Source: an uncultured Flavobacteriaceae bacterium (lineage in GTDB: Bacteria; Bacteroidota; Bacteroidia; Flavobacteriales; Flavobacteriaceae). Taken from it: 64,000 nucleotides of DNA. Where the stretch lies: assembly GCA_947497145.1 (NCBI GenBank), contig CANMFQ010000005.1, forward strand, positions 1 through 64,000. Reading direction: 5' to 3'. The position numbers and the translations under genes were made by a program. Each line of letters begins with the position of its first letter. The stretch's first letter is position 1. This document shows positions 1 through 64,000 of this stretch, piece after piece. The notes under the pieces are model-generated. The model was not told where the DNA came from and ran no database searches. It saw only the letters and a list, made by a program, of their open reading frames with translations.

Positions 1-94
1 TTTGAACAATACCACATAGGCTATCAAAACTCTTACGCATATCGGTGGATGGCACATACATCTCAAATTTACTGCTAATATCAAGTCCTAACAT
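1..94 (-). mobile_element. IS66-family TnpB (orf2) protein, N-terminal fragment cut by window edge
   Basis: Reading leftwards from an ATG at 94, about 31 codons are open to the window edge. They include the segment STDMRKSFDSLCGIVQ, which matches the conserved TDMRKSFDGL-type N-terminus of TnpB proteins of IS66-family insertion sequences. TnpB is an accessory protein whose exact role in transposition is unclear. The rest of the element, including the large TnpC transposase, would lie to the left. The 89 bp between this start and the recQ stop may hold the right end of the element, but no second terminal repeat is visible for comparison. Family assignment is from the motif only; intactness cannot be judged. 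Confidence 0.75.
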
Positions 95-183
95 AAGTTA
101 TAATTTTGAAAATACAAAACTAAACTCCTATGCCGTTTAAGTCAAGATGGAGTTGCTCGGAGGGATACGAAAAAGCAAATCGC

Positions 184-2277
184 CTACGTGTCCAATAAAT
201 AAAGCCCCAATTTAATTTTCCAATAGGGGATTTTTTCTTCAAAATAATCAAAATAAGGCCGTAGTCCTTCTGCATCCTCTAGGGCTGTTTTTGCCTTTTC
301 AATTTTTGATAGCTCTTCGGAAGAAATAAATTGATGCATATCTAAAAATTCTCCTTCTGCACTTTTTTTCATCAAGTGACCGTAAATCGTATTTTCAGTA
401 AGTTCTCGTTTTTTAGCAATTTCTGCAGGTGAAAAACCTTCTTGATACAGCTTATAGGTTTGTTCATGTGTTGCTAGCTTCGGTTTTGAAGCTTCTATAT
501 GTGCTGCTATTTCCTCTAAAAAAACAGTTGCATACTTTTGTAATTTAGCATCACCTACCCCAGAAACTTGTGCAAATTCTTCTTTTGTGGCAGGTAGTTT
601 TGCTTCCATATCTTTTAAACTAGCATCGCCAAAAACCACATAAGCCGGCACCCCTTCTTCTTTAGCAATTTTATACCTCAGCACGCGAAGCTTCTCAAAG
701 AGTCCTTTCTTTTCAGATTTTCTTGTTTTTCTTTCTGTGACTTTTTCTACTTGATGCAGAATAGCCAGTTGCACAGGTTTTTTATGATACAAAATTTCTT
801 TTGCCAAAGGTGTTAGCGCAATACTACTTTTTTCTCTAAAATTAATTTCCAATACCCCTTGATTTAACAACTGAATAATGTACTGTTGCAAATCTTGCCA
901 AGAGACATCCTTTGCTGCTCCGTATGTTTTTATGTGCTGTAGTCCCCTTTCATATACTTGGGCATTTTGAGCACCACGCAGCACATCTATCAACACCCCC
1001 ATAGGTTCTTGTTCTTTCATTCGAGCTACTGCTGAACATATTTTTTGGGTTAAAACAGTACCATCAAAATAAGAAGGTGGTGCCTTACAAATATCACAAT
1101 TACCGCAGGTCTGTGTAGCATGTTCCCCAAAATAATTCAATAAAGCGATACGGCGACAACTCAATGCCTCAGCATATTGCTGCATACGTTCAAGTTTGGC
1201 ATATTGTACATCAGCATTTGCACTGTCAGCAATAAAATTTCGCAATTGAATCACATCTGCATAGCTATAAAAAAGCAAGGTATTTGCAGGCAAACCATCA
1301 CGCCCAGCACGTCCTATCTCTTGATAATAGCCTTCCAAATTCTTTGGCATATTGTAATGCATTACCCAGCGGACATTACTTTTATCTATTCCCATTCCAA
1401 AGGCGATAGTGGCACAAATAATAGGGGTTCTATCGTTAATAAAATCTTCTTGAACTAACGACCTTTCGTTTGCATCCATACCCGCATGATAGGCCTTGGC
1501 ATCATAGCCAGAAGCTTGTAATTTTTCTGCAAGCATCTGCGTACTCTTTCGACTCAAACAGTAAATAATACCACTTTCATCAAGATGTTTTTCAAGAAAA
1601 TTAAAAATCTGCTTGATACGATTTTGCCCCGGCCGAACTTCCAAATACAAATTTGGACGATTGAAAGATGCCAAATGACGCGACGCTTTGGTTATCGCAA
1701 GTTGATCTACAATATCATCTTGTGTAGCCTTATCTGCTGTAGCGGTTAATGCCAGTACAGGAATATTGTTGAATCTGCCCTTTAAACTGCCCAATTGTGT
1801 ATAAGCCGGTCTAAAATCATGCCCCCATGAAGAGATACAATGTGCTTCATCTACAGCAAATAAGCTAATCTCAATTTGTTGAAAAACAGCATCAAAATGC
1901 GCAATACTTTCTGGTGCTACATACAATAATTTTAATGTTCCCTTTTTTAGTTGCTCAACAATGTCTTGTTGTTCTTCATAAGGCTGCGAACTATTATAAT
2001 AAGCAGCTGCCACCCCATTGGCACGTAAAACATCAACCTGATCTTTCATTAAAGCTATCAAAGGAGAAATAACAATAGCCGTACCTGGCAATGCTAATGC
2101 AGGTAATTGAAAGCAAAGCGATTTACCACCACCTGTTGGCATAATAGCTAATACATCTCTCTTGGCCAGCACATCTTCAATTATCTCCAATTGATTAGGG
2201 CGAAAAGTATCATACCCAAAATGGGTTTTTAAAAGCTGTAAAAGTGTTGTCTTATTTTGAGTAATTGGCATGGTCAA
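184..2277 (-). CDS. recQ: ATP-dependent DNA helicase RecQ
   Basis: A 697-residue superfamily 2 DNA helicase, predicted to unwind DNA 3' to 5' in recombination and fork repair. The Walker A motif MPTGGGKS has Lys52, and the DEAH box lies at residues 143-146 in [19 protein letters not shown], the RecQ signature. The helicase C domain contains [13 protein letters not shown] four-Cys zinc site follows (CRR...CGNCDIC, about residues 370-395), then a winged-helix RQC region, an HRDC domain (about 525-600) and a C-terminal helix-turn-helix extension (about 610-697) common in Bacteroidota RecQ. A start at Met3 is equally possible. It stands alone, with ssb 159 bp upstream on the same strand. Confidence 0.96.
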
Positions 2278-2393
2278 AGTTATGAAATGTAGTAGTATTT
2301 TTAATACTGAAAACTGAAGTCTTTACAAACAGAAACACCTTTTTTAAAAACAGCATTCATAGCCCATAAAAAAGGTTGTTCTGAAATTTTAAT

Positions 2394-2419
2394 AAATTGT
2401 AGGTTTTCCTACGCAATTT
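2394..2419 (-). terminator. Possible hairpin terminator downstream of ssb
   Basis: An inverted repeat AAATTG-TAGG, TTTT loop, CCTA-CG-CAATTT lies 18 bp past the ssb stop. On the minus strand the stem is followed by an AT-rich stretch rather than a clean T run, and the stem carries a 2-nt bulge. It could end ssb transcription before recQ, but the evidence is only the symmetry. Confidence 0.3.
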
Positions 2420-2436
2420 AGGTACGTTGGACAATA

Positions 2437-2769
2437 TTATTTCCCTAGCATCAACAGCTCATTGCATTTAATTTCGGTAATATATCGTTTTTCACCTTGT
2501 TTGTTCTCATACGAACGATGCATTAATTTACCTTCTATAGCTACCTGTTTTCCTTTGGTTAAATAATTTTCAACAATATCAGCGGTTTTACCCCAAACAA
2601 CAATATTATGCCATTGTGTTTCCTCCACTTTTTCACCTTGTGTATTTTTGTAACTGTCCGTAGTTGCCATAGAAAATTTGGCTAGTTTACTCCCGTTTTC
2701 TAAAGTTATTATTTCTGGATCTTGACCCAAGTTTCCGATTAATTGTACTGAATTTCTAAGTGCATTCAT
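2437..2769 (-). CDS. ssb: Short single-stranded DNA-binding protein
   Basis: A 110-residue OB-fold single-stranded DNA-binding protein. The N-terminus MNALRNSVQLIGNLGQDPE, the central TQWHNIVVWGK and the segment YLTKGKQVAIEGKL are canonical SSB motifs. The protein ends at about the last OB strand (NELLMLGK). It therefore lacks the flexible linker and acidic DDDIPF-like tail that normally recruits repair partners. Short SSB paralogues of this kind occur in Flavobacteriia beside a full-length housekeeping SSB, so this is probably an accessory copy. Placement next to recQ is suggestive of DNA repair, but they are separated by 159 bp and a possible hairpin. Confidence 0.93.
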   Translation of the reverse strand: MNALRNSVQLIGNLGQDPEIITLENGSKLAKFSMATTDSYKNTQGEKVEETQWHNIVVWGKTADIVENYLTKGKQVAIEGKLMHRSYENKQGEKRYITEIKCNELLMLGK

Positions 2770-3442
2770 GATAGTAAATTTTAATGTTAAACAATTTGTA
2801 ATATCAAGTTCTTATGTTTCGACAATGCAAACCTAAATCGTGAACCAAAAAAGATTCGGTATTAAAATGCTTACTTACGTTTGTAAACGTATGTAAATGT
2901 TTAAAAATAAAAATATATCTATATATCAATTGATTATGTTAAAATTATAATTCTAAAAATAACCTATATACCTTTATAAAAATGGATATAATACAACTAA
3001 AACTGAAATATAAACAAGAACACAACAGTCATTCTACCATTAATTCAGCTCCCAATTACTACTTTATAGACTTTGAAAACTACCCCTGTTTACAAATTAT
3101 ACACAAAGCTATCGCTACGCCAAGCTTGTACCGGTAAGTACAGAAATGCTATGTTAAAATGAGATGAAATTGCTTTTTGTTTTTTAATAATTGACACAAG
3201 AGCTTTAAATGTCAAAAGTGCAATAATAGCAATTATATAATGTCAAAAAATCATCGAAGTTTTATAGAAATTTACACTAAAGACGCAACATAAAATTGTT
3301 GCTAATTCGCATTACATCCACTAAATTTTTAACTCGGTCTTTTAGCCTATTCTTTTATTCGGTTCTTAGAGCAAATATCAATCCGGTAAAATTGTAAGAA
3401 AAACATTACCTATTAATGATAATATTTCGTAAATTTGTGTTT
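2770..3442. other. Intergenic region between ssb and the TPR hybrid kinase
   Basis: About 670 bp of AT-rich sequence between divergent genes. It should contain the ssb promoter (left) and the kinase promoter (right). A 14-bp inverted repeat lies at 2877-2890, and a TAAATTTG box fitting the Bacteroidota -7 consensus lies at 3430-3437. A 51-codon ORF from an ATG at 2982 has no recognisable features and I do not call it a gene. No RNA gene or mobile element remnant was recognised. Confidence 0.6.
2877..2890. promoter_or_regulatory. Palindromic site upstream of ssb
   Basis: ACGTTT-GT-AAACGT is a perfect 6-bp inverted repeat with a 2-bp spacer, 107 bp upstream of the ssb start. It sits in a wider TACGTTTGTAAACGTATGTAAA context, suggesting a binding site for a dimeric regulator, possibly a damage-response repressor. 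No regulator for it is identified in the window, so function is inference. Confidence 0.3.
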
Positions 3443-5635
3443 ATGCACCCTGTAGGAAAAAAGAAATATATCATAAGTTTTGCTGCATGTTTTATGTTAA
3501 TGTGGGGTACCATAAATGCGCAAGCGAGACAGACCAGCCCCCTCTCTATTGAAGATAGTATATCATACTACCTAAAGGCTGCCTCAGAGAGCATTAAACA
3601 TAATGACGACAAAATCACCAAATCTTTTGTTGGTATTAACCGCGCTCTAGCACTATCTGCAAGCATAGATAACGATTCATTAGAACATATTGTTATCATT
3701 AAAATAGGACAATTTTACAACAAAATTAATGATCATTCTCAATCTAAATATTATCTCAATAAAGGTATAGATTTTTTTAAACCAAGAAACAACTATGATG
3801 CGCTTTCAGTGGCCTATAAATCATTAGGAGCTCTTTTCTATAAACTAAAAAAATATGATAAAACACTAGAATACACGAAACTAGCTTATTCTTATGCACT
3901 TAAAGCGAAAGATCGTTCGGTAGGTATTTCGGTTTTATACAATTTAGCTTTCTTCGCAGAAAATATTCATAAAGACATGAATCTTTGCAAAAAATATTCA
4001 TTAATGGGTATTGCCCTTGTTGAACAACTCAAAGATTCTTCAATAACTTCAAACCGCTTAAGAAGCTACTACGCATACACTCTTTTAAAAGAAAATAGGG
4101 TTGACGAATCATGGGAAGCCTATCAACCTGTTATAAAATTTCATGAAAATCTAAAGGCGTATCGAGATATTTCAATAATTCATAAAAATTTCATTTCATA
4201 CTATGAAAAGCATTTCAACAAAAAGAAAATGCTCTACTTTGTAAAACAGCATCGCGAAAATTTTCAAAAATATGATGAAGCGATTACTGAACGTACTATA
4301 GCCGAAATTAGAGATGCCGAAAATTTCAACACTTTGGCATTAAAGTTCAAGCTATCGAAAAATCAATTGGAAATGGCAAAACATGAAAATGATAGCCTAA
4401 TTTACCTCATATCAATACTTTCACTACTCTTTATTTTAGCAAGCATTTCATCTGTAATTATAAAGCGAAAAAACAGTTTGTTAAAAAAATTAAAAACAAA
4501 TGCAGAAAACGCCTCGTTACAAAAATCGAAATTTATCGCTATGATAAGTCACGAGCTACGAACACCCTTGCATGCTGTTGTAGGTTTTTCTTCTTTTTTA
4601 ATTAAAGACAAGCCCAAAGATTCTCAAAAAAAACATCTAGAGTTATTAAGTTCTTCTGCCAATCATTTATTAAACCTAATTAACAACGTTTTAAAACTAT
4701 ATGAATTTGATTACAAAGAAATAAAACCCATAAATAAGATATTTAATTTTAGAGAAACTATTTCAATGACAACCGGTTCTTTTGCCATTTTATTTGAACA
4801 AAGGAATAATTTATTTAGGTTAAACATTGACGAAGACATTGAAGATGCTATATATGGTGATGCTCAAAAAATTACGCAAATACTCACCAACCTAATAAGC
4901 AACGCCAACAAATTCACTCAAAATGGTTACGTTACATTAACCATAAAGCAACTAAACATTGAAGGTGATATGAGCACTCTATATTTTAGTGTTGAAGATA
5001 CCGGTAAAGGGATAGCTAAAGCCCATCATGAATCAATATTTGAAGCCTTCAATCCGAATACCATGAATATTGAAAAAACCCATGATGGTTCTGGCTTAGG
5101 TTTATCAATAGTACGAAAATTGCTACAGATAATGGACAGCGATATTACACTAGAGAGCGAACTTGGCAAGGGTTCAAAATTTGCTTTCATCTTAAAACTA
5201 AAGGTCGCTAAAAAAACATCTGCCAAAGAATTAGATATAGATTACAATAAAATAGGAAAGTCAAAAATTTTAGTAGTTGAAGACAACAAAATCAATCAGT
5301 TACTGGTAAAAAAAATATTAAATAAAGAAAAAGCCTCTTACGACCTTTGCGAAAATGGACTCATAGCCGTTAATAAATTTAAATCAAAACCTAAAAACTA
5401 CTACGATTTAATTTTGATGGATATGCACATGCCAGTAATGAATGGTTATGAGGCTACTAAAATAATTCGCTCAATAGACTCAAATATCCCCATAATTGCA
5501 ATGACTGCAACCAATTTAAGTAATGATACAGTTTCGTTGAACGCAAAAGGCTTATCTGCAGTTATCCACAAACCATTTACCATAGGTGATTTGTTTGATG
5601 TGATGAGCAAGCACATACTTTCAAAAGCAATTTGA
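3443..5635 (+). CDS. Hybrid sensor histidine kinase with TPR sensor region and C-terminal receiver
   Basis: About 730 residues from this start; an in-frame ATG lies upstream at 3416. I prefer 3443 because it puts KKKYIISFAACFMLMW at the N-terminus as a signal peptide, and because a TAAATTTG promoter-like box lies at 3430-3437. Order: exported helical TPR-like region (about 30-310), a membrane helix (about 318-340), a HisKA domain with phospho-acceptor His370 (ISHELRTP), a HATPase domain (DTGKGI and DGSGLGLSIV), and a receiver domain with phospho-acceptor Asp660 (LILMDMHMP) and Lys710. The kinase phosphorylates its own receiver. No DNA-binding output domain or partner gene is adjacent, so its target is unknown. 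Confidence 0.9.
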   Translation: MHPVGKKKYIISFAACFMLMWGTINAQARQTSPLSIEDSISYYLKAASESIKHNDDKITKSFVGINRALALSASIDNDSLEHIVIIKIGQFYNKINDHSQSKYYLNKGIDFFKPRNNYDALSVAYKSLGALFYKLKKYDKTLEYTKLAYSYALKAKDRSVGISVLYNLAFFAENIHKDMNLCKKYSLMGIALVEQLKDSSITSNRLRSYYAYTLLKENRVDESWEAYQPVIKFHENLKAYRDISIIHKNFISYYEKHFNKKKMLYFVKQHRENFQKYDEAITERTIAEIRDAENFNTLALKFKLSKNQLEMAKHENDSLIYLISILSLLFILASISSVIIKRKNSLLKKLKTNAENASLQKSKFIAMISHELRTPLHAVVGFSSFLIKDKPKDSQKKHLELLSSSANHLLNLINNVLKLYEFDYKEIKPINKIFNFRETISMTTGSFAILFEQRNNLFRLNIDEDIEDAIYGDAQKITQILTNLISNANKFTQNGYVTLTIKQLNIEGDMSTLYFSVEDTGKGIAKAHHESIFEAFNPNTMNIEKTHDGSGLGLSIVRKLLQIMDSDITLESELGKGSKFAFILKLKVAKKTSAKELDIDYNKIGKSKILVVEDNKINQLLVKKILNKEKASYDLCENGLIAVNKFKSKPKNYYDLILMDMHMPVMNGYEATKIIRSIDSNIPIIAMTATNLSNDTVSLNAKGLSAVIHKPFTIGDLFDVMSKHILSKAI

Positions 5636-5643
5636 TGCTATAA

Positions 5644-6660
5644 TTAGGGTTTGTTGTATTGTTGAACAGCCTTCTCTAATTTAGTACGAATCCGCTTTCG
5701 AAGACGTTTTGGCTCCACCACTTCCATTGCATCGCCAAAACCTAAGATTAAGCGTTCTAACTCTAGATTTAATTTTACCGAAATAACCACTTCTATACTA
5801 CCATCATTATACGTCATATTTAGTATTTGTGAATGATGTAACGGCTTGGTTATCACATAAGGTGCATTATATTTATCTACCCATAGCTTAACAGCTGACG
5901 TACGCTCTCCTTGGTTTACGGTAACACCCACAACATCTTTATAAAAGGCATCAGCATCAAATTCATGCTTCGTATAAACCGTTTTAAAATCATAATCAAT
6001 ACTACTAATTCTATCCAAGGCAAGATTTACAACCCCTCTACTTTTATTACCCATACCTACCAAAAACCAACGATTATTATATTCTTTCAAAAGATATGGA
6101 TGAAAGGTAATTATACTAGGGGCAGCAGCTTTAAAAGACCTATACGTTAACTTTAAAACTACTTTTTTTTGAATAGCCTGATAAAGCTCATCTAGCCAAT
6201 GAAGCCCTTTTAAATTCTCATTTTTATCTAAATGAATAATCGAAGCCTGTTGTGTTTTTTCGGTATACACTTTATCTTCTAAACGCTGAATTATGCCGCC
6301 TAATTCTGAGAACAACGAAAAATCTTTAAACTGCCTTAGCATTTCAACAGTTTCAAAAAGCACATTCATATCACTTTCTGTAATAGGTATAGCGGTAATC
6401 GAATACGCATCATCGTCATATTTATAATACTTTTTATCATAAACAGTAATGGGAGCATTATAACCCAATTTATCGCTCCGCATCAATTGAATATCCAATT
6501 GCACTGTTCTTTTGCTAACATTCACTGCCCTACCTTCATATTCATAAAGGGCATCTGAACACGCTTTAATAAGATCATCTAAAGTCCATTGACGGTAGCT
6601 GTTTTGTAAACACTTGTCAATAGTTTTGTACCGAATGAGGGCATTTTTATTTAAGGCCAT
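5644..6660 (-). CDS. WYL-domain transcriptional regulator
   Basis: A 338-residue cytoplasmic regulator. The N-terminal 60-70 residues look like a winged helix-turn-helix (YRQWTLDDLIKAC, then SKRTVQLDIQLMR). The middle and C-terminal parts are a WYL sensor domain, with HPYLLKEYNNRWFLVGMG matching the motif that names the family (here W-F-L), followed by a C-terminal extension ending in IRTKLEKAV. WYL regulators bind nucleic acid or nucleotide-like ligands and often control DNA-damage, defence or repair genes. It lies 6 bp downstream of the CAP/OmpA gene on the same strand, so the two are probably cotranscribed, diverging from the nucleotidyltransferase/RtcB cluster. It is the best candidate in the window to read the 37-bp repeats, but that link is inferred. 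Confidence 0.88.
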   Translation of the reverse strand: MALNKNALIRYKTIDKCLQNSYRQWTLDDLIKACSDALYEYEGRAVNVSKRTVQLDIQLMRSDKLGYNAPITVYDKKYYKYDDDAYSITAIPITESDMNVLFETVEMLRQFKDFSLFSELGGIIQRLEDKVYTEKTQQASIIHLDKNENLKGLHWLDELYQAIQKKVVLKLTYRSFKAAAPSIITFHPYLLKEYNNRWFLVGMGNKSRGVVNLALDRISSIDYDFKTVYTKHEFDADAFYKDVVGVTVNQGERTSAVKLWVDKYNAPYVITKPLHHSQILNMTYNDGSIEVVISVKLNLELERLILGFGDAMEVVEPKRLRKRIRTKLEKAVQQYNKP

Positions 6661-6666
6661 ACATAC

Positions 6667-8982
6667 TTATTGATTACAGGTTTTGCAATATAAATTTTTA
6701 ACTCCAGTTCTATTCAAATTCTGAAAATCTCTATTTATCCAATTGCACCAAGCTTCCTTATCAAAAGAAATGACCTTCTTATGGGCTTTTATAAGTTGCG
6801 ACTCGTCCAAATTTGTACCATCAGAATTATAAGGATATGCCGTTAGTGTTTCTGCTAAAATAAAGGCTGCTCTTCTATTTAATTCATTATCGTGAAGCCT
6901 CTTTCGCAGCTGCTCTACAGTAAGATGATACATGCTCCAACTATTAAAAAATAAACTAAGCGCTACATCATCATCAACCGTAAGTGCCTCTTCCCTAAAA
7001 TAATTGGTTATAAAATCAAAAGATTCTCTAATTTTTTGCTGCTCATTAATCTGCCCAAAATACTCAATACGCGTCATATGGTAATTTAAAAACAAAGGAT
7101 TTACAACATCAGCAGACTTATAATTATCAAACAATGGTTTTACTTTATCAGGATGCATGACTTTGGCAAAGTTCTCTGTACTCACATCCCAATTACGCAA
7201 CATTCTGCGCCCCGTAATGGTATATAGGTTTAGCAAATTTTTTTGTGCACCTTCGGTTAATTCATCAGCTCTAGATAACCATGTTCTAACAAAATAAACA
7301 ATATTATCTAAGTTATAACCATAAATATCACGCAGCAACAATGCTGATACATTTTGCACTAATTCTTTCTCACCAAACATACGATCGATAACAAATTCTT
7401 CTCCCAAAAAATAGGTATTGGTGGTATCCTTATAAATTTCATACAATGCCTTATTGGCTAGCTCGTAGTTTTTTGACACCAACCCATTTATTAAATTATT
7501 GTACAGATGCTGACTAGCTGTTTTCTCCCATGTATCCTCATAATAAATAATGGCTTTAGATTTACGCTGTTGCTCCAAGGCATGCACCCATTTGTTATCT
7601 TTTTGCTTATTAATATACCCGCGTATTTTTTCTTTATCCCATTGTCTTATATCCTCATTTCCATATAATTCTAACTGATAATCACATAGCTCCCAATTTT
7701 CTTTAGAATCAATGTCTATTTTTGATTGCTGAAGATTTAATTGTTCATGCAACACCTTAGTTATATGTTTTGCCCGCTGTTTATGCAGATTTTCATTTAC
7801 TTGATAGCTTCCATCTACAGAGGTATAACTTTTAATATCTAAGGCCAGTATGTTCTTAGTACTAGACTTAATGTCAGTCATTTTTTTGGCAACAGTTTTT
7901 CCGGTATCAAATTCAAAAAATACCTCATCAATTTCACCTATTCCCTCAGTAAGTAATGTTGTTTTAGGGTTATACACCTCTGGCTCAATATCTCGTAAAG
8001 CATACCTACCGCTATCTACAAAAGCAGGAGTAGCATAACTACATTTCATGCCCGATTTTATAATAATAAGGTTAGGACTAAGCTCTTTTCCTCGTAAAGC
8101 CTCTGGTACTTTGCCCAAAGAAACAACAAGACGCCTAGGGTTTTGAGCGCGATTATTGTCCAAAATGTCGTCAATAAAGAGTGGTTTTAAAAGAACACCA
8201 TCGTAAATTAAAGAACTGTCTAGGGTATTCCCTTGTCCACATAGCATTTGGTCTCGTGCCACCAAATCTACCGCCAAACCATCTAATTTATTATCCAACA
8301 CCCTTTTTACGCGATTAACACTGTAAAATTTAAAAATGACCTCACCATTTTCTATTGCAATAGAATTACCCATGTTTGTGATAATATTTCTATTCCCTCC
8401 TATTAATGAGGTACAATTCCTGTCTGCATTTTTAATACCAAAAGCGTTTTCACTCAATTGACCCGCTATTTCAACTCCTTTATTACCCAATACATGAACC
8501 GCATATATTCTTCTAGATTTTGAATCATATTTAAAAGCAAAGTCACCGTGGGTATAGCCGTCAGACATCATATTCTTATAATGCCCTTTTGATGACCTCC
8601 ACGACTTAAACATATCGAGTGCTATTTTGGCTAACCCTCCTTTAGGCAAGGGAAACCGTATTGCTTTGGACACCAAAATATTTTCACCTACCGTTTCAAA
8701 AGCCGTCTCAAAATAGTGAACCCTAAGCAATGGGGTCTGAAATTTCATATCAGCATTACTATGTTTTAGTTTTTTAACTTTTGCCAAATAGGCCGATTGA
8801 ATAGCTGCGGCTGCGGCTAAATCTTTATCCCTTTTTAAGGGTGCATGCCCTTTCTCAACTCTATGAGCATTGATTTTTTTATGTAGCAAATCACCAATTT
8901 TACCTCTCTCAACAGGACCAATTTGAGCTAAAGCGTTAAAAACAGTGAACGTAAAAATGGTGGCGAATAGGAATTTTTTCAT
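6667..8982 (-). CDS. Secreted CAP-domain protein with OmpA-like domain
   Basis: A 771-residue exported protein of unknown role. Residues 1-20 form a signal peptide ending in ALAQ. Residues about 25-175 form a CAP/SCP domain (INAHRVEKGHAPLKRDKDL, HSNADM, ETVGENI, WRSSKGHYKNMMSDGYTHGDFAF), the fold of cysteine-rich secretory and PR-1 proteins. Residues about 350-440 resemble an OmpA-type peptidoglycan-binding module (FFEFDTGKTVAKK, then LHKQRAKHITKVLHEQL). The C-terminal 300 residues are helical and unassigned, ending YCKTCNQ. It precedes the WYL gene by 6 bp, an unusual pairing of an envelope protein with a regulator. The combination suggests periplasmic anchoring to the cell wall. Confidence 0.75.
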   Translation of the reverse strand: MKKFLFATIFTFTVFNALAQIGPVERGKIGDLLHKKINAHRVEKGHAPLKRDKDLAAAAAIQSAYLAKVKKLKHSNADMKFQTPLLRVHYFETAFETVGENILVSKAIRFPLPKGGLAKIALDMFKSWRSSKGHYKNMMSDGYTHGDFAFKYDSKSRRIYAVHVLGNKGVEIAGQLSENAFGIKNADRNCTSLIGGNRNIITNMGNSIAIENGEVIFKFYSVNRVKRVLDNKLDGLAVDLVARDQMLCGQGNTLDSSLIYDGVLLKPLFIDDILDNNRAQNPRRLVVSLGKVPEALRGKELSPNLIIIKSGMKCSYATPAFVDSGRYALRDIEPEVYNPKTTLLTEGIGEIDEVFFEFDTGKTVAKKMTDIKSSTKNILALDIKSYTSVDGSYQVNENLHKQRAKHITKVLHEQLNLQQSKIDIDSKENWELCDYQLELYGNEDIRQWDKEKIRGYINKQKDNKWVHALEQQRKSKAIIYYEDTWEKTASQHLYNNLINGLVSKNYELANKALYEIYKDTTNTYFLGEEFVIDRMFGEKELVQNVSALLLRDIYGYNLDNIVYFVRTWLSRADELTEGAQKNLLNLYTITGRRMLRNWDVSTENFAKVMHPDKVKPLFDNYKSADVVNPLFLNYHMTRIEYFGQINEQQKIRESFDFITNYFREEALTVDDDVALSLFFNSWSMYHLTVEQLRKRLHDNELNRRAAFILAETLTAYPYNSDGTNLDESQLIKAHKKVISFDKEAWCNWINRDFQNLNRTGVKNLYCKTCNQ

Positions 8983-9058
8983 AATAACAGAAAAACAAGA
9001 ATCAAACCAAACTCTGATTTGAGGGTAATAACGTAAAAGTTTCTAAACAATTACACAC

Positions 9059-9095
9059 CTACGCAAAATAATTGCGTACACGTATCGCAAATTTG
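9059..9095 (+). repeat. 37-bp direct repeat, copy 1 (upstream of first RlaP-like gene)
   Basis: This 37-bp stretch is identical to 10937-10973. Inside it are three copies of a CGCAA half-site: ACGCAA at 9061-9066, its inverse TTGCGT at 9072-9077, and TCGCAA at 9085-9090. It ends in CAAATTTG, one mismatch from the TAnnTTTG -7 promoter box. It lies 18 bp before the first nucleotidyltransferase start and 76 bp from the divergent CAP/OmpA start. Likely a promoter/operator, alternatively a recombination site flanking the two-gene cassette. Confidence 0.8.
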
Positions 9096-9113
9096 ACCTA
9101 TAAACAAAAAGCC

Positions 9114-9848
9114 ATGAGAGGTAAACTTGACAAAATAGCTGAAGAATACAACACGAACATTCTTTTCGCCTGTGAATCTGGAAGCAGAGCTTGGGGGTTC
9201 CCCTCCCCTGACAGTGATTTTGATGTACGATTTGTATATACCCATCCATTAGAGTGGTACTTAACTTTAAAAGAAAATCAAGACTCCATTACTATAATGA
9301 ATGGAGATTTCGATGCTGTAGGCTGGGAATTAAGAAAGAAACTTCGACTTCTTAAAAAGTCAAACATTCCAGCCTTAGAGCATTTATTTTCTCCGATTCT
9401 TTACAAACACGAAAATGAATCATTGAATGAACTTAGAGCAATTGCCAAAGAATGCTTTTCTCCAATAGCTTCAATGCATCATTATCTTAGTATGAGTAAA
9501 AAATATGAAGAAAAGCTAAGTCATAGTTCAATAAAATTAAAGGATGTTTTTTATGCACTCAGAACTTCACTTGCGGGAAAATGGATATTGGAATACAACT
9601 CTATGCCACCTGTCATTTTTAATGAAATGTTATCACTTACAAAAAAAGAAATAGCAAGTGAAATAGAGCTATTAATAGACATAAAATCAACAAAAAAAGA
9701 AACATATCTACATCCTAGAAATGAACTGCTCATACAATTCATTTCAAAAACAATACAGATTAATCATAAATATGCTCAATCACTCTCAGCTGGAAAACCA
9801 AATGATGATAGACTAAACAATTTTTTATACAAAGAAATAACCAAATGA
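9114..9848 (+). CDS. RlaP-family nucleotidyltransferase (RNA-repair associated), copy 1
   Basis: About 244 residues from the ATG at 9114; a longer TTG-initiated frame from 9072 would begin inside the 37-bp repeat and is unlikely. The DNA polymerase beta-type nucleotidyltransferase motif is clear: SGSRAWGFPSPDSDFDVRF has Gly23-Ser24 and the metal-binding Asp35 and Asp37. The N-terminal block (ILFACESGSRAWG, then RFVYTHPLEWYL) fits the YcgL/RlaP group of nucleotidyltransferases, noted in comparative genomics as partners of RNA ligases in RNA repair. Predicted to add nucleotides to damaged RNA ends, though the substrate is unknown. Its TGA overlaps the ATG of the next gene by 4 bp, so the two are translationally coupled. 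Codon use is AT-rich compared with rtcB. Confidence 0.85.
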   Translation: MRGKLDKIAEEYNTNILFACESGSRAWGFPSPDSDFDVRFVYTHPLEWYLTLKENQDSITIMNGDFDAVGWELRKKLRLLKKSNIPALEHLFSPILYKHENESLNELRAIAKECFSPIASMHHYLSMSKKYEEKLSHSSIKLKDVFYALRTSLAGKWILEYNSMPPVIFNEMLSLTKKEIASEIELLIDIKSTKKETYLHPRNELLIQFISKTIQINHKYAQSLSAGKPNDDRLNNFLYKEITK

Positions 9849-10924
9849 AAACAATAGCAGAACTAAAAGCCTCAGAAAGTATCATATTTGAATGCATAGC
9901 AGGCAGCAAAGCATATGGTTTAGCCACTGATACATCTGACACTGACATTAGAGGAGTCTTTGTATTGCCAAAAGAAAAATATTACGGATTAGAATATACT
10001 GGTCAAATAAGTAATGAAACTAATGATATCGTTTACTACGAACTCAAAAAGTTCATCGAACTACTTGCCAAAAATAATCCGAATATTATTGAATTGTTGA
10101 ACATTCCAAGTGATTGTATTCTACTTCAGCATCCTTTATTCGAAAAAATAAAATCAGCATACTTTCTTTCAAAAATATGTAAAGACAGCTTTGCTAATTA
10201 TGCTTTCACTCAAATAAAAAAAGCTAGAGGCTTAAAAAAGAAAATTGCCAACCCTGTTGAAAAAGACAGAAAATCGGTAGTAGATTTTTGTTATGTACGT
10301 AAAAAAAAGCAAGCTGTACCCCTAAATATATTTTTAGAGGATGAAGGTTTTGATATAACACATTGTGGATTAGCAAAAATTAGTCACATTAAAGATTGTT
10401 ACAACCTATTTTACAGCCGTAATGAAAAGTATAATGGAATTTGCAAAACAGATGCAAATGATATTTGTCTTAGTTCAATACCAAAAACGGCTAAGGCTAT
10501 CGCACTGTTGCACTTCAATAAAGATGGCTATTCTTCTTACTGTAAAAAACACAAAGAATATTGGTCATGGGTAGCAAAAAGAAATGATGAACGATACAAA
10601 AGTAATATTTCACACAACAAGAACTACGATGCTAAAAACATGATGCATACATTTCGATTGTTGCACATGGCTAAAGAAATTGGAATGTCAAAAAAGGTAA
10701 TAGTTCGTAGATATGACCGTGATTTTCTATTGTCTGTTAAAAACGCAGTATTTGAATATGAAGAACTTGTTGCAAAAGCTGAATACCTAAGAAAAGAGTT
10801 AGAAGTTATTTATAAAAAGACTGATTTAATAGAGCGTCCTAATTTGAAACTTGTGAACACTCTTTTAGTTGACATCAGACAAGAATTTTACAAACATCAA
10901 TTTTCAATTTCTCAAACAAATTGA
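9845..10924 (+). CDS. RlaP-family nucleotidyltransferase (RNA-repair associated), copy 2
   Basis: A 359-residue paralogue of the preceding protein. The motif AGSKAYGLATDTSDTDIRGV carries Gly20-Ser21 and Asp32/Asp34 of the polymerase-beta nucleotidyltransferase fold, followed by NDIVYYELKKFIELLAKNNP and IELLNIPSD, typical of this group. It is over 100 residues longer than copy 1; the extra middle and C-terminal parts are basic and helical (KKARGLKKKIANPVEKDRK, then a segment near 220-255 with HFNKDGYSSYCKKHKEYWSW). That suggests nucleic-acid binding. The start overlaps the previous stop (ATGA). The two enzymes are too different to be a recent duplication, so they may act on different RNA ends or form a heteromer. 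rtcB follows after 137 bp. Confidence 0.84.
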   Translation: MKTIAELKASESIIFECIAGSKAYGLATDTSDTDIRGVFVLPKEKYYGLEYTGQISNETNDIVYYELKKFIELLAKNNPNIIELLNIPSDCILLQHPLFEKIKSAYFLSKICKDSFANYAFTQIKKARGLKKKIANPVEKDRKSVVDFCYVRKKKQAVPLNIFLEDEGFDITHCGLAKISHIKDCYNLFYSRNEKYNGICKTDANDICLSSIPKTAKAIALLHFNKDGYSSYCKKHKEYWSWVAKRNDERYKSNISHNKNYDAKNMMHTFRLLHMAKEIGMSKKVIVRRYDRDFLLSVKNAVFEYEELVAKAEYLRKELEVIYKKTDLIERPNLKLVNTLLVDIRQEFYKHQFSISQTN

Positions 10925-10936
10925 TATATCAAAAAT

Positions 10937-10973
10937 CTACGCAAAATAATTGCGTACACGTATCGCAAATTTG
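10937..10973 (+). repeat. 37-bp direct repeat, copy 2 (upstream of rtcB)
   Basis: Identical over 37 bp to 9059-9095, with the same three CGCAA half-sites and terminal CAAATTTG. It lies 12 bp after the stop of the second nucleotidyltransferase and 88 bp upstream of the rtcB start. The two copies therefore bracket exactly the two-gene nucleotidyltransferase unit, and each also sits directly upstream of a transcription unit in the same orientation. Sequence flanking the copies is unrelated, which argues for maintained function or recent duplication. Confidence 0.8.
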
Positions 10974-11016
10974 TTTCAGAATCATAAAGAAGATTAATAA
11001 ATGGTCTTCATGTAAT

Positions 11017-11045
11017 GCCCCGCCGAACGAGGGAGTCGGTGGGGC
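11017..11045 (+). promoter_or_regulatory. GC-rich stem-loop in the rtcB 5' leader
   Basis: GCCCCGCCGA (11017-11026) pairs with TCGGTGGGGC (11036-11045) over 10 bp with one G-U pair and a 9-nt loop ACGAGGGAG. It is strikingly GC-rich for this sequence and ends 16 bp before the rtcB start. No T run follows, so it is not an intrinsic terminator. A weaker 5-bp hairpin (GAAGA/TCTTC, 10989-11009) precedes it. It could control rtcB translation, stabilise the mRNA, or be a cleavage/ligation target of the repair enzymes; which is unknown. Confidence 0.6.
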
Positions 11046-11052
11046 TAATTAA

Positions 11053-12453
<1,401 letters not shown>

Positions 12454-12478
12454 AGCAGCACAAACATATTAGCGCATA

Positions 12479-13228
12479 CTACCGATGCATTTTGTCTAAA
12501 ATTTCGATGATTTCGGTTTTTTTACGCACCGATACAGGTACATTTTCTCCATTTTTAAGCATGAGATATCCACCATCTGTTTTAATGTATGCGCTAATAC
12601 ATTGTAGGTTTACCAAGTGACTTTGGTGTACACGTATAAAATCATAGCTTTTTAATAATTCAGCAAAATACTTTAACGTTTTGGTGACAAATATTTTACG
12701 TTTATCTTTTAGGTGAAAAATTGTATTGTTACTGTCTGATTCGCAGCGAACAATATCATCTAAACTCACAATAATTATTTTATCAAGGGTGTGTAGTGAA
12801 ATTTTAGCTGGTTTTTGTTCAGGAGTAGATAGGGTATCTTTCAAAATACGCAACCGTTCTTTATTAGGTTGTAGCTGCTCTTTAGCACGTGTTATTGCCA
12901 AAGCCAAATCTTCATACGAATAGGGCTTTAAAACATAGTCTATGGCAGCAAATTTGAATGCCCTTATCGCATATTCATCGCTTGCTGTTACAAAAATTAT
13001 TTTCGATTTTAAATCAGGAAAAATTTCTAGAATATCAAAACCAGTACCATCACCAAGCATGATATCTAAAAAGAGAATATCAGGTTCATTTTTTCTAATA
13101 ACCTTAGCCGCTTCTACGACACTTTGAGCTGTAGCTATAATTTCAATTTCGGGATGCTGTGCCGCTATATCTGCCCTTAAAAGAGCTAAGGCATCTGACA
13201 TATCTTCTACTAGTATCGCTGTATGCAT
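12479..13228 (-). CDS. LytTR-family response regulator
   Basis: A 249-residue DNA-binding response regulator. The receiver domain (residues 1-120) has acidic Glu8/Asp9, phospho-acceptor Asp55 in ILFLDIMLG, Thr81 and Lys101 in VLKPYS. A linker leads to a LytTR DNA-binding domain (about 145-245) with IIIVSLDDIVRCESDSNNT, FIRVHQSHLVNL and VSVRKKTEIIEIL. It lies 6 bp downstream of its probable partner kinase and is likely cotranscribed with it. Its target genes cannot be read from the sequence. Confidence 0.93.
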   Translation of the reverse strand: MHTAILVEDMSDALALLRADIAAQHPEIEIIATAQSVVEAAKVIRKNEPDILFLDIMLGDGTGFDILEIFPDLKSKIIFVTASDEYAIRAFKFAAIDYVLKPYSYEDLALAITRAKEQLQPNKERLRILKDTLSTPEQKPAKISLHTLDKIIIVSLDDIVRCESDSNNTIFHLKDKRKIFVTKTLKYFAELLKSYDFIRVHQSHLVNLQCISAYIKTDGGYLMLKNGENVPVSVRKKTEIIEILDKMHR

Positions 13229-13234
13229 CGTATA

Positions 13235-16200
13235 TTAATAATCGGTTAGTAAAGGTATTTTAAAAGTGATTTTAGTGCCATCAATAGTACCGTCATTATT
13301 TTTTAATTCTTGTATTTGTAAAGCATCAGCACCTGAAATAGAGGTTAACCTTTCTCGGGTTACAACCAATGCCATTGATTGATGGTCAGTTTTACGCTTT
13401 TCACTTTGTGATTTAAAGATACCCATTCCATTATCGACAATAGTACAATACAGGTACATTTTTGAGGTATAAAAGTGAATCTGTAATACTCCTGCCCTAT
13501 CGCCTTTAAGAATACCATGGCGAATAGCATTTTCAACAAAAGGCTGAATCAACATAGGGGGAATCAAAATTTCATCAGCACTTGGAGTGGTTTCCTCTTC
13601 AATGGTGTAGGTAAAAGCTTTGGGTGCCATTAATTTTTCAACTTCGATATAATGTCGCAGTGTTTTTATTTCTTGCTCAAGGCTTATGGTCTCCTTCCTA
13701 GAGTTGTGCAGGGTTTCTCGTAGCAATAATGCAAAACTGTTGATGGTTGAATTCATCTTTTCTGGCTTGGTACTTGCCATTGCCTTTATACCGTTTAAAA
13801 CATTGAAAATAAAGTGTGGATTCATTTGCAAACGCAATGCCTTCTGCTCTAAAGTAAGCAGGTGATTTTGCATTTTTAAGCGCTCTTGTACTGCCTTATT
13901 TTTTGCTTTAATCCTTCGTATATAAAATAAACTCCACGTTATTAAAAGCAGTAGCACTAATCCTATAAACGTCCATTGAAACCATGCTTTTTTGTACAAA
14001 GGACTATCAATAAAAAACCTGAATTTTATGGGGTCACTTTCTTGCCAACGGTGGTTTCTTGATTGCACCGAAAATGCATGTGCGCCATAGGCAAGACCTG
14101 CAAAATTTTGCTTGTTTTCAGTAGACCACGGACTCCAATCAGTGTCATCTAATTTTGAGCGATATTCAATTTCATTAGGGTGATTTAAATCTACCGTTCT
14201 AAACGAAAAACTCAACTGGGTTTGCGTGGGTGTCAATTGCAATACCTTTTCGCTATTTGTCCACGCTTTTAAAACCAACGAATCAATACTTTTATAGGCT
14301 TCTTCTACATCTGTAAAGTAAACGGTAGGCTTTGTTGTAATTTTTGTGTCATCACCCGGTATATATTGTGTTAAACCATAAATAGCCCCAAACCACAGGT
14401 TTCCATTAGCATCTTTATCTACAGCATTTAAACACGTTTCAATACCTAAAAAGCCATCATTTCTGCCAAAGTGGTAGACGTCAATAATTTCTTGTACTTG
14501 ATTCAATTCTATTTTATCTACCCCCCGCTCGGTACCTGCCCACAAATACCCTCGATTATCAAAAATTAATTGATACATATTTGTTGATGACAACCGCTTA
14601 GCACCCTTTAGTTGCTTAAAGTTTTTTAAATTGCTGGTATCTGCATACCAAATACCTTTACCTAATGTACCTAAAAAAATAGTGCCGTTATTCAATAATA
14701 CCGTTGCTATGGTGGTTTGTTCTTTTAAAGGTGTTTCAACGGCAATAACCTTATCATTTTCAATATATCCTAGGTGACCGCTTTGTGTAGCGTACCAAAG
14801 GCGTCCGTCTGCATCTTTTACAAGGTCTTTTATAAGCAAATCAGTAATGCCTTCCCTTTTTCCAAATGTTTTACGAATGACCAAACTGTCGGTATCAGAA
14901 AAATAATTAAATTTTACAATACCACTCCAATAGGTAGCAGCCCAAATAGCATCATCGGTTACCACAATTTTACGAATCCAATCAGAAGGAAACCCCTTAC
15001 TGGCATCTATAATATGATTTTGAGTTACTTGCTTTGCAACTGTATCAATATGTATTTGAAAGTTACCATCAACCTCAACCACAAGACTATCAACCATTTT
15101 CGTTTCTCGAAACAAAATACCTCTATCATCTGAACCTGCCCAAATGTTGCCATCTGTATCCCCTGCAATAGTCCGTATTTTTACGCCCGAATATTTTTGC
15201 TCGCTGCGTATATGCTGTATCCCTGAAGAATCTATTTTAGACAAACCCGCTTCAGAACTTGAAAACCAAACTCCATTTGCAGTTGCCTCAACAGCATAAA
15301 TGCGATTTCCCTTTAAGCCCTTTCGCCTATCATAATGCTTAAAATTGTTTTGAAAATATTTGTAAAAACCACCTCCAGAAGTCGCTATCCAAAGGTTTGA
15401 CTGCCTATCGTCAATACTCTTTCTAATATGCTGTACAGCTAATCCGTTTGAAGTATTTAGGCGTTTAATTTCGGTATAATCATCAGTTTCAATCACTGTA
15501 ATTCCGTCATTATCAGTAGCCACCCAAAGTTCATTTGTATGATGAATCGCCATTGAATTGATACGTATTGGTTCAGGTATCAAGAAATTATCTTTGGTGT
15601 TTTTAGTGTCGATAACAAAAATACCATCGTCAAAAGTTGCCGCAAGAATCTTGTCTTTATGTTGTAATACAGCGGTAAAATTATTGGTTTCTATCTTGTG
15701 TATTTGAGAAGCCTCGTCATGAAGTTCACTAAGTTTCCAAAGGTTTTTGTTGGTTGCCAACCAATAGTAACTTCCATCATAAAGAATCGCGTTAATGGCT
15801 CTGGTGTCTATTTCTGCATGTACTGATACTTTTTGCAGTTTATACTGGCTTGAGTAAACATAAAGTCCCCTAGCTGTAGCTAAATAAAGGCCCTTAGCGG
15901 TCGGATAAAATTGATATATTTCAGGGGATTCGAAATTTGTAAAGTTGTTTTTTACTTTTAGCGAAAGTCCCCCTTTACTCCCTACAAAAAGCGTATCATT
16001 TTGATCATGTAGTGCCGAAATATAATTTGACAATACCCCATCATTTTCATTCCAAACCTCAAAAGCCGTACCGTCAAAACTAGCTAAACCACCGCCACGA
16101 GTACCCAACCACAAATACCCTTTCTCATCTTGCAGCATATCATATACCTGCGATTGCGGCAAACCATCTTCAATGGTATAAGCTCGCAACTGGCTATTTT

Positions 16201-16267
16201 GCGCATTTGCCTGCTGTAGTGTTAGCAAACATGCCCATAGAAACAGGTATGTACAATACGATTTCAA
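13235..16267 (-). CDS. Two-component sensor: Reg_prop beta-propeller plus LytS-type histidine kinase
   Basis: A 1010-residue membrane sensor. A signal peptide (to NAQN) is followed by a large periplasmic beta-propeller of Reg_prop repeats (about 25-650), for example DEKGYLWLGTRGGGLASFDG and DNRGYLWAGTERGVDKI. A Y_Y_Y-type Ig-like domain follows (about 680-775), then one transmembrane helix (FIGLVLLLLITWSLFYI), a coiled coil, and a His_kinase/HATPase module with QMNPHFIFNVLNGI and the N-box QPFVENAIRHG. In this family the His of NPHF is the phosphorylation site. It pairs with the LytTR regulator 6 bp downstream. Such proteins in Bacteroidota commonly sense polymer fragments, but no carbohydrate genes are adjacent, so the ligand is unknown. 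Confidence 0.92.
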   Translation of the reverse strand: MKSYCTYLFLWACLLTLQQANAQNSQLRAYTIEDGLPQSQVYDMLQDEKGYLWLGTRGGGLASFDGTAFEVWNENDGVLSNYISALHDQNDTLFVGSKGGLSLKVKNNFTNFESPEIYQFYPTAKGLYLATARGLYVYSSQYKLQKVSVHAEIDTRAINAILYDGSYYWLATNKNLWKLSELHDEASQIHKIETNNFTAVLQHKDKILAATFDDGIFVIDTKNTKDNFLIPEPIRINSMAIHHTNELWVATDNDGITVIETDDYTEIKRLNTSNGLAVQHIRKSIDDRQSNLWIATSGGGFYKYFQNNFKHYDRRKGLKGNRIYAVEATANGVWFSSSEAGLSKIDSSGIQHIRSEQKYSGVKIRTIAGDTDGNIWAGSDDRGILFRETKMVDSLVVEVDGNFQIHIDTVAKQVTQNHIIDASKGFPSDWIRKIVVTDDAIWAATYWSGIVKFNYFSDTDSLVIRKTFGKREGITDLLIKDLVKDADGRLWYATQSGHLGYIENDKVIAVETPLKEQTTIATVLLNNGTIFLGTLGKGIWYADTSNLKNFKQLKGAKRLSSTNMYQLIFDNRGYLWAGTERGVDKIELNQVQEIIDVYHFGRNDGFLGIETCLNAVDKDANGNLWFGAIYGLTQYIPGDDTKITTKPTVYFTDVEEAYKSIDSLVLKAWTNSEKVLQLTPTQTQLSFSFRTVDLNHPNEIEYRSKLDDTDWSPWSTENKQNFAGLAYGAHAFSVQSRNHRWQESDPIKFRFFIDSPLYKKAWFQWTFIGLVLLLLITWSLFYIRRIKAKNKAVQERLKMQNHLLTLEQKALRLQMNPHFIFNVLNGIKAMASTKPEKMNSTINSFALLLRETLHNSRKETISLEQEIKTLRHYIEVEKLMAPKAFTYTIEEETTPSADEILIPPMLIQPFVENAIRHGILKGDRAGVLQIHFYTSKMYLYCTIVDNGMGIFKSQSEKRKTDHQSMALVVTRERLTSISGADALQIQELKNNDGTIDGTKITFKIPLLTDY

Positions 16268-16351
16268 CTATGGTTGTTTATTTTTTTGATGCATTATGTG
16301 GGTTAAACTAAAATAAGGTTTTAGGCGTAAGCCTGTATAACGAAATTACCA

Positions 16352-17395
16352 TTATAATATTTGATACAAAAAAGGGTCATCAACAACTACTTTCTGATAC
16401 TCGTTGGTATCCTTATCTTGCAAAATAGGTGCCAGTACACAGAGCACGGTAACTTTTCCTTTTATCATCAATTTATTCCCCCGTGTTTCGCTTCTCCACC
16501 GGTACTTTTCTATAGGGATTTGCAGTGCAAAAAGTACTGCTGCCATTTCGGGTGATGCTGCTATCCAATCAATGAGCGCTTCTTTATCTTTAAATTTTGG
16601 TACCTCAGCTAAACTATCAAAAGTAAACTCCCAATTAACCGGAATATTAAATTTATAACTGTATGCCGTTCCTAAGCTAGACTCTTTTCTTGTTTTTAAG
16701 GCCGTAAACCAATCAATGTTTGTTTTTTTTGGATACTTCGCTTCAATTTCTTGTGATAGTTGCATGGGGCCAGGTGATTCTGCTGTCGGATAAAAAACGT
16801 AATAAGGTTTGGCTAGATAGTGCCCTGCAAATTTTCCGCCAAAAACATTAAAAAATGATGTAGCCACTACCTTTGGCGCCTTATCGCTGGCAAAAGCATG
16901 TTTTAGTTCTTGCAATAAGTATTTGTTTGCACCAAGACCGCAGGCATGAAAAATTATTTTTGTTGCTGTAGAGATACCTCTTTGCACGCTAGCAATTTTA
17001 TTATTTTTTCTGGCTTCATGTAAAGTTTTAAAGGTAATACGATTACCATTTTTTGTGGTCTTTAGCGACATTCCCAACCAAGGATTACTATGGCTTACTA
17101 TATGAATTTCATCATAATGAGTTGCTACCTTGGTATTTTTATTGAGCCACTGATTAATTTCATCAATTGAAAACAAGCCTGTAATCACTAGCTTACCACT
17201 ATCTTCAAAATATCGTTTTGCATTTGTGTAATAGGTATTATCGCCCTCATCAAAACCTGCAATAAAAACCACTGTATTTTCAACCTTTTTTGTATGTAAA
17301 GGCAAGGCAAGAGCCGCCTTTGATGTATTCAAAAACGGCTTCTCACTTCCCAAAACAAAAACTAAAACTACTACAATGCTATAGTGAATATTCAT
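16352..17395 (-). CDS. Exported protein with possible caspase-like His/Cys pair
   Basis: A 347-residue protein I do not recognise by family. The N-terminus is hydrophobic (IHYSIVVVLVFVLG) and suggests export. Two segments look like the active site of clan CD (caspase/gingipain-like) peptidases or DUF4347-type domains: EIHIVSHSNPW with His102 and TKIIFHACGLGANKYL with Cys152, each after a hydrophobic strand. A Ser at SHS fits less well than the usual HG. The remaining 190 residues are unassigned. It is the last gene of a three-gene run, 6 bp after the SH3 protein. Protease activity is inference; the fold could equally be an inactive relative. Confidence 0.5.
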   Translation of the reverse strand: MNIHYSIVVVLVFVLGSEKPFLNTSKAALALPLHTKKVENTVVFIAGFDEGDNTYYTNAKRYFEDSGKLVITGLFSIDEINQWLNKNTKVATHYDEIHIVSHSNPWLGMSLKTTKNGNRITFKTLHEARKNNKIASVQRGISTATKIIFHACGLGANKYLLQELKHAFASDKAPKVVATSFFNVFGGKFAGHYLAKPYYVFYPTAESPGPMQLSQEIEAKYPKKTNIDWFTALKTRKESSLGTAYSYKFNIPVNWEFTFDSLAEVPKFKDKEALIDWIAASPEMAAVLFALQIPIEKYRWRSETRGNKLMIKGKVTVLCVLAPILQDKDTNEYQKVVVDDPFLYQIL

Positions 17396-17401
17396 TTCTT
17401 T

Positions 17402-18298
17402 TTAAAATTTTGTATTACTAGCAACAGCATCTGTGGTTGCTGTTTTCAGGGTTTCTTTTTCAGATAAAGCATACCCATTCCAGGTATAAAAACGGTACGT
17501 CATTTTTTTCGCTGTTTGTGCCATTTCATTCTCAGGCATTCTTTTATTGTTAGTAATCAGCGTTTTGAGTTTTATGGTACTTCGCAGACCCTCCATATCT
17601 GAAGGAAAAACAAAGGATTCTGTTTTTGAGTACGTAGCATCTACATAGTCTACTAAATTTGCCACATTGGTAAACCTACCATTATTCCAAAAAACATAAC
17701 TTTTACCCATTTCTTTACCCGAAACCGAATCTTCTAAGGCCAACGTAATGATGTCTTCAACATTAAATAGCCCTTTATTACCAATATTTTTTATTTCTGA
17801 AGGAACATAAACAAGACTATCAAGCACAATTTTATCAAGTTGAACACCGTCTTTAAAAGCGCGTAATTGGTAAGTGATTTGAGTATTACCAGCAGCATTC
17901 CTTACAACTCCCTCATAGCCATAAACAAATTTCACCTTATAATCAGCCTCACTACCGAAAGATTTTTGAGCAATCATGCCACCCCATACCCATCCGGTTT
18001 TTTCTCCTACAGCAACCTTATACCAATGACTTTTTATGCCTTTAACTTCATGGGTGTACAAACTCTTTTCACGCAAGACCATTTTAGTACCTATGTCTAA
18101 TACCGCCAGTCTTTTGCCTTTTATCGAAGGCTTTTCTCGAAGAAAAACCTTGTGCGCCAATAAATACTGATACGAGAGGTCTTCTACCGGGGTTTCTTTA
18201 GCCATTACATCAAATTGTACTACGGGTACGTTTTGAGCAAACGTTTTTGTGAATACTACTAAAAATAGCATCAGGATACTTTTTTTCAAATTTTTCAT
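17402..18298 (-). CDS. Secreted SH3-like domain protein
   Basis: A 298-residue exported protein with a signal peptide (KKSILMLFLVVFTKTFAQ). Residues about 45-115 form a bacterial SH3-like module: VFLREKPSIKGKRLAVLDIG, then SHWYKVAVGEKTGWVWGGMI, the usual W-x-K-V ... G-W-V pattern. Such modules often bind cell-wall peptides. The rest (about 125-298) is beta-rich and unassigned. It lies between the caspase-like candidate (6 bp downstream) and another small secreted protein (23 bp upstream), probably one operon. Confidence 0.7.
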   Translation of the reverse strand: MKNLKKSILMLFLVVFTKTFAQNVPVVQFDVMAKETPVEDLSYQYLLAHKVFLREKPSIKGKRLAVLDIGTKMVLREKSLYTHEVKGIKSHWYKVAVGEKTGWVWGGMIAQKSFGSEADYKVKFVYGYEGVVRNAAGNTQITYQLRAFKDGVQLDKIVLDSLVYVPSEIKNIGNKGLFNVEDIITLALEDSVSGKEMGKSYVFWNNGRFTNVANLVDYVDATYSKTESFVFPSDMEGLRSTIKLKTLITNNKRMPENEMAQTAKKMTYRFYTWNGYALSEKETLKTATTDAVASNTKF

Positions 18299-18321
18299 CT
18301 TTTTTAAAATTTTAAGGATTA

Positions 18322-18882
18322 TTAATTAAGTGTATTGCAATATGCTGCATCATTATCAAAGTCATCATCGTTCCAAACAAAACTTTGGAGCACGTTCACA
18401 TCTTTGATTTTGTAATTTTTGTTGTACTGTATTTTCGTTCGTAGAATCACTCCTTCTTGGCCATATTGCTGACTAGGAAAAACATAGCGCATCTTGGTAA
18501 GACCGTCACAGTATTGATTTTCAATATGAGGCAAGGCAACAATATTGCTATGTTCATCTACCAAAAAATAGTAGCTATCTGTACTTGAACACCTGTCTGT
18601 ATATGCGAACGATACTTTTAAGATTTCGACAATACCCTCTAAATCAGGATTGGTTAATACCTTTATTTCACTGGCTTTATATGGTGCAACTCCATCAACG
18701 ATAAGTGTAGTAATGCTATTTGAAGTATCTTGTGAAAGCACCACATCAATCAGTAAGTCGCCGGCTTCTTTATCATCAACATTGCGTTGATTCATTAAAG
18801 TATATTTTTCTGTTGTTTTAAATTCTTGCGCTTGAGTGGCATAAAAGCCAAAAACAAAAATGAGTAGGATTAAATTTTTCAT
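18322..18882 (-). CDS. Small secreted protein of unknown function
   Basis: A 186-residue protein with a signal peptide (KNLILLIFVFGFYATQAQ). No family recognised. It is beta-rich and has Cys residues in DRCSSTDSYYF, NQYCDGLTK and, near the end, AAYCNTLN, which could form disulfides outside the cytoplasm. It is the first gene of the three-gene secreted-protein run and so sets the promoter for the SH3 and caspase-like genes. Confidence 0.6.
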   Translation of the reverse strand: MKNLILLIFVFGFYATQAQEFKTTEKYTLMNQRNVDDKEAGDLLIDVVLSQDTSNSITTLIVDGVAPYKASEIKVLTNPDLEGIVEILKVSFAYTDRCSSTDSYYFLVDEHSNIVALPHIENQYCDGLTKMRYVFPSQQYGQEGVILRTKIQYNKNYKIKDVNVLQSFVWNDDDFDNDAAYCNTLN

Positions 18883-19039
18883 GCTGATTTTTTAAGTTTA
18901 TTGTATTGCTACACTTCAAAACTAACCGAAACATGCTGCCCCAAAGGAGTGGTTCTAGTATTCGTAGCTCATTAACTAGAATTCGTTGTCGCTCGTCTAA
19001 TTATGGGTTTATGCTGTATGTGGGGTATGCTGCTTTTGC

Positions 19040-19047
19040 TATATTTG
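19040..19047 (+). promoter_or_regulatory. Candidate -7 promoter box
   Basis: TATATTTG fits the Bacteroidota TAnnTTTG consensus and lies 23 bp before the start of the zinc-site protein. No convincing -33 TTG is seen at the usual spacing. Confidence 0.4.
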
Positions 19048-19070
19048 GATAACAACATTAATTACAAATA

Positions 19071-19910
19071 ATGAATTTGATACGTAGATTTTTCGGTTCT
19101 AAAAAAATAGATTGCCCAAGATGCCTAGGAAAAGGACATGTAGATTGGGATGATATAAAGAGATTAAAAAAGGAATTAAAATGGATGACTGGTCCGTGTG
19201 CATATTGCGAAGGAAAAGGAAAAATAAGTGCCGAGCTACCATCTAAAATTGCTGTTGACGCAACGTATTTAACAACTGACTTATCGTCTAAAGAAAGGCA
19301 AAAACTAATAACCAAAGACGAAGCAGCCATAAAAAGAGCAAAAGAGTTTGAGCTTCATATAGACAATTTCATTGCACAGGTTGAACATTTACATTTCACT
19401 ACTAATATTGAACCGAATGAAATTGCAGATTACTTTCTATCAGGTCAAAATAAATCTGAAATTGACTTGAAAGCTAAGAACCAGCTAATTGATTATATAG
19501 AACGTATAATAAAACAAAAAACAGATTTTAAAACCCCTGATTTTAAAGTAATAGAAACCTATCAACATAAAGAAAAATACTTCATAAAAACCGCAAAATG
19601 GGATTGGCTGAATGAAGAACAAATTTTCCTTGTTCAAAAAGACGATAAACAAAAAAATAAAATGACCACAATGGATTTTTGGCCGCAAGAAATGTTCTTA
19701 GATGCGGATGGAAAAACAAAAATTAAAGATTATTTAAAAAAACTTATTCAACAATACAAGGACAGTGATATGGATGTACCCCCCGATTTAGATGAATTTA
19801 TGATTGAAAATTTAGAAAGTCTGGAGAGTGATCTTAGTGCAATTAAAATAGTTGACCAACCAACTGTAACAAATCCAGTATACGAAATACCTTTATCTAA
19901 GCAAAAATAG
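19071..19910 (+). CDS. Unknown protein with DnaJ-like CxxCxGxG zinc site
   Basis: A 279-residue, apparently cytoplasmic protein. Residues 15-50 contain two half-sites of the type found in the DnaJ zinc centre: CPRCLGKG (Cys15, Cys18) and CAYCEGKG (Cys43, Cys46), separated by a charged helix. This makes a single zinc site rather than DnaJ's two. There is no J domain. The rest is helical and charged (about 70-279), ending near a proline-rich tail. No function can be assigned; the zinc site suggests protein binding. It stands alone, and two closely similar copies of TATATTTG occur near its start and about 150 bp after its stop. Confidence 0.65.
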   Translation: MNLIRRFFGSKKIDCPRCLGKGHVDWDDIKRLKKELKWMTGPCAYCEGKGKISAELPSKIAVDATYLTTDLSSKERQKLITKDEAAIKRAKEFELHIDNFIAQVEHLHFTTNIEPNEIADYFLSGQNKSEIDLKAKNQLIDYIERIIKQKTDFKTPDFKVIETYQHKEKYFIKTAKWDWLNEEQIFLVQKDDKQKNKMTTMDFWPQEMFLDADGKTKIKDYLKKLIQQYKDSDMDVPPDLDEFMIENLESLESDLSAIKIVDQPTVTNPVYEIPLSKQK

Positions 19911-20325
19911 CCCATTTATTATCAAACAAAAACATAACTTTCTAAATCAAGGCTATCAACCTTAGCCAAAGTCCCCTAAAATCAATTACTAGAGTATTCG
20001 CATTGTTTTTAAGCTATTTAAAAATGACTTTTTCAAGTCAAAAATTTGCAATAATCTGCTATATTTGAGTTTTATAAGGCTCTTGGTCGTATAACACGAT
20101 TACGGCTAAAACAAACTTGATTTAAAATACTTTTATGAAATTTCCTGTTCCACCATTCGCCATTCGAGCTTATTATGCCAAACGCCCCTATGTGCACTAT
20201 AAAAAGGTAATGACATTCACTATCGCTACAACCGGAGTTGCTCAGTAGAGCAAATAAAAAATCATTATAAATTCAAAACAATTTTTGCACTAGAAAAACG
20301 ACTACTTCAATAACTTGTTTAAAAA
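19911..20325. other. Intergenic region before the glycosyltransferase
   Basis: About 415 bp without a supported gene. It holds a TATATTTG promoter-like box at 20060-20067 and a 37-codon ORF from an ATG at 20135 to 20248, which has no recognisable features. A weak inverted repeat (GGCT...AGCC) lies near 19952-19967. I see no RNA gene. Confidence 0.5.
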
Positions 20326-21672
20326 ATGCTCAATCAAATAATTAAATATTGCAAACTGCATAAATTAGCCATCTTACTTTCCGTACTAAGTTTGGTTTTT
20401 TATTACGTGTTTGCTTACCAATTAGAGCGAACAGAATTTATAAAACTACTCACTCTTTTTGCGGCGTTATTTTTCTTGTGCTATAAATTAATTCAGTTTG
20501 AAAAATGGAATTTCAAGTTCTTACTTGTTGTTGGTATTTTATGTAGAGCCGTTTTTCTTTTTATTGAACCCAACTTATCACAAGATTTTTATCGCTTTAT
20601 ATGGGATGGCGAGCTAGTGAGTCATTTTATGAACCCTTATTTAAACGTTCCAAACACTTTAATAAAACAACCAGACTTGGTTATTGCCAATGCTCAAGAA
20701 TTGTATGACGGCATGGGCAGCCTCAGCGCCAGACATTATAGCAACTACCCGCCTTTAAATCAGTTGCTTTTTGCTTTGGCAGCATTGCTAGGCGGAAAAA
20801 GTATTGTAGGCACTACCATTGCTATTCGGTTATTTGCCATTGGTGCCGATATCGGTATTTTCTATTTCGGACGAAAACTGCTACGCAACATCAACAAATC
20901 GGCATACCTTATATTTTGGTACTTTTTAAACCCCTTGGTTATTATTGAATTAACAGGCAACCTCCACTTTGAAGGCGTAATGCTTTTCTTTTTTGTATGG
21001 GCATTATACCTGCTTTCTGTACATCGAGTAAAATGGGCAGGAGTCATCTATGCCTGCGCTATCTCTATAAAATTGGTACCCCTATTATTTTTACCCTTAT
21101 TTTTAAAATATTTCAACCTAAAAAAAAGCAGCCTCTTTTACCTCATTGTTGGGGCTACTTCGTTGTTATTATTTGCTCCTTTTTACTCGCCTGATTTTAT
21201 TGCCAACTATTCAAAAACCATTGGACTGTGGTTTTCTAATTTCGAATTCAATGCGGGACTTTACAATGGTATTAAACAAATTGGAATACAGTTTTTTGAT
21301 GCAAAACCTTGGGAACTTATAAAAACCTATGGCAAAATCACACCCATCATTACCATCATCGCCGTTTTGCTTTTCACCTTTTTAAGAAAAAACCAAAAGC
21401 TATCAGTTCTCATCAGCTCAATGCTTTGGGTATTAACTTTATACTATTTAATGTCGGCAACGGTACACCCTTGGTACGTAATTTTTCTCGTGGTATTGAG
21501 TATTTTTACTGAATATCGTTTCGCCATAGCCTGGTCAGCAGTAATCATTTTAAGTTATTTTGCCTACTCGCTCAGTGATTTTAAAGAAAACCTCTGGTTA
21601 CTTGCTATTGAATATATCGCAGTTTATACCTTCTTGATTTATGAAATTATAGCTCATCGTAACAAAACATGA
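20326..21672 (+). CDS. GT-C-fold membrane glycosyltransferase (mannosyltransferase-like)
   Basis: A 448-residue integral membrane protein with about 10-12 hydrophobic helices spread over its whole length. The early loop LSQDFYRFIWDGELVSHFMNPY carries the acidic residues typical of polyprenyl-phosphate-sugar-dependent GT-C enzymes (GT87 / PIG-M-like). A further motif, SNYPPLNQLLFALAALL, matches the family's YPPL segment. It is predicted to transfer a sugar from a lipid-phosphate donor at the membrane to a lipid or glycan acceptor. Upstream and downstream genes are unrelated, so the acceptor is unknown. The arginine leader begins 64 bp after its stop. Confidence 0.8.
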   Translation: MLNQIIKYCKLHKLAILLSVLSLVFYYVFAYQLERTEFIKLLTLFAALFFLCYKLIQFEKWNFKFLLVVGILCRAVFLFIEPNLSQDFYRFIWDGELVSHFMNPYLNVPNTLIKQPDLVIANAQELYDGMGSLSARHYSNYPPLNQLLFALAALLGGKSIVGTTIAIRLFAIGADIGIFYFGRKLLRNINKSAYLIFWYFLNPLVIIELTGNLHFEGVMLFFFVWALYLLSVHRVKWAGVIYACAISIKLVPLLFLPLFLKYFNLKKSSLFYLIVGATSLLLFAPFYSPDFIANYSKTIGLWFSNFEFNAGLYNGIKQIGIQFFDAKPWELIKTYGKITPIITIIAVLLFTFLRKNQKLSVLISSMLWVLTLYYLMSATVHPWYVIFLVVLSIFTEYRFAIAWSAVIILSYFAYSLSDFKENLWLLAIEYIAVYTFLIYEIIAHRNKT

Positions 21673-21721
21673 AATTTTTGTAAAAAAAACCTCCTTCTGT
21701 AGGTTAATTCAAGATAATTTG

Positions 21722-21729
21722 TACATTTG
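21722..21729 (+). promoter_or_regulatory. Candidate -7 promoter box of the arginine operon
   Basis: TACATTTG fits the Bacteroidota TAnnTTTG consensus and lies 7 bp before the leader-peptide start. Transcription would then begin almost at the leader ATG, giving a very short 5' end. No clear -33 box is visible. Confidence 0.5.
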
Positions 21730-21736
21730 AAAGGTA

Positions 21737-21820
21737 ATGAAAGGACAAAACTACATAACGACTACAATAAGCACTACTGCTCAGGTACGTCCATTCTCTC
21801 CACGCCGTCGCCGCCCGTAA
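21737..21820 (+). CDS. Arginine-operon leader peptide (attenuation)
   Basis: A 27-codon ORF with ATG at 21737 and TAA ending at 21820. The product begins MKGQNYITTTISTTA and ends VRPFSPRRRRP: four consecutive Arg codons (CGC CGT CGC CGC) plus one earlier, immediately before the stop. It sits 88 bp upstream of the first gene of an operon that makes arginine. Short, near the promoter, with clustered codons for the operon's end product: these are the defining features of a ribosome-mediated attenuator. When charged Arg-tRNA is scarce, the ribosome should stall at the Arg run and change folding of the downstream RNA. It also has a Thr/Ile-rich stretch of unknown meaning. Confidence 0.78.
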   Translation: MKGQNYITTTISTTAQVRPFSPRRRRP

Positions 21821-21859
21821 GGGTGTATATAAATTATGGAAATAGGTGAGTCCATTTCC
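21812..21859 (+). promoter_or_regulatory. Candidate attenuator RNA structures of the arginine operon
   Basis: Two hairpins follow the Arg codon run. CGCCC-GTAA-GGGTG (21812-21825) includes the last Arg and Pro codons and puts the leader stop in its loop, so a stalled ribosome would prevent it. GGAAAT (21838-21843) pairs with ATTTCC (21854-21859), with inner GG/CC pairs. An alternative pairing of TCCAT near 21789 with ATGGA at 21836-21840 is possible. No clear T run follows the second hairpin, so the terminator form is not settled. Confidence 0.45.
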
Positions 21860-21908
21860 GCAAAACGACAATCACATTTTATTTACTTTCTAAATCTCTT
21901 TTGTAGCA

Positions 21909-22523
21909 ATGAAAATAGTTATTGCTAATGCATCACATTTTAAGTACGCACAAACCATTTGTGACACCATTGCCGATTCGGCACAGGTACGTGGAACGGG
22001 TATTGCTAAGCGTACTCCAGAGTACATTAAGAAAAAACTCGAAAACGGCAATGCCGTCATTGCTTTAGAAGGCGATACTTTTGCTGGTTTCTGTTATATT
22101 GAAGTTTGGGGACATGAAAAATTTGTTGCCAATTCAGGACTTATTGTACATCCTGATTTTAGAAATCAAGGATTAGCAAAAAAAATAAAAAAGGCCATTT
22201 TTGAGCTTTCCATTACCAAATTTCCCAATGCCAAAATATTTGGCATCACTACGGGTCTTGCGGTAATGAAAATAAATTATGACCTAGGATACAAACCCGT
22301 TACATTCTCAGAATTAACAGATGACCCCGATTTTTGGAAAGGATGTCAAACCTGCAAAAATTTTGATGTGCTAACCCGTACAGACCAAAAAATGTGCCTG
22401 TGTACTGGCATGCTCTATGACCCTGAATCGGCAACGAAAAAAGATAAAATAGTGAATGGAAAAGCTTTTAAAAGACTAAAAAGCATTAAGGAAAGCTTGT
22501 TTTTAAAAAAGAAAAGTAAATAA
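21909..22523 (+). CDS. GNAT N-acyltransferase, probable N-acylglutamate synthase
   Basis: A 204-residue GNAT-fold protein and the first gene after the arginine leader. The acyl-CoA-binding segment is LIVHPDFRNQGLAKKIKKAI (about 78-97). The C-terminal third has a Cys-rich stretch, CQTCKNFDVLTRTDQKMCLC, that could bind zinc and is not typical of GNAT enzymes. The window contains every other arginine step but no classical ArgA or ArgJ, so this enzyme most plausibly acylates glutamate, using acetyl- or succinyl-CoA. That role is inferred from position and from the same arrangement in related genomes as I know them. Confidence 0.7.
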   Translation: MKIVIANASHFKYAQTICDTIADSAQVRGTGIAKRTPEYIKKKLENGNAVIALEGDTFAGFCYIEVWGHEKFVANSGLIVHPDFRNQGLAKKIKKAIFELSITKFPNAKIFGITTGLAVMKINYDLGYKPVTFSELTDDPDFWKGCQTCKNFDVLTRTDQKMCLCTGMLYDPESATKKDKIVNGKAFKRLKSIKESLFLKKKSK

Positions 22524-22640
22524 AAGTCGAATGAGCGGCATACTTGCTAATTCAACAATGTATCATGCTCACAATGACGAAATCTAAAAAAATAAAATAA
22601 AACTGCGGCTTTTGCAGTAACACAAATAAACACATAACTC

Positions 22641-23825
22641 ATGAAATTAGTTTTAGCATACAGTGGCGGATTAGACACTTCTTACTGCGCCAAATATTTA
22701 AGTAAAGAAAAAGGATATGAAGTACATGCGGTAAGTGTAAACACCGGAGGGTTTTCTGCTGAAGAAATAGCAACTATCAAAGAAAAAGCACTACAATTGG
22801 GGGCTACTTCTTACACTTCTATAGATGCTATAAAAACCTTTTATGACAAAGTGGTTAAGTATCTTATTTTTGGCAACGTTTTAAAAAATAACACCTACCC
22901 ATTATCGGTGAGTGCTGAACGTATTGTACAAGCCATTGAAATTGTAAATCACGCAAAAAAAATAGGTGCTAAATATATTGCACATGGCAGTACTGGAGCA
23001 GGTAACGACCAAGTACGATTTGATATGATTTTTCAAATTATCGCTCCTGAGATAGAAATTATCACGCCTATTAGAGACCATCAATTATCACGAGAAACCG
23101 AAATTGAGTACCTCAAAGAAAATGGTGTAAATTACTCATGGGAAAAGGCAAAATACTCTATTAACAAAGGGCTATGGGGCACCTCTGTTGGTGGCGAAGA
23201 AACCTTAACTTCTGAGAAGCCTCTGCCCGATAGCGCCTACCCTAGCCAATTACAAGAAAAGAACCCAGCCGAAGTAAAACTTACTTTTGAAAAAGGAGAA
23301 TTAGTTGCTATTGATGGAGTTACTGATAGTCCCGTTGCTAATATTGAAAAGCTCGATGCCATGGCGTCAAAATATGCAATCGGCCGAGACATTCATGTAG
23401 GCGATACCATTATTGGTATTAAAGGGCGTGTTGGTTTTGAAGCTCCAGCCTCTTTGATTATTATAAAGGCGCATCACCTTTTAGAAAAACACACGCTGAC
23501 CAAATGGCAACAGTATCAAAAAGAACAGCAAGGAAATTTCTACGGAATGCTCTTGCATGAGGGTAATTACCTCGATGCCGTTATGAGAAATATTGAAGCC
23601 TTTTTAACCGACACACAAAAAACCGTTTCGGGTGATGTATTTGTAGGCTTATACCCCTTTCAATTTCGATTAAATGGTATTGCATCGAAACATGATTTAA
23701 TGAATGCCTCTTTTGGAAGCTATGGTGAAATGAATAAGGCTTGGTCTGCCGATGATGCCAAAGGTTTTATCAAAATTTTATCGAATTCAGGAAAAATTTA
23801 CAATCACGTAAACAAAGAAATCTAA
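22641..23825 (+). CDS. argG: Argininosuccinate synthase
   Basis: A 394-residue enzyme condensing citrulline and aspartate, with ATP, to argininosuccinate. The N-terminal PP-loop is LVLAYSGGLDTSYCAKYL, and HGSTGAGNDQVRFD carries the aspartate/citrulline-binding residues. Length matches the family. It is the second gene of the operon, 117 bp after the GNAT gene; that gap includes a small hairpin (CTGC...GCAG, near 22602) but no clear terminator. Cytoplasmic. Confidence 0.96.
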   Translation: MKLVLAYSGGLDTSYCAKYLSKEKGYEVHAVSVNTGGFSAEEIATIKEKALQLGATSYTSIDAIKTFYDKVVKYLIFGNVLKNNTYPLSVSAERIVQAIEIVNHAKKIGAKYIAHGSTGAGNDQVRFDMIFQIIAPEIEIITPIRDHQLSRETEIEYLKENGVNYSWEKAKYSINKGLWGTSVGGEETLTSEKPLPDSAYPSQLQEKNPAEVKLTFEKGELVAIDGVTDSPVANIEKLDAMASKYAIGRDIHVGDTIIGIKGRVGFEAPASLIIIKAHHLLEKHTLTKWQQYQKEQQGNFYGMLLHEGNYLDAVMRNIEAFLTDTQKTVSGDVFVGLYPFQFRLNGIASKHDLMNASFGSYGEMNKAWSADDAKGFIKILSNSGKIYNHVNKEI

Positions 23826-23857
23826 TCGGTTTAGGTATTAAGAAATAAAACTAGGAT

Positions 23858-24832
23858 ATGATTAAAGCAGGTATTATAGGTGGTTCAGGATATACTGGAG
23901 GAGAATTGATTCGAATTCTATTAAACCACGCACAAGTTGAAATTGATTTTGTGTATAGCACCACTAGAGCTGGCAAAGAAATTTCAACTGCACATCCCGA
24001 TGTTTTGGGCACCACCGATTTAGTTTTCACAGGCGCGGTAAACCCTACGGTAGATGTTGTTTTTCTATGTTTAGGACACGGTAATTCTACTAAATTTTTA
24101 AATGAAAACGCTTTTTCTAAAAACACAAAAATTATTGATTTAAGTAATGATTTTCGGTTACAGGAAGCGGCTAATTTCAATGAAAAATCATTCGTTTACG
24201 GCTTGCCAGAACTTAACAAAGCTAGCATACAAAACGCTAATTACATTGCCAATCCGGGCTGCTTTGCTACCGCCATTCAATTGGGCTTATTACCCCTTGC
24301 AAAGGCTAAAAAACTACAACATACCATTCATGTTAATGCCGTCACAGGAAGTACAGGCGCTGGTGTTAGTCCATCAGCCACAACCCATTTTAGCTGGCGA
24401 AATAGCAATGTGAGCTGGTACAAGCCTTTTACGCATCAACATTTGGGAGAAATAAACGAAAGCCTACAATCATTACAGCAAAATACGGGCGAGCTTATTT
24501 TTCTACCCAATAGAGGTAATTTTACTCGGGGTATTTTCGCCACTGCCTACACGCATTTTGAAGGTTCTGAAGACGAAGCAATAGCCTTGTACAAAGGTTT
24601 TTATGAAACGGCGGCTTTTACCCAAGTTACGGCAGCCCCCATACAACTAAAACAGGTGGTAAATACCAATCAATGTCACATTCATATACACAAACATAAA
24701 CATACGCTGCTTATCACCTCTGCTATTGACAACTTGCTAAAAGGGGCTTCAGGGCAGGCAGTTCAAAATATGAACCTAATGTTTGGGTTTCCTGAAAACG
24801 AAGGCTTGCAATTAAAAGCTAGTGTTTTTTAG
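23858..24832 (+). CDS. argC: N-acyl-gamma-glutamyl-phosphate reductase
   Basis: A 324-residue NADPH-dependent reductase making the N-acylglutamate semialdehyde. It has a Rossmann motif at the start (IIGGSGYTGGELIRILL) and the catalytic Cys in NPGCFATAIQLGLLPL. It acts after ArgB and before ArgD, and lies 32 bp after argG. Whether its substrate is acetylated or succinylated follows from the ArgF' question. Confidence 0.95.
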   Translation: MIKAGIIGGSGYTGGELIRILLNHAQVEIDFVYSTTRAGKEISTAHPDVLGTTDLVFTGAVNPTVDVVFLCLGHGNSTKFLNENAFSKNTKIIDLSNDFRLQEAANFNEKSFVYGLPELNKASIQNANYIANPGCFATAIQLGLLPLAKAKKLQHTIHVNAVTGSTGAGVSPSATTHFSWRNSNVSWYKPFTHQHLGEINESLQSLQQNTGELIFLPNRGNFTRGIFATAYTHFEGSEDEAIALYKGFYETAAFTQVTAAPIQLKQVVNTNQCHIHIHKHKHTLLITSAIDNLLKGASGQAVQNMNLMFGFPENEGLQLKASVF

Positions 24833-24908
24833 CGGATACCAGTAATACATAAACCCAATAACAAACGAATAAAAACCAAAAAATCCCCTAAGTATAAAAT
24901 ATCAAATC

Positions 24909-25709
24909 ATGAAAATAGCCATCATAGGAGCAGGAAATTTAGGATTATCAATTGCAAAAGGCATATTGAATAACAAGGGGCGTAATCAATTGTACTTAAC
25001 CAAACGAAACCCTACCGAGCTTTACAGTTTTGAAAAGTACGGTAATGTCATCATCACTTCCGATAATAGAGAAGCGGTAAAAAAATCGGATATATTAATT
25101 TTTGCGGTGCAACCTAGTCAACTAGAAACCATTTTAGAAAATATCAAAGACCTATTGACCGCAAAACATGTAATCATATCAACGATTACGGGTTTTAGTA
25201 TTGCTAGAATAGAAGCTATAGTTGGCGCTAAACACAATATTATACGAAGTATGCCCAATACGGCTATTTCGGTAGGCAAATCTATGACCTGCATTTGTGC
25301 CAATGAAAAAGGAAAAAAACGTATCGATTTAGCCAAATCTATATTTAATCGCATGGGGCATTCTTTAGAAATACCAGAAGAGCAAATGCAAGCGGCTACC
25401 GTTATTTGTGCCAGTGGTATTGCTTTTTGGATGCGTTTAATTCGCGCAACCACACAGGGTGCAATTCAATTGGGTTTTGATGCCCAAGAAGCCCAAGAAT
25501 TAGCGATGAACACCTGTAATGGAGCAGCTGAGTTACTTATACAATCTGAAAGTCATCCGGAAGCAGAAATTGATAAGGTAACCACCCCAAAAGGATGCAC
25601 CATCCAAGGCTTGAATGAAATGGAGCACCAAGGTTTAAGCTCGTCCCTCATTCAAGGTATTGTAGCATCGTTTGAAAAAATTAGCGCCATAAAAGAACAA
25701 CAACTTTAG
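24909..25709 (+). CDS. proC: Pyrroline-5-carboxylate reductase
   Basis: A 266-residue enzyme catalysing the last step of proline synthesis. It has an N-terminal dinucleotide-binding motif (IAIIGAGNLGLSIAKGIL), the conserved SMPNTAISVGKS segment and the C-terminal family block TTPKGCTIQGLNEME. It is embedded in the arginine operon 76 bp after argC. Proline and arginine both start from glutamate semialdehyde-type intermediates, so coexpression makes sense but implies proline synthesis is tied to arginine control. Confidence 0.94.
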   Translation: MKIAIIGAGNLGLSIAKGILNNKGRNQLYLTKRNPTELYSFEKYGNVIITSDNREAVKKSDILIFAVQPSQLETILENIKDLLTAKHVIISTITGFSIARIEAIVGAKHNIIRSMPNTAISVGKSMTCICANEKGKKRIDLAKSIFNRMGHSLEIPEEQMQAATVICASGIAFWMRLIRATTQGAIQLGFDAQEAQELAMNTCNGAAELLIQSESHPEAEIDKVTTPKGCTIQGLNEMEHQGLSSSLIQGIVASFEKISAIKEQQL

Positions 25710-25806
25710 TATACGTAACTGCTAAATTTTATTTTTCGGCGCATAAAAATCGTTAAACCAACTATACTAACACCGTGCTAGTAAAACGCACAAAGCATAT
25801 ACAACT

Positions 25807-26934
25807 ATGAATCTATTTGATGTTTATCCATTATATGATGTAACACCTGTTTCGGCCAAAGGCAATGTAGTAATTGACGATAAAGGTGAGGAGTATTTAG
25901 ATTATTATGGCGGTCATGCTGTAATTTCTATTGGTCATTCACACCCCCATTATGTACAACGCTTAAAAGGGCAATTAGATAAAATTGGGTTTTATAGCAA
26001 TGCTGTTCAAAATCCGTTACAACAAGAATTGGCTAGTAAATTGGGGCAACTTTCTGGTTGTGATGATTACAGTCTGTTTCTCTGTAATTCTGGAGCTGAG
26101 GCGAATGAAAACGCCTTAAAACTAGCATCATTTCACACAGGAAAAAATAGGGTTATCGCCTTTAAAAATGGGTTTCATGGACGTACCTCTGCGGCAGTTG
26201 CTGCCAGCGATAACGAAAAAATAAATGCGCCCTTAAACAAGCAACAAAAGGTAAGTATTTTACCCCTTAATGATATTGGTAGCTTTACTACTGAAATAAC
26301 CAAAGGAGATGTGTGTGCTGTGATTATTGAAGCTATTCAAGGTGTTGGTGGGCTTGACGAACCTACGACGCAATTCTACCAAGAAATAGCACGCTTATGT
26401 AAAGAAAATAATGTAGTACTTATCGCTGATGAGGTACAATCAGGCTTTGGCAGAAGTGGTTTGTTTTTTGGTTTTCAGCACCATAATATTCAACCTGATA
26501 TTATTAGTATTGCCAAGGGAATGGGAAATGGTTTCCCTGTGGGAGGCGTATTAATTCACGAGCACATTAAAGCTTCCTATGGTTTGCTTGGCACTACCTT
26601 TGGTGGTAATCATCTTGCTTGTACGGCAACACTAGCCGTCTTGGAGGTATTAGCAGAAGAAAAACTTATTGAAAACGCTGCCCAATTAGGCGAATATTTT
26701 AATAAAAAAGCAGCCGAAATTCCGCAAGTAAAACAAACCAAAGGTAGAGGCTTAATGCTAGGCTTGGAGTTTGATTTTGAAGTAGCCGAACTAAGAAAAA
26801 AATTAATTTACAACCAGCACTTATTTACGGGCGGAGCAAAAGACAAGCATGTGCTTCGTATTTTACCTGCTCTAAATATTACCAAAAAAGATATCGATAT
26901 CTTCTTTAACGCTCTTAAAGCTGAACTAAATTGA
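25807..26934 (+). CDS. argD: N-acylornithine aminotransferase
   Basis: A 375-residue class III PLP aminotransferase converting the N-acylglutamate semialdehyde to N-acylornithine. Visible motifs are CNSGAEANENALKLA (cofactor phosphate binding), ADEVQSGFGRSG and the PLP lysine in IAKGMGNGFPVGG. Its TGA overlaps the TTG start of proA by 4 bp (TTGA), so the two are probably translationally coupled. A 97-bp gap precedes it. Confidence 0.93.
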   Translation: MNLFDVYPLYDVTPVSAKGNVVIDDKGEEYLDYYGGHAVISIGHSHPHYVQRLKGQLDKIGFYSNAVQNPLQQELASKLGQLSGCDDYSLFLCNSGAEANENALKLASFHTGKNRVIAFKNGFHGRTSAAVAASDNEKINAPLNKQQKVSILPLNDIGSFTTEITKGDVCAVIIEAIQGVGGLDEPTTQFYQEIARLCKENNVVLIADEVQSGFGRSGLFFGFQHHNIQPDIISIAKGMGNGFPVGGVLIHEHIKASYGLLGTTFGGNHLACTATLAVLEVLAEEKLIENAAQLGEYFNKKAAEIPQVKQTKGRGLMLGLEFDFEVAELRKKLIYNQHLFTGGAKDKHVLRILPALNITKKDIDIFFNALKAELN

Positions 26935-28130
26935 AAAAACAACTCAATATTACCCAACGCAATGCGGTATTAACTTCAATGGCGCAGCTCATTAAAGCCA
27001 ATGAAACTAGTATTCTTGAAGCTAACAAAAAGGATTTAAAAAAATACGATGGTAGTGATATTGCCATGCGTGACCGCCTAAAAGTAGATAACAGCAAAAT
27101 TAAGGGGATGATTTTATCCTTAGAACAGCTGGCCAATGCGACAGACCCATTAGGTGTAGAACGCTATGCATTCACTCACGAAAACGGCATGCAAATATCT
27201 AATAAAACGGCACCTTTTGGTACACTTTTAATTATTTATGAATCGCGCCCTGACGTTACTATTGAAGCAGCAGGAATTGCTTTTAAATCTGGAAATAAAA
27301 TTCTTTTAAAAGGCGGTAAAGAATCCCTTAAAAGTAATTTAATTTTAGTTTCTCTATGGCACAAAGCATTAGAAAAAAATAATTGCAGTACTGATTGGGT
27401 AACCTATTTAGAATTTGACAGAATACAAACACAGGCCTTCTTAGAAAATCCAACACAAAAATTAGATTTAATAGTACCAAGAGGGGGCGAAAAACTTATT
27501 GCCTTTGTAAAACAACATGCCTGTTGCCCTGTAATTGTTAGCGGTAGAGGAAATAATTTTCTCTATGTAGATACCGAGGCAGATTTGCAGATGGCTTTTG
27601 ATATTATCACAAATGCAAAAACAACAAAAATATCGGCCTGCAATGCGCTTGACAAGGTGCTTATAGCATCTGATATGCCTAGAAAACATGAGTTTTTACA
27701 AGGACTAATACAAGAATTACAAAAACATAAGGTCACCATTTTAACAGATGAAAAGCTGGCAAATATTGATGGCACATCACCCATTGAAAATGAGGCAATT
27801 TGGTATGAAGAATTTCTAGATTATAAAATTGCCATCGGTCAAGTTGCAAATTTAGATGAGGCTATTGACAAAATAAACACCTATGGCGGTGGGCATTCGG
27901 CAGCAATAATCACCGCCAATACTGAAAAAGCCAATACCTTTATGAACACTGTAGATACTGCAGCGGCATATCACAATGCCTCTACGCGATTTACAGATGG
28001 CGGGCAATTTGGCCTTGGTGGCGAACTTGCAATAAGCACCGACAAATTACATCAGCGAGGTCCTATTGGCTTACAGCATCTGGTAACCAATAAATGGTAT
28101 ATCATAGGAAATGGGCAGGTGAGAAATTAA
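26931..28130 (+). CDS. proA: Gamma-glutamyl-phosphate reductase
   Basis: A 399-residue enzyme reducing gamma-glutamyl phosphate to glutamate semialdehyde for proline. It has YESRPDVTIEAAGIAFKSGN, KGGKES and the catalytic Cys in TKISACNALDKVL, with GGHSAAIIT near the end. The start is TTG at 26931, overlapping the argD stop. No in-frame ATG gives a complete N-terminus (MKKQLNITQRNAVL is expected of the family), so TTG is the best choice. Confidence 0.94.
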   Translation: MKKQLNITQRNAVLTSMAQLIKANETSILEANKKDLKKYDGSDIAMRDRLKVDNSKIKGMILSLEQLANATDPLGVERYAFTHENGMQISNKTAPFGTLLIIYESRPDVTIEAAGIAFKSGNKILLKGGKESLKSNLILVSLWHKALEKNNCSTDWVTYLEFDRIQTQAFLENPTQKLDLIVPRGGEKLIAFVKQHACCPVIVSGRGNNFLYVDTEADLQMAFDIITNAKTTKISACNALDKVLIASDMPRKHEFLQGLIQELQKHKVTILTDEKLANIDGTSPIENEAIWYEEFLDYKIAIGQVANLDEAIDKINTYGGGHSAAIITANTEKANTFMNTVDTAAAYHNASTRFTDGGQFGLGGELAISTDKLHQRGPIGLQHLVTNKWYIIGNGQVRN

Positions 28131-28231
28131 GCATTTTTATTGCTTAAAAGTTACAACATTTGGGAGATAACCCCTTAACTATAAGTATTTCGAAGTTCAC
28201 TTCGAGCGAATATAGCACTAGTAGGCAAGTT

Positions 28232-28996
28232 ATGAATAAAAAAAGAATCTTACTTAAAATTGGCTCCAATACGCTAACCAAAGAAACCAATCAGATTTCT
28301 AGGGGCAAAATTGAAGACATCGGCAGGCAAATAGCCAAGCTAAATAGCCATTATGAGTTCATTATTGTGAGTTCTGGAGCAATTGCTGCCGCCAAGCAAT
28401 TTGTTAAACTAGAACATAATGGTGAAGAAATCAATGTAAAACAAGCACTAGCAGCTATCGGCCAACCCCATTTAATGCGCATTTTTCAAGAGAATTTTAG
28501 AGAGCTAGGCTTATTCACTTCACAGTGTTTATTGTCGTATGCTGATTTTGAAAAACCCGAATCACAAGAAAACATTAAGAATACTATTAATGTTTTGGTG
28601 GCTAATAATTTCATCCCCATTATCAATGAAAATGACACAGTGTCTACTGATGAAATACAATTTGGAGACAATGACAAGTTAGCTGCTTTAACAGCTGCCC
28701 TATTAAAAGCCGATTTACTGGTAATTGCAACCAATACAGATGGCATTTATACCAAGGCCTCAATAAAAGATGATGCGCCAATTACCATTGCTTCTGTCTC
28801 TGATATTAGTGTATTGGAAAAAGAAATTAGTTTAGAAAAATCTTCTCATGGTACAGGGGGAATGCAATCAAAAATAGAAGCAGCAACCATAGCACAAAAA
28901 GCAGCAATCGAAACACGTATTGTAAACGGCTTAAAAGACAATTTTATAATTGATGCCCTAAGCGGCATTTTAGAACACACCAAAATAACAGTATGA
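28232..28996 (+). CDS. proB: Glutamate 5-kinase
   Basis: A 254-residue amino-acid kinase phosphorylating glutamate for proline synthesis. Family blocks are ILLKIGSNTLT, IVSSGAIAAAKQ, INENDTVSTDEIQFGDND and GTGGMQSKIEAA. A longer frame from 28160 exists, but its first 24 residues do not resemble the family, so the ATG at 28232 is chosen. It lacks the C-terminal PUA domain of the longer enzymes, placing it in the short class. Its stop overlaps the argF' start by 4 bp (ATGA). Confidence 0.94.
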   Translation: MNKKRILLKIGSNTLTKETNQISRGKIEDIGRQIAKLNSHYEFIIVSSGAIAAAKQFVKLEHNGEEINVKQALAAIGQPHLMRIFQENFRELGLFTSQCLLSYADFEKPESQENIKNTINVLVANNFIPIINENDTVSTDEIQFGDNDKLAALTAALLKADLLVIATNTDGIYTKASIKDDAPITIASVSDISVLEKEISLEKSSHGTGGMQSKIEAATIAQKAAIETRIVNGLKDNFIIDALSGILEHTKITV

Positions 28997-29931
28997 AGCA
29001 CTATTTATCTATAAACGATATAGACACCCTTAGCGATTGGGTATCAGCAGCCAGAAAGCTAAAAGAAAATCCAAAAAAATTTAAAACATTAGGGCAAGAC
29101 AAAACAATTTGCCTCTTGTTTTTTAACAATAGCCTTCGCACCCGCTTAAGCACACAAAAAGCAGCTATGAATCTTGGCATGGAAGTCATGGTTATGAACT
29201 TCGGCAGTGAGGGCTGGGCGCTTGAATATGGAGATGGCACCCTTATGAATAAAGGTACCTCTGAGCATATTAAAGAAGCGGCGATGGTGGTTTCACAGTT
29301 CTGTGACATTGTTGCTATTAGGGCTTTTGCTTCTTTAACCGATAAAGAAAAAGACGAAGCTGAAGTTGTGCTCAACGGATTTAAAAAATACGCTTCAGTA
29401 CCGGTAGTGAATATGGAAAGCTCCGTGGGTCATCCATTACAAGCCCTTGCTGACGCCATTACTTTGAATGAGCAAAACGCCAAAAAACGACCTAAAGTAG
29501 TACTTTCATGGGCGCCACACCCAAAAGCATTACCCCATGCAGTAGCCAACTCCTTTGTGCAGATGATGAAATTGCAAGATGCTGATTTTGTTATAACACA
29601 TCCCGAAGGATATGAGCTAAACACCCAAATCACAGCAGGTGTAACAATTGAACATGACCAAAAAAAAGCCTGTGAGCATGCCGATTTTATTTACGTTAAA
29701 AACTGGAGCAGCTATACCGATTACGGCCAAATAAAAAATGAGGATGCTAACTGGATGATGACCAAAGAAAAATTAGGCAAGGCGAAATTTATGCATTGTT
29801 TGCCCGTTCGTAGAAATGTAGTGGTTGAAGATGCTGTATTAGACAGTAAGCAATCGCTCGTTATTGAGCAGGCTAATAATAGAACCTATGCAGCCCAAAT
29901 TGTATTAAAAAAAATAGTAGAAGCCCTTTAA
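28993..29931 (+). CDS. argF': N-succinylornithine/N-acetylornithine carbamoyltransferase (ArgF')
   Basis: A 312-residue transcarbamylase of the branch that uses N-acylated ornithine. The carbamoyl-phosphate site is FNNSLRTRLSTQKAAMN in place of the usual STRT, with HCLPVRR near the end. The specificity residue at position 90 is Ser (NKGTSEHIKEA). The Bacteroides fragilis succinyl enzyme has Pro90, and the Xanthomonas acetyl enzyme has Glu92 at the same place; published mutants of that Glu to Ser, Pro, Ala or Val switch to succinylornithine. Ser90 therefore favours N-succinylornithine. It overlaps proB by 4 bp. No plain ornithine transcarbamylase is present. Confidence 0.93.
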   Translation: MKHYLSINDIDTLSDWVSAARKLKENPKKFKTLGQDKTICLLFFNNSLRTRLSTQKAAMNLGMEVMVMNFGSEGWALEYGDGTLMNKGTSEHIKEAAMVVSQFCDIVAIRAFASLTDKEKDEAEVVLNGFKKYASVPVVNMESSVGHPLQALADAITLNEQNAKKRPKVVLSWAPHPKALPHAVANSFVQMMKLQDADFVITHPEGYELNTQITAGVTIEHDQKKACEHADFIYVKNWSSYTDYGQIKNEDANWMMTKEKLGKAKFMHCLPVRRNVVVEDAVLDSKQSLVIEQANNRTYAAQIVLKKIVEAL

Positions 29932-29984
29932 CCCCTTTTTCTAGTTCGTAGTTTAGACGAAGGTTTAATTTAAAATGTATACGT

Positions 29985-30758
29985 GTGCAATTATCAATTA
30001 TAAAAATAGGCGGAAATGTTATTGAAAATAAGACAGAACTCGCTAAGTTTCTCAACTTATTTTCTAAGATAAAAGGAGCTAAAATTTTAGTTCACGGAGG
30101 TGGTAAATTAGCAACGCAACTCGCCACAAAAATGGGCATGGAATCGAAAATGGTTGGAGGTCGAAGAATTACTGATACTGACACCCTTGAAATCATCACC
30201 ATGGTTTACGCTGGGCTAACCAACAAAAATATTGTTGCGCAACTACAGGCAAAACAATGTAATGCCATTGGCCTCAGTGGTACTGATGGCGATGCTATTC
30301 AGGCACATAAACGCCCCGTAAAAGATATTGACTATGGCTTTGTAGGTGATGTTGATGGTGTTAACAACGATTTACTTTCAACATTATTAGAAGCAGGCTT
30401 AACACCTGTTTTTTGTGCCATGACCCATGATGGCAAAGGACAATTATTAAATACCAATGCAGATACCATTGCGTCTGAATTGGCTATTGCCATGAGCAAA
30501 AACTATGACACTACGCTCTACTACTGTTTTGAAAAAAAGGGCGTATTATTAGACATTAATGACGAAACATCGGTAGTGCAGCAAATAGACACTAAAAAAT
30601 ATGCCCAATTATTAAACGATGGTGTTATCGCAGATGGTATGCTTCCTAAACTAGAAAATTGCTTTCATGCTCTTCAAAACAAGGTAACCAAAGTGTGCCT
30701 AGGAGATATGGAAATGCTCGCACCAACTACTAAATTATTTACAACCCTAAGCTTGTAA
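29985..30758 (+). CDS. argB: N-acylglutamate kinase
   Basis: A 257-residue amino-acid kinase phosphorylating N-acylglutamate. It has IIKIGGNVIENK at the start, VHGGGKLATQLATKMG, GLSGTDGDAI and INNDGxxx-type NTNADTIASELA. The start is GTG at 29985; the nearby ATG at 29975 is out of frame. Its C-terminus ends LFTTLSL, and argE begins 2 bp after its stop. Arginine feedback inhibition needs an N-terminal helix in long ArgB enzymes, which this protein lacks, so control may rest on the leader peptide. Confidence 0.93.
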   Translation: MQLSIIKIGGNVIENKTELAKFLNLFSKIKGAKILVHGGGKLATQLATKMGMESKMVGGRRITDTDTLEIITMVYAGLTNKNIVAQLQAKQCNAIGLSGTDGDAIQAHKRPVKDIDYGFVGDVDGVNNDLLSTLLEAGLTPVFCAMTHDGKGQLLNTNADTIASELAIAMSKNYDTTLYYCFEKKGVLLDINDETSVVQQIDTKKYAQLLNDGVIADGMLPKLENCFHALQNKVTKVCLGDMEMLAPTTKLFTTLSL

Positions 30759-30760
30759 CC

Positions 30761-31825
30761 ATGCAACAACAAGAACTCACAGCAAAAGCAATTGATTTAT
30801 TACAGCAATTGATTCAAATTCCATCTTTTTCAAAAGAAGAAGATAAAACAGCCGATGCCATAGAAGATTGGTTTAGGTTTTTCAACATCCCTTTTACTCG
30901 AACAAATAATAATGTTTATGCTAAAAACAAATTTTGGGATGACACCAAACCTACCCTCCTATTAAACTCACATCATGATACTGTAAAGCCAAATAAAGCG
31001 TATACCAAAGACCCATTTAATGCACATATTGAAGATGGTAAATTGTACGGTTTAGGCAGTAATGATGCTGGCGGCTGTTTAGTTTCTCTTTTAGCTACTT
31101 TCACACACTTTTATGCGCTTGAAAATAGTAGTCACAACATACTCATGGTAGCTTCAGCTGAAGAAGAAAATGCTGGTGAAAATAGCTTGCGCGGCTTGCT
31201 TCCTAGTTTACCAAAAATTGATGTCGCAATTGTAGGAGAACCCACACTAATGCAGCTTGCCATTGCCGAAAAAGGCCTAGTGGTCTTTGATGCAGTCGTA
31301 AAAGGCACACCTTCTCATGCTGCGCATCCTAACGATAATAACGCCATTTACAATACCATTGCAGTTTTAGAATGGTTTAAAAATTACACCTTTAAAAAAA
31401 CATCCGAAGCACTTGGTGATGTTAAAATGACGGTTACCCAAATTAATGCTGGCACACAGCATAATGTTGTACCATCACAAGTAGATTTGGTCATTGATGT
31501 TCGTGTAAACGACGCTTATACGAATAAAGAAATTGCAACACTATTAAAAGCAGAAGCGCCTTGCGAAATACAAGAAAGAGGTCTCAAACTCAACTCATCA
31601 AAGATTGACAAAAATCACGCCTTAGTGCAGGCAGGTATTGCATTAGGACGAGAAACCTACGGCTCACCAACACTATCAGACCAGGCTGCGCTAAGCTGCC
31701 AGTCGTTAAAATTAGGCCCAGGAGACAGTACCCGCTCTCACTCGGCAAATGAGTACATTTACGTTCACGAAATTGAAGAAGGAATAGATTTATACATCAA
31801 AATTCTATCTGGTTTTTTACTATAA
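30761..31825 (+). CDS. argE: N-acyl-ornithine/citrulline deacylase, M20 family
   Basis: A 354-residue M20-family metallohydrolase. Metal-binding motifs are LLNSHHDTVKP (His, Asp), GSNDAGGC (Asp), ASAEEENAGE (Glu-Glu) and VGEPT. In the ArgF' pathway it removes the acyl group from N-acylcitrulline to give citrulline for ArgG, rather than acting on ornithine. It starts 2 bp after argB, so it is tightly coupled. A short gap with a weak hairpin (CAGCA...TGCTG, near 31840-31872) separates it from argH. Confidence 0.92.
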   Translation: MQQQELTAKAIDLLQQLIQIPSFSKEEDKTADAIEDWFRFFNIPFTRTNNNVYAKNKFWDDTKPTLLLNSHHDTVKPNKAYTKDPFNAHIEDGKLYGLGSNDAGGCLVSLLATFTHFYALENSSHNILMVASAEEENAGENSLRGLLPSLPKIDVAIVGEPTLMQLAIAEKGLVVFDAVVKGTPSHAAHPNDNNAIYNTIAVLEWFKNYTFKKTSEALGDVKMTVTQINAGTQHNVVPSQVDLVIDVRVNDAYTNKEIATLLKAEAPCEIQERGLKLNSSKIDKNHALVQAGIALGRETYGSPTLSDQAALSCQSLKLGPGDSTRSHSANEYIYVHEIEEGIDLYIKILSGFLL

Positions 31826-31889
31826 CACAAACATATCACCAGCATACTATAATATAAATAGTCTGCTGTTAATCACTAATAGAACACAT

Positions 31890-33170
31890 ATGAAACTCTG
31901 GGATAAAGGTTTTAGTACCGATAAAAAAATAGACATTTTCACGGTTGGCAACGATAGAGCGTTAGACCTTCACCTTGCTAAATATGATGTAATTGCCTCT
32001 AAAGCACACGCCAAAATGCTAGGCGAAATCAACCTCCTAACAGCAGCAGAAACAGATGCGCTAATACGTGAACTAAATGCCATTGGAGAAAGCATTGAAA
32101 ACAATACGTTTACCATTGAAGATTCATTTGAAGATATGCATTCTAAAATTGAGTATCTACTTATTGAAAAATTAGGTGATACGGGCAAAAAAATACATAC
32201 AGCGCGGTCAAGAAACGACCAAGTTTTAGTAGCAATGCACTTATATCTTAAAGATGAATTAAACCAAATAAAAGCACAAACCACAGAACTCTTCAATTTA
32301 CTCATTGATTTAGCCGAAAAGCACAAGGCCGTTTTACTACCCGGTTATACGCACTTACAAATTGCTATGCCCTCTTCTTTTGGCTTATGGTTTTCTGCCT
32401 ATGCAGAGAGTTTAATTGACGATTTATATTTTATTGAAGCAGCCTATAAAGTAGCTGACCAAAACCCCTTAGGCAGTGCTGCTGGTTATGGCAGTTCATT
32501 TCCTATAAACCGAACCTATACTACTGAAGAAATGAACTTTGCCTCAATGAAATATAATGTTGTAGCCGCCCAAATGGGAAGAGGAAAGGTAGAAAAAGCT
32601 ACGGCTTTTGGTATGGCAAATATAGCCGCAACCCTATCAAAAATGGCTATGGATATCTGTTTGTACATGAGCCAGAACTTTAATTTTGTATCGTTTCCTG
32701 ATGCCTTAACTACGGGTAGTAGTATTATGCCGCACAAAAAGAATCCTGATGTTTTTGAATTGGTACGGGGTAAATGCAATAATCTACAGGCCATACCTAA
32801 TCAATTAACTATGGTCATTAACAATTTACCAAGTGGGTATCATCGTGATTTGCAATTGGTAAAAGAAATTATTGTACCCGCTATTCAAGATATGAAAGCG
32901 TGCTTGGAAATTCTCACCTTTAGTTTAAAAGAAATTCGCATTAATGAAAGTATCTTAGAAGACCCAAAATATGATTATCTGTTTAGCGTAGATACCTTGA
33001 ATGAATTGGTTTTATCGGGTATACCATTTAGAGATGCGTACAAAAAAATGGGGCAAGAAATTCAGGAAGGTACTTTTAGTCCCAAACGCGATATTAAACA
33101 TACCCACGAAGGAAGCTTAGGCAACCTTTGCTTAGACCAAATTAAAGCAAAAATGGATACCATACGGTAA
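31890..33170 (+). CDS. argH: Argininosuccinate lyase
   Basis: A 426-residue fumarase-superfamily enzyme releasing arginine and fumarate, the last pathway step. The signature loop is TTGSSIMPHKKNPDVFELVRG, with upstream blocks EDMHSKIE, HTARSRNDQV and LPGYTHLQIAMPSSFG. It is slightly shorter than the roughly 460-residue family norm, trimmed at the C-terminus. It is the last gene of the operon. Confidence 0.95.
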   Translation: MKLWDKGFSTDKKIDIFTVGNDRALDLHLAKYDVIASKAHAKMLGEINLLTAAETDALIRELNAIGESIENNTFTIEDSFEDMHSKIEYLLIEKLGDTGKKIHTARSRNDQVLVAMHLYLKDELNQIKAQTTELFNLLIDLAEKHKAVLLPGYTHLQIAMPSSFGLWFSAYAESLIDDLYFIEAAYKVADQNPLGSAAGYGSSFPINRTYTTEEMNFASMKYNVVAAQMGRGKVEKATAFGMANIAATLSKMAMDICLYMSQNFNFVSFPDALTTGSSIMPHKKNPDVFELVRGKCNNLQAIPNQLTMVINNLPSGYHRDLQLVKEIIVPAIQDMKACLEILTFSLKEIRINESILEDPKYDYLFSVDTLNELVLSGIPFRDAYKKMGQEIQEGTFSPKRDIKHTHEGSLGNLCLDQIKAKMDTIR

Positions 33171-33307
33171 GTATCAAAGATGAATCTAAGCGCTTGCTAA
33201 AACTTTGAATACGTTTGATAATATTGGGCTTTGTATCAACTAGTGTAAACTTACATTCTTTTGATATTCAAAACATGTTGTATATTGTTGGTACAAAACC
33301 CATTAAA

Positions 33308-33799
33308 ATGAATAAAACAGTACTTATTTTGTGTTTTTTAGCCCTAGGTATTTCATGCAAAGCGCAAAATACATTATCAATTTCTGAAGGTCATGTCTCA
33401 CCCAAAGCAAACCTATCTCAAATTGCTTGGATGGAAGGCCATTGGAAAGGTGAAGCCTTTGGAGGGATAACAGAAGAAATTTGGAGTCCCCCATTGGGAG
33501 AATCAATGCTATTTTCTTTTAAATTGGTTGTTGATAACAAGGTTAATTTCTATGAATTAGGGCATATTCGTAAAATTGGCGAAAGTTTAATTTTCGAGCT
33601 CAAACACTTTGGTCCAGATTTAAAAGGCTGGGAAGAAAAAGAAGAAGTACAGCAATTTAAATTTATTAAGGCTGAAAAAAATAGAATGTATTTTGATGGC
33701 TTTACTTTTGAAAAAGTCTCAGCAAATGAAATTAACATCTACGGCCTCATACATACTGGTGATAATGCTGAAGAGGTAAAATTTAATTACAAAAAATAG
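33308..33799 (+). CDS. Lipoprotein of the DUF6265 type
   Basis: About 163 residues from the ATG at 33308; a longer frame from 33215 adds an implausible N-terminus. The N-terminus is a lipoprotein signal (NKTVLILCFLALGISCK), predicted to be lipidated at the Cys in GISC. The mature part contains ISQIAW-like LSQIAWMEGHWKGEAFGG, EEIWSPPLGESML and a beta-barrel-like repeat pattern matching DUF6265 family proteins as I know them. Function unknown. It is followed by the zinc-ribbon gene 1 bp after its stop. Confidence 0.75.
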   Translation: MNKTVLILCFLALGISCKAQNTLSISEGHVSPKANLSQIAWMEGHWKGEAFGGITEEIWSPPLGESMLFSFKLVVDNKVNFYELGHIRKIGESLIFELKHFGPDLKGWEEKEEVQQFKFIKAEKNRMYFDGFTFEKVSANEINIYGLIHTGDNAEEVKFNYKK

Positions 33800-33800
33800 G

Positions 33801-34154
33801 GTGGTGAAAAAAACTTGTGAAGAATGTGGTGCTGAATTAATGGGGCGAAGTGATAAAAAATTCTGCTCAGACGGATGCCGCAATGCTTTTCACAACAAGA
33901 TTAACCCAAGCAGTAAAAACCTCATTCGAAATATCAATAATCGTTTGCGCAAAAACTATCGTATTTTAGATAGTTTCCCCTTAAAAGATGGTAAAACAAG
34001 AACCACCAAAACCCGTCTATTAAATAAAAATTTTGACTTTGATTTTATCACCAACCTCTACACTACCAAAAAAGGAACAACCTATTATTTTGTTTACGAC
34101 CTAGGCTATTTACCCCTAGACAATGATTATTATATGATTGTAAAGCGGGAATAA
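33801..34154 (+). CDS. Small zinc-ribbon protein
   Basis: A 117-residue protein starting with GTG (33801 or 33804). The N-terminus has a four-Cys zinc ribbon: TCEECG (Cys6, Cys9) and FCSDGCRNAF (Cys22, Cys26), of the DUF2116 type. The rest is basic with a beta-rich end (GTTYYFVYDLGYLPL). It follows the lipoprotein gene by 1 bp, so it is probably cotranscribed with it. Function unknown. Confidence 0.72.
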   Translation: MVKKTCEECGAELMGRSDKKFCSDGCRNAFHNKINPSSKNLIRNINNRLRKNYRILDSFPLKDGKTRTTKTRLLNKNFDFDFITNLYTTKKGTTYYFVYDLGYLPLDNDYYMIVKRE

Positions 34155-34230
34155 CTATTGGGTGCATTTTCAATTTAGATAAAAAAACACCCATTCCTAA
34201 CAGGCGTAACACTTACCCTATAGGTTCCCG

Positions 34231-34283
34231 CTAGCCCCCGAAGGGGGAATTCTCACGGTTGCTATTCCCCCTTCGGGGTTAGT
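34231..34283. repeat. GC-rich stem-loop module, copy 1 of 3
   Basis: GGGGGAA (34243-34249) pairs with TTCCCCC (34265-34271), enclosing TCTCAC-GTTGCT-type sequence, followed by TTCGGGG. The same module recurs at 34404-34445 and 34653-34694. It lies just after the zinc-ribbon gene. The GC richness and palindromy fit intergenic REP-like elements seen in Flavobacteriia genomes. Confidence 0.7.
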
Positions 34284-34448
34284 GGGATGTCCTCCCCGTT
34301 ATCGCAATGTGTGTGTGTTTCTTATTTTATGTGCTTACTCATGTCCACATCCCCGCCGCCATCGCTGCATCTCGCCCATAGCTTGTGCTATGTCGCACCT
34401 TCAAAGGGGGAATTCTCACAGTTGCTGTTCCCCCTTCGGGGGCTAGGG
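34284..34448. repeat. 165-bp direct repeat, copy 1
   Basis: This unit repeats at 34535-34697 with only a 2-bp length change in a GT run and about three substitutions. It contains an ATGTCCTCCCCGTTATCGCA start, a GT run, a CCGCCGCCATCGCTGCATC stretch, and ends in the palindromic module (34406-34434). Its GC content is far above that of its flanks. Short ORFs in it are not genes. Confidence 0.8.
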
Positions 34449-34534
34449 AAATACATTACCCTTTTTTAGCTTTTATTCAGCTGAACCAATGTGGATTACC
34501 TGCACTAATAATTCCCCCTTTGAAGGGGGCTAGG

Positions 34535-34697
34535 GGGATGTCCTCCCCGTTATCGCAATGTGTGTGTTTCTTATTTTATGTGCTTACTCATGTCCACATC
34601 TCCGCCGCCATCGCTGCATCTCGCCCATAGCTTGTGCTATGTCGCCCCTTCAAAGGGGGAATTCTCACAGTTGCTGTTCCCCCTTCGGGGACTAGGG
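34535..34697. repeat. 165-bp direct repeat, copy 2
   Basis: Nearly identical to 34284-34448, offset by 251 bp and ending 10 bp before the stop codon of the CBS-domain gene. It begins just after a third palindrome of the form CCCCCTTTGAAGGGGG (34513-34528). Its terminal stem-loop (34655-34683) may serve as a transcription end for the converging genes. It could be a REP-type or miniature mobile element. Confidence 0.8.
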
Positions 34698-34706
34698 GGA
34701 AAAATA

Positions 34707-35177
34707 CTATTTCCAATTGGCGCCGCTCAGCTTCAATGCCGCGACAACAATATCTTTTCTACTAATTTGTCCTACCAGTAAGCCATCTTTCATTACGGGT
34801 AATCTTCGTCTATTATTCTTATGAAAAACACCAGCCACATCAAAAATACTCATATCATGAGGGATGGTCTCTACATCTTTGGTCATAAATCGCTCGACGC
34901 TTTTATCTAAAATAGGTTGATTAAAATAACGACTTTCTGAAATTTGTTTCATACAATCTGCTTCTGAAATAATACCCACTAAAAAACCATTATTGTCGAG
35001 TACAGGTCCCCCAGAAATATTGTACTTGGTAAACTGCTCCATAACTTCTAAAATAGATTGGTCTGGTGAAAAAGTAATCAGCTTTTTGGTCATGTAATCA
35101 GTAACCAATATGGGTGCATCATATTCTTTTTTCGAAACTGTTTTGGCCCTTGGCCCTTGAAAGCTCTTTATTCCCAT
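34707..35177 (-). CDS. CBS-domain protein
   Basis: A 156-residue cytoplasmic protein made almost entirely of two CBS domains (about 25-80 and 95-150), which bind adenosine nucleotides or related ligands. Typical segments are ILVTDYMTKKLITFSPDQSI, SGGPVLDNNGFLVGIISEAD, MTKDVETIPHDMSI and LPVMKDGLLVGQISRKDIV. There is no catalytic domain. Probably a stress or energy sensor; target unknown. Its 3' end abuts the GC-rich repeat cluster. Confidence 0.9.
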   Translation of the reverse strand: MGIKSFQGPRAKTVSKKEYDAPILVTDYMTKKLITFSPDQSILEVMEQFTKYNISGGPVLDNNGFLVGIISEADCMKQISESRYFNQPILDKSVERFMTKDVETIPHDMSIFDVAGVFHKNNRRRLPVMKDGLLVGQISRKDIVVAALKLSGANWK

Positions 35178-35658
35178 ATTCTTAAAGTTTTAAGGTTAGT
35201 TAGTGCTTGAACGGAAATATCAAAAAACTAAATTCATCTCCTTTTGGCTATTTTCGCCTAACACTAGTTACTAAAGATACAAAAAAAAATCATTGCTTTT
35301 CAACATATTCGACAAACAACCGCTAAAATTCTTATTTATTTTATAAGTAAAATCATGTTAAATTATTTTGCTTTCCGGAGCACCACAATACATAATAGCA
35401 TAAAAGTGGCTATTTTATGATACTTTATAGCCCATTGCGAAATTCATTTACAGCAATCGACTTAAATTTTAATATCTTTATACTCCTGCAACTTTAAAAC
35501 CTGAGTTTTATGGCTTTCTTTTTCCCTATGCCTTCATTAAAAAATCAATCCGCAACTATGATTGTACGAGGATTTTTCGTCTAGGTAAAGAAAAAAATAA
35601 ACTTCCTAAAATTCCCGTATTTAAAAAAAGTAGGCGTACATTCAGTCAACACCTCCCT
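35178..35658. other. Intergenic region between the CBS and M28 genes
   Basis: About 480 bp between divergent genes, AT-rich. It must hold both promoters. A 24-codon ORF from an ATG at 35510 has no support. I see no repeat, RNA gene or strong palindrome. Confidence 0.5.
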
Positions 35659-37941
35659 ATGAAGCAATCATCCGCAACAATCACACTTCTTCTTATCGTA
35701 TTCGCAATTTATTGGAGTTTTCATTCTTTAATGCCCGATTATGAAACTAATATAGCAAATGAAAAAATAGCATTTTCTACGGACAGGGCTTTAAAACATA
35801 TTAAGCGAATAGCTCAAAAACCACATGCGGTAGGTTTTCCTGCGCATGCAGAAGTACGAAATTATATTGTTACTGAATTAGAAAGTATGGGGCTTGAAAC
35901 CTCTTTACAAGAAGGTTATACCGCCGGCGATTGGGGTAATTTAAGTAAAGCTATAAATATTGTAGCACGAGTAAAAGGTAGCGATTCAGGAAAGGCTTTA
36001 ATGCTTTTATCACATTACGACAGCAATCCCCATTCTTCATTGGGTGCTAGCGATGCCAGTAGTGGGGTAGCCACAATTTTAGAAGGCATTCGTGCCTATC
36101 TTGAAAAAAACAATACCCCAAAAAACGATATTATCATTTTAATTTCTGATGCTGAAGAACTCGGACTCAACGGTGCATCTTTATTTGTAAATTCACACCC
36201 TTGGGCAAAAGATGTTGGGCTTGTATTAAATTTTGAAGCTCGTGGTAGTGGTGGCCCTAGTTATATGTTGATTGAAACCAATAGAGGCAATGCTGCACTG
36301 GTTAAAGAATTTACAAAGGCGAAGACAGCATTTCCGGTAGCCAATTCTTTAGCATACAGCATTTATAAAATGTTGCCTAACGATACTGATTTAACCGTTT
36401 TTCGCACTGATAGGGATATAGATGGTTTTAATTTTGCTTTTATTGATGACCATTATGATTATCACACCGCGAAAGACACCTACGAACGCCTCGACAGAAA
36501 TACATTAATGCATCAGGGGAGTTATTTAATGCCCTTGCTACTACATTTTAGCCAAGCCGATTTAAGCACACTAAAAAGTTTAAACGATGTGGTGTATTTT
36601 AATGTTCCATTTTTCAAGTTAATATCTTACCCCTTTGAATGGATTTGGTTTATGTTTGGTTTTGCAAGCTTGTGTTTTGTAGTACTCCTAATACATGGTT
36701 TGAGAAAAAACACTTTAACCATAACTGGGGTAACAAAAGGATTTATACCAATGTTATTGGCTCTAGTTGTAAATGGTGTTGTAGGTTATTTTAGTTGGTC
36801 TGTTTTACAGTGGCTATACCCTGGCTATAAAGATATACTTCATGGTTTCACCTATAATGGCCATACGTATATTATTGCTTTTACCTTATTTGCTATCGGT
36901 GTTTGTTTTTATATGTACCATAGATTTAAAAAAATAACAACACCCAACCTTCTGGTAGCGCCAATATTTCTTTGGCTACTAATTTGCGCATTGGTTGGAG
37001 CGTATTTACCAGGAGCAAGTTTTTTTATTATTCCTGTATTTGCCTTACTAGCCTCGTTTTTGGTGGTTGTAAATCAAAAAATGCCCAACCCCTACCTTCT
37101 CGTATTTTTAGTTTTACCAGCACTTTTTATCTATGCACCATTGATACAAATGTTTCCTATTGGTTTAGGACTTAAAATGATGGTAGCTACCACTGTTTTA
37201 ACCACCTTAACTTTTGTATTACTATTACCTGTTTTCGGCTTTTATAAAAGAAAAATGCGACTAGCCAATTGGAGTATCTTTTTGTTTTTGGTATGCATTG
37301 CATATGCTCATTTTAATGCTGGTTTTTCAAAAGAGAATCCAAAACCCACCAGTCTACTATATGTACTTGACACCGATACCAATAAAGCACAGTGGGCTAC
37401 TTACGAAAAATCGCTGTCCGATTGGACTACTCAGTATATAGATGACACTAAAAAAACACCAAAAAAACTAGCTAAGCGAACCATTAGCAGTAAATACGCT
37501 TCCAATTTCACCTATGTAGCTGATGCACCTTTGAAAAAAATTAAACAGATGCAAATTGAAAAAACAAGAGATACAACTGTAGGTGACCATCGATTTTTAG
37601 AACTCTGTATTACTCCCAAACGCGCTGTAAACAGATTAGATATTTTTTCTCCTACCGCCATAACAGCTGCCGAAGTAAATTCTGTAAAACTTTCAGATTT
37701 TTATCTAAAAAATCGCAAACGAAATAAACTCATCACCCACTACATTAGCAATAATGATTATACTGATTTGCAATTGACCATACCCAAAGATGCTGTCTTA
37801 GAACTGACGCTCTACGAAACCTCTAATAACCTTTTGCACAACGATAAATTTACAGTTCCCGCAAGACCCGAACATGATATCCCTATGCCCTTTGTGCTTA
37901 ATGATGCCGTTCTTGTAACTAAAACAATTCGCTTTGAATAA
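35659..37941 (+). CDS. Membrane-anchored M28 metallopeptidase
   Basis: A 760-residue protein. An N-terminal membrane anchor (ITLLLIVFAIYWSF) leads to a zinc aminopeptidase domain (about 40-300). All five M28 ligands are visible: His119 (SHYDSN), Asp132 (GASDASSG), Glu167 (SDAEELGL), Glu193 (NFEARG) and His269 (DHYDYHTAKDT). Eight or so membrane helices follow (about 325-560), then a C-terminal extracytoplasmic domain. The layout resembles eukaryotic ER FXNA and related bacterial proteins. It probably trims peptides on the periplasmic side. Its end overlaps the next gene by 8 bp. Confidence 0.9.
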   Translation: MKQSSATITLLLIVFAIYWSFHSLMPDYETNIANEKIAFSTDRALKHIKRIAQKPHAVGFPAHAEVRNYIVTELESMGLETSLQEGYTAGDWGNLSKAINIVARVKGSDSGKALMLLSHYDSNPHSSLGASDASSGVATILEGIRAYLEKNNTPKNDIIILISDAEELGLNGASLFVNSHPWAKDVGLVLNFEARGSGGPSYMLIETNRGNAALVKEFTKAKTAFPVANSLAYSIYKMLPNDTDLTVFRTDRDIDGFNFAFIDDHYDYHTAKDTYERLDRNTLMHQGSYLMPLLLHFSQADLSTLKSLNDVVYFNVPFFKLISYPFEWIWFMFGFASLCFVVLLIHGLRKNTLTITGVTKGFIPMLLALVVNGVVGYFSWSVLQWLYPGYKDILHGFTYNGHTYIIAFTLFAIGVCFYMYHRFKKITTPNLLVAPIFLWLLICALVGAYLPGASFFIIPVFALLASFLVVVNQKMPNPYLLVFLVLPALFIYAPLIQMFPIGLGLKMMVATTVLTTLTFVLLLPVFGFYKRKMRLANWSIFLFLVCIAYAHFNAGFSKENPKPTSLLYVLDTDTNKAQWATYEKSLSDWTTQYIDDTKKTPKKLAKRTISSKYASNFTYVADAPLKKIKQMQIEKTRDTTVGDHRFLELCITPKRAVNRLDIFSPTAITAAEVNSVKLSDFYLKNRKRNKLITHYISNNDYTDLQLTIPKDAVLELTLYETSNNLLHNDKFTVPARPEHDIPMPFVLNDAVLVTKTIRFE

Positions 37942-38737
37942 AACAATTGGTATTATGGGCTGTGGTTGGCTAGGCCTACCATTAGCCATTGCTTTAATTA
38001 ATGAGGGTTACAACATCAACGGAACCACTACCGCTGGTGAAAAACTACCCCTATTAAAAAAGGAAAAAATAAACCCTTTTTTAATATCCCTATCCGAAAA
38101 CAAGATTACAGGGGCTATAGATGATTTTTTAAAAGACACAGATACCCTTATCGTTAATGTACCTCCCAAACTACGGGGACCGCATAAAGAAAACTATGTA
38201 CAAAAAATGAGACTGTTGCATTCGGAGGTGCTTAAAGCCAACGTTCATAACATTATATTTGCAAGTAGCACAGCGGTATATGGTGATATTGATGGTGAAG
38301 TGAGCGAAAAAACATCGCCAACGCCAACAACAACATCAGGAAAACAGCTTTTAGAAGCAGAGCATATTTTTAAGGATGACGCCAGCTTAAAAACAACCAT
38401 TATTCGCTTTGGAGGATTAATTGGTGCAAATCGGCATCCCGTTCATATGCTTTCTAAACGTAATGGCTTGGCAAATGGTAATGCTCCTGTCAATCTTATT
38501 CATTTAAACGATTGTATCGCCATCATCAGTTCTGTCTTAAAAAACGCTTGGTGGAATGAAACCATTAACGGCGTATATCCGCATCATCCATCAAAACAAA
38601 ACTATTACACTGCAAAAGCTATTGCCTACAACATTCCCCCTCCTAATTACGAAGAAAGCAACCTAACCACTGGTAAAATTGTACTAGCAAACAACTTAAT
38701 TGAAGATAAAAAATTTAAATTCACTACAATGATATAA
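37934..38737 (+). CDS. NAD-dependent epimerase/dehydratase-like protein
   Basis: A 267-residue Rossmann-fold protein of the extended SDR type. The N-terminal IGIMGCGWLGLPLAIALI is the dinucleotide-binding motif (GxGxxG). Start is TTG at 37934; the first ATG (37955) would cut into the motif. FASSTAVYGDIDGEVSEK is a typical SDR segment, but the usual YxxxK catalytic pair is not clear (the region reads TTTSGKQLLEAE). Substrate unknown. The 8-bp overlap with the M28 gene suggests coupling. Confidence 0.75.
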   Translation: MNKTIGIMGCGWLGLPLAIALINEGYNINGTTTAGEKLPLLKKEKINPFLISLSENKITGAIDDFLKDTDTLIVNVPPKLRGPHKENYVQKMRLLHSEVLKANVHNIIFASSTAVYGDIDGEVSEKTSPTPTTTSGKQLLEAEHIFKDDASLKTTIIRFGGLIGANRHPVHMLSKRNGLANGNAPVNLIHLNDCIAIISSVLKNAWWNETINGVYPHHPSKQNYYTAKAIAYNIPPPNYEESNLTTGKIVLANNLIEDKKFKFTTMI

Positions 38738-38959
38738 CCTATGCTCCTAGCTTTTTGAAATCTCTAATTTTACCTATTTTCCCCTTAACTAGACAAAAAA
38801 AGGCTTCAAAAATTCAGATTTTAAAGCAGCGGGAGTGCAACATAAAAATCAACTATTACACTTTAATAGCGACACCTTCTATTTTAAAGGTTTCCTTAAC
38901 AGCTTTCTTAAAATTAATTTTATAGTTTAGCGCACCAAAAATCAATAAAACCAAGTATA

Positions 38960-39664
38960 ATGAAAAGAGTTGTTTTTGCCCTCATTTTTACGCTAGGCTT
39001 CTTAGGCACAGCACAAAACGATTTAGTAAAGCACTATCAAGCATTTTACGAAGAAATGCGACTACAAGGCGACATCAATGGCGTGATAAATGCAATGACT
39101 CATTTAAATGTGCTATCGCCCTCTAAGGAGCGTAAAGACACCCTTGCCTACATCTACGCAAACAACAACCAACACCTACAAGCACTCAATACGATAGGTA
39201 TTGAAAAAAACGAATCTGATTCTGATTTGGCAGTGCAGGTAAAAGCGATTTCTTTAAAAGCACTTAACCAACCCAAAAGAGCGATAGAGCACTTTGAAAT
39301 ATTGTACAAAAGAACACCTAATGCCTATTTGGCTTACGAACTAGCCGACCTTAAAATTCAAACAGGTAATACTGCGGGCGCTGAAACAAATATTGAGTAC
39401 GGCCTCACAAATGCCAAAGACGATATGAAATATGCATTTTACGAGCGTCAACAACCCTATGAAGTACCTATTAAAGCAGCATTTTATCACCTCAAAGGAC
39501 TGGTGCAGTACAATAAAGACAAAGATAATATTGATGCAGCGCTTGCTCTAATCGATGAAGCACTAAAAATTGAACCCAATTTTAATTTGGCAAGTTTAAC
39601 GAAACAGGCACTTACTTCTAGAAAAGAAGGAGCCGCTACAACACCTGCCGAAACAAAAAATTAA
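38960..39664 (+). CDS. Exported tetratricopeptide-type protein
   Basis: A 234-residue protein with a signal peptide (KRVVFALIFTLGFLGTAQ) and a helical body with TPR-like repeats, for example AIEHFEILYKRTPNAYLAYELADLKIQTGN and ALALIDEALKIEPNFNLA. It probably scaffolds other periplasmic or outer-membrane proteins. No partner is adjacent. Ends in a low-complexity tail (GAATTPAETKN). Confidence 0.75.
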   Translation: MKRVVFALIFTLGFLGTAQNDLVKHYQAFYEEMRLQGDINGVINAMTHLNVLSPSKERKDTLAYIYANNNQHLQALNTIGIEKNESDSDLAVQVKAISLKALNQPKRAIEHFEILYKRTPNAYLAYELADLKIQTGNTAGAETNIEYGLTNAKDDMKYAFYERQQPYEVPIKAAFYHLKGLVQYNKDKDNIDAALALIDEALKIEPNFNLASLTKQALTSRKEGAATTPAETKN

Positions 39665-39720
39665 ATTTATTAGAACCCCACATCGTATCTGTTAAGAAAC
39701 AGAAACTACATAACAAAGAG

Positions 39721-39746
39721 GCTGTCTTAACAAGGCAGCTTTTTTT
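39721..39746 (+). terminator. Intrinsic terminator after the TPR protein gene
   Basis: GCTGTCTT (39721-39728), loop AAC, AAGGCAGC (39732-39739), then a run of seven T. One G-U pair in an 8-bp stem. It ends overlapping the stop codon of the converging lipoprotein gene. Confidence 0.85.
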
Positions 39747-40239
39747 ATTCGTCTAATAAGGTCTTTAAATCTAAGGTCTTTCCTGTAATTCTATCAAACT
39801 GCTTAAGCATGGCATTATAGGCATCAATAAGCTGATTTACAGATTCTTTGGTGTCAATGCTATAAATTAAATCACCTTTTGTTTTAAGAATAAAGGTATG
39901 AAAAACCTTTTGCCTGCTTTTAATCTGCGGCACATCAAATACTTTAGGGTATGTTGATTTTTGAAGCAGTTTCTGTTTTTCTATAAGGTCTTCTAAAACT
40001 AAGCTCAAATCTTCTGTATTTCCAACCCTATAGAGGGCATCAAAACCACTATCCACAGCTTTAAACTCCGGCCAATCTTTTAGCACCTCAGCAGTTTTTG
40101 CACTGACAGCGACTTTTTTAGGCCATTTATTAGTGGTGATATTGAATGTAACATCCTCATTATTAACAATATTTTTCTTATCTTCTGCGCAAGAAAAAAA
40201 TAACAAAGAGATAAAACAGATAATAAATTTTTTACTCAT
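39745..40239 (-). CDS. Lipoprotein of unknown function
   Basis: About 164 residues from the ATG at 40239, the second Met of a slightly longer frame (from 40254) and the one that gives a clean lipoprotein signal: KKFIICFISLLFFSCAE, lipidated at the Cys in FFSC. The mature part is helical and charged (LSLVLEDLIEKQKLLQKS, then LIDAYNAMLKQFDRITGKTL). No family named. It resembles conserved flavobacterial lipoproteins but I cannot assign a role. Stop overlaps the terminator T run. Confidence 0.7.
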   Translation of the reverse strand: MSKKFIICFISLLFFSCAEDKKNIVNNEDVTFNITTNKWPKKVAVSAKTAEVLKDWPEFKAVDSGFDALYRVGNTEDLSLVLEDLIEKQKLLQKSTYPKVFDVPQIKSRQKVFHTFILKTKGDLIYSIDTKESVNQLIDAYNAMLKQFDRITGKTLDLKTLLDE

Positions 40240-40303
40240 AAAACGAAAGTACAAATTTTAATAAAAGTTATCTTTACCGTCCAATTCATTTAACGCCATT
40301 TTA

Positions 40304-41245
40304 ATGAAGAAAAATATTTTAATCGTAGGAGCCTGTGGTCAAATAGGCACTGAACTCACCTTTTCTTTACGAGAAAAACACGGAAACGAAGCTATTATCG
40401 CAAGTGATATTAGAGAAGGAAACGAAGATTTAATGAATTCTGGTCCTTTTGAGTTGCTTGATGCTATGGACTACAATGCCCTTGAAGAAATTGTGGCGTA
40501 TCACGAAATAGACACCATATATCTTATGGCTGCCATGTTGAGCGCTACTGCTGAAAGATTTCCGATGCGCGCTTGGAATTTGAATATGGATTCCCTTTTT
40601 AATGTCTTAAAACTAGGGAAGGAAAAAAAAGTATCAAAAATATTTTGGCCCTCAAGCATCGCTGTTTTTGGACCAAGTACACCGCGTGAAAACACTCCAC
40701 AACATACTATTATGGAACCCAGTACGGTATATGGCATCAGCAAGCAGTCTGGTGAGCGTTGGTGTGAATACTACCACAAAAACTACCAAGTTGATGTACG
40801 TAGTATTAGATACCCCGGTCTTATTAGCTGGAAAACCATGCCTGGTGGAGGCACCACCGATTACGCAGTAGAAATATACCACAAAGCTTTAGCTGATGGC
40901 ACATACACTTGTTTTTTAAAGGAAGACACTGAACTGCCCATGATGTTTATGCATGATGCCATTCGTGCCACTATGGAATTGATGGAGAGTGATGCTGAAA
41001 ACATTAAAATTAGGTCTTCATACAATCTTGCCGGTATGAGTTTTACGCCAGCTGAAATTGCAGCTACGATAAAAAATCATATCCCAGAATTTAAAATAGA
41101 TTACGCACCTGACTCGCGACAAGCCATTGCTGATTCATGGCCTTATAGTATTGATGATACAGAGGCACAGCAACATTGGGGTTGGAAAGCAGCATTTAAC
41201 CTTGAGAAAACAACGGAGAAAATGTTAGAAAATCTTAAAAAATAA
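40304..41245 (+). CDS. NAD-dependent epimerase, L-threonine 3-dehydrogenase type
   Basis: A 313-residue extended SDR. The cofactor motif is ILIVGACGQIGTELT, catalytic YGISKQSGE shows the YxxxK pair, and the SIRYPGLISWKTMPGGGTTDYA block is characteristic of SDR-type L-threonine 3-dehydrogenases. These oxidise threonine to 2-amino-3-oxobutyrate with NAD, feeding glycine formation. Substrate specificity is by family resemblance. It is divergent from the lipoprotein gene, 64 bp away. Confidence 0.88.
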   Translation: MKKNILIVGACGQIGTELTFSLREKHGNEAIIASDIREGNEDLMNSGPFELLDAMDYNALEEIVAYHEIDTIYLMAAMLSATAERFPMRAWNLNMDSLFNVLKLGKEKKVSKIFWPSSIAVFGPSTPRENTPQHTIMEPSTVYGISKQSGERWCEYYHKNYQVDVRSIRYPGLISWKTMPGGGTTDYAVEIYHKALADGTYTCFLKEDTELPMMFMHDAIRATMELMESDAENIKIRSSYNLAGMSFTPAEIAATIKNHIPEFKIDYAPDSRQAIADSWPYSIDDTEAQQHWGWKAAFNLEKTTEKMLENLKK

Positions 41246-41296
41246 ACAAGCTTAAGGCAACCAGTAAGGCACTAAATCGTCATTTTAAGCATTTTT

Positions 41297-41317
41297 TTAG
41301 CGTAGTACACCCGCTAA
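41297..41317. repeat. Inverted repeat between converging genes
   Basis: TTAGCG (41297-41302) and CGCTAA (41312-41317) form a perfect 6-bp repeat with a 9-nt loop, flanked by T and A runs. The runs are on the wrong side for an intrinsic terminator on either strand as far as I can see, so its role is unclear. The converging genes are the dehydrogenase and the GH13 gene. Confidence 0.35.
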
Positions 41318-41424
41318 CCAAAAAAAAGAGTCTTTAGAAATAGGAAACAGGACTAAAAAAATTGTCTTTCTTCTTGATTCTTGCAGCACAGTGGTCTGTA
41401 CATAGTTCAAATACATAAAGCGAG

Positions 41425-43224
41425 TTAACCAAGCTTAAAAATAAATGATTCTAAAGGCTTTAGGGTAAGGTTTACCAGCCCTATTCCATTGGAAATACGC
41501 AGCTCTTTTTCTTCACCATACAACACATCCTTTAATATATAACTACTACCTTCAAGATTCCATTTTTGAATAATTTCTTGAGGCACTCTTAGTTCAAACC
41601 CAAAGGTATCATTGGCATCAAAATTAGCAACGACAATCAATTTTTCTGTTTCGCACCAACGCACAAAAGACAATACCCTGTGGTTATAATATGCTGTATT
41701 GTCTCGATTATAATAATGAATATCTGCATAAGCCCCCATTAAAGCATCGCTTTGAATAGTAAAATTTAACAAACGCTGATAAAAATCACGAAGCTCACGT
41801 TCTTCTGTTACCAGCTGACGGCCATCAAATTTTTTATCATTTACCCACCGTTGATGATTAGGCACGCCGATATAATCGAAAATAGAAGTACGCGAAGGCG
41901 AACCAAAACCCGCATTTTCTTTGGCAGGCTCACCAACTTCCTGACCAAAATAAATCATTGTAGGCGATGTACTTAGTGTTGCAGAAACCACCATAGCAGG
42001 TTTTCCTTTGTTGGCATCACCAGCAAATTCTGGACTAGCAATACGCTGCTCATCATGATTTTCTAAAAAATGAAGCATATGATGTTCAATATCGCGAAGC
42101 CCTTCTTCAACTTTTGGAATATGGTCTGTCCATCCATGACCTTGCATAATATGCTTTAAACTATCATAAAGCTCTACCTTATCATACAGATAATCCATTT
42201 TTCCTTTGTGAATATAGGCTCTATAAAGATGAGGCTGATACACTTCGGCAACAATTATTGCATCGGCATTTTTCATTTTTATATGAGAATTCATATAACT
42301 CCAAAATTCTACAGGCACCATCTCTGCCATATCAAATCGAAATCCATCAACGCCCATTGCTAACCAATACAATGCAATATCTTTGAACTTCACCCAAGAA
42401 TTAGGCACTGACCTTTTCGCCCAAAAATCATAATGTTCCTTATAATTTTTGGTGTCAAAATCATCAGGAAGCACATCAAAATCATAAGAACCATCTGGAC
42501 GCACACCGTAATTAATTTTAACAGTTTCATACCAATCATTCATATTTGGTTGCGCTAAGCGAGAACCATTACCTGTCCATTTTGCTGGATTTTCTTTGAA
42601 TTCACCAGCGGCCGTACCCAGGTTTTCTCCTCCCAAAGGCTCATACCCATTATGCCAAACAGGCAGTTGAAAGGGGGTATTGGGTATGTAATAAAAATTA
42701 TTATCACGTGCATATTCAACAGAAGTATCATCTGAAACACCAAAAGGTTCAAAACCCTCGGGGGTAGATTGACCTTCATAATTTCGCGCCACATGGTTGG
42801 GTACAATATCAATGAGCAGTGTCAAGCCAGCTTGATGTGTTCGCTCTATCAATGCTTTAAATTCTTCAAGCCTATTTTCTGGATTGTCAGCCAAATCAGG
42901 ATTCACATTATAATAATCCTTCACCGCATATGGTGAGCCAGCCCGACCCTTTACAATATTTGGGTCATCATTTGAAATACCATACGTCGAATAATCAGTA
43001 ATTACTGCATGATGCGGAACACCGGTATACCATACACAAGTAACCCCTAGCGCCTTAATTTCTTGCAATGCTTTTTCTGAAAAATCTGAAAACTTCCCTA
43101 CCCCATTCTCTTCAATAGTACCCCAAGGTTTATTAGTGGTATTTGTATTGCCAAACAAGCGTGTAAAAACTTGATAAATAACTTGTTTTCTCTTTTTCTG
43201 ATTTTCATTCGTCATAAATTCCAT
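41425..43224 (-). CDS. Cytoplasmic GH13 alpha-amylase-family enzyme
   Basis: A 599-residue glycoside hydrolase with no signal peptide, so cytoplasmic. The four GH13 regions are in place: DIVPNHV (137-144), GVDGFRFDMAE with nucleophile Asp298, AEVYQ with acid/base Glu327, and LENHDEQR with Asp391. It probably breaks down maltodextrins or acts as a transglycosylase in the cytoplasm. It sits at the end of the lacI-pgmB-GH65-GH13 series, 272 bp after GH65, which may mean a separate promoter. The exact substrate cannot be read from the sequence. Confidence 0.92.
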   Translation of the reverse strand: MEFMTNENQKKRKQVIYQVFTRLFGNTNTTNKPWGTIEENGVGKFSDFSEKALQEIKALGVTCVWYTGVPHHAVITDYSTYGISNDDPNIVKGRAGSPYAVKDYYNVNPDLADNPENRLEEFKALIERTHQAGLTLLIDIVPNHVARNYEGQSTPEGFEPFGVSDDTSVEYARDNNFYYIPNTPFQLPVWHNGYEPLGGENLGTAAGEFKENPAKWTGNGSRLAQPNMNDWYETVKINYGVRPDGSYDFDVLPDDFDTKNYKEHYDFWAKRSVPNSWVKFKDIALYWLAMGVDGFRFDMAEMVPVEFWSYMNSHIKMKNADAIIVAEVYQPHLYRAYIHKGKMDYLYDKVELYDSLKHIMQGHGWTDHIPKVEEGLRDIEHHMLHFLENHDEQRIASPEFAGDANKGKPAMVVSATLSTSPTMIYFGQEVGEPAKENAGFGSPSRTSIFDYIGVPNHQRWVNDKKFDGRQLVTEERELRDFYQRLLNFTIQSDALMGAYADIHYYNRDNTAYYNHRVLSFVRWCETEKLIVVANFDANDTFGFELRVPQEIIQKWNLEGSSYILKDVLYGEEKELRISNGIGLVNLTLKPLESFIFKLG

Positions 43225-43496
43225 ATCATTTTTTGTAGTCTCACAATCAAAGAATAAAACACCCTTATACTGATGATAAAAATGTTGATTTTGAATACAC
43301 TATTCACATTTTACTAATCAACCACCTGTTTGTTTTTAATAGGTACATCTCACTAAATCAATTTGGTTTTAATGCCATACACTGCGGAATCGTTATCTTA
43401 CCATTTTAAAAATTTTAGCGTTTTATTTTTTTCAAAATAAGGCAAAAAAACCCAATCCTCACATTGTCAAGAGTATAACATAAATAGCTTCATTAG

Positions 43497-45806
43497 CTAA
43501 ACAACAACCTTTTTATTAGGCGTTAATACTACTCTTTTTCCATGTACTCTGATTGACATATCTTGCTGCCCTCCTAACAGTTCAAATGTAGTCTCCTTAG
43601 CACCAACCGTAACTTTTAAAATACGTTTTCTAAAATTAACCTTAAAAGAGTAGGTTTTCCATTGTTCAGGAATTTGGGGGGTAAATGATAATTTATCATC
43701 CAACACACGCATACCACCAAAACCTTCAACAATACTCATCCATGTACCAGCCATTGAGGTAATATGGAGTCCTTCTTCTACTTCCTTATTGTAGTCATCA
43801 AGGTCTAATCGCGATGTTCTAAGATAAAACGAATACGCCTGATTCATGCGGTTTAATTTTGCCGCCTGAATACTGTGCACACAAGGTGACAAGGAAGATT
43901 CATGTACGGTAAAAGGCTCATAAAAATCGAAATGCCTTTCAAGTTCCTCATCTTTAAAATGGTCTTCAAAGAAATAAAAACCCTGTAAAACATCGGCCTG
44001 TTTAATATAAGGAGAACGCAAAATTCGGTCCCAACTCCATTTCTGATTAATGGGACGTTGCGCCTTTGGCAAATCTGTAACACTAATCAACTCTTTATCT
44101 AAAAAGCCATCTTGCTGTAAAAAGACATTTTTTTCTTTGGAATACGGGAAATACATGTTTTTAGCCACCGCTTTCCAAGCATCTGTTTCAGCAGGTGTTA
44201 GTTTGGTGATTCCAATAATTCTATCATAATCATCAGGATAACCATCCTTTACCTTATCTAATTGCTCTAAAGCATACTCAATACACCATTTAGCCAAATA
44301 GTTGGTGTACCAGTTATTGTTTACATTATTCTCGTATTCATTGGGCCCTGTAACCCCTAAGATGACGTATTTATTTTTATCGGCAGAAAACGTTGCCCTT
44401 TGTTGCCAAAAGCGTGCAATTCCAATAAGTACTTCCATACCCATTTCAGGAATATAGCTATAATCACCCGTAAAACGATAGTAATTATAAATTGCAAAAG
44501 CAATAGCGCCGTTTCTATGAATCTCTTCAAAAGTAATCTCCCACTCGTTATGACACTCTTCACCGTTCATAGTTACCATAGGATACAAGGCAGCCCCATT
44601 TGAAAATCCTAATTTAGCAGCATTAGCAATAGCCTTATCCAAGTGATTATAGCGGTATTCTAAAAGATTTCTTGCTACCTTCTCATCTTTAGTCGCCATA
44701 TAAAAAGGGATACAATACGCCTCAGTATCCCAATAGGTACTTCCTCCATATTTTTCACCTGTAAACCCTTTTGGGCCAATGTTTAATCGAGAATCTTTCC
44801 CTAAATAAGTTTGATTTAACTGAAAAATATTAAAGCGAATACCTTGTTGCGCACGAACGTCGCCATCAATAGTGATATCACTCATTTTCCAAATGCTCGC
44901 CCATGCTTCCTTTTGTTTTTGCAAAAGCGCATCAAAACCAATTTTTATTGTCTTTTCCAGGGTATTTTTAGCAGCAGAAATCAACTGGGCGGCTTCATGA
45001 TTACGATCTACCGTATACCCTGCAAATTTGTGCAGTGCTATTGTTTCTCCTTGCTTTACTGTTTGCACATACTCATGCGAAACCAATAATTCTTCAATAG
45101 TTACTTTTGGTGTTAATGGTAATAAAGTATTACCAAGGTATAATTGCGATTGCATAAACGTACAGGTCGCAAAATTAGTCTTCATAGTATGTGCCTCAAT
45201 AAAAGCCTGGTCATCTTTGGACTGCACATTGGTAGTATGCCAAAATTTATCATCCCAATTACTATCTTCATTAGTGATACCGCTATCCAAATAAGGCTCT
45301 AATGAAATCTCTACATCAGCATCTGTGGGGGTTATTTCATATTTTATAGCGCCTACCTCATCAATATCAAGGCTTAAAAAACGGATGACTTTAACCCTAA
45401 CACCTATCCCATTGTGCGAAATAGCATCGAAAGAACGTTGATACCACCCCTCTTGCATATTCAATTCTCGCTTAAAATTAGCAACCGAGATACAGGTATT
45501 TAAATCAAGTAATTCGCTATTTAGGCGTACGTTTATCCCAATCCAATTAGGCGCGTTCAAAACCTTTGCAAAATACTCTGGGTAACCATTTTTCCACCAG
45601 CCTACGCGTGTTTTATCTGGATAGTAAACCCCTGCAATATAACTTCCTTGAAAAGTATCGCCAGAATAATATTCTTCAAAATTTGCACGTTGCCCCATAG
45701 CACCGTTACCCATACTGAACAAACTTTCAGATGATTTAACACGTGTTCTATCAAAGCCTTCTTCTATGATTGACCAAGCATTTGGCTGTATATAATCTTG
45801 ATTCAT
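43497..45806 (-). CDS. GH65 family disaccharide phosphorylase (maltose phosphorylase-like)
   Basis: A 769-residue protein. Its N-terminal block (SLFSMGNGAMGQRANFEE) and the catalytic acid Glu490 in VTGPNEYENNVNNNWYTN match GH65 phosphorylases, along with GYPVW-like KYGGSTYWDTEAYC. It phosphorolyses an alpha-glucoside, most likely maltose, to glucose and beta-glucose 1-phosphate. The next gene, beta-phosphoglucomutase, converts that product to glucose 6-phosphate, which supports this activity. Trehalose or kojibiose specificity cannot be excluded. Cytoplasmic, no signal peptide. Confidence 0.92.
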   Translation of the reverse strand: MNQDYIQPNAWSIIEEGFDRTRVKSSESLFSMGNGAMGQRANFEEYYSGDTFQGSYIAGVYYPDKTRVGWWKNGYPEYFAKVLNAPNWIGINVRLNSELLDLNTCISVANFKRELNMQEGWYQRSFDAISHNGIGVRVKVIRFLSLDIDEVGAIKYEITPTDADVEISLEPYLDSGITNEDSNWDDKFWHTTNVQSKDDQAFIEAHTMKTNFATCTFMQSQLYLGNTLLPLTPKVTIEELLVSHEYVQTVKQGETIALHKFAGYTVDRNHEAAQLISAAKNTLEKTIKIGFDALLQKQKEAWASIWKMSDITIDGDVRAQQGIRFNIFQLNQTYLGKDSRLNIGPKGFTGEKYGGSTYWDTEAYCIPFYMATKDEKVARNLLEYRYNHLDKAIANAAKLGFSNGAALYPMVTMNGEECHNEWEITFEEIHRNGAIAFAIYNYYRFTGDYSYIPEMGMEVLIGIARFWQQRATFSADKNKYVILGVTGPNEYENNVNNNWYTNYLAKWCIEYALEQLDKVKDGYPDDYDRIIGITKLTPAETDAWKAVAKNMYFPYSKEKNVFLQQDGFLDKELISVTDLPKAQRPINQKWSWDRILRSPYIKQADVLQGFYFFEDHFKDEELERHFDFYEPFTVHESSLSPCVHSIQAAKLNRMNQAYSFYLRTSRLDLDDYNKEVEEGLHITSMAGTWMSIVEGFGGMRVLDDKLSFTPQIPEQWKTYSFKVNFRKRILKVTVGAKETTFELLGGQQDMSIRVHGKRVVLTPNKKVVV

Positions 45807-45911
45807 TTACTATTTTCTTTATTTAACATTTTGAAACCCTATTACGGTTTATTCCCCATTCATATACGCTAAAACGGATGCTTAAAAAAACTGTAAAGGA
45901 ACTATTTGTTT

Positions 45912-46568
45912 TTAGTTGTTCATTAATTTTTCTAAAAAAGGTATATCTAAGCTCGTAAAATCATTGAAATTATACGTTGCTTCCGAAAGTACACTCGCAT
46001 CACCAATACCCACGCTGATCATTCCGCCAGCATTTGCAGCTTGAATACCCGCTACAGCATCTTCAAAAACAATACAGTTTTCAGGACTAACGCCTAACTT
46101 TTCTGCAGCAATTAAAAACACTTCTGGGTCGGGCTTAGCTTTGGTTACATTATTGCCATCAACAATAGCATCAAAATAAGGTAACAAGGCTACTTTTTCA
46201 AGAATAGGCCGCGCATTCTTACTAGCCGAACCCAAAGCAATTGGTTGTGCTTTCTTTTTTAAAAACTCTAATACCTTAGGCACATCTGGCAAAATTTCAG
46301 AAGCATCCATATTTTCGATATATTTTAGATAGTCTACATTTTTTTCAACCATCCAAGTATCAAACTGTGTTTGGGTTGCTGATACCTTCCCTATATCGAG
46401 AAGAATTTCAAGACAACGTTTTCTACTCACGCCCTTAAAAAGCTCATTCTGTTCCTTAGTAAATTCAAAACCCAATTCTTCAGCCAAGTTTTTCCAAGCC
46501 AAATAATGGTATTTGGCGGTATCAACAATAACGCCATCTAAATCGAATATAAATCCGGTTTTTGTCAT
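45912..46568 (-). CDS. pgmB: Beta-phosphoglucomutase
   Basis: A 218-residue HAD-superfamily mutase converting beta-glucose 1-phosphate to glucose 6-phosphate. The HAD motif is FIFDLDGVIVDTAKYHYLAW, with nucleophile Asp9 and Asp11; GSASKNA and VFEDAVAGIQAANAG are further HAD blocks. It lies 105 bp upstream of the phosphorylase gene and 19 bp after lacI, completing the maltose phosphorolysis route. Confidence 0.93.
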   Translation of the reverse strand: MTKTGFIFDLDGVIVDTAKYHYLAWKNLAEELGFEFTKEQNELFKGVSRKRCLEILLDIGKVSATQTQFDTWMVEKNVDYLKYIENMDASEILPDVPKVLEFLKKKAQPIALGSASKNARPILEKVALLPYFDAIVDGNNVTKAKPDPEVFLIAAEKLGVSPENCIVFEDAVAGIQAANAGGMISVGIGDASVLSEATYNFNDFTSLDIPFLEKLMNN

Positions 46569-46587
46569 TTCGTAAAATTAATATGAT

Positions 46588-47619
46588 TTAATTTATAGTA
46601 GATGCTCTTTCTATTAAAGTGCCTTTTATAATTTCAGTTCTATACACCACTTCTTCTTCCTCATCTTCCTTATATTCGGCTTCTATTCGTTCAATGAGCA
46701 TTTTTGCAGCAATTTCTCCCATTTTGTCACCATGTTGGGCTACCGAAGAGAGTTGTGGAGACGCATATTTAGACAACATACCGTTTGTAAAACCAATAAA
46801 CGAGATATCATCTGGTATTTTCATCCCCTTCTTTTGAGCAACACCCATGGCATGTACGGCAAAAATCTCATTTACTGCCAAAACAGCATCTATAGTGTGC
46901 TTATCAAAAAAGGGATCTATTGCGTCTATATTCTCGTTAAAAGGCAGCCTTAGAATAAGCTCTTCATCTACTACAATACCACTATCCATCAACGCCTTAC
47001 GGTATCCATCTTCTCTATTTTTACTAACGTTAAAGAAATTTTCTGTTGTAAATAATGCGATTCGCTTTCTCCCCGAATTTATCAATTTCATAACCACCTC
47101 ATAGGCAATTTCTTCATCATTGAGTACCACCTTATCACAATTCACCTCATCGGTTACACGATCAAATAAAACCAAAGGTATCCCTTGGTTGGTAACTTCT
47201 TTTAGATGCGCATAATCATTTTTTAATTGTGTTTCTCCAGACAATGCCATGATAAAGCCATCTATACTACCATTAGCAAGCATCTCCATATTAATCACTT
47301 CTTTATCAAAAGATTCATCAGAAACACAAATAATCACATTATAACCCCTACTGTTGGCATATTTTTCGATACCTCTAAAAACAGTCGTAAAAAAATGATG
47401 TACAATATCTGGAATTACAACACCAATATTTTTAGTATGCTTATTTTTTAAACTTACCGCTATATTATTGGGCTTATAATTGTAGAGTTTAGCAAAAGCC
47501 TGAACTTTCTCTTTTGTGTCTCTGCCAATCTCCTCGCTATTTTTTAATGCTTTAGAAACTGTAGAAATAGAAACATCAAGTTCTCTTGCAATATCTTTAA
47601 GTGTTATTTTTCTTCTCAA
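46588..47619 (-). CDS. LacI-family transcriptional regulator
   Basis: A 343-residue regulator. The N-terminal HTH is ITLKDIARELDVSISTVSKAL with the hinge helix that follows, and the rest is a periplasmic-binding-protein-like sugar sensor (NIGVVIPDIVHHFFT through GFTNGMLSKY). It heads the pgmB-GH65-GH13 series and diverges from susC. A matching operator-like palindrome lies at 47866-47881 between them. Likely represses or activates the maltodextrin genes and the SusCD pair. Ligand unknown; a glucose or maltose derivative is likely. Confidence 0.93.
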   Translation of the reverse strand: MRRKITLKDIARELDVSISTVSKALKNSEEIGRDTKEKVQAFAKLYNYKPNNIAVSLKNKHTKNIGVVIPDIVHHFFTTVFRGIEKYANSRGYNVIICVSDESFDKEVINMEMLANGSIDGFIMALSGETQLKNDYAHLKEVTNQGIPLVLFDRVTDEVNCDKVVLNDEEIAYEVVMKLINSGRKRIALFTTENFFNVSKNREDGYRKALMDSGIVVDEELILRLPFNENIDAIDPFFDKHTIDAVLAVNEIFAVHAMGVAQKKGMKIPDDISFIGFTNGMLSKYASPQLSSVAQHGDKMGEIAAKMLIERIEAEYKEDEEEEVVYRTEIIKGTLIERASTIN

Positions 47620-47986
47620 TAGTAAAACGGTATTACATTGTTAGCCTGAAACCAAAATACTGCTTTAAACTAGTATTCATATCAAAATACAAATTTTTAA
47701 CATTTCATAAAAAGTTGAAACCCAAAAAACCTAGAATAAAAAAATCTCAAAACTACCCTCTTTGTCGAAAAATAAAAAGATTAACATTTATTTTTATCTA
47801 AAATATGAATATCTCAAAAATAATACCACCTAGTTATTATATCAGTATTTCAGAAAGTTATCAACACGAAACCGTTTTCGTAAGTCAAAAATTAACAATC
47901 ATCATATTTTAACATTTTTTTTACATCTATATAATCCTTATTATTGCTTATTAAATTACACAAACTCAAACTTAAATTATTTCTTT
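47620..47986. other. Divergent control region between lacI and susC
   Basis: About 367 bp of AT-rich sequence containing both promoters. The LacI-type operator at 47866-47881 is its only clear element. No TAnnTTTG box is evident close to susC. No gene is seen here. Confidence 0.6.
47866..47881. promoter_or_regulatory. LacI-family operator candidate
   Basis: ACGAAACCGTTTTCGT is a palindrome with 6-bp arms (ACGAAA/TTTCGT) around CCGT. The GAAACCGTTTTC core has the central CG dinucleotide typical of LacI/GalR operators. It lies 105 bp upstream of susC and about 247 bp upstream of lacI. It is the best candidate for the neighbouring regulator's binding site. Confidence 0.65.
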
Positions 47987-50900
47987 ATGAAGATTACGCT
48001 ACTAAAAAGTTTGTTAGTGTTTGGAGCATTTATATGCTTCGGATTCCTACAAGCGCAGGAGGTAACTGGAACTATTTCTGATGCCAACGGCCCCTTACCG
48101 GGAGCCAGTGTTGTGGTAAAAGGAACTACAAACGGTACCCAAACGGATTTTGACGGAAACTATACCATTAATGCTGACAGTGATGCAACCTTAGTGATTA
48201 GTTATGTTGGCTTTAAAACCAAAGAAGTTGCAGTAAATGGTCAAACGACCATTAATTTAACACTTGAAGAAGATGCGCAGGCATTGGAAGAGGTTGTTGT
48301 AATTGGTTATGGCACAACTACTGTTAAGGATGCTACTGGATCTGTGACCGCTGTTACTGCTGAAGATTTTAACGGAGGAGTTATTGCATCTCCCGAACAG
48401 CTTATTCAAGGTAAAACAGCAGGTGTCAATGTCTCACAAACAAGTGGTGAACCTGGCGCTGGGATATCTATTAATGTTAGAGGGTCAAACTCAGTTAGAG
48501 CAAACAATAATCCATTATTTGTTGTTGATGGTGTGCCCCTTTCAGGTGAAAACACATCTCCATCTGGTGATACTGGTGGTGGAGCTAGCGCAGTTAGAAA
48601 CCCGCTTAACTTTTTAAATCCAGCAGACATTGAAAGCATCAGTGTTTTGAAAGATGCATCAGCTACTGCAATATACGGATCAAGAGGTGCGAACGGTGTG
48701 GTTATTATAACTACCAAGAGTGGAAAATCTGCACAGGGCGGTGTAGTTGAATTTTCTTCAAGTCTTAGCTTTTCAAAACCCGCTAAAAAATATGACTTAC
48801 TAAACAGAGAGGAATTTATCCCTGCAGTATTTAAATTCAACCCAAATGCTGATTTAGCTACAACAGATTTTGGACATGACACAGACTGGCAAGATTATGT
48901 CACTAGAACTGCTGCATCTACCAACAATAATGTCTCTTATTCCAATAACTACGGAAAAGGAAATGTAAGAGCAACTTTTGGCTACAGCAAACAATTTGGT
49001 GTTATTAAAAAAACAGACTTAGAGCGTATTACCGGAAGATTGAATGCTAGACATCGTTTTTTAGATGACAAATTAACTTTAGGTATTTCAACTACCATAT
49101 CTCGAGTAAACGATGAAACCGCTCCTCTATCAGGCGGGGCAGGTTTTCAAGGTGATATTTTAGGTGCTGCTTATTCAGCAAACCCAACTTGGTCAACCTC
49201 TCCTTCTTTTGGAGCTCAAGGAGGGTTATTATCACCTGCTAACTATTTAGCTAATAGTCAAAACAAAACATATACAAATCGTGCTTTGCTTAATGGTAGT
49301 GCTGAATATAAAATTTCTTCGCAATTAACAGCAAACGTTAATATAGGTTATGACACTTCGAAAAGTGAAAACACCTCAGTTCTTTCATCTGCAATTAGAA
49401 ATATTGACGGGGTTCAAGATTTAGGACTAGGTTTTTACAACACTTTAGAAAGAGAAAGTAAGCTTATAGAAGTTACGTTAAATTACAAAAAAGAGTTTGA
49501 AAATTCAAATCTAGATGTATTAGCTGGATATTCATTTCAAGATTTTCGCTCTAAAGGAAGAAACGCTTCAGGTCGTGGATTTGCTACAACCGATTTAAAC
49601 CTTATGTCAAGCTATTTACAAGAAACTGTACAAGGTGCAGCAAATTCTATTAATGGTGCGTATCAACAATTCTATTACGGAACCAACACCGACGAATTGC
49701 GTGTAAACCGTCTTTTACCAGAAGTTGTTGAAGGAGAAGAAGTAGCTTTTGATTTCACCAGAAGAGTAGATGGCCTTATAGCGGATACTTTTGATAACAT
49801 TGACGAACTTCAATCATTTTTTGGTAGACTTAATTACTCTATTGCGAATAAATATTTGTTTACGGCAACAGTACGAGCTGATGGCTCTTCTCGTTTTGGT
49901 CCTGAGAATCAATATGGTATCTTCCCTTCTGGTGCATTCGCTTGGCAGATTGCAGAAGAAGATTTTATTGGAGATTCGGTATCTACGTTAAAATTAAGAC
50001 TTAGTGCTGGTATCACAGGTAACCAAGATGGCTTAGGCTATGGAAATTTCGTAGCAAGACAACGTTTTGGTGGTTTAGGAATTCAAAATGATGGCGTTGT
50101 TAACCAAAACGGATTAGCAATAGTAGCAACAGATGTTCCAAGCTTAAAATGGGAGACCACCTTTGATGTTAACGTAGGTCTTGACTTTGGTTTTAATAAT
50201 GACCGTTTAAGTGGTTCTATAGATGTATACAAAAAAGAAACAAGTGATATTCTTTTAAAAACTCCTCCAGCAGCACCCGCTGTCGACCCCTTCCAGTTTG
50301 GAAATGTTGATGCCACTATTGTTAACCAAGGAATAGAATTTGGATTGAACTATGATTGGATTCAAAAGTCTGATGTGAATTTCTCTACCTCCTTTAATAT
50401 TGCATATAATCAAAATGAAGTGCAAGATTTTGGTGGCGTCATCAATACAGGCGCTATCAATGGACAAGGTTTATCAGGAGCATTTGCTCAGCGCCTTGCT
50501 GCTGGTCATAGCTTATATTCTTACTATATGGCAGAGTACACAGGCTTAGATTCAGAAGGACAACCAACTTTTAAAGACCAAAATGGTGATGGAGTTGGCA
50601 ATGTATTTGAAGATAAAGTATATGTTGGAGAGGATGCTTTACCAGATATTACCACAGGACTTTCATTAAATTTAAGTATTAAAAACTGGGATTTATCAAC
50701 GTATTTTACTGGTCAATTTGGATTTTCAGTATACAACAATACGAAAAACGGTTTGTTTACCTCTGGTTCTATTACGAACGCAAGAAATGTTACTAGAGAA
50801 GTTGCCAATAGTAATGAAGCCCCAGGAACTTCAGCCGATGTTTCTACAAGATATCTAGAAAAAGGAGATTTCGTAAGATTTCAAAATGCAACTCTAGGAT

Positions 50901-51115
50901 ATAAAGTGCCACTTAGCGGCGAAGGAGCATTCAAAAGTTTACGATTGTCGTTAACAGGTCAAAATCTATTTTTAATAACAGATTACTCAGGCTTAGATCC
51001 AGAAATTACTGTTGCTACAGGAGACTTAAACTCAGGTGTTCCTTCAAGAGGTATTGATTGGTCTGCATTTCCTACCCCTCGTACTATCACCTTTGGGATA
51101 AACGCATCCTTTTAA
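47987..51115 (+). CDS. SusC-family TonB-dependent outer-membrane transporter
   Basis: A 1042-residue outer-membrane transporter. Signal peptide (ending LQAQ), a carboxypeptidase-D-like regulatory domain (VTGTISDANGPLPGASVVVKG, about 26-105), a TonB-box-like stretch (LEEVVVIGYGTT), the plug (GVNVSQTSGEPGAGISINVRG through NGVVIITTKSG), and a 22-strand barrel to the C-terminal NASF. SusC proteins import glycans with their SusD partner, which follows 17 bp downstream. The substrate cannot be read directly; context offers maltodextrin (lacI side) and xylose (xylAB side). Confidence 0.95.
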   Translation: MKITLLKSLLVFGAFICFGFLQAQEVTGTISDANGPLPGASVVVKGTTNGTQTDFDGNYTINADSDATLVISYVGFKTKEVAVNGQTTINLTLEEDAQALEEVVVIGYGTTTVKDATGSVTAVTAEDFNGGVIASPEQLIQGKTAGVNVSQTSGEPGAGISINVRGSNSVRANNNPLFVVDGVPLSGENTSPSGDTGGGASAVRNPLNFLNPADIESISVLKDASATAIYGSRGANGVVIITTKSGKSAQGGVVEFSSSLSFSKPAKKYDLLNREEFIPAVFKFNPNADLATTDFGHDTDWQDYVTRTAASTNNNVSYSNNYGKGNVRATFGYSKQFGVIKKTDLERITGRLNARHRFLDDKLTLGISTTISRVNDETAPLSGGAGFQGDILGAAYSANPTWSTSPSFGAQGGLLSPANYLANSQNKTYTNRALLNGSAEYKISSQLTANVNIGYDTSKSENTSVLSSAIRNIDGVQDLGLGFYNTLERESKLIEVTLNYKKEFENSNLDVLAGYSFQDFRSKGRNASGRGFATTDLNLMSSYLQETVQGAANSINGAYQQFYYGTNTDELRVNRLLPEVVEGEEVAFDFTRRVDGLIADTFDNIDELQSFFGRLNYSIANKYLFTATVRADGSSRFGPENQYGIFPSGAFAWQIAEEDFIGDSVSTLKLRLSAGITGNQDGLGYGNFVARQRFGGLGIQNDGVVNQNGLAIVATDVPSLKWETTFDVNVGLDFGFNNDRLSGSIDVYKKETSDILLKTPPAAPAVDPFQFGNVDATIVNQGIEFGLNYDWIQKSDVNFSTSFNIAYNQNEVQDFGGVINTGAINGQGLSGAFAQRLAAGHSLYSYYMAEYTGLDSEGQPTFKDQNGDGVGNVFEDKVYVGEDALPDITTGLSLNLSIKNWDLSTYFTGQFGFSVYNNTKNGLFTSGSITNARNVTREVANSNEAPGTSADVSTRYLEKGDFVRFQNATLGYKVPLSGEGAFKSLRLSLTGQNLFLITDYSGLDPEITVATGDLNSGVPSRGIDWSAFPTPRTITFGINASF

Positions 51116-51132
51116 TTAAAAAATTGTATATC

Positions 51133-52707
51133 ATGAAAAGTAGAAAAATAAAAATATATTTTACAAGTCTCGTCTTGGCTGCAGGCCTTTTTTCCTGTAC
51201 CGATCTTGAGATTGAAGAAACAGATTCTATCATTACTGAAGGTTTTCAGGGCTTAGCAGATCCCTCATCTTCTGTTAACGAACTCTACAATAGACTAAAT
51301 GGTCAATACGGAGATCAAGGCAATCGCTTTGCAATGATGGAAGTTACATCAGATGCCGCAATAGTGCCAACAAGAGGAACAGACTGGGGTGATAATGGGC
51401 AATGGTCAAGTTTACACCAACATTTATGGACTCCAGAACATGTCTTTATTATAAATACGTGGAACGATTGGAATGCTAACCAGTTGATTGCTTCGCAAAT
51501 TTTAGATTCGAGAAGTAATCCAAGCGCGCAAGACATGGGAGAAGCTAGCTTCATAAGAGCATTAAGCATGTGGACCATTCTTGATTTTTACGGACAGGTA
51601 CCTTTTAGAGATGTAACCTTACCTTCGGCTACCTTACCAGAAGTACTTACTGGACAAGCTGCTTTAGATTTTATAATGTCTGACTTAGATACTGCTATCA
51701 CTAATTTACCAAGCACAACTGCTGGAAGCGGTGATGCTAACGGTAGAGCAAGTAAAGCTGCTGCCAGATATCTTAAAGCGAAAATTCTTTTAAACAAGCA
51801 TATTTATTTAGGCTCAGCAAGCGCTGATAGTTCAGATATGTCTGCGGTAATCGCTTTGATTGATCAGATTGCAGCAGATGGATACGCACTTCAAGAAGGC
51901 TATTTCGAGCTATTTCGTGACACCCCAGACAATGAAACCATATGGTCGTTAAAATCTGGAGTAGGCAATCGAATTTTTAATGGCTTACACTACAATTCAC
52001 TTACACAAGGTGGTGGAGGCTGGAATGGCTTCGCTACTTTAGCTGAGTATTATGATCTTTTTGAAGGTGATCCAAACGAAAACAGAGTAACATTAGACGG
52101 GATGCCTCTTGACGGACAAGAAGAAAGAAGAGGTGGTGTTCCACCAAGTGGCGTACCTGACGTTGAAGATTCGCAAGTTGGTAATGGTTTTTTAATTGGG
52201 CAACAATATGCTCAAGATGGCACACCTTTAACAGATAGAGCTGGAGCTCCACTAACTTTCAAAAGAGATTTTCTAGATGGTGATGGCAATCCTAATATCA
52301 TCAACAACGATGAAACTACAGGTATTAGAGTTATAAAATATAATCCTAGATTTGGAGCTTTCAATGGTCATGAAATTTTCTTCAGATATGCAGATGCTCA
52401 TCTTATGAAAGCAGAAGCAATGATGCGAAGTGGTGGAGACCCAACTGCTTTAGTAAATGAACTTCGTGTCTTAAGAAAAGCAGCACCTTTGAGTTCAGTA
52501 GGTGCTCAAGAACTTCTAGACGAAAGAGGCCGCGAGTTATTTGCAGAGGCTTGGAGAAGAAATGATTTGATTCGTTTTGGTCAATACACTAGAAACTGGT
52601 TGTTTAAAGCTCCTGGTTCTATTGACAATGAAAAATACAAATTGTTCCCTATTCCTGCAGCTCAACTACTTGCAAATCCTGCTTTAGTACAAAACCCAGG
52701 ATATTAA
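51133..52707 (+). CDS. SusD-family glycan-binding lipoprotein
   Basis: About 524 residues from the ATG at 51133; a longer frame from 51058 overlaps susC and has no signal peptide at its N-terminus. The lipoprotein signal is IYFTSLVLAAGLFSCTD, lipidated at the Cys in LFSC. It has an N-terminal TPR-like helical region and a C-terminal SusD domain (FAEAWRRNDLIRFGQYT, then KLFPIPAAQLLANP). It is the lid of the SusC transporter on the cell surface. Unlike the starch system, no SusE/SusF or secreted glycosidase gene follows. Confidence 0.95.
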   Translation: MKSRKIKIYFTSLVLAAGLFSCTDLEIEETDSIITEGFQGLADPSSSVNELYNRLNGQYGDQGNRFAMMEVTSDAAIVPTRGTDWGDNGQWSSLHQHLWTPEHVFIINTWNDWNANQLIASQILDSRSNPSAQDMGEASFIRALSMWTILDFYGQVPFRDVTLPSATLPEVLTGQAALDFIMSDLDTAITNLPSTTAGSGDANGRASKAAARYLKAKILLNKHIYLGSASADSSDMSAVIALIDQIAADGYALQEGYFELFRDTPDNETIWSLKSGVGNRIFNGLHYNSLTQGGGGWNGFATLAEYYDLFEGDPNENRVTLDGMPLDGQEERRGGVPPSGVPDVEDSQVGNGFLIGQQYAQDGTPLTDRAGAPLTFKRDFLDGDGNPNIINNDETTGIRVIKYNPRFGAFNGHEIFFRYADAHLMKAEAMMRSGGDPTALVNELRVLRKAAPLSSVGAQELLDERGRELFAEAWRRNDLIRFGQYTRNWLFKAPGSIDNEKYKLFPIPAAQLLANPALVQNPGY

Positions 52708-52732
52708 GTCATATTCCTAATTTAAGTGTTTA

Positions 52733-52765
52733 AAAAAAGCTCTGACCTTTGGTCAGGGCTTTTTT
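52733..52765 (+). terminator. Intrinsic terminator after susD
   Basis: A 15-bp symmetrical stem, AAAAAAGCTCTGACC with GGTCAGGGCTTTTTT, around a TTT loop. The stem has one G-T pair and ends in six T. It should stop susCD transcripts before xylB. Confidence 0.9.
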
Positions 52766-52861
52766 AATTTAACAAAATAACCAAAACACGTTTTGTCTAC
52801 ACACTTGTAATACCGTAACAAAAACAATATCTTCATCATGTAATTTAGACATGGTATTTAT

Positions 52862-54346
52862 ATGTATTATATTGGTTATGATATTGGCAGTTCATCAATA
52901 AAAGCTGCTCTTGTTGAAAAAGTATCAGGCAAGCAAATTGCTGTTGTTAATGAGCCCGAAACAGAAATGGAAATGATTGCGGTTCACAATGGCTGGGCTG
53001 AGCAAAATCCCAACACCTGGTGGAAACACATCTGCACCGCAACCCAAAGACTGCTAAAAGAAAATCAACTAAAATCAGAAGCCATTACCGGAATAGGCAT
53101 TTCATACCAGATGCATGGTTTGGTTGTAGTGGACAAAAAAGGAAACCCACTGCGCAATGCTATAATATGGTGTGACAGCAGGGCTGTCACTATAGGACAG
53201 GAAGCATTTGACGCCTTAGGTAATGAAAAGTGCGCTGACCATTTACTGAATTCCCCGGGTAATTTTACAGCTTCTAAACTTAAATGGGTAAAGGAAAACG
53301 AGCCTGAAATTTATGCCAAAATTCATAAATTCATGCTTCCAGGTGATTATATCGCATATAAGCTAGGCGGCGATATTCGATCTACAATCTCAGGATTATC
53401 CGAAGGTATTTTTTGGGACTTTAAATCCAACCAAATTGCCGACTGGCTATTACAACATTACGGCATACATAAAGACCTCGTACCCAAACTTACACCTACC
53501 TTTTCCCTACAAGGCGACGTTTCTAATGAGGGTGCAAAACAATCTGGCTTAGCTACTGGAACACCCATTCTTTATCGGGCTGGTGACCAACCCAATAATG
53601 CGCTTTCGTTAAATGTTTTTAACCCAGGTGAAGTTGCCGCTACTGGCGGCACTTCTGGAGTGGTCTACGCAATTACCGATAGCTTGTCGGTAAAAGAAAG
53701 TTCGAGGGTGAATAATTTTGCCCATGTCAATTACACCACAGAAAAACCCCGAATCGGCAAACTTTTATGCATCAATGGCGCTGGCATACAATACAGATGG
53801 CTGCTAAACAATTTAAAGGTTTCTTCCTATGATGAAATGAATACCTTGGCCGCCTCTGTACCCATTGGTTCAGATGGCGTTACCATACATCCGTTTGGCA
53901 ATGGAGCAGAACGCATGCTCGATAACAAAATACTAGGCACACAACTATCCAATATCAATTTAAACAACCATACCAAAGCACATTTGTGCAGAGCTGCTCT
54001 AGAGGGCATTGCTTTCTCCTTTATTTATGGTTTTGAAATTATGAAATCAGATGGTCTCAAAGCTGGTGTAATTCGCACTGGAAATGACAATCTTTTCAGG
54101 TCTGAAATTTTCTCAAAAACCATAGCGACGCTCATAGGACAAGAAATTGAAATATACAACACTACAGGCGCCATAGGTGCAGCCCGTGCCTGCCAATTAC
54201 ACAAAGGAGATTTTAAAACCTTTGGTAAACAAATTATGGATAATGATTATGTAATGAGCTATACGCCTACCAACGAGAAGGCAGCATACACCACAGCATA
54301 TAAAAAATGGAAAAATAAATTAGAACAACTTTTAAAAAACAGCTAA
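52862..54346 (+). CDS. xylB: Xylulokinase
   Basis: A 494-residue FGGY-family sugar kinase phosphorylating D-xylulose. N-terminal [17 protein letters not shown] is the phosphate-binding loop; [14 protein letters not shown] has the family's substrate-binding QMHG motif; [11 protein letters not shown] and GAIGAARAC are ATP-binding blocks. It is one base upstream of xylA, so they form a xylose operon. Cytoplasmic. Confidence 0.94.
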
Positions 54347-54347
54347 T

Positions 54348-55673
54348 ATGGCACTAATAGGCAACAAAGAATATTTCAAAGGCATAGGAGAAATTGCCTA
54401 CGAAGGAAAAGAATCAGACAACCCACTTGCTTTCAAATACTACAATCCTGATCAAGTAGTTGCAGGAAAAACAATGCGTGAACACTTTAAATTTGCTATC
54501 GCTTACTGGCATACCTTCTGTGGTCAAGGCGCTGATCCTTTTGGACCAGGAACACAAAATTTCCCTTGGGACCAACCATCTAACCCAATTGATGCTGCAA
54601 AGGCTAAGGCTGATGCCGCTTTTGAATTCATCACCAAAATGAGATTTGATTATTTCTGTTTTCATGATTTTGATTTGGTACAAGAAGCGCCCAATTTTGC
54701 AGAATCTGAAAAACGCCTAGCTACCATTGTAGATTATATCAAAGAAAAGAAAGCTGCATCGGGTGTTAAACTGCTTTGGGGAACTGCCAATTGTTTTTCT
54801 AACCCAAGGTATATGAATGGAGCAGCTACCAATCCCGATTTTAATGTTTTGGCAAGAGCAGGCGGACAAATAAAACTAGCCTTAGATGCTACCATGGCAC
54901 TAGAGGGTGAGAATTACGTTTTTTGGGGTGGTCGTGAAGGGTATATGTCCCTTTTAAATACCGATATGAAACGTGAATTAGACCATATGGGACGCTTTTT
55001 AGGCATGGCAAGAGACTACGCCAGAAGTCAAGGTTTTAAAGGTAATTTCTTCATTGAACCAAAACCGATGGAACCTATGAAGCATCAATATGATTTTGAT
55101 TGTGCTACCGTAGTAGGCTTTTTACACCAATATGGACTACAAAATGATTTTAAGCTAAACATAGAAGTAAACCACGCTACCCTAGCAAGTCATACGATGC
55201 AACATGAACTTGAAGTTGCTGCCTCCCACGGTATGCTAGGTAGTATAGATGCTAATCGTGGTGATTACCAAAACGGTTGGGATACAGACCAATTCCCGAA
55301 TAATATAGGGGAAGTCACAGAGGCGATGTTGGTATTCTTAAAAGCAGGTGGACTGCAAGGCGGCGGTATTAACTTTGATGCCAAAATCCGCAGAAACTCA
55401 ACAGATATGGACGATGTATTCCACGCACATATTGGAGGAGCTGATACCTTTGCTCGAGCCTTACTCGTTGCTGATAAAATTATTTCGTCTTCGGCCTATG
55501 ATGCTTTACGCACCAAACGCTACAGCTCTTTTGACGCTGGAAAAGGAAAAGATTTTGAAGATGGCAAATTGGATTTTAATACCCTTTACGAGATTGCCAA
55601 AGAACAAGGAGAGTTAACGCTTCAAAGTGGCAAACAAGAATTGTTTGAAAATATTATTAATCAATATATTTAA
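54348..55673 (+). CDS. xylA: Xylose isomerase
   Basis: A 441-residue isomerase converting D-xylose to D-xylulose. Catalytic and metal-binding segments are visible: [12 protein letters not shown] (active-site His and Asp), [19 protein letters not shown] (metal Glu and Lys), [12 protein letters not shown] and [20 protein letters not shown]. Length is typical of the larger class II enzymes. It is directly downstream of xylB and ends before a strong terminator. Confidence 0.97.
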
Positions 55674-55699
55674 GGATCTAACACAAATTTCAAATTAAA

Positions 55700-55729
55700 A
55701 ATCCAGCAAGTCATTGCTGGATTTTTTTT
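55700..55729. terminator. Intrinsic terminator between xylA and the symporter gene
   Basis: AATCCAGCAA (55700-55709), loop GTCA, TTGCTGGATT (55714-55723), then T to 55729. Ten perfect base pairs. With an A-rich run on its left it can serve both converging genes. Confidence 0.9.
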
Positions 55730-55745
55730 ACTGCAAACTCACCTT

Positions 55746-57332
55746 CTATCTAAAGATAATATAACTACTAATTACGATCAGTGTAATAACAAGACCTACT
55801 GGCTTCACATATTTCCAAGCAGTGATATCAACTTCATTGGTATATTCCTGTACATAATCTGTTTCTCTAGGTTTAGCCGTACCAACAATAAGCATTAAAA
55901 TGATTGTCAGCACAAAGGTAATTGCTTGCATATGTAACATATGAGGCAACCACTCTACTCCCAACCCTCTTTGCATAAAAATGTAAGCTACATAAACTAC
56001 AAAGGCAAAAATGATACCTACTTTAGCAGCCACAGCTGGTACTCTTTTACTTAAAAACCCAACCACTATAACCGATAAAATTGGAATACTATATGCGCCG
56101 TTTACCTGCTGCAAATACCCAAAAAGTCCATCAGAAGCGTAATACAGAAACGGGGCTATTATCATAGAAAATAAGGCCAAAACAATACCAAATCGCTTTC
56201 CTACAGAAACCACCTGCGATTCTGGCGCTTCTTGGTTTATATATTGCTTATAAATATCAATACCAAACAAAGTAACACAGCTGTTTAAAGCACTATTGAA
56301 CGAACTTAGTATAGCTCCAAAAAGCACGGCAGCAAAAAAGCCAACAAAAGTAGCAGGTAATACTGTGGCTACTAATTTTGGATATGCCTGATCAGCCTTT
56401 TCCAATTGCCCATCAAACATATGAAAAGCGATAATACCTGGTAAAACCACAATGATTGGCCCTAAAATCTTAAAAAAAGCAGCTAACATTATCCCTTTTT
56501 GCCCTTCTTTCAAATTTTTAGCTCCTAATGCACGTTGAATAATTTGTTGATTTGTACCCCAATAAAACAATTGCACCAAAACCATACCTGTAAATATGGT
56601 TGCAAACGGGATACTTGACGCATCTGAGCCAATGGCATTAAACTTTTCTGGATGCGCTGCAGTAAGTTTTGATATACCTCCTAAAATACTCCCGTCATCA
56701 CTAATTGCCAGCAGGCCAAAAACAGGAATTAAAAGACCACCAACCAACAAACCAATAGCATTAATACTATCTGAAACAGCAACCGCTTTTAATCCTCCAA
56801 AAATCGCATAAACACCACCAATAATACCAATACTCCAAACACATACCCATATAGAAGCCCATTGTGAAATACCTAATTTTTCAGGCAAATCAAACATACC
56901 ACTAATTGCAAGTGAACCAGAATACAACACAATAGGCAACAGTACAATTGCATACCCACTTAAAAACAAACCAGAGGTCATGGCTTTGGTTGTAGTATCA
57001 AACCTTCTTTCTAAATAGGTTGGTATGGTACTAATACCTCCTTTTAAATATCTGGGTAATAAATAGATGGCACATATAACCATAGCTATTGCCGCTAAGG
57101 TCTCCCACGCCATGACCAAAATACCATCGGAATACGCATTACCATTCAAACCTACTATTTGCTCCGTAGAAAGATTGGTCAAAAGTAAAGAACCTGCAAT
57201 TACACCAGCAGTAAGACTTCGCCCTCCCAAAAAATAACCATCCGACGAGTTTTCATCGGTTTTCCTTGTTGCCAAATAAGCAATTACTGCAACTAAAATG
57301 GTAAATCCTAAAAACGAAGCTATTCCTAACAT
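55746..57332 (-). CDS. Sodium:solute symporter (SLC5/SSS family), probable xylose transporter
   Basis: A 528-residue inner-membrane transporter with about 13 hydrophobic helices. Family motifs include GGRSLTAGVIAGSLLLTNLST near the N-terminus, GGLKAVAVSDSINAIGLLVG and AALFGAILSSFNSALNS-type (AVLFGAILSSFNSALNSC) with the Na-binding Ser residues. Converging on xylA with a shared terminator, it is the likely importer of xylose produced or taken up through the outer membrane. The sugar specificity is inferred from neighbours only. Confidence 0.88.
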   Translation of the reverse strand: MLGIASFLGFTILVAVIAYLATRKTDENSSDGYFLGGRSLTAGVIAGSLLLTNLSTEQIVGLNGNAYSDGILVMAWETLAAIAMVICAIYLLPRYLKGGISTIPTYLERRFDTTTKAMTSGLFLSGYAIVLLPIVLYSGSLAISGMFDLPEKLGISQWASIWVCVWSIGIIGGVYAIFGGLKAVAVSDSINAIGLLVGGLLIPVFGLLAISDDGSILGGISKLTAAHPEKFNAIGSDASSIPFATIFTGMVLVQLFYWGTNQQIIQRALGAKNLKEGQKGIMLAAFFKILGPIIVVLPGIIAFHMFDGQLEKADQAYPKLVATVLPATFVGFFAAVLFGAILSSFNSALNSCVTLFGIDIYKQYINQEAPESQVVSVGKRFGIVLALFSMIIAPFLYYASDGLFGYLQQVNGAYSIPILSVIVVGFLSKRVPAVAAKVGIIFAFVVYVAYIFMQRGLGVEWLPHMLHMQAITFVLTIILMLIVGTAKPRETDYVQEYTNEVDITAWKYVKPVGLVITLIVISSYIIFR

Positions 57333-57607
57333 AAGATTAATTTGGTTTATTTATTCCGCCTAAATATATTAGAATTTTAAAGAATAAGTTGCTCAAAAAA
57401 GAATAAATAACAAAATACACTATCAAGCTAAAAAAAAGCACCTACTTCAACCCTATTTTTTTTGACAAACATTAACTATAATCCACTTTACAGTTCATCA
57501 AAGTTTATATATATTGCATCCTTATTTAATTGCAAAAAATACGTTAGACACAAAGTCCTAAGCTTACGCTAACCACACAATAATTGGGACCTTATTACTT
57601 TATAAAA

Positions 57608-60600
57608 ATGATTTTTTTTTCCTTATTATCAGCTCTAAAAACAGCAATTAAAACAAACTATCTATTTTGTTTAATTAGCGGTAAAAATTTACGCTTGTTT
57701 GTTAGCTATCTAACCTTAGTTTCTATCTTTATTTCTTGTTCAACTAATAAAGAAGAAAATGAAAAAAACACAAAAAAAACCGCTACTTTATTCACGTTGT
57801 TACCTGCAAAAAAAACAGGCTTAGACTTTGTTAATAAGGTAGAAAATGAGAAGGATTTTAATATTTTTAAATACCGTAACTTCTATAACGGTGGAGGCGT
57901 TGCAATTGGTGATATAAACAATGACGGACTACCTGACATTTACCTTACTGGCAACATGGTGCCTAACAAACTATATCTCAACAAAGGCAACCTCACTTTT
58001 GAAGACATCACTAATAAAGCAGGTGTTGAAGGTAATAAACCATGGTCAACAGGAGTGAACATGGTAGACATTAATGGTGATGGATTATTGGATATTTATG
58101 TAAGTAATGCCGGTAACATGAAAGGCAACAATCATGATAATGACCTGTATATTAACAATGGTGACCTTACTTTTACCGAAGAAGCTGCAGCATACAATCT
58201 TGCCAAAACTGGGTTTTCAACACATGCCACTTTTTTTGACTACGACAAAGACGGTGACTTAGATGCCTATATTTTAAATAACAGCAATATTCCTGTAAGT
58301 AGTTTAGGCTATGCAGAACAACGACATGTACGTGCCCAAGATTGGGAAGGTGTACCTGATATTTTTAAAGGTGTTGGCGATATGTTGTTGCGTAATGACA
58401 ATGGAAAATTTGTAGATGTTAGTGAGGATGCTGGAATTTATGGTAGTTTAATTGGTTTTGGACTAGGCGTAATGGTGACAGACATAAATAAGGACCAATA
58501 TCCTGATTTGTACGTTTCCAATGACTTTTATGAACGAGATTATCTTTATATCAACAATCAAGATGGCACTTTCAGAGAGGAAATAAAAAAGTGGACACAA
58601 CATCTTTCGCTTTCAGCGATGGGCATTGACATTGCAGACATAAACAATGATGGAAACTCAGAAATTTTCATTACTGATATGCTTCCTGAAGCTGATGAGC
58701 GTGTTAAAGCTGTTATGGAATTTGAAGGCTATGATGTTTTCAAACTAAAGCAAAGTAAAGATTTTTACCAGCAGTATATTCAAAATACGCTACAACTAAA
58801 TAATGGGGATGGCTCATTTTCTGAGATTGCAAATTTCAGTGGTGTCGATGCTACTGACTGGAGCTGGGCAGGACTTTTGCTTGACATGGATAATGATGGA
58901 CTACGAGATATCTACATTACCAACGGCATCAACCATGATTTAACAGACCTTGATTTTGTCGATTTTTTTGCCAATGAAATCATGCAAAAAATGGCCTTAA
59001 CGGGCAAAAAAGAATCTATAGATTCTATTATAAATAAAATGCCTATACGACCACAGCCCAATTATGCATATCGCAACAAAGGCGATCTTACTTTTGCAAA
59101 TGCTAATAAAGAATGGGGTTTTGAGCTACCCAGTATGTCTAATGGTGCCGCTTATGGAGATTTAGACAATGACGGTGATTTAGATCTTGTGGTAAACAAT
59201 GTAAATATGCCTGCTTTTTTTTACGAAAACCATGCTGATTCTCTCACTAATAATAACTTTATACGCCTACAGTTTGAAGGTTCAATAAAAAATAAATTTG
59301 CAATTGGAGCCGCTGTACTCATTTATTATGATGATAAAACTGTATTTCAAGAGCAAATACCATCTAGAGGATTCCAAAGCTCTATGGACTATACCATGAC
59401 AATTGGCTTAGGCAAAACTGCTACTATGGATTCTCTTCGTGTAATTTGGCCTAACGACCGAAGTCAAAAAATGGTTAACGTCAAAGCCAATCAAACACTA
59501 CTCCTCAAAGAAAAGGATGCTAATGAAACCTATTCTTACCAAAAAAAACCCATCAAAAAAACCCTACTAACCGAAATTAAAACCAACAGCCTAATTCCTC
59601 ATAAAGAAAATAACTACAACGATTTCAATAATGAAGGTCTCATATTCAAATCATTATCACAAGAAGGTCCTTGCGTTGCGATAGGTGATATTGATGGCGA
59701 TGGAAATGAAGACGTTTTTGTCGGCGGGGCTAAAGAAAATATGGCAGTAATATACAAACATACTGGTAAGGGAAAATTAAAACGCATACCTCAAAAAATA
59801 TTTAATGAAGACGCTCATTATGAAGATACCGCTGCTGCTTTTTTTGATGCTGATGGTGATAATGATTTAGATTTAATCGTTGGTTCAGGAGGTAATCAAT
59901 TAGGAGAAGAGCGCACCTATGGCTGTCGATTATATTTAAACAATGGTAAAGGTGTATTTAGCAGATCTTCACAACAGCTACCGTCTACCTATAAAAACAT
60001 CGCTACAATTTCACCCAATGATTTTGATGCCGATGGTGATATCGACTTGTTCATTGGCTCTAGAAGCGTCGTAGGCACATACGGAATAGATCCGAATCAT
60101 TTATTTTTAATCAATAATGGCGACGGAACATTTCAAAATGCTACTGAAAAGAATGCTTATGCTATAAAAAATGCAGGCATGATTACCAATTCAACATGGG
60201 TTGATATGGATGGAGATGCTAAAGAAGATTTGGTTACTGTTTCAGAATGGGGCACCCCTAACATATACAAAAACAACGGGAGGCGTTTGGCAAAAATACC
60301 AACCTCACTCGACAGTCTATCAGGATGGTGGACAGCGGTAGCCAGTGCCGATTTAGATAATGACGGCGACAATGACCTTATTTTAGGTAACCATGGCAGT
60401 AATTTACATTACAAACCTTCACCCGATAATCCAATGAAAATATGGATAAATGATTACGATAACAATGGTACCTTAGAGCAAATAGTCACACAACATAAAA
60501 ATGAAAGAGATTATCCAATACATCAAAAACAAGAAATGACCGGGCAAATGGCAGCTTTGAAAAAACAAAACATCAAAGCTTCAATCTACGCAACTAAAGC

Positions 60601-61033
60601 AATAGACGAATTGTTTCCTGCAGAAATTTTTAACAATTCTATTGTAAAGCAAGCTCAAATATCTGAGTCTGTAATTGCCATTAACGAAGGGGGTGGAAAA
60701 TTTACTATTAAAAAATTACCTCCGCGGGTGCAACTTTCATGTATTTGTGGCATTAGCTGTGTTGATATAAATAAAGATGGCAATCTTGATTTGATTATGG
60801 GAGGTAATAATTTTGAATTTAAACCACAATACTCACGACTAGATGCTAGCTATGGCAATGTGCTACTAGGAGATGGCAATATGAATTTTAAATGGCAAAC
60901 ATATGATTCCAGTGGTTTTCATATTCGAGAGGAAATAAAACATCTGAAGCAATTTAAAGATTCGCAAGGCAACGTTTTTTTAATTGCAGCAATAAATAAT
61001 AGCAAACCTAAGATATTTACAATCGATGATTAA
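57608..61033 (+). CDS. FG-GAP/VCBS-repeat lipoprotein with ASPIC/UnbV domain, copy 1
   Basis: About 1141 residues from the ATG at 57608; a TTG-initiated frame from 57584 is less likely. A lipoprotein signal ends at FVSYLTLVSIFISC. FG-GAP/VCBS beta-propeller repeats follow with calcium-binding loops of the DxNxDGxxD kind (DINNDGLPDIYLTGN, DINGDGLLDIYVSNAG, DLDNDGDLDLVVNN). An ASPIC/UnbV domain lies at about 560-640 (NKFAIGAAVLIYY, SRGFQSSMDYTMTIGLG). A second propeller follows. Cell-surface localisation and glycan or protein binding are inferred. Such CRTAC1-like lipoproteins often accompany SusCD loci. It overlaps the next gene by 8 bp. Confidence 0.9.
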   Translation: MIFFSLLSALKTAIKTNYLFCLISGKNLRLFVSYLTLVSIFISCSTNKEENEKNTKKTATLFTLLPAKKTGLDFVNKVENEKDFNIFKYRNFYNGGGVAIGDINNDGLPDIYLTGNMVPNKLYLNKGNLTFEDITNKAGVEGNKPWSTGVNMVDINGDGLLDIYVSNAGNMKGNNHDNDLYINNGDLTFTEEAAAYNLAKTGFSTHATFFDYDKDGDLDAYILNNSNIPVSSLGYAEQRHVRAQDWEGVPDIFKGVGDMLLRNDNGKFVDVSEDAGIYGSLIGFGLGVMVTDINKDQYPDLYVSNDFYERDYLYINNQDGTFREEIKKWTQHLSLSAMGIDIADINNDGNSEIFITDMLPEADERVKAVMEFEGYDVFKLKQSKDFYQQYIQNTLQLNNGDGSFSEIANFSGVDATDWSWAGLLLDMDNDGLRDIYITNGINHDLTDLDFVDFFANEIMQKMALTGKKESIDSIINKMPIRPQPNYAYRNKGDLTFANANKEWGFELPSMSNGAAYGDLDNDGDLDLVVNNVNMPAFFYENHADSLTNNNFIRLQFEGSIKNKFAIGAAVLIYYDDKTVFQEQIPSRGFQSSMDYTMTIGLGKTATMDSLRVIWPNDRSQKMVNVKANQTLLLKEKDANETYSYQKKPIKKTLLTEIKTNSLIPHKENNYNDFNNEGLIFKSLSQEGPCVAIGDIDGDGNEDVFVGGAKENMAVIYKHTGKGKLKRIPQKIFNEDAHYEDTAAAFFDADGDNDLDLIVGSGGNQLGEERTYGCRLYLNNGKGVFSRSSQQLPSTYKNIATISPNDFDADGDIDLFIGSRSVVGTYGIDPNHLFLINNGDGTFQNATEKNAYAIKNAGMITNSTWVDMDGDAKEDLVTVSEWGTPNIYKNNGRRLAKIPTSLDSLSGWWTAVASADLDNDGDNDLILGNHGSNLHYKPSPDNPMKIWINDYDNNGTLEQIVTQHKNERDYPIHQKQEMTGQMAALKKQNIKASIYATKAIDELFPAEIFNNSIVKQAQISESVIAINEGGGKFTIKKLPPRVQLSCICGISCVDINKDGNLDLIMGGNNFEFKPQYSRLDASYGNVLLGDGNMNFKWQTYDSSGFHIREEIKHLKQFKDSQGNVFLIAAINNSKPKIFTIDD

Positions 61034-64000
61034 AAATGTAGTTTACATTTTAACACTAATGTTTTTAATTGGTTGTGGAAATTCAGAAAATAGACTATTT
61101 GAAAATCCAACACCCCAAGAAACAGGTATTACTTTTACAAACGCCCTTACGGCTACTAAAGACGTTAACATTTTAGATTATCTTTATTTCTATAATGGTG
61201 GCGGTGTTGCTGTTGGTGACATTAATGGAGATAACTTACCTGACATTTTCTTTTCTGGAAACCAAACTAAAAACAAACTATACATTAACAAAGGCAATCT
61301 GCAATTTGAAGATATCTCAATACAAGCTGGAGTAACAGGAAACAGCAGTTGGAATACAGGAGCCGTGATGAGCGATATAAACGGAGATGGTTTATTAGAC
61401 ATCTATGTTTGCGCCGTAGTCGGCATCAATGGCTTTAATGGCTTTAATGAACTTTACATAAATGATGGCATATCAACAGAAACTGGTCAAATTACATTTA
61501 CAGAAAGTGCCGCAAAATATGGTCTTGATTTTGACTCATACAGTTCATCAGCCGCCTTTTTAGATTATGATTTAGACGGCGATTTAGACATGTACCTTTT
61601 AAATCATGCAGTACATACGCAAGAATCTTATGGTAAAGCCGAAGTAAGAAAAAAAAGAGATTATCAAACTGGCGATAAACTCCTTCGCAATGATAACGGA
61701 AAATTTATTGATGTAAGTGAACAGGCTGGCATATACGGTGGAGTAAACGGCTATGGTTTAGGTGTTGCTATTTCAGATTTTAACCAAGATGGATATCCAG
61801 ATATTTACGTAGGTAATGATTTTCATGAGGATGATTATTACTATCTAAATAACGGCGACGGTACTTTTTCTGAATCTCTACGTCAATATTTTGGTCACAC
61901 CTCACGTTTTTCAATGGGAAATGATGTAGCAGATATCAATCACGACGGATGGCCAGATATTATTTCTTTAGATATGTTACCCGAAGATGAAAAAATACTA
62001 AAATCATCAGAGGGAGCTAACGACGTACAAACGCAAAAATTGAGAGTAGAACGCTTTGGCTACCACTATCAATACACACGAAACATGCTGTTTGTAAATA
62101 ATCAAGAAGGAAACTATGCAGAAACTGCTCTTCTTAGCGGTGTAGCTGCAACAGATTGGAGCTGGAGCGCTTTATTTGGTGATTATGACCAAGATGGTAT
62201 GCAAGATATTTTTATTAGCAACGGCATTGTAAAACGCCCTAACAATCTTGACTACATAAATTTTGTTTCTAATGAACAAATTCAAAAAAAAATAAACAAC
62301 ACCAAATTAGTTGATAAAAAAGCATTGGCTCTAATGCCTTCTGGGGGCATTCACAACTATATATTTAAAGGCGATGAAGATTTAAAATTTATAGATAAAT
62401 CAAAAAAATGGATTACTAACGATACGCTAAAATCGGGTGCAACTGCGATGGCCGATTTCGATTTAGATGGCGATTTAGATTTAGTCATTAACAACACCAA
62501 TGAACCTGCTTCATTGTATGTAAACCAAACCAACAATAAAGCTAACTATCTAAAACTAAAGTTCAACTTTAAACCGAAGAACACCTTTGGCATTGGCACA
62601 AAGGTTTATTCATATCACAAAAGTCAACTTCAATATAAAGAACTATATACCGCGCGAGGGTTTCAAGCATCCTCAGAACCGATGATTCATTTTGGTTATG
62701 GAGCGGCAACGAAAGTAGATTCTTTACGCGTTATTTGGCCAGATGGTACCTATCAAATTTTAAAAGATATTGCAGTAAACCAAACGCTTGTTGTTAAACC
62801 GGAAAATACAAAGCCTTTTAACTACACCTCACTAAAACAAAAAGACAAGAAATTGTTCGCCAAAGTTAAAGGCAACCTAGGCATTAACTTCACTCACAAA
62901 GAAGACCGTTATGTTGATTTTAATAGACAAAAATTAATTCCTTATCAAATATCTGACAGAGGGCCTGCAACAGCTTTAGGCGATATTAACAATGATGGAT
63001 TAGTTGACGTTTTCTTTGGAGGTTCTAAGCATATTTCATCAAAAATTTATGTTCAAAATGACACCGCATTTACACCAAAGTACATTCCTTCTATTACTAA
63101 AGATTCGATTAAAGAAGATGTAGCTGCAATAATAGCCGATTTCAACAATGACCATAAAAATGATATCTTATTAGGTTCTGGAGGTGCTGATTTCTTCAAC
63201 AAGATGAAGCCTTTGTTAGATTCCTATTACCAACAAAACGAAGATGGTTTTGAAAAAAAATCACTACCTGATTATTTTGAAAATGCTGCTGTTATAAAAG
63301 CACATGATTATGATAACGATGGAGATTTAGATGTATTTGTTGGCAACCAAGCCGTTTCTAACGATTTTGGAAAAAAACCCAACTCCTTCTTATTAAAAAA
63401 CACTAACGGCAATTTCACTATTGAAGATAATAAAGCGCTTCAAAAAGTAGGCATGGTTACTGATGCTATATGGCATGACTTCAATGAAGATGGAACAAAA
63501 GATCTTATTGTTGTTGGTGAATGGATGTCTCCTAACTTTTTTAAAAATAACGATGGGAAGTTAACAAAAGTAAACCCTATTGGCAACGATCTTCACGGGC
63601 TTTGGCAGCGTATTATCCCTTTTGATATTGATGATGATGGTGACACCGATTATGTATTAGGGAATTGGGGAACCAACAGTAAATTCAAAGCCAGCGAAGC
63701 TTCACCCATGAAAATGTATTACGGTGATTTTGACAATAATGGTCAAACTGAAACAATTGTCGCTACCGAAAAAGACAAAAAATACTACCCTTTAGAAAGT
63801 TTAGATGAGCTTTTTGGTCAGTTAGTTTCGCTAAGAAAAAAATTCACCACATATAATGACTTTGCAGGAAAAACGATTAGTGAAATTCTGGGAGAAAAAG
63901 CGCTAAAAAAATCAACTACATTACATGTAAGTGAATTGCGTTCGGGTTTTTTACGAAATGAAAATGGAAAATTTACTTTCACCCCCTTTAACAATCCATT
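61026..64000 (+). CDS. FG-GAP/VCBS-repeat lipoprotein with ASPIC/UnbV domain, copy 2 (cut by window end)
   Basis: A frame from the ATG at 61026 stays open to the window end (at least 991 residues). The start MIKNVVYILTLMFLIGCGN is a lipoprotein signal lidded by Cys in LIGC. The same layout as copy 1: GDINGDNLPDIFFSGN, DINGDGLLDIYVC, DYDLDGDLDMYLLNH, an ASPIC/UnbV-like block (FGIGTKVYSYH, ARGFQASSEPMIHFGYG) and a second propeller. It is a paralogue rather than a close copy. The 8-bp overlap implies coexpression with copy 1. Confidence 0.9.
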   Translation, partial: MIKNVVYILTLMFLIGCGNSENRLFENPTPQETGITFTNALTATKDVNILDYLYFYNGGGVAVGDINGDNLPDIFFSGNQTKNKLYINKGNLQFEDISIQAGVTGNSSWNTGAVMSDINGDGLLDIYVCAVVGINGFNGFNELYINDGISTETGQITFTESAAKYGLDFDSYSSSAAFLDYDLDGDLDMYLLNHAVHTQESYGKAEVRKKRDYQTGDKLLRNDNGKFIDVSEQAGIYGGVNGYGLGVAISDFNQDGYPDIYVGNDFHEDDYYYLNNGDGTFSESLRQYFGHTSRFSMGNDVADINHDGWPDIISLDMLPEDEKILKSSEGANDVQTQKLRVERFGYHYQYTRNMLFVNNQEGNYAETALLSGVAATDWSWSALFGDYDQDGMQDIFISNGIVKRPNNLDYINFVSNEQIQKKINNTKLVDKKALALMPSGGIHNYIFKGDEDLKFIDKSKKWITNDTLKSGATAMADFDLDGDLDLVINNTNEPASLYVNQTNNKANYLKLKFNFKPKNTFGIGTKVYSYHKSQLQYKELYTARGFQASSEPMIHFGYGAATKVDSLRVIWPDGTYQILKDIAVNQTLVVKPENTKPFNYTSLKQKDKKLFAKVKGNLGINFTHKEDRYVDFNRQKLIPYQISDRGPATALGDINNDGLVDVFFGGSKHISSKIYVQNDTAFTPKYIPSITKDSIKEDVAAIIADFNNDHKNDILLGSGGADFFNKMKPLLDSYYQQNEDGFEKKSLPDYFENAAVIKAHDYDNDGDLDVFVGNQAVSNDFGKKPNSFLLKNTNGNFTIEDNKALQKVGMVTDAIWHDFNEDGTKDLIVVGEWMSPNFFKNNDGKLTKVNPIGNDLHGLWQRIIPFDIDDDGDTDYVLGNWGTNSKFKASEASPMKMYYGDFDNNGQTETIVATEKDKKYYPLESLDELFGQLVSLRKKFTTYNDFAGKTISEILGEKALKKSTTLHVSELRSGFLRNENGKFTFTPFNNP

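Follow-up and report, generated by a model that had tools for sequence, protein, structure and literature searches.

An arginine leader peptide with a conserved hp1–hp2 RNA element upstream of the arginine operons of Flavobacteriaceae

Leader-peptide attenuation has been described for one member of the family Flavobacteriaceae, Flavobacterium psychrophilum, and what is added here is an arginine leader with an hp1–hp2 element. According to the accessible portion of a study on Flavobacterium psychrophilum (PMC9723704), which speaks of structured 5′ regions and leader-peptide attenuation in general terms, the -7 promoter box lies at -12 to -5 and leaderless mRNAs make up 5.5%, and the accessible text of PMC7366714 mentions sORFs of leader type in B. 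thetaiotaomicron. The literature covered, to which subscription papers and supplements largely do not belong and from which absence in print is not claimed, describes no arginine leader or hp1/hp2 element in Bacteroidota. It is likewise silent on the arginine control of the 149 family genomes analysed, none of which, the genome of the present locus among them, has a match to the ArgR C-domain (8 of 14 controls were positive, Bacteroides included), and the element described below is a specific candidate answer.

The window, i.e., the whole stretch of DNA that was analysed, comprises 64,000 nt of an uncultured member of the family, and the features of the locus are collected in Table 1. As the original prediction had it, a 27-codon ORF with an Arg run near its end and a box upstream is present in the sequence, hairpins (hp1 and hp2) overlap and follow the run, and the leader is succeeded by eleven genes with arginine enzymes among them. 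These arginine/proline genes all lie 3′ of the leader on the plus strand, the leader stop being separated from the ATG of the first gene by 88 nt. The genes argG, argC, proC, proA, proB and argB match NCBIfam models above the curated cut-offs, argD and the argF-type gene (an N-acylornithine-type carbamoyltransferase) stay below them, and the calls of the GNAT acetyltransferase, the M20 peptidase/deacylase and the lyase-1 gene (argH) are based on Pfam only. A DUF6265 gene (33290–33799) is located on the same strand 3′ of argH.

Table 1. Features of the arginine leader locus and its operon (positions in the window)
Feature	Position	Strand	Basis and remarks
-7 promoter box TACATTTG (TAnnTTTG)	21722–21729	+	Sequence; box-to-ATG spacing 7 nt
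Leader ORF MKGQNYITTTISTTAQVRPFSPRRRRP, then stop	21737–21820	+	27 codons; ATG 21737, TAA 21818–21820; sequence and conservation
hp0, AGCA-cuac-UGCU, within the leader ORF	21770–21781	+	4 bp; weak in the window, not better than shuffles; conserved in relatives
Arg codon run CGC CGT CGC CGC (R23–R26)	21803–21814	+	Sequence; followed by Pro CCG and TAA
hp1, CGCCC-GUAA-GGGUG, over the last Arg, Pro and stop codons	21812–21825	+	
hp1–hp2 linker	21826–21837	+	U-rich in relatives, less so in the window
hp2, GGAAAU-A-GG-UGAGU-CC-AUUUCC	21838–21859	+	Near-invariant apex
hp3, over the start codon of the first gene	21904–21927	+	Energy -8.4 kcal/mol; pronounced in close relatives, less so in ORF-A genomes
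First gene, GNAT acetyltransferase (putative N-acylglutamate synthase)	21909–22523	+	Pfam; putative function from position
argG, argC, proC, argD, proA, proB, argF-type, argB, M20 deacylase (argE-like), argH	22641–33170	+	

From the box placement in F. psychrophilum (PMC9723704) we infer a transcript start at about 21734 and a 5′ UTR of about 3 nt, and the leader mRNA is probably near-leaderless. The box by itself is weak evidence, as a TAnnTTTG box stands 5–9 nt ahead of an ATG at 15 places within the window. Among the 577 ATG ORFs of 15–60 codons that the window contains, both strands counted, two have four consecutive arginines, and the leader is the sole independent case, since the other ORF, MDSPISIIYIHPYGRRRRGENGRT (21781–21855, minus strand), is its antisense reading, which mirrors the GC-rich run of the leader and is taken as a by-product. 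The observation is taken as real because the leader is conserved in relatives.

Of the 149 family genomes, 98 contain a GNAT homologue, and the DNA upstream of these genes, together with the best 80 of at least 457 matches in a named collection, gave a set of 178 loci, in which the two parts share some species (e.g., L002 and L033). The element was located at 172 of these 178 loci. A lack of conservation of the ORF and its Arg codons among relatives, named beforehand as speaking against the leader, was not observed: when the frame with the most Arg in the last 14 codons was taken, a choice that favours Arg-rich ends and looks wrong at L071 and L139, 144 of the 172 leaders end in RRP-stop, 12 read through past RRP and 16 end otherwise, including nine with RP-stop. 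At 104 of the 178 loci, a loose box, TAnnTT(T/A)(G/A/C), has an ATG no more than 20 nt away; 93 of these 104 have a spacing of 7 or 8 nt, and 95 have a leader of 25–28 codons. When the last 14 codons are taken from each of 156 distinct leaders, 589 of their 620 Arg codons are of the CGU/CGC type, in comparison with 43 of 119 in 13 genes of the window. Overall, as judged from sequence comparison, this is a genuine arginine leader that is widespread in Flavobacteriaceae.

The distribution of the element was followed with a covariance model (R1) built on 73 dereplicated sequences, which has just four pairs, acts mainly as a sequence profile and gives rough E-values. In the genome of the window it finds one copy (E 6e-17, the next match being at 0.58), and among the 149 family genomes a single copy is present in each of 92 of the 102 with argG and in none of the 47 without it. 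Matches were obtained in 17 of 246 genomes drawn across the order (16 of them family members; for one genus of the family, g127, 19 genomes are listed without a match) and in 15 of 247 drawn across the phylum (13 within the family), and both draws make the element a trait of part of Flavobacteriaceae. Three weak matches outside the family (L199–L201, E 8e-4 to 0.01) were judged by eye to be due to chance, the roughly 280 nt around each being without a leader.

The ten argG-containing genomes without an R1 match (G017, G033, G051, G065, G069, G081, G110, G121, G127 and G140) count against the explanation preferred below. Divergent or degraded forms of the element are present in G033, G081 and G110, only the upstream leader ORF A (see below) in G140, at best a remnant in G065, and just an RRRRR frame roughly 440 nt upstream in G069. 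In both G017 and G051 the first gene is another one, preceded by a short Arg-rich ORF (RRRFR); in G121, also with another first gene, and in G127 the pattern search found no Arg-rich short ORF upstream. The other first gene before argG in G084, G017, G051 and G121 (L247–L250) is a frame of 194–221 aa, acetyltransferase-like by eye, and G084 retains the RNA element despite it.

The hairpins of the original prediction do exist, although the most conserved part of the locus had been missed, namely, the hp1–hp2 RNA element, for which Rfam offers no match. At gathering scores the window has no Rfam match at all (T-box, riboswitches, Flavo-1 and others covered), permissive scores gave just five minus-strand matches far below the cut-off in 21650–21950, and none of 14 loci had a match at E ≤ 1. 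The strict hp2 motif is absent at 19 of the 178 loci, 13 of which have a looser hp2 and six none (L127, L129, L172, L176, L177 and L178). At the other 159, the apex (consensus GG-UGNGU-CC) reads AGGUGAGUCC in 133, AGGUGUGUCC in 20, AGGUGCGUCC in four and otherwise in two, and at least five outer pairs can form in 157 when G-U pairs and bulges of 1–4 nt are allowed, with 53 distinct arm pairs. Two-sided changes in hp2 amount to 40 cells in the class with a one-nt bulge (49 windows) against a shuffle mean of 11.4 (maximum 18), and to 20 cells in the class with a two-nt bulge (30 windows) against 4.3 (maximum 10); nine of the 159 loci fall outside both classes.

In swap tests at 73 dereplicated loci, the same-species arms of hp2 pair better than arms swapped between species, none of 2000 permutations being as good, and the outcome for hp0 was the same (0/2000). 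Moreover, hp0 reached p 0.05 against shuffles in 23 of 72 regions, with 2/72 and 4/72 in control regions. All these tests ignore codon use, and relatedness affects the swaps: low values were also obtained with two of the three coding controls (0 and 12 of 2000), and one leader-to-downstream control gave 131/2000. The signals of hp2 and hp0 exceed all the swap-test controls, yet they are not proofs. For hp1, 370 of 2000 permutations were as good; as this hairpin is nearly invariant, the covariation test is without power, and pairings involving hp1 cannot be judged by it. Of the 12 leaders that read past RRP, in which the stop has moved, 11 still allow a stem of 4–7 bp at this place, and compensated hp1 stems occur in L019 (GCGCAC/GUGCGC) and L029 (CGCAC/GUGCG). 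The linker contains 58.8% U compared with 37.3% after hp2 (72 dereplicated loci), from windows that are slightly shifted, hp1 having been placed two nt late in this and the hp0-region analyses, the hp0 fold of the window and the leader masking.

Several other readings of the element were set aside. An invariant CGCC:GGUG complementarity (alignment A1) is not claimed, since RNAalifold gave it only because MAFFT had misaligned the hp2 arms, and predictions for 152 leaders taken singly give it a mean probability of 0.007. No covariation is visible between column 10 and the loop N of the apex, and an interpretation of hp2 as a CsrA-like, T-box-like or k-turn motif was not retained.

Part of the family has an additional short ORF (ORF A) close to a box, with an Arg-rich end and more than 150 nt before the gene, e.g., MKNLKNKIRCTVPGFPVRFRRRY followed by a stop. 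It passed the filter at 37 of the 98 whole-genome loci, a few of which are doubtful, and sits about 210–290 nt upstream of the first gene (L111–L147 and similar loci). At many of these loci, a U-rich tract immediately ahead of ORF B pairs with codons close to the start of ORF A, with 0/2000 swaps as good and energies of -10.9 (matched), -8.9 (swapped) and -6.4 (shuffled) kcal/mol. Such an upstream Arg leader would add a tandem sensor. Four degraded hp1/hp2 copies (L113, L118, L127 and L129) occur in ORF A genomes, as if the presence of ORF A relaxes the constraint on hp1/hp2.

The leader peptide very probably senses the arginine supply. In the mechanism that we prefer, a scarcity of charged tRNA-Arg would make the ribosome stall in the CGU/CGC run, and, the 5′ arm of hp1 being made of the last Arg and the Pro codons, the stalled ribosome would cover this arm and hp1 would stay open; with such direct masking, a separate antiterminator would not be needed. 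When arginine is ample, the ribosome would finish and depart, hp1 would close, and closed hp1 together with the U-rich linker and hp2 would lower expression of the operon. We give this full chain of stalling, masking and lowered expression an even chance. Its output would most likely be an early loss of transcription in the leader, weakly hp1-dependent or Rho-assisted, which is preferred because the whole operon would then be controlled. The 40 nt before the GNAT gene contain 6% G (159 loci) in comparison with 12% before 13 other genes of the window, 17% for his and 13% for ilv, and such a G-poor stretch would suit Rho action but does not count as evidence for it.

In favor of this mechanism are the conserved leader, box and Arg run, the CGY bias, the link to argG, the lack of ArgR, the persistence of hp1, the U-rich linker and the lack of covariation in the alternative pairings tested. 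Apart from the ten genomes without a match, it is weakened by the short hp1 (5 bp) and the U-poor linker of the window, by the -2.2 kcal/mol that the window reaches in the terminator scan and by the fold of the window's leader, no more stable than shuffles (z -0.35 and -0.41). Moreover, the proposed switch is situated 5′ of hp2 and does not explain the invariant apex of that hairpin.

The alternative that survives best, although we consider it rather unlikely, is translational control, whereby hp3, which covers the GNAT start codon, would open or stay closed according to the state of the leader. The GNAT enzyme would be the committed step, so that its control alone could set the flux, the window is without a terminator, and start-region structure tunes initiation in F. 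johnsoniae, as stated in the accessible part of PMC6847099. The GNAT start window folds more stably than that of argG at all 71 named loci with both starts, from the best 80 of at least 457 matches (mean -6.75 versus -2.04 kcal/mol, P(AUG paired) 0.75 versus 0.41, GC 0.32 versus 0.28), but these loci are the closest relatives of the window, and at 34 ORF-A loci the GNAT start window has -4.0 kcal/mol compared with -6.9 at 102 box-proximal loci. The link to the leader also appears faint: blocking of the Arg run/hp1 or of the stop region in silico hardly changes the accessibility of the start in 152 leaders (0.448, 0.438 and 0.456), and window pairs between the leader and the downstream start reach just z of about -3 to -3.7 at low energies. 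The hp3 swap test (0/2000) was discounted and left unused, one of the three coding controls having given the same value.

Of the attenuator envisaged in the original prediction, the conserved arginine leader peptide is supported, and the textbook terminator/antiterminator form is not. If it were classical, hp1 or hp2 would be the intrinsic terminator and an alternative pairing the antiterminator, which is improbable. The scan between the leader and the first gene of the window (L001) found no canonical intrinsic terminator, the best hairpin reaching -2.2 kcal/mol; the prediction had allowed for terminator details unlike the enteric ones, but the window has none, whereas his and ilv leaders mostly have one. 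A hairpin of -8 kcal/mol or below with a U-tract within 100 nt is present at 14 of the 178 arg loci (the best 80 of at least 457 matches included), in 12 of them as hp1 plus linker, and in a few cases (L097 and L155) a U run stands 3′ of hp2, but 164 loci, the window included, do not reach this stability; in comparison, the same scan in the same genus/family detected a strong intrinsic terminator in most leader regions of his (12 of 13) and ilv (8 of 13), over scan lengths of 115 nt (his), 330 nt (ilv) and 100 nt (arg), with hp2 at or beyond the edge of the scanned stretch at five of the 178 loci. The his set came from 20 matches listed, 17 of which were used for leaders and 13 for the scan (out-of-family loci and fragments dropped), and the ilvD set from 26 listed, with 15 and 13, respectively. 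None of the alternative pairings tested covaries, either in the swap tests (73 dereplicated loci) or in two unbiased window-pair maps: 892/2000 permutations matched or beat the linker with the hp2 5′ arm, and 1872/2000 the hp1 3′ arm with the hp2 5′ arm, although for pairings with the nearly invariant hp1 such a comparison has no power. In both maps (628 window pairs from 44 loci and 1178 from 37 of 97 loci) hp2 and hp0 came out on top, joined by the start-codon hairpin in the first, and 17 and 13 pairs, the hp0, hp2 and start-codon windows included, went beyond z -3, with three and four, respectively, of opposite sign.

Even less probable, in our estimate, is that hp2 (with hp1) serves as the binding site of a putative trans factor (a protein, RNA polymerase or the ribosomal anti-SD), with the leader gating access. 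Its apex is near-invariant (133, 20, 4 and 2 of 159), whereas the stems vary, and the AGGUGA within the apex (21844–21849) is complementary to UCACCU, which we take to be the 16S anti-SD core. Shine-Dalgarno pairing is not used in this phylum, so this match is odd. The change of GG:CC to GA:UC in L030 fits pairing within the molecule but not with 16S, and the second hairpin in G033 has another loop. Least of all do we expect a nascent-chain arrest peptide that senses free arginine at Pro-stop, as TnaC does with tryptophan: the RRP-stop (144/172) and nine further RP-stop ends would fit, and TnaC and SpeFL, the latter reportedly also a leader peptide in control of an operon, presumably have an Arg/Pro-rich end at the stop, but the stop shifts in 12 of the 172 leaders, the upstream residues vary widely, hp1 alone could account for the conserved Pro and stop codons, and conserved residues with a fixed site at the stop were not found among the 172 leaders.

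Beyond the preferred masking mechanism, we tentatively suggest, as a possibility that we would not rate highly, that hp1–linker–hp2 may represent a cis-regulatory RNA of a new class, to date encountered only before the arginine operons of Flavobacteriaceae. In it, a stalled ribosome would mask the hairpin formed by the Arg and stop codons of its own leader, the GG-UGNGU-CC apex would recruit a putative partner (RNA polymerase, Rho, a protein or the ribosome), and attenuation would be terminator-free. The conserved hp2 apex offers a concrete handle on such a possible new partner. The arg leader would also show how a leader peptide exerts control in bacteria whose translation starts without Shine-Dalgarno pairing; its ORF is probably near-leaderless and a standard terminator is lacking, in contrast to the his and ilv leaders with terminators in the same lineage. 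In the genome of the window, a his leader (MRNQNTHHH...) before hisG (L211) and an ilv-type leader before ilvD (L233) each have a strong intrinsic terminator.

Among the systems described, TnaC (accessible part of PMC8429421) resembles the arg leader in that a leader peptide controls an operon, but it senses a free metabolite by nascent-chain arrest, and the residues upstream of the run are unconserved in the arg leader. Closer in what is sensed is RbfL of S. aureus (PMC13009471, as far as accessible), where Arg codons of a leader ORF respond to arginine supply; RbfL, however, overlaps the rbf SD, represses on stalling and uses AGA/AGG, whereas the arg leader uses CGY and is 88 nt away from the gene. 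The F. psychrophilum work (PMC9723704) concerns the same family and leader peptides upstream of amino-acid operons, although its accessible text, supplements aside, does not name an arginine leader or the hp1/hp2 element. With the HisL/TrpL/IlvL-type attenuators, the arg leader shares a short ORF of cognate codons just after the promoter and ahead of the operon, and the his leader of the window's genome likewise starts, by eye, 7 nt after its box, TACATTTA. It differs from them in that no strong intrinsic terminator or covarying antiterminator was found for it, and what marks it instead is an hp2 apex that hardly varies and, among close relatives, a hairpin covering the start of the first gene.
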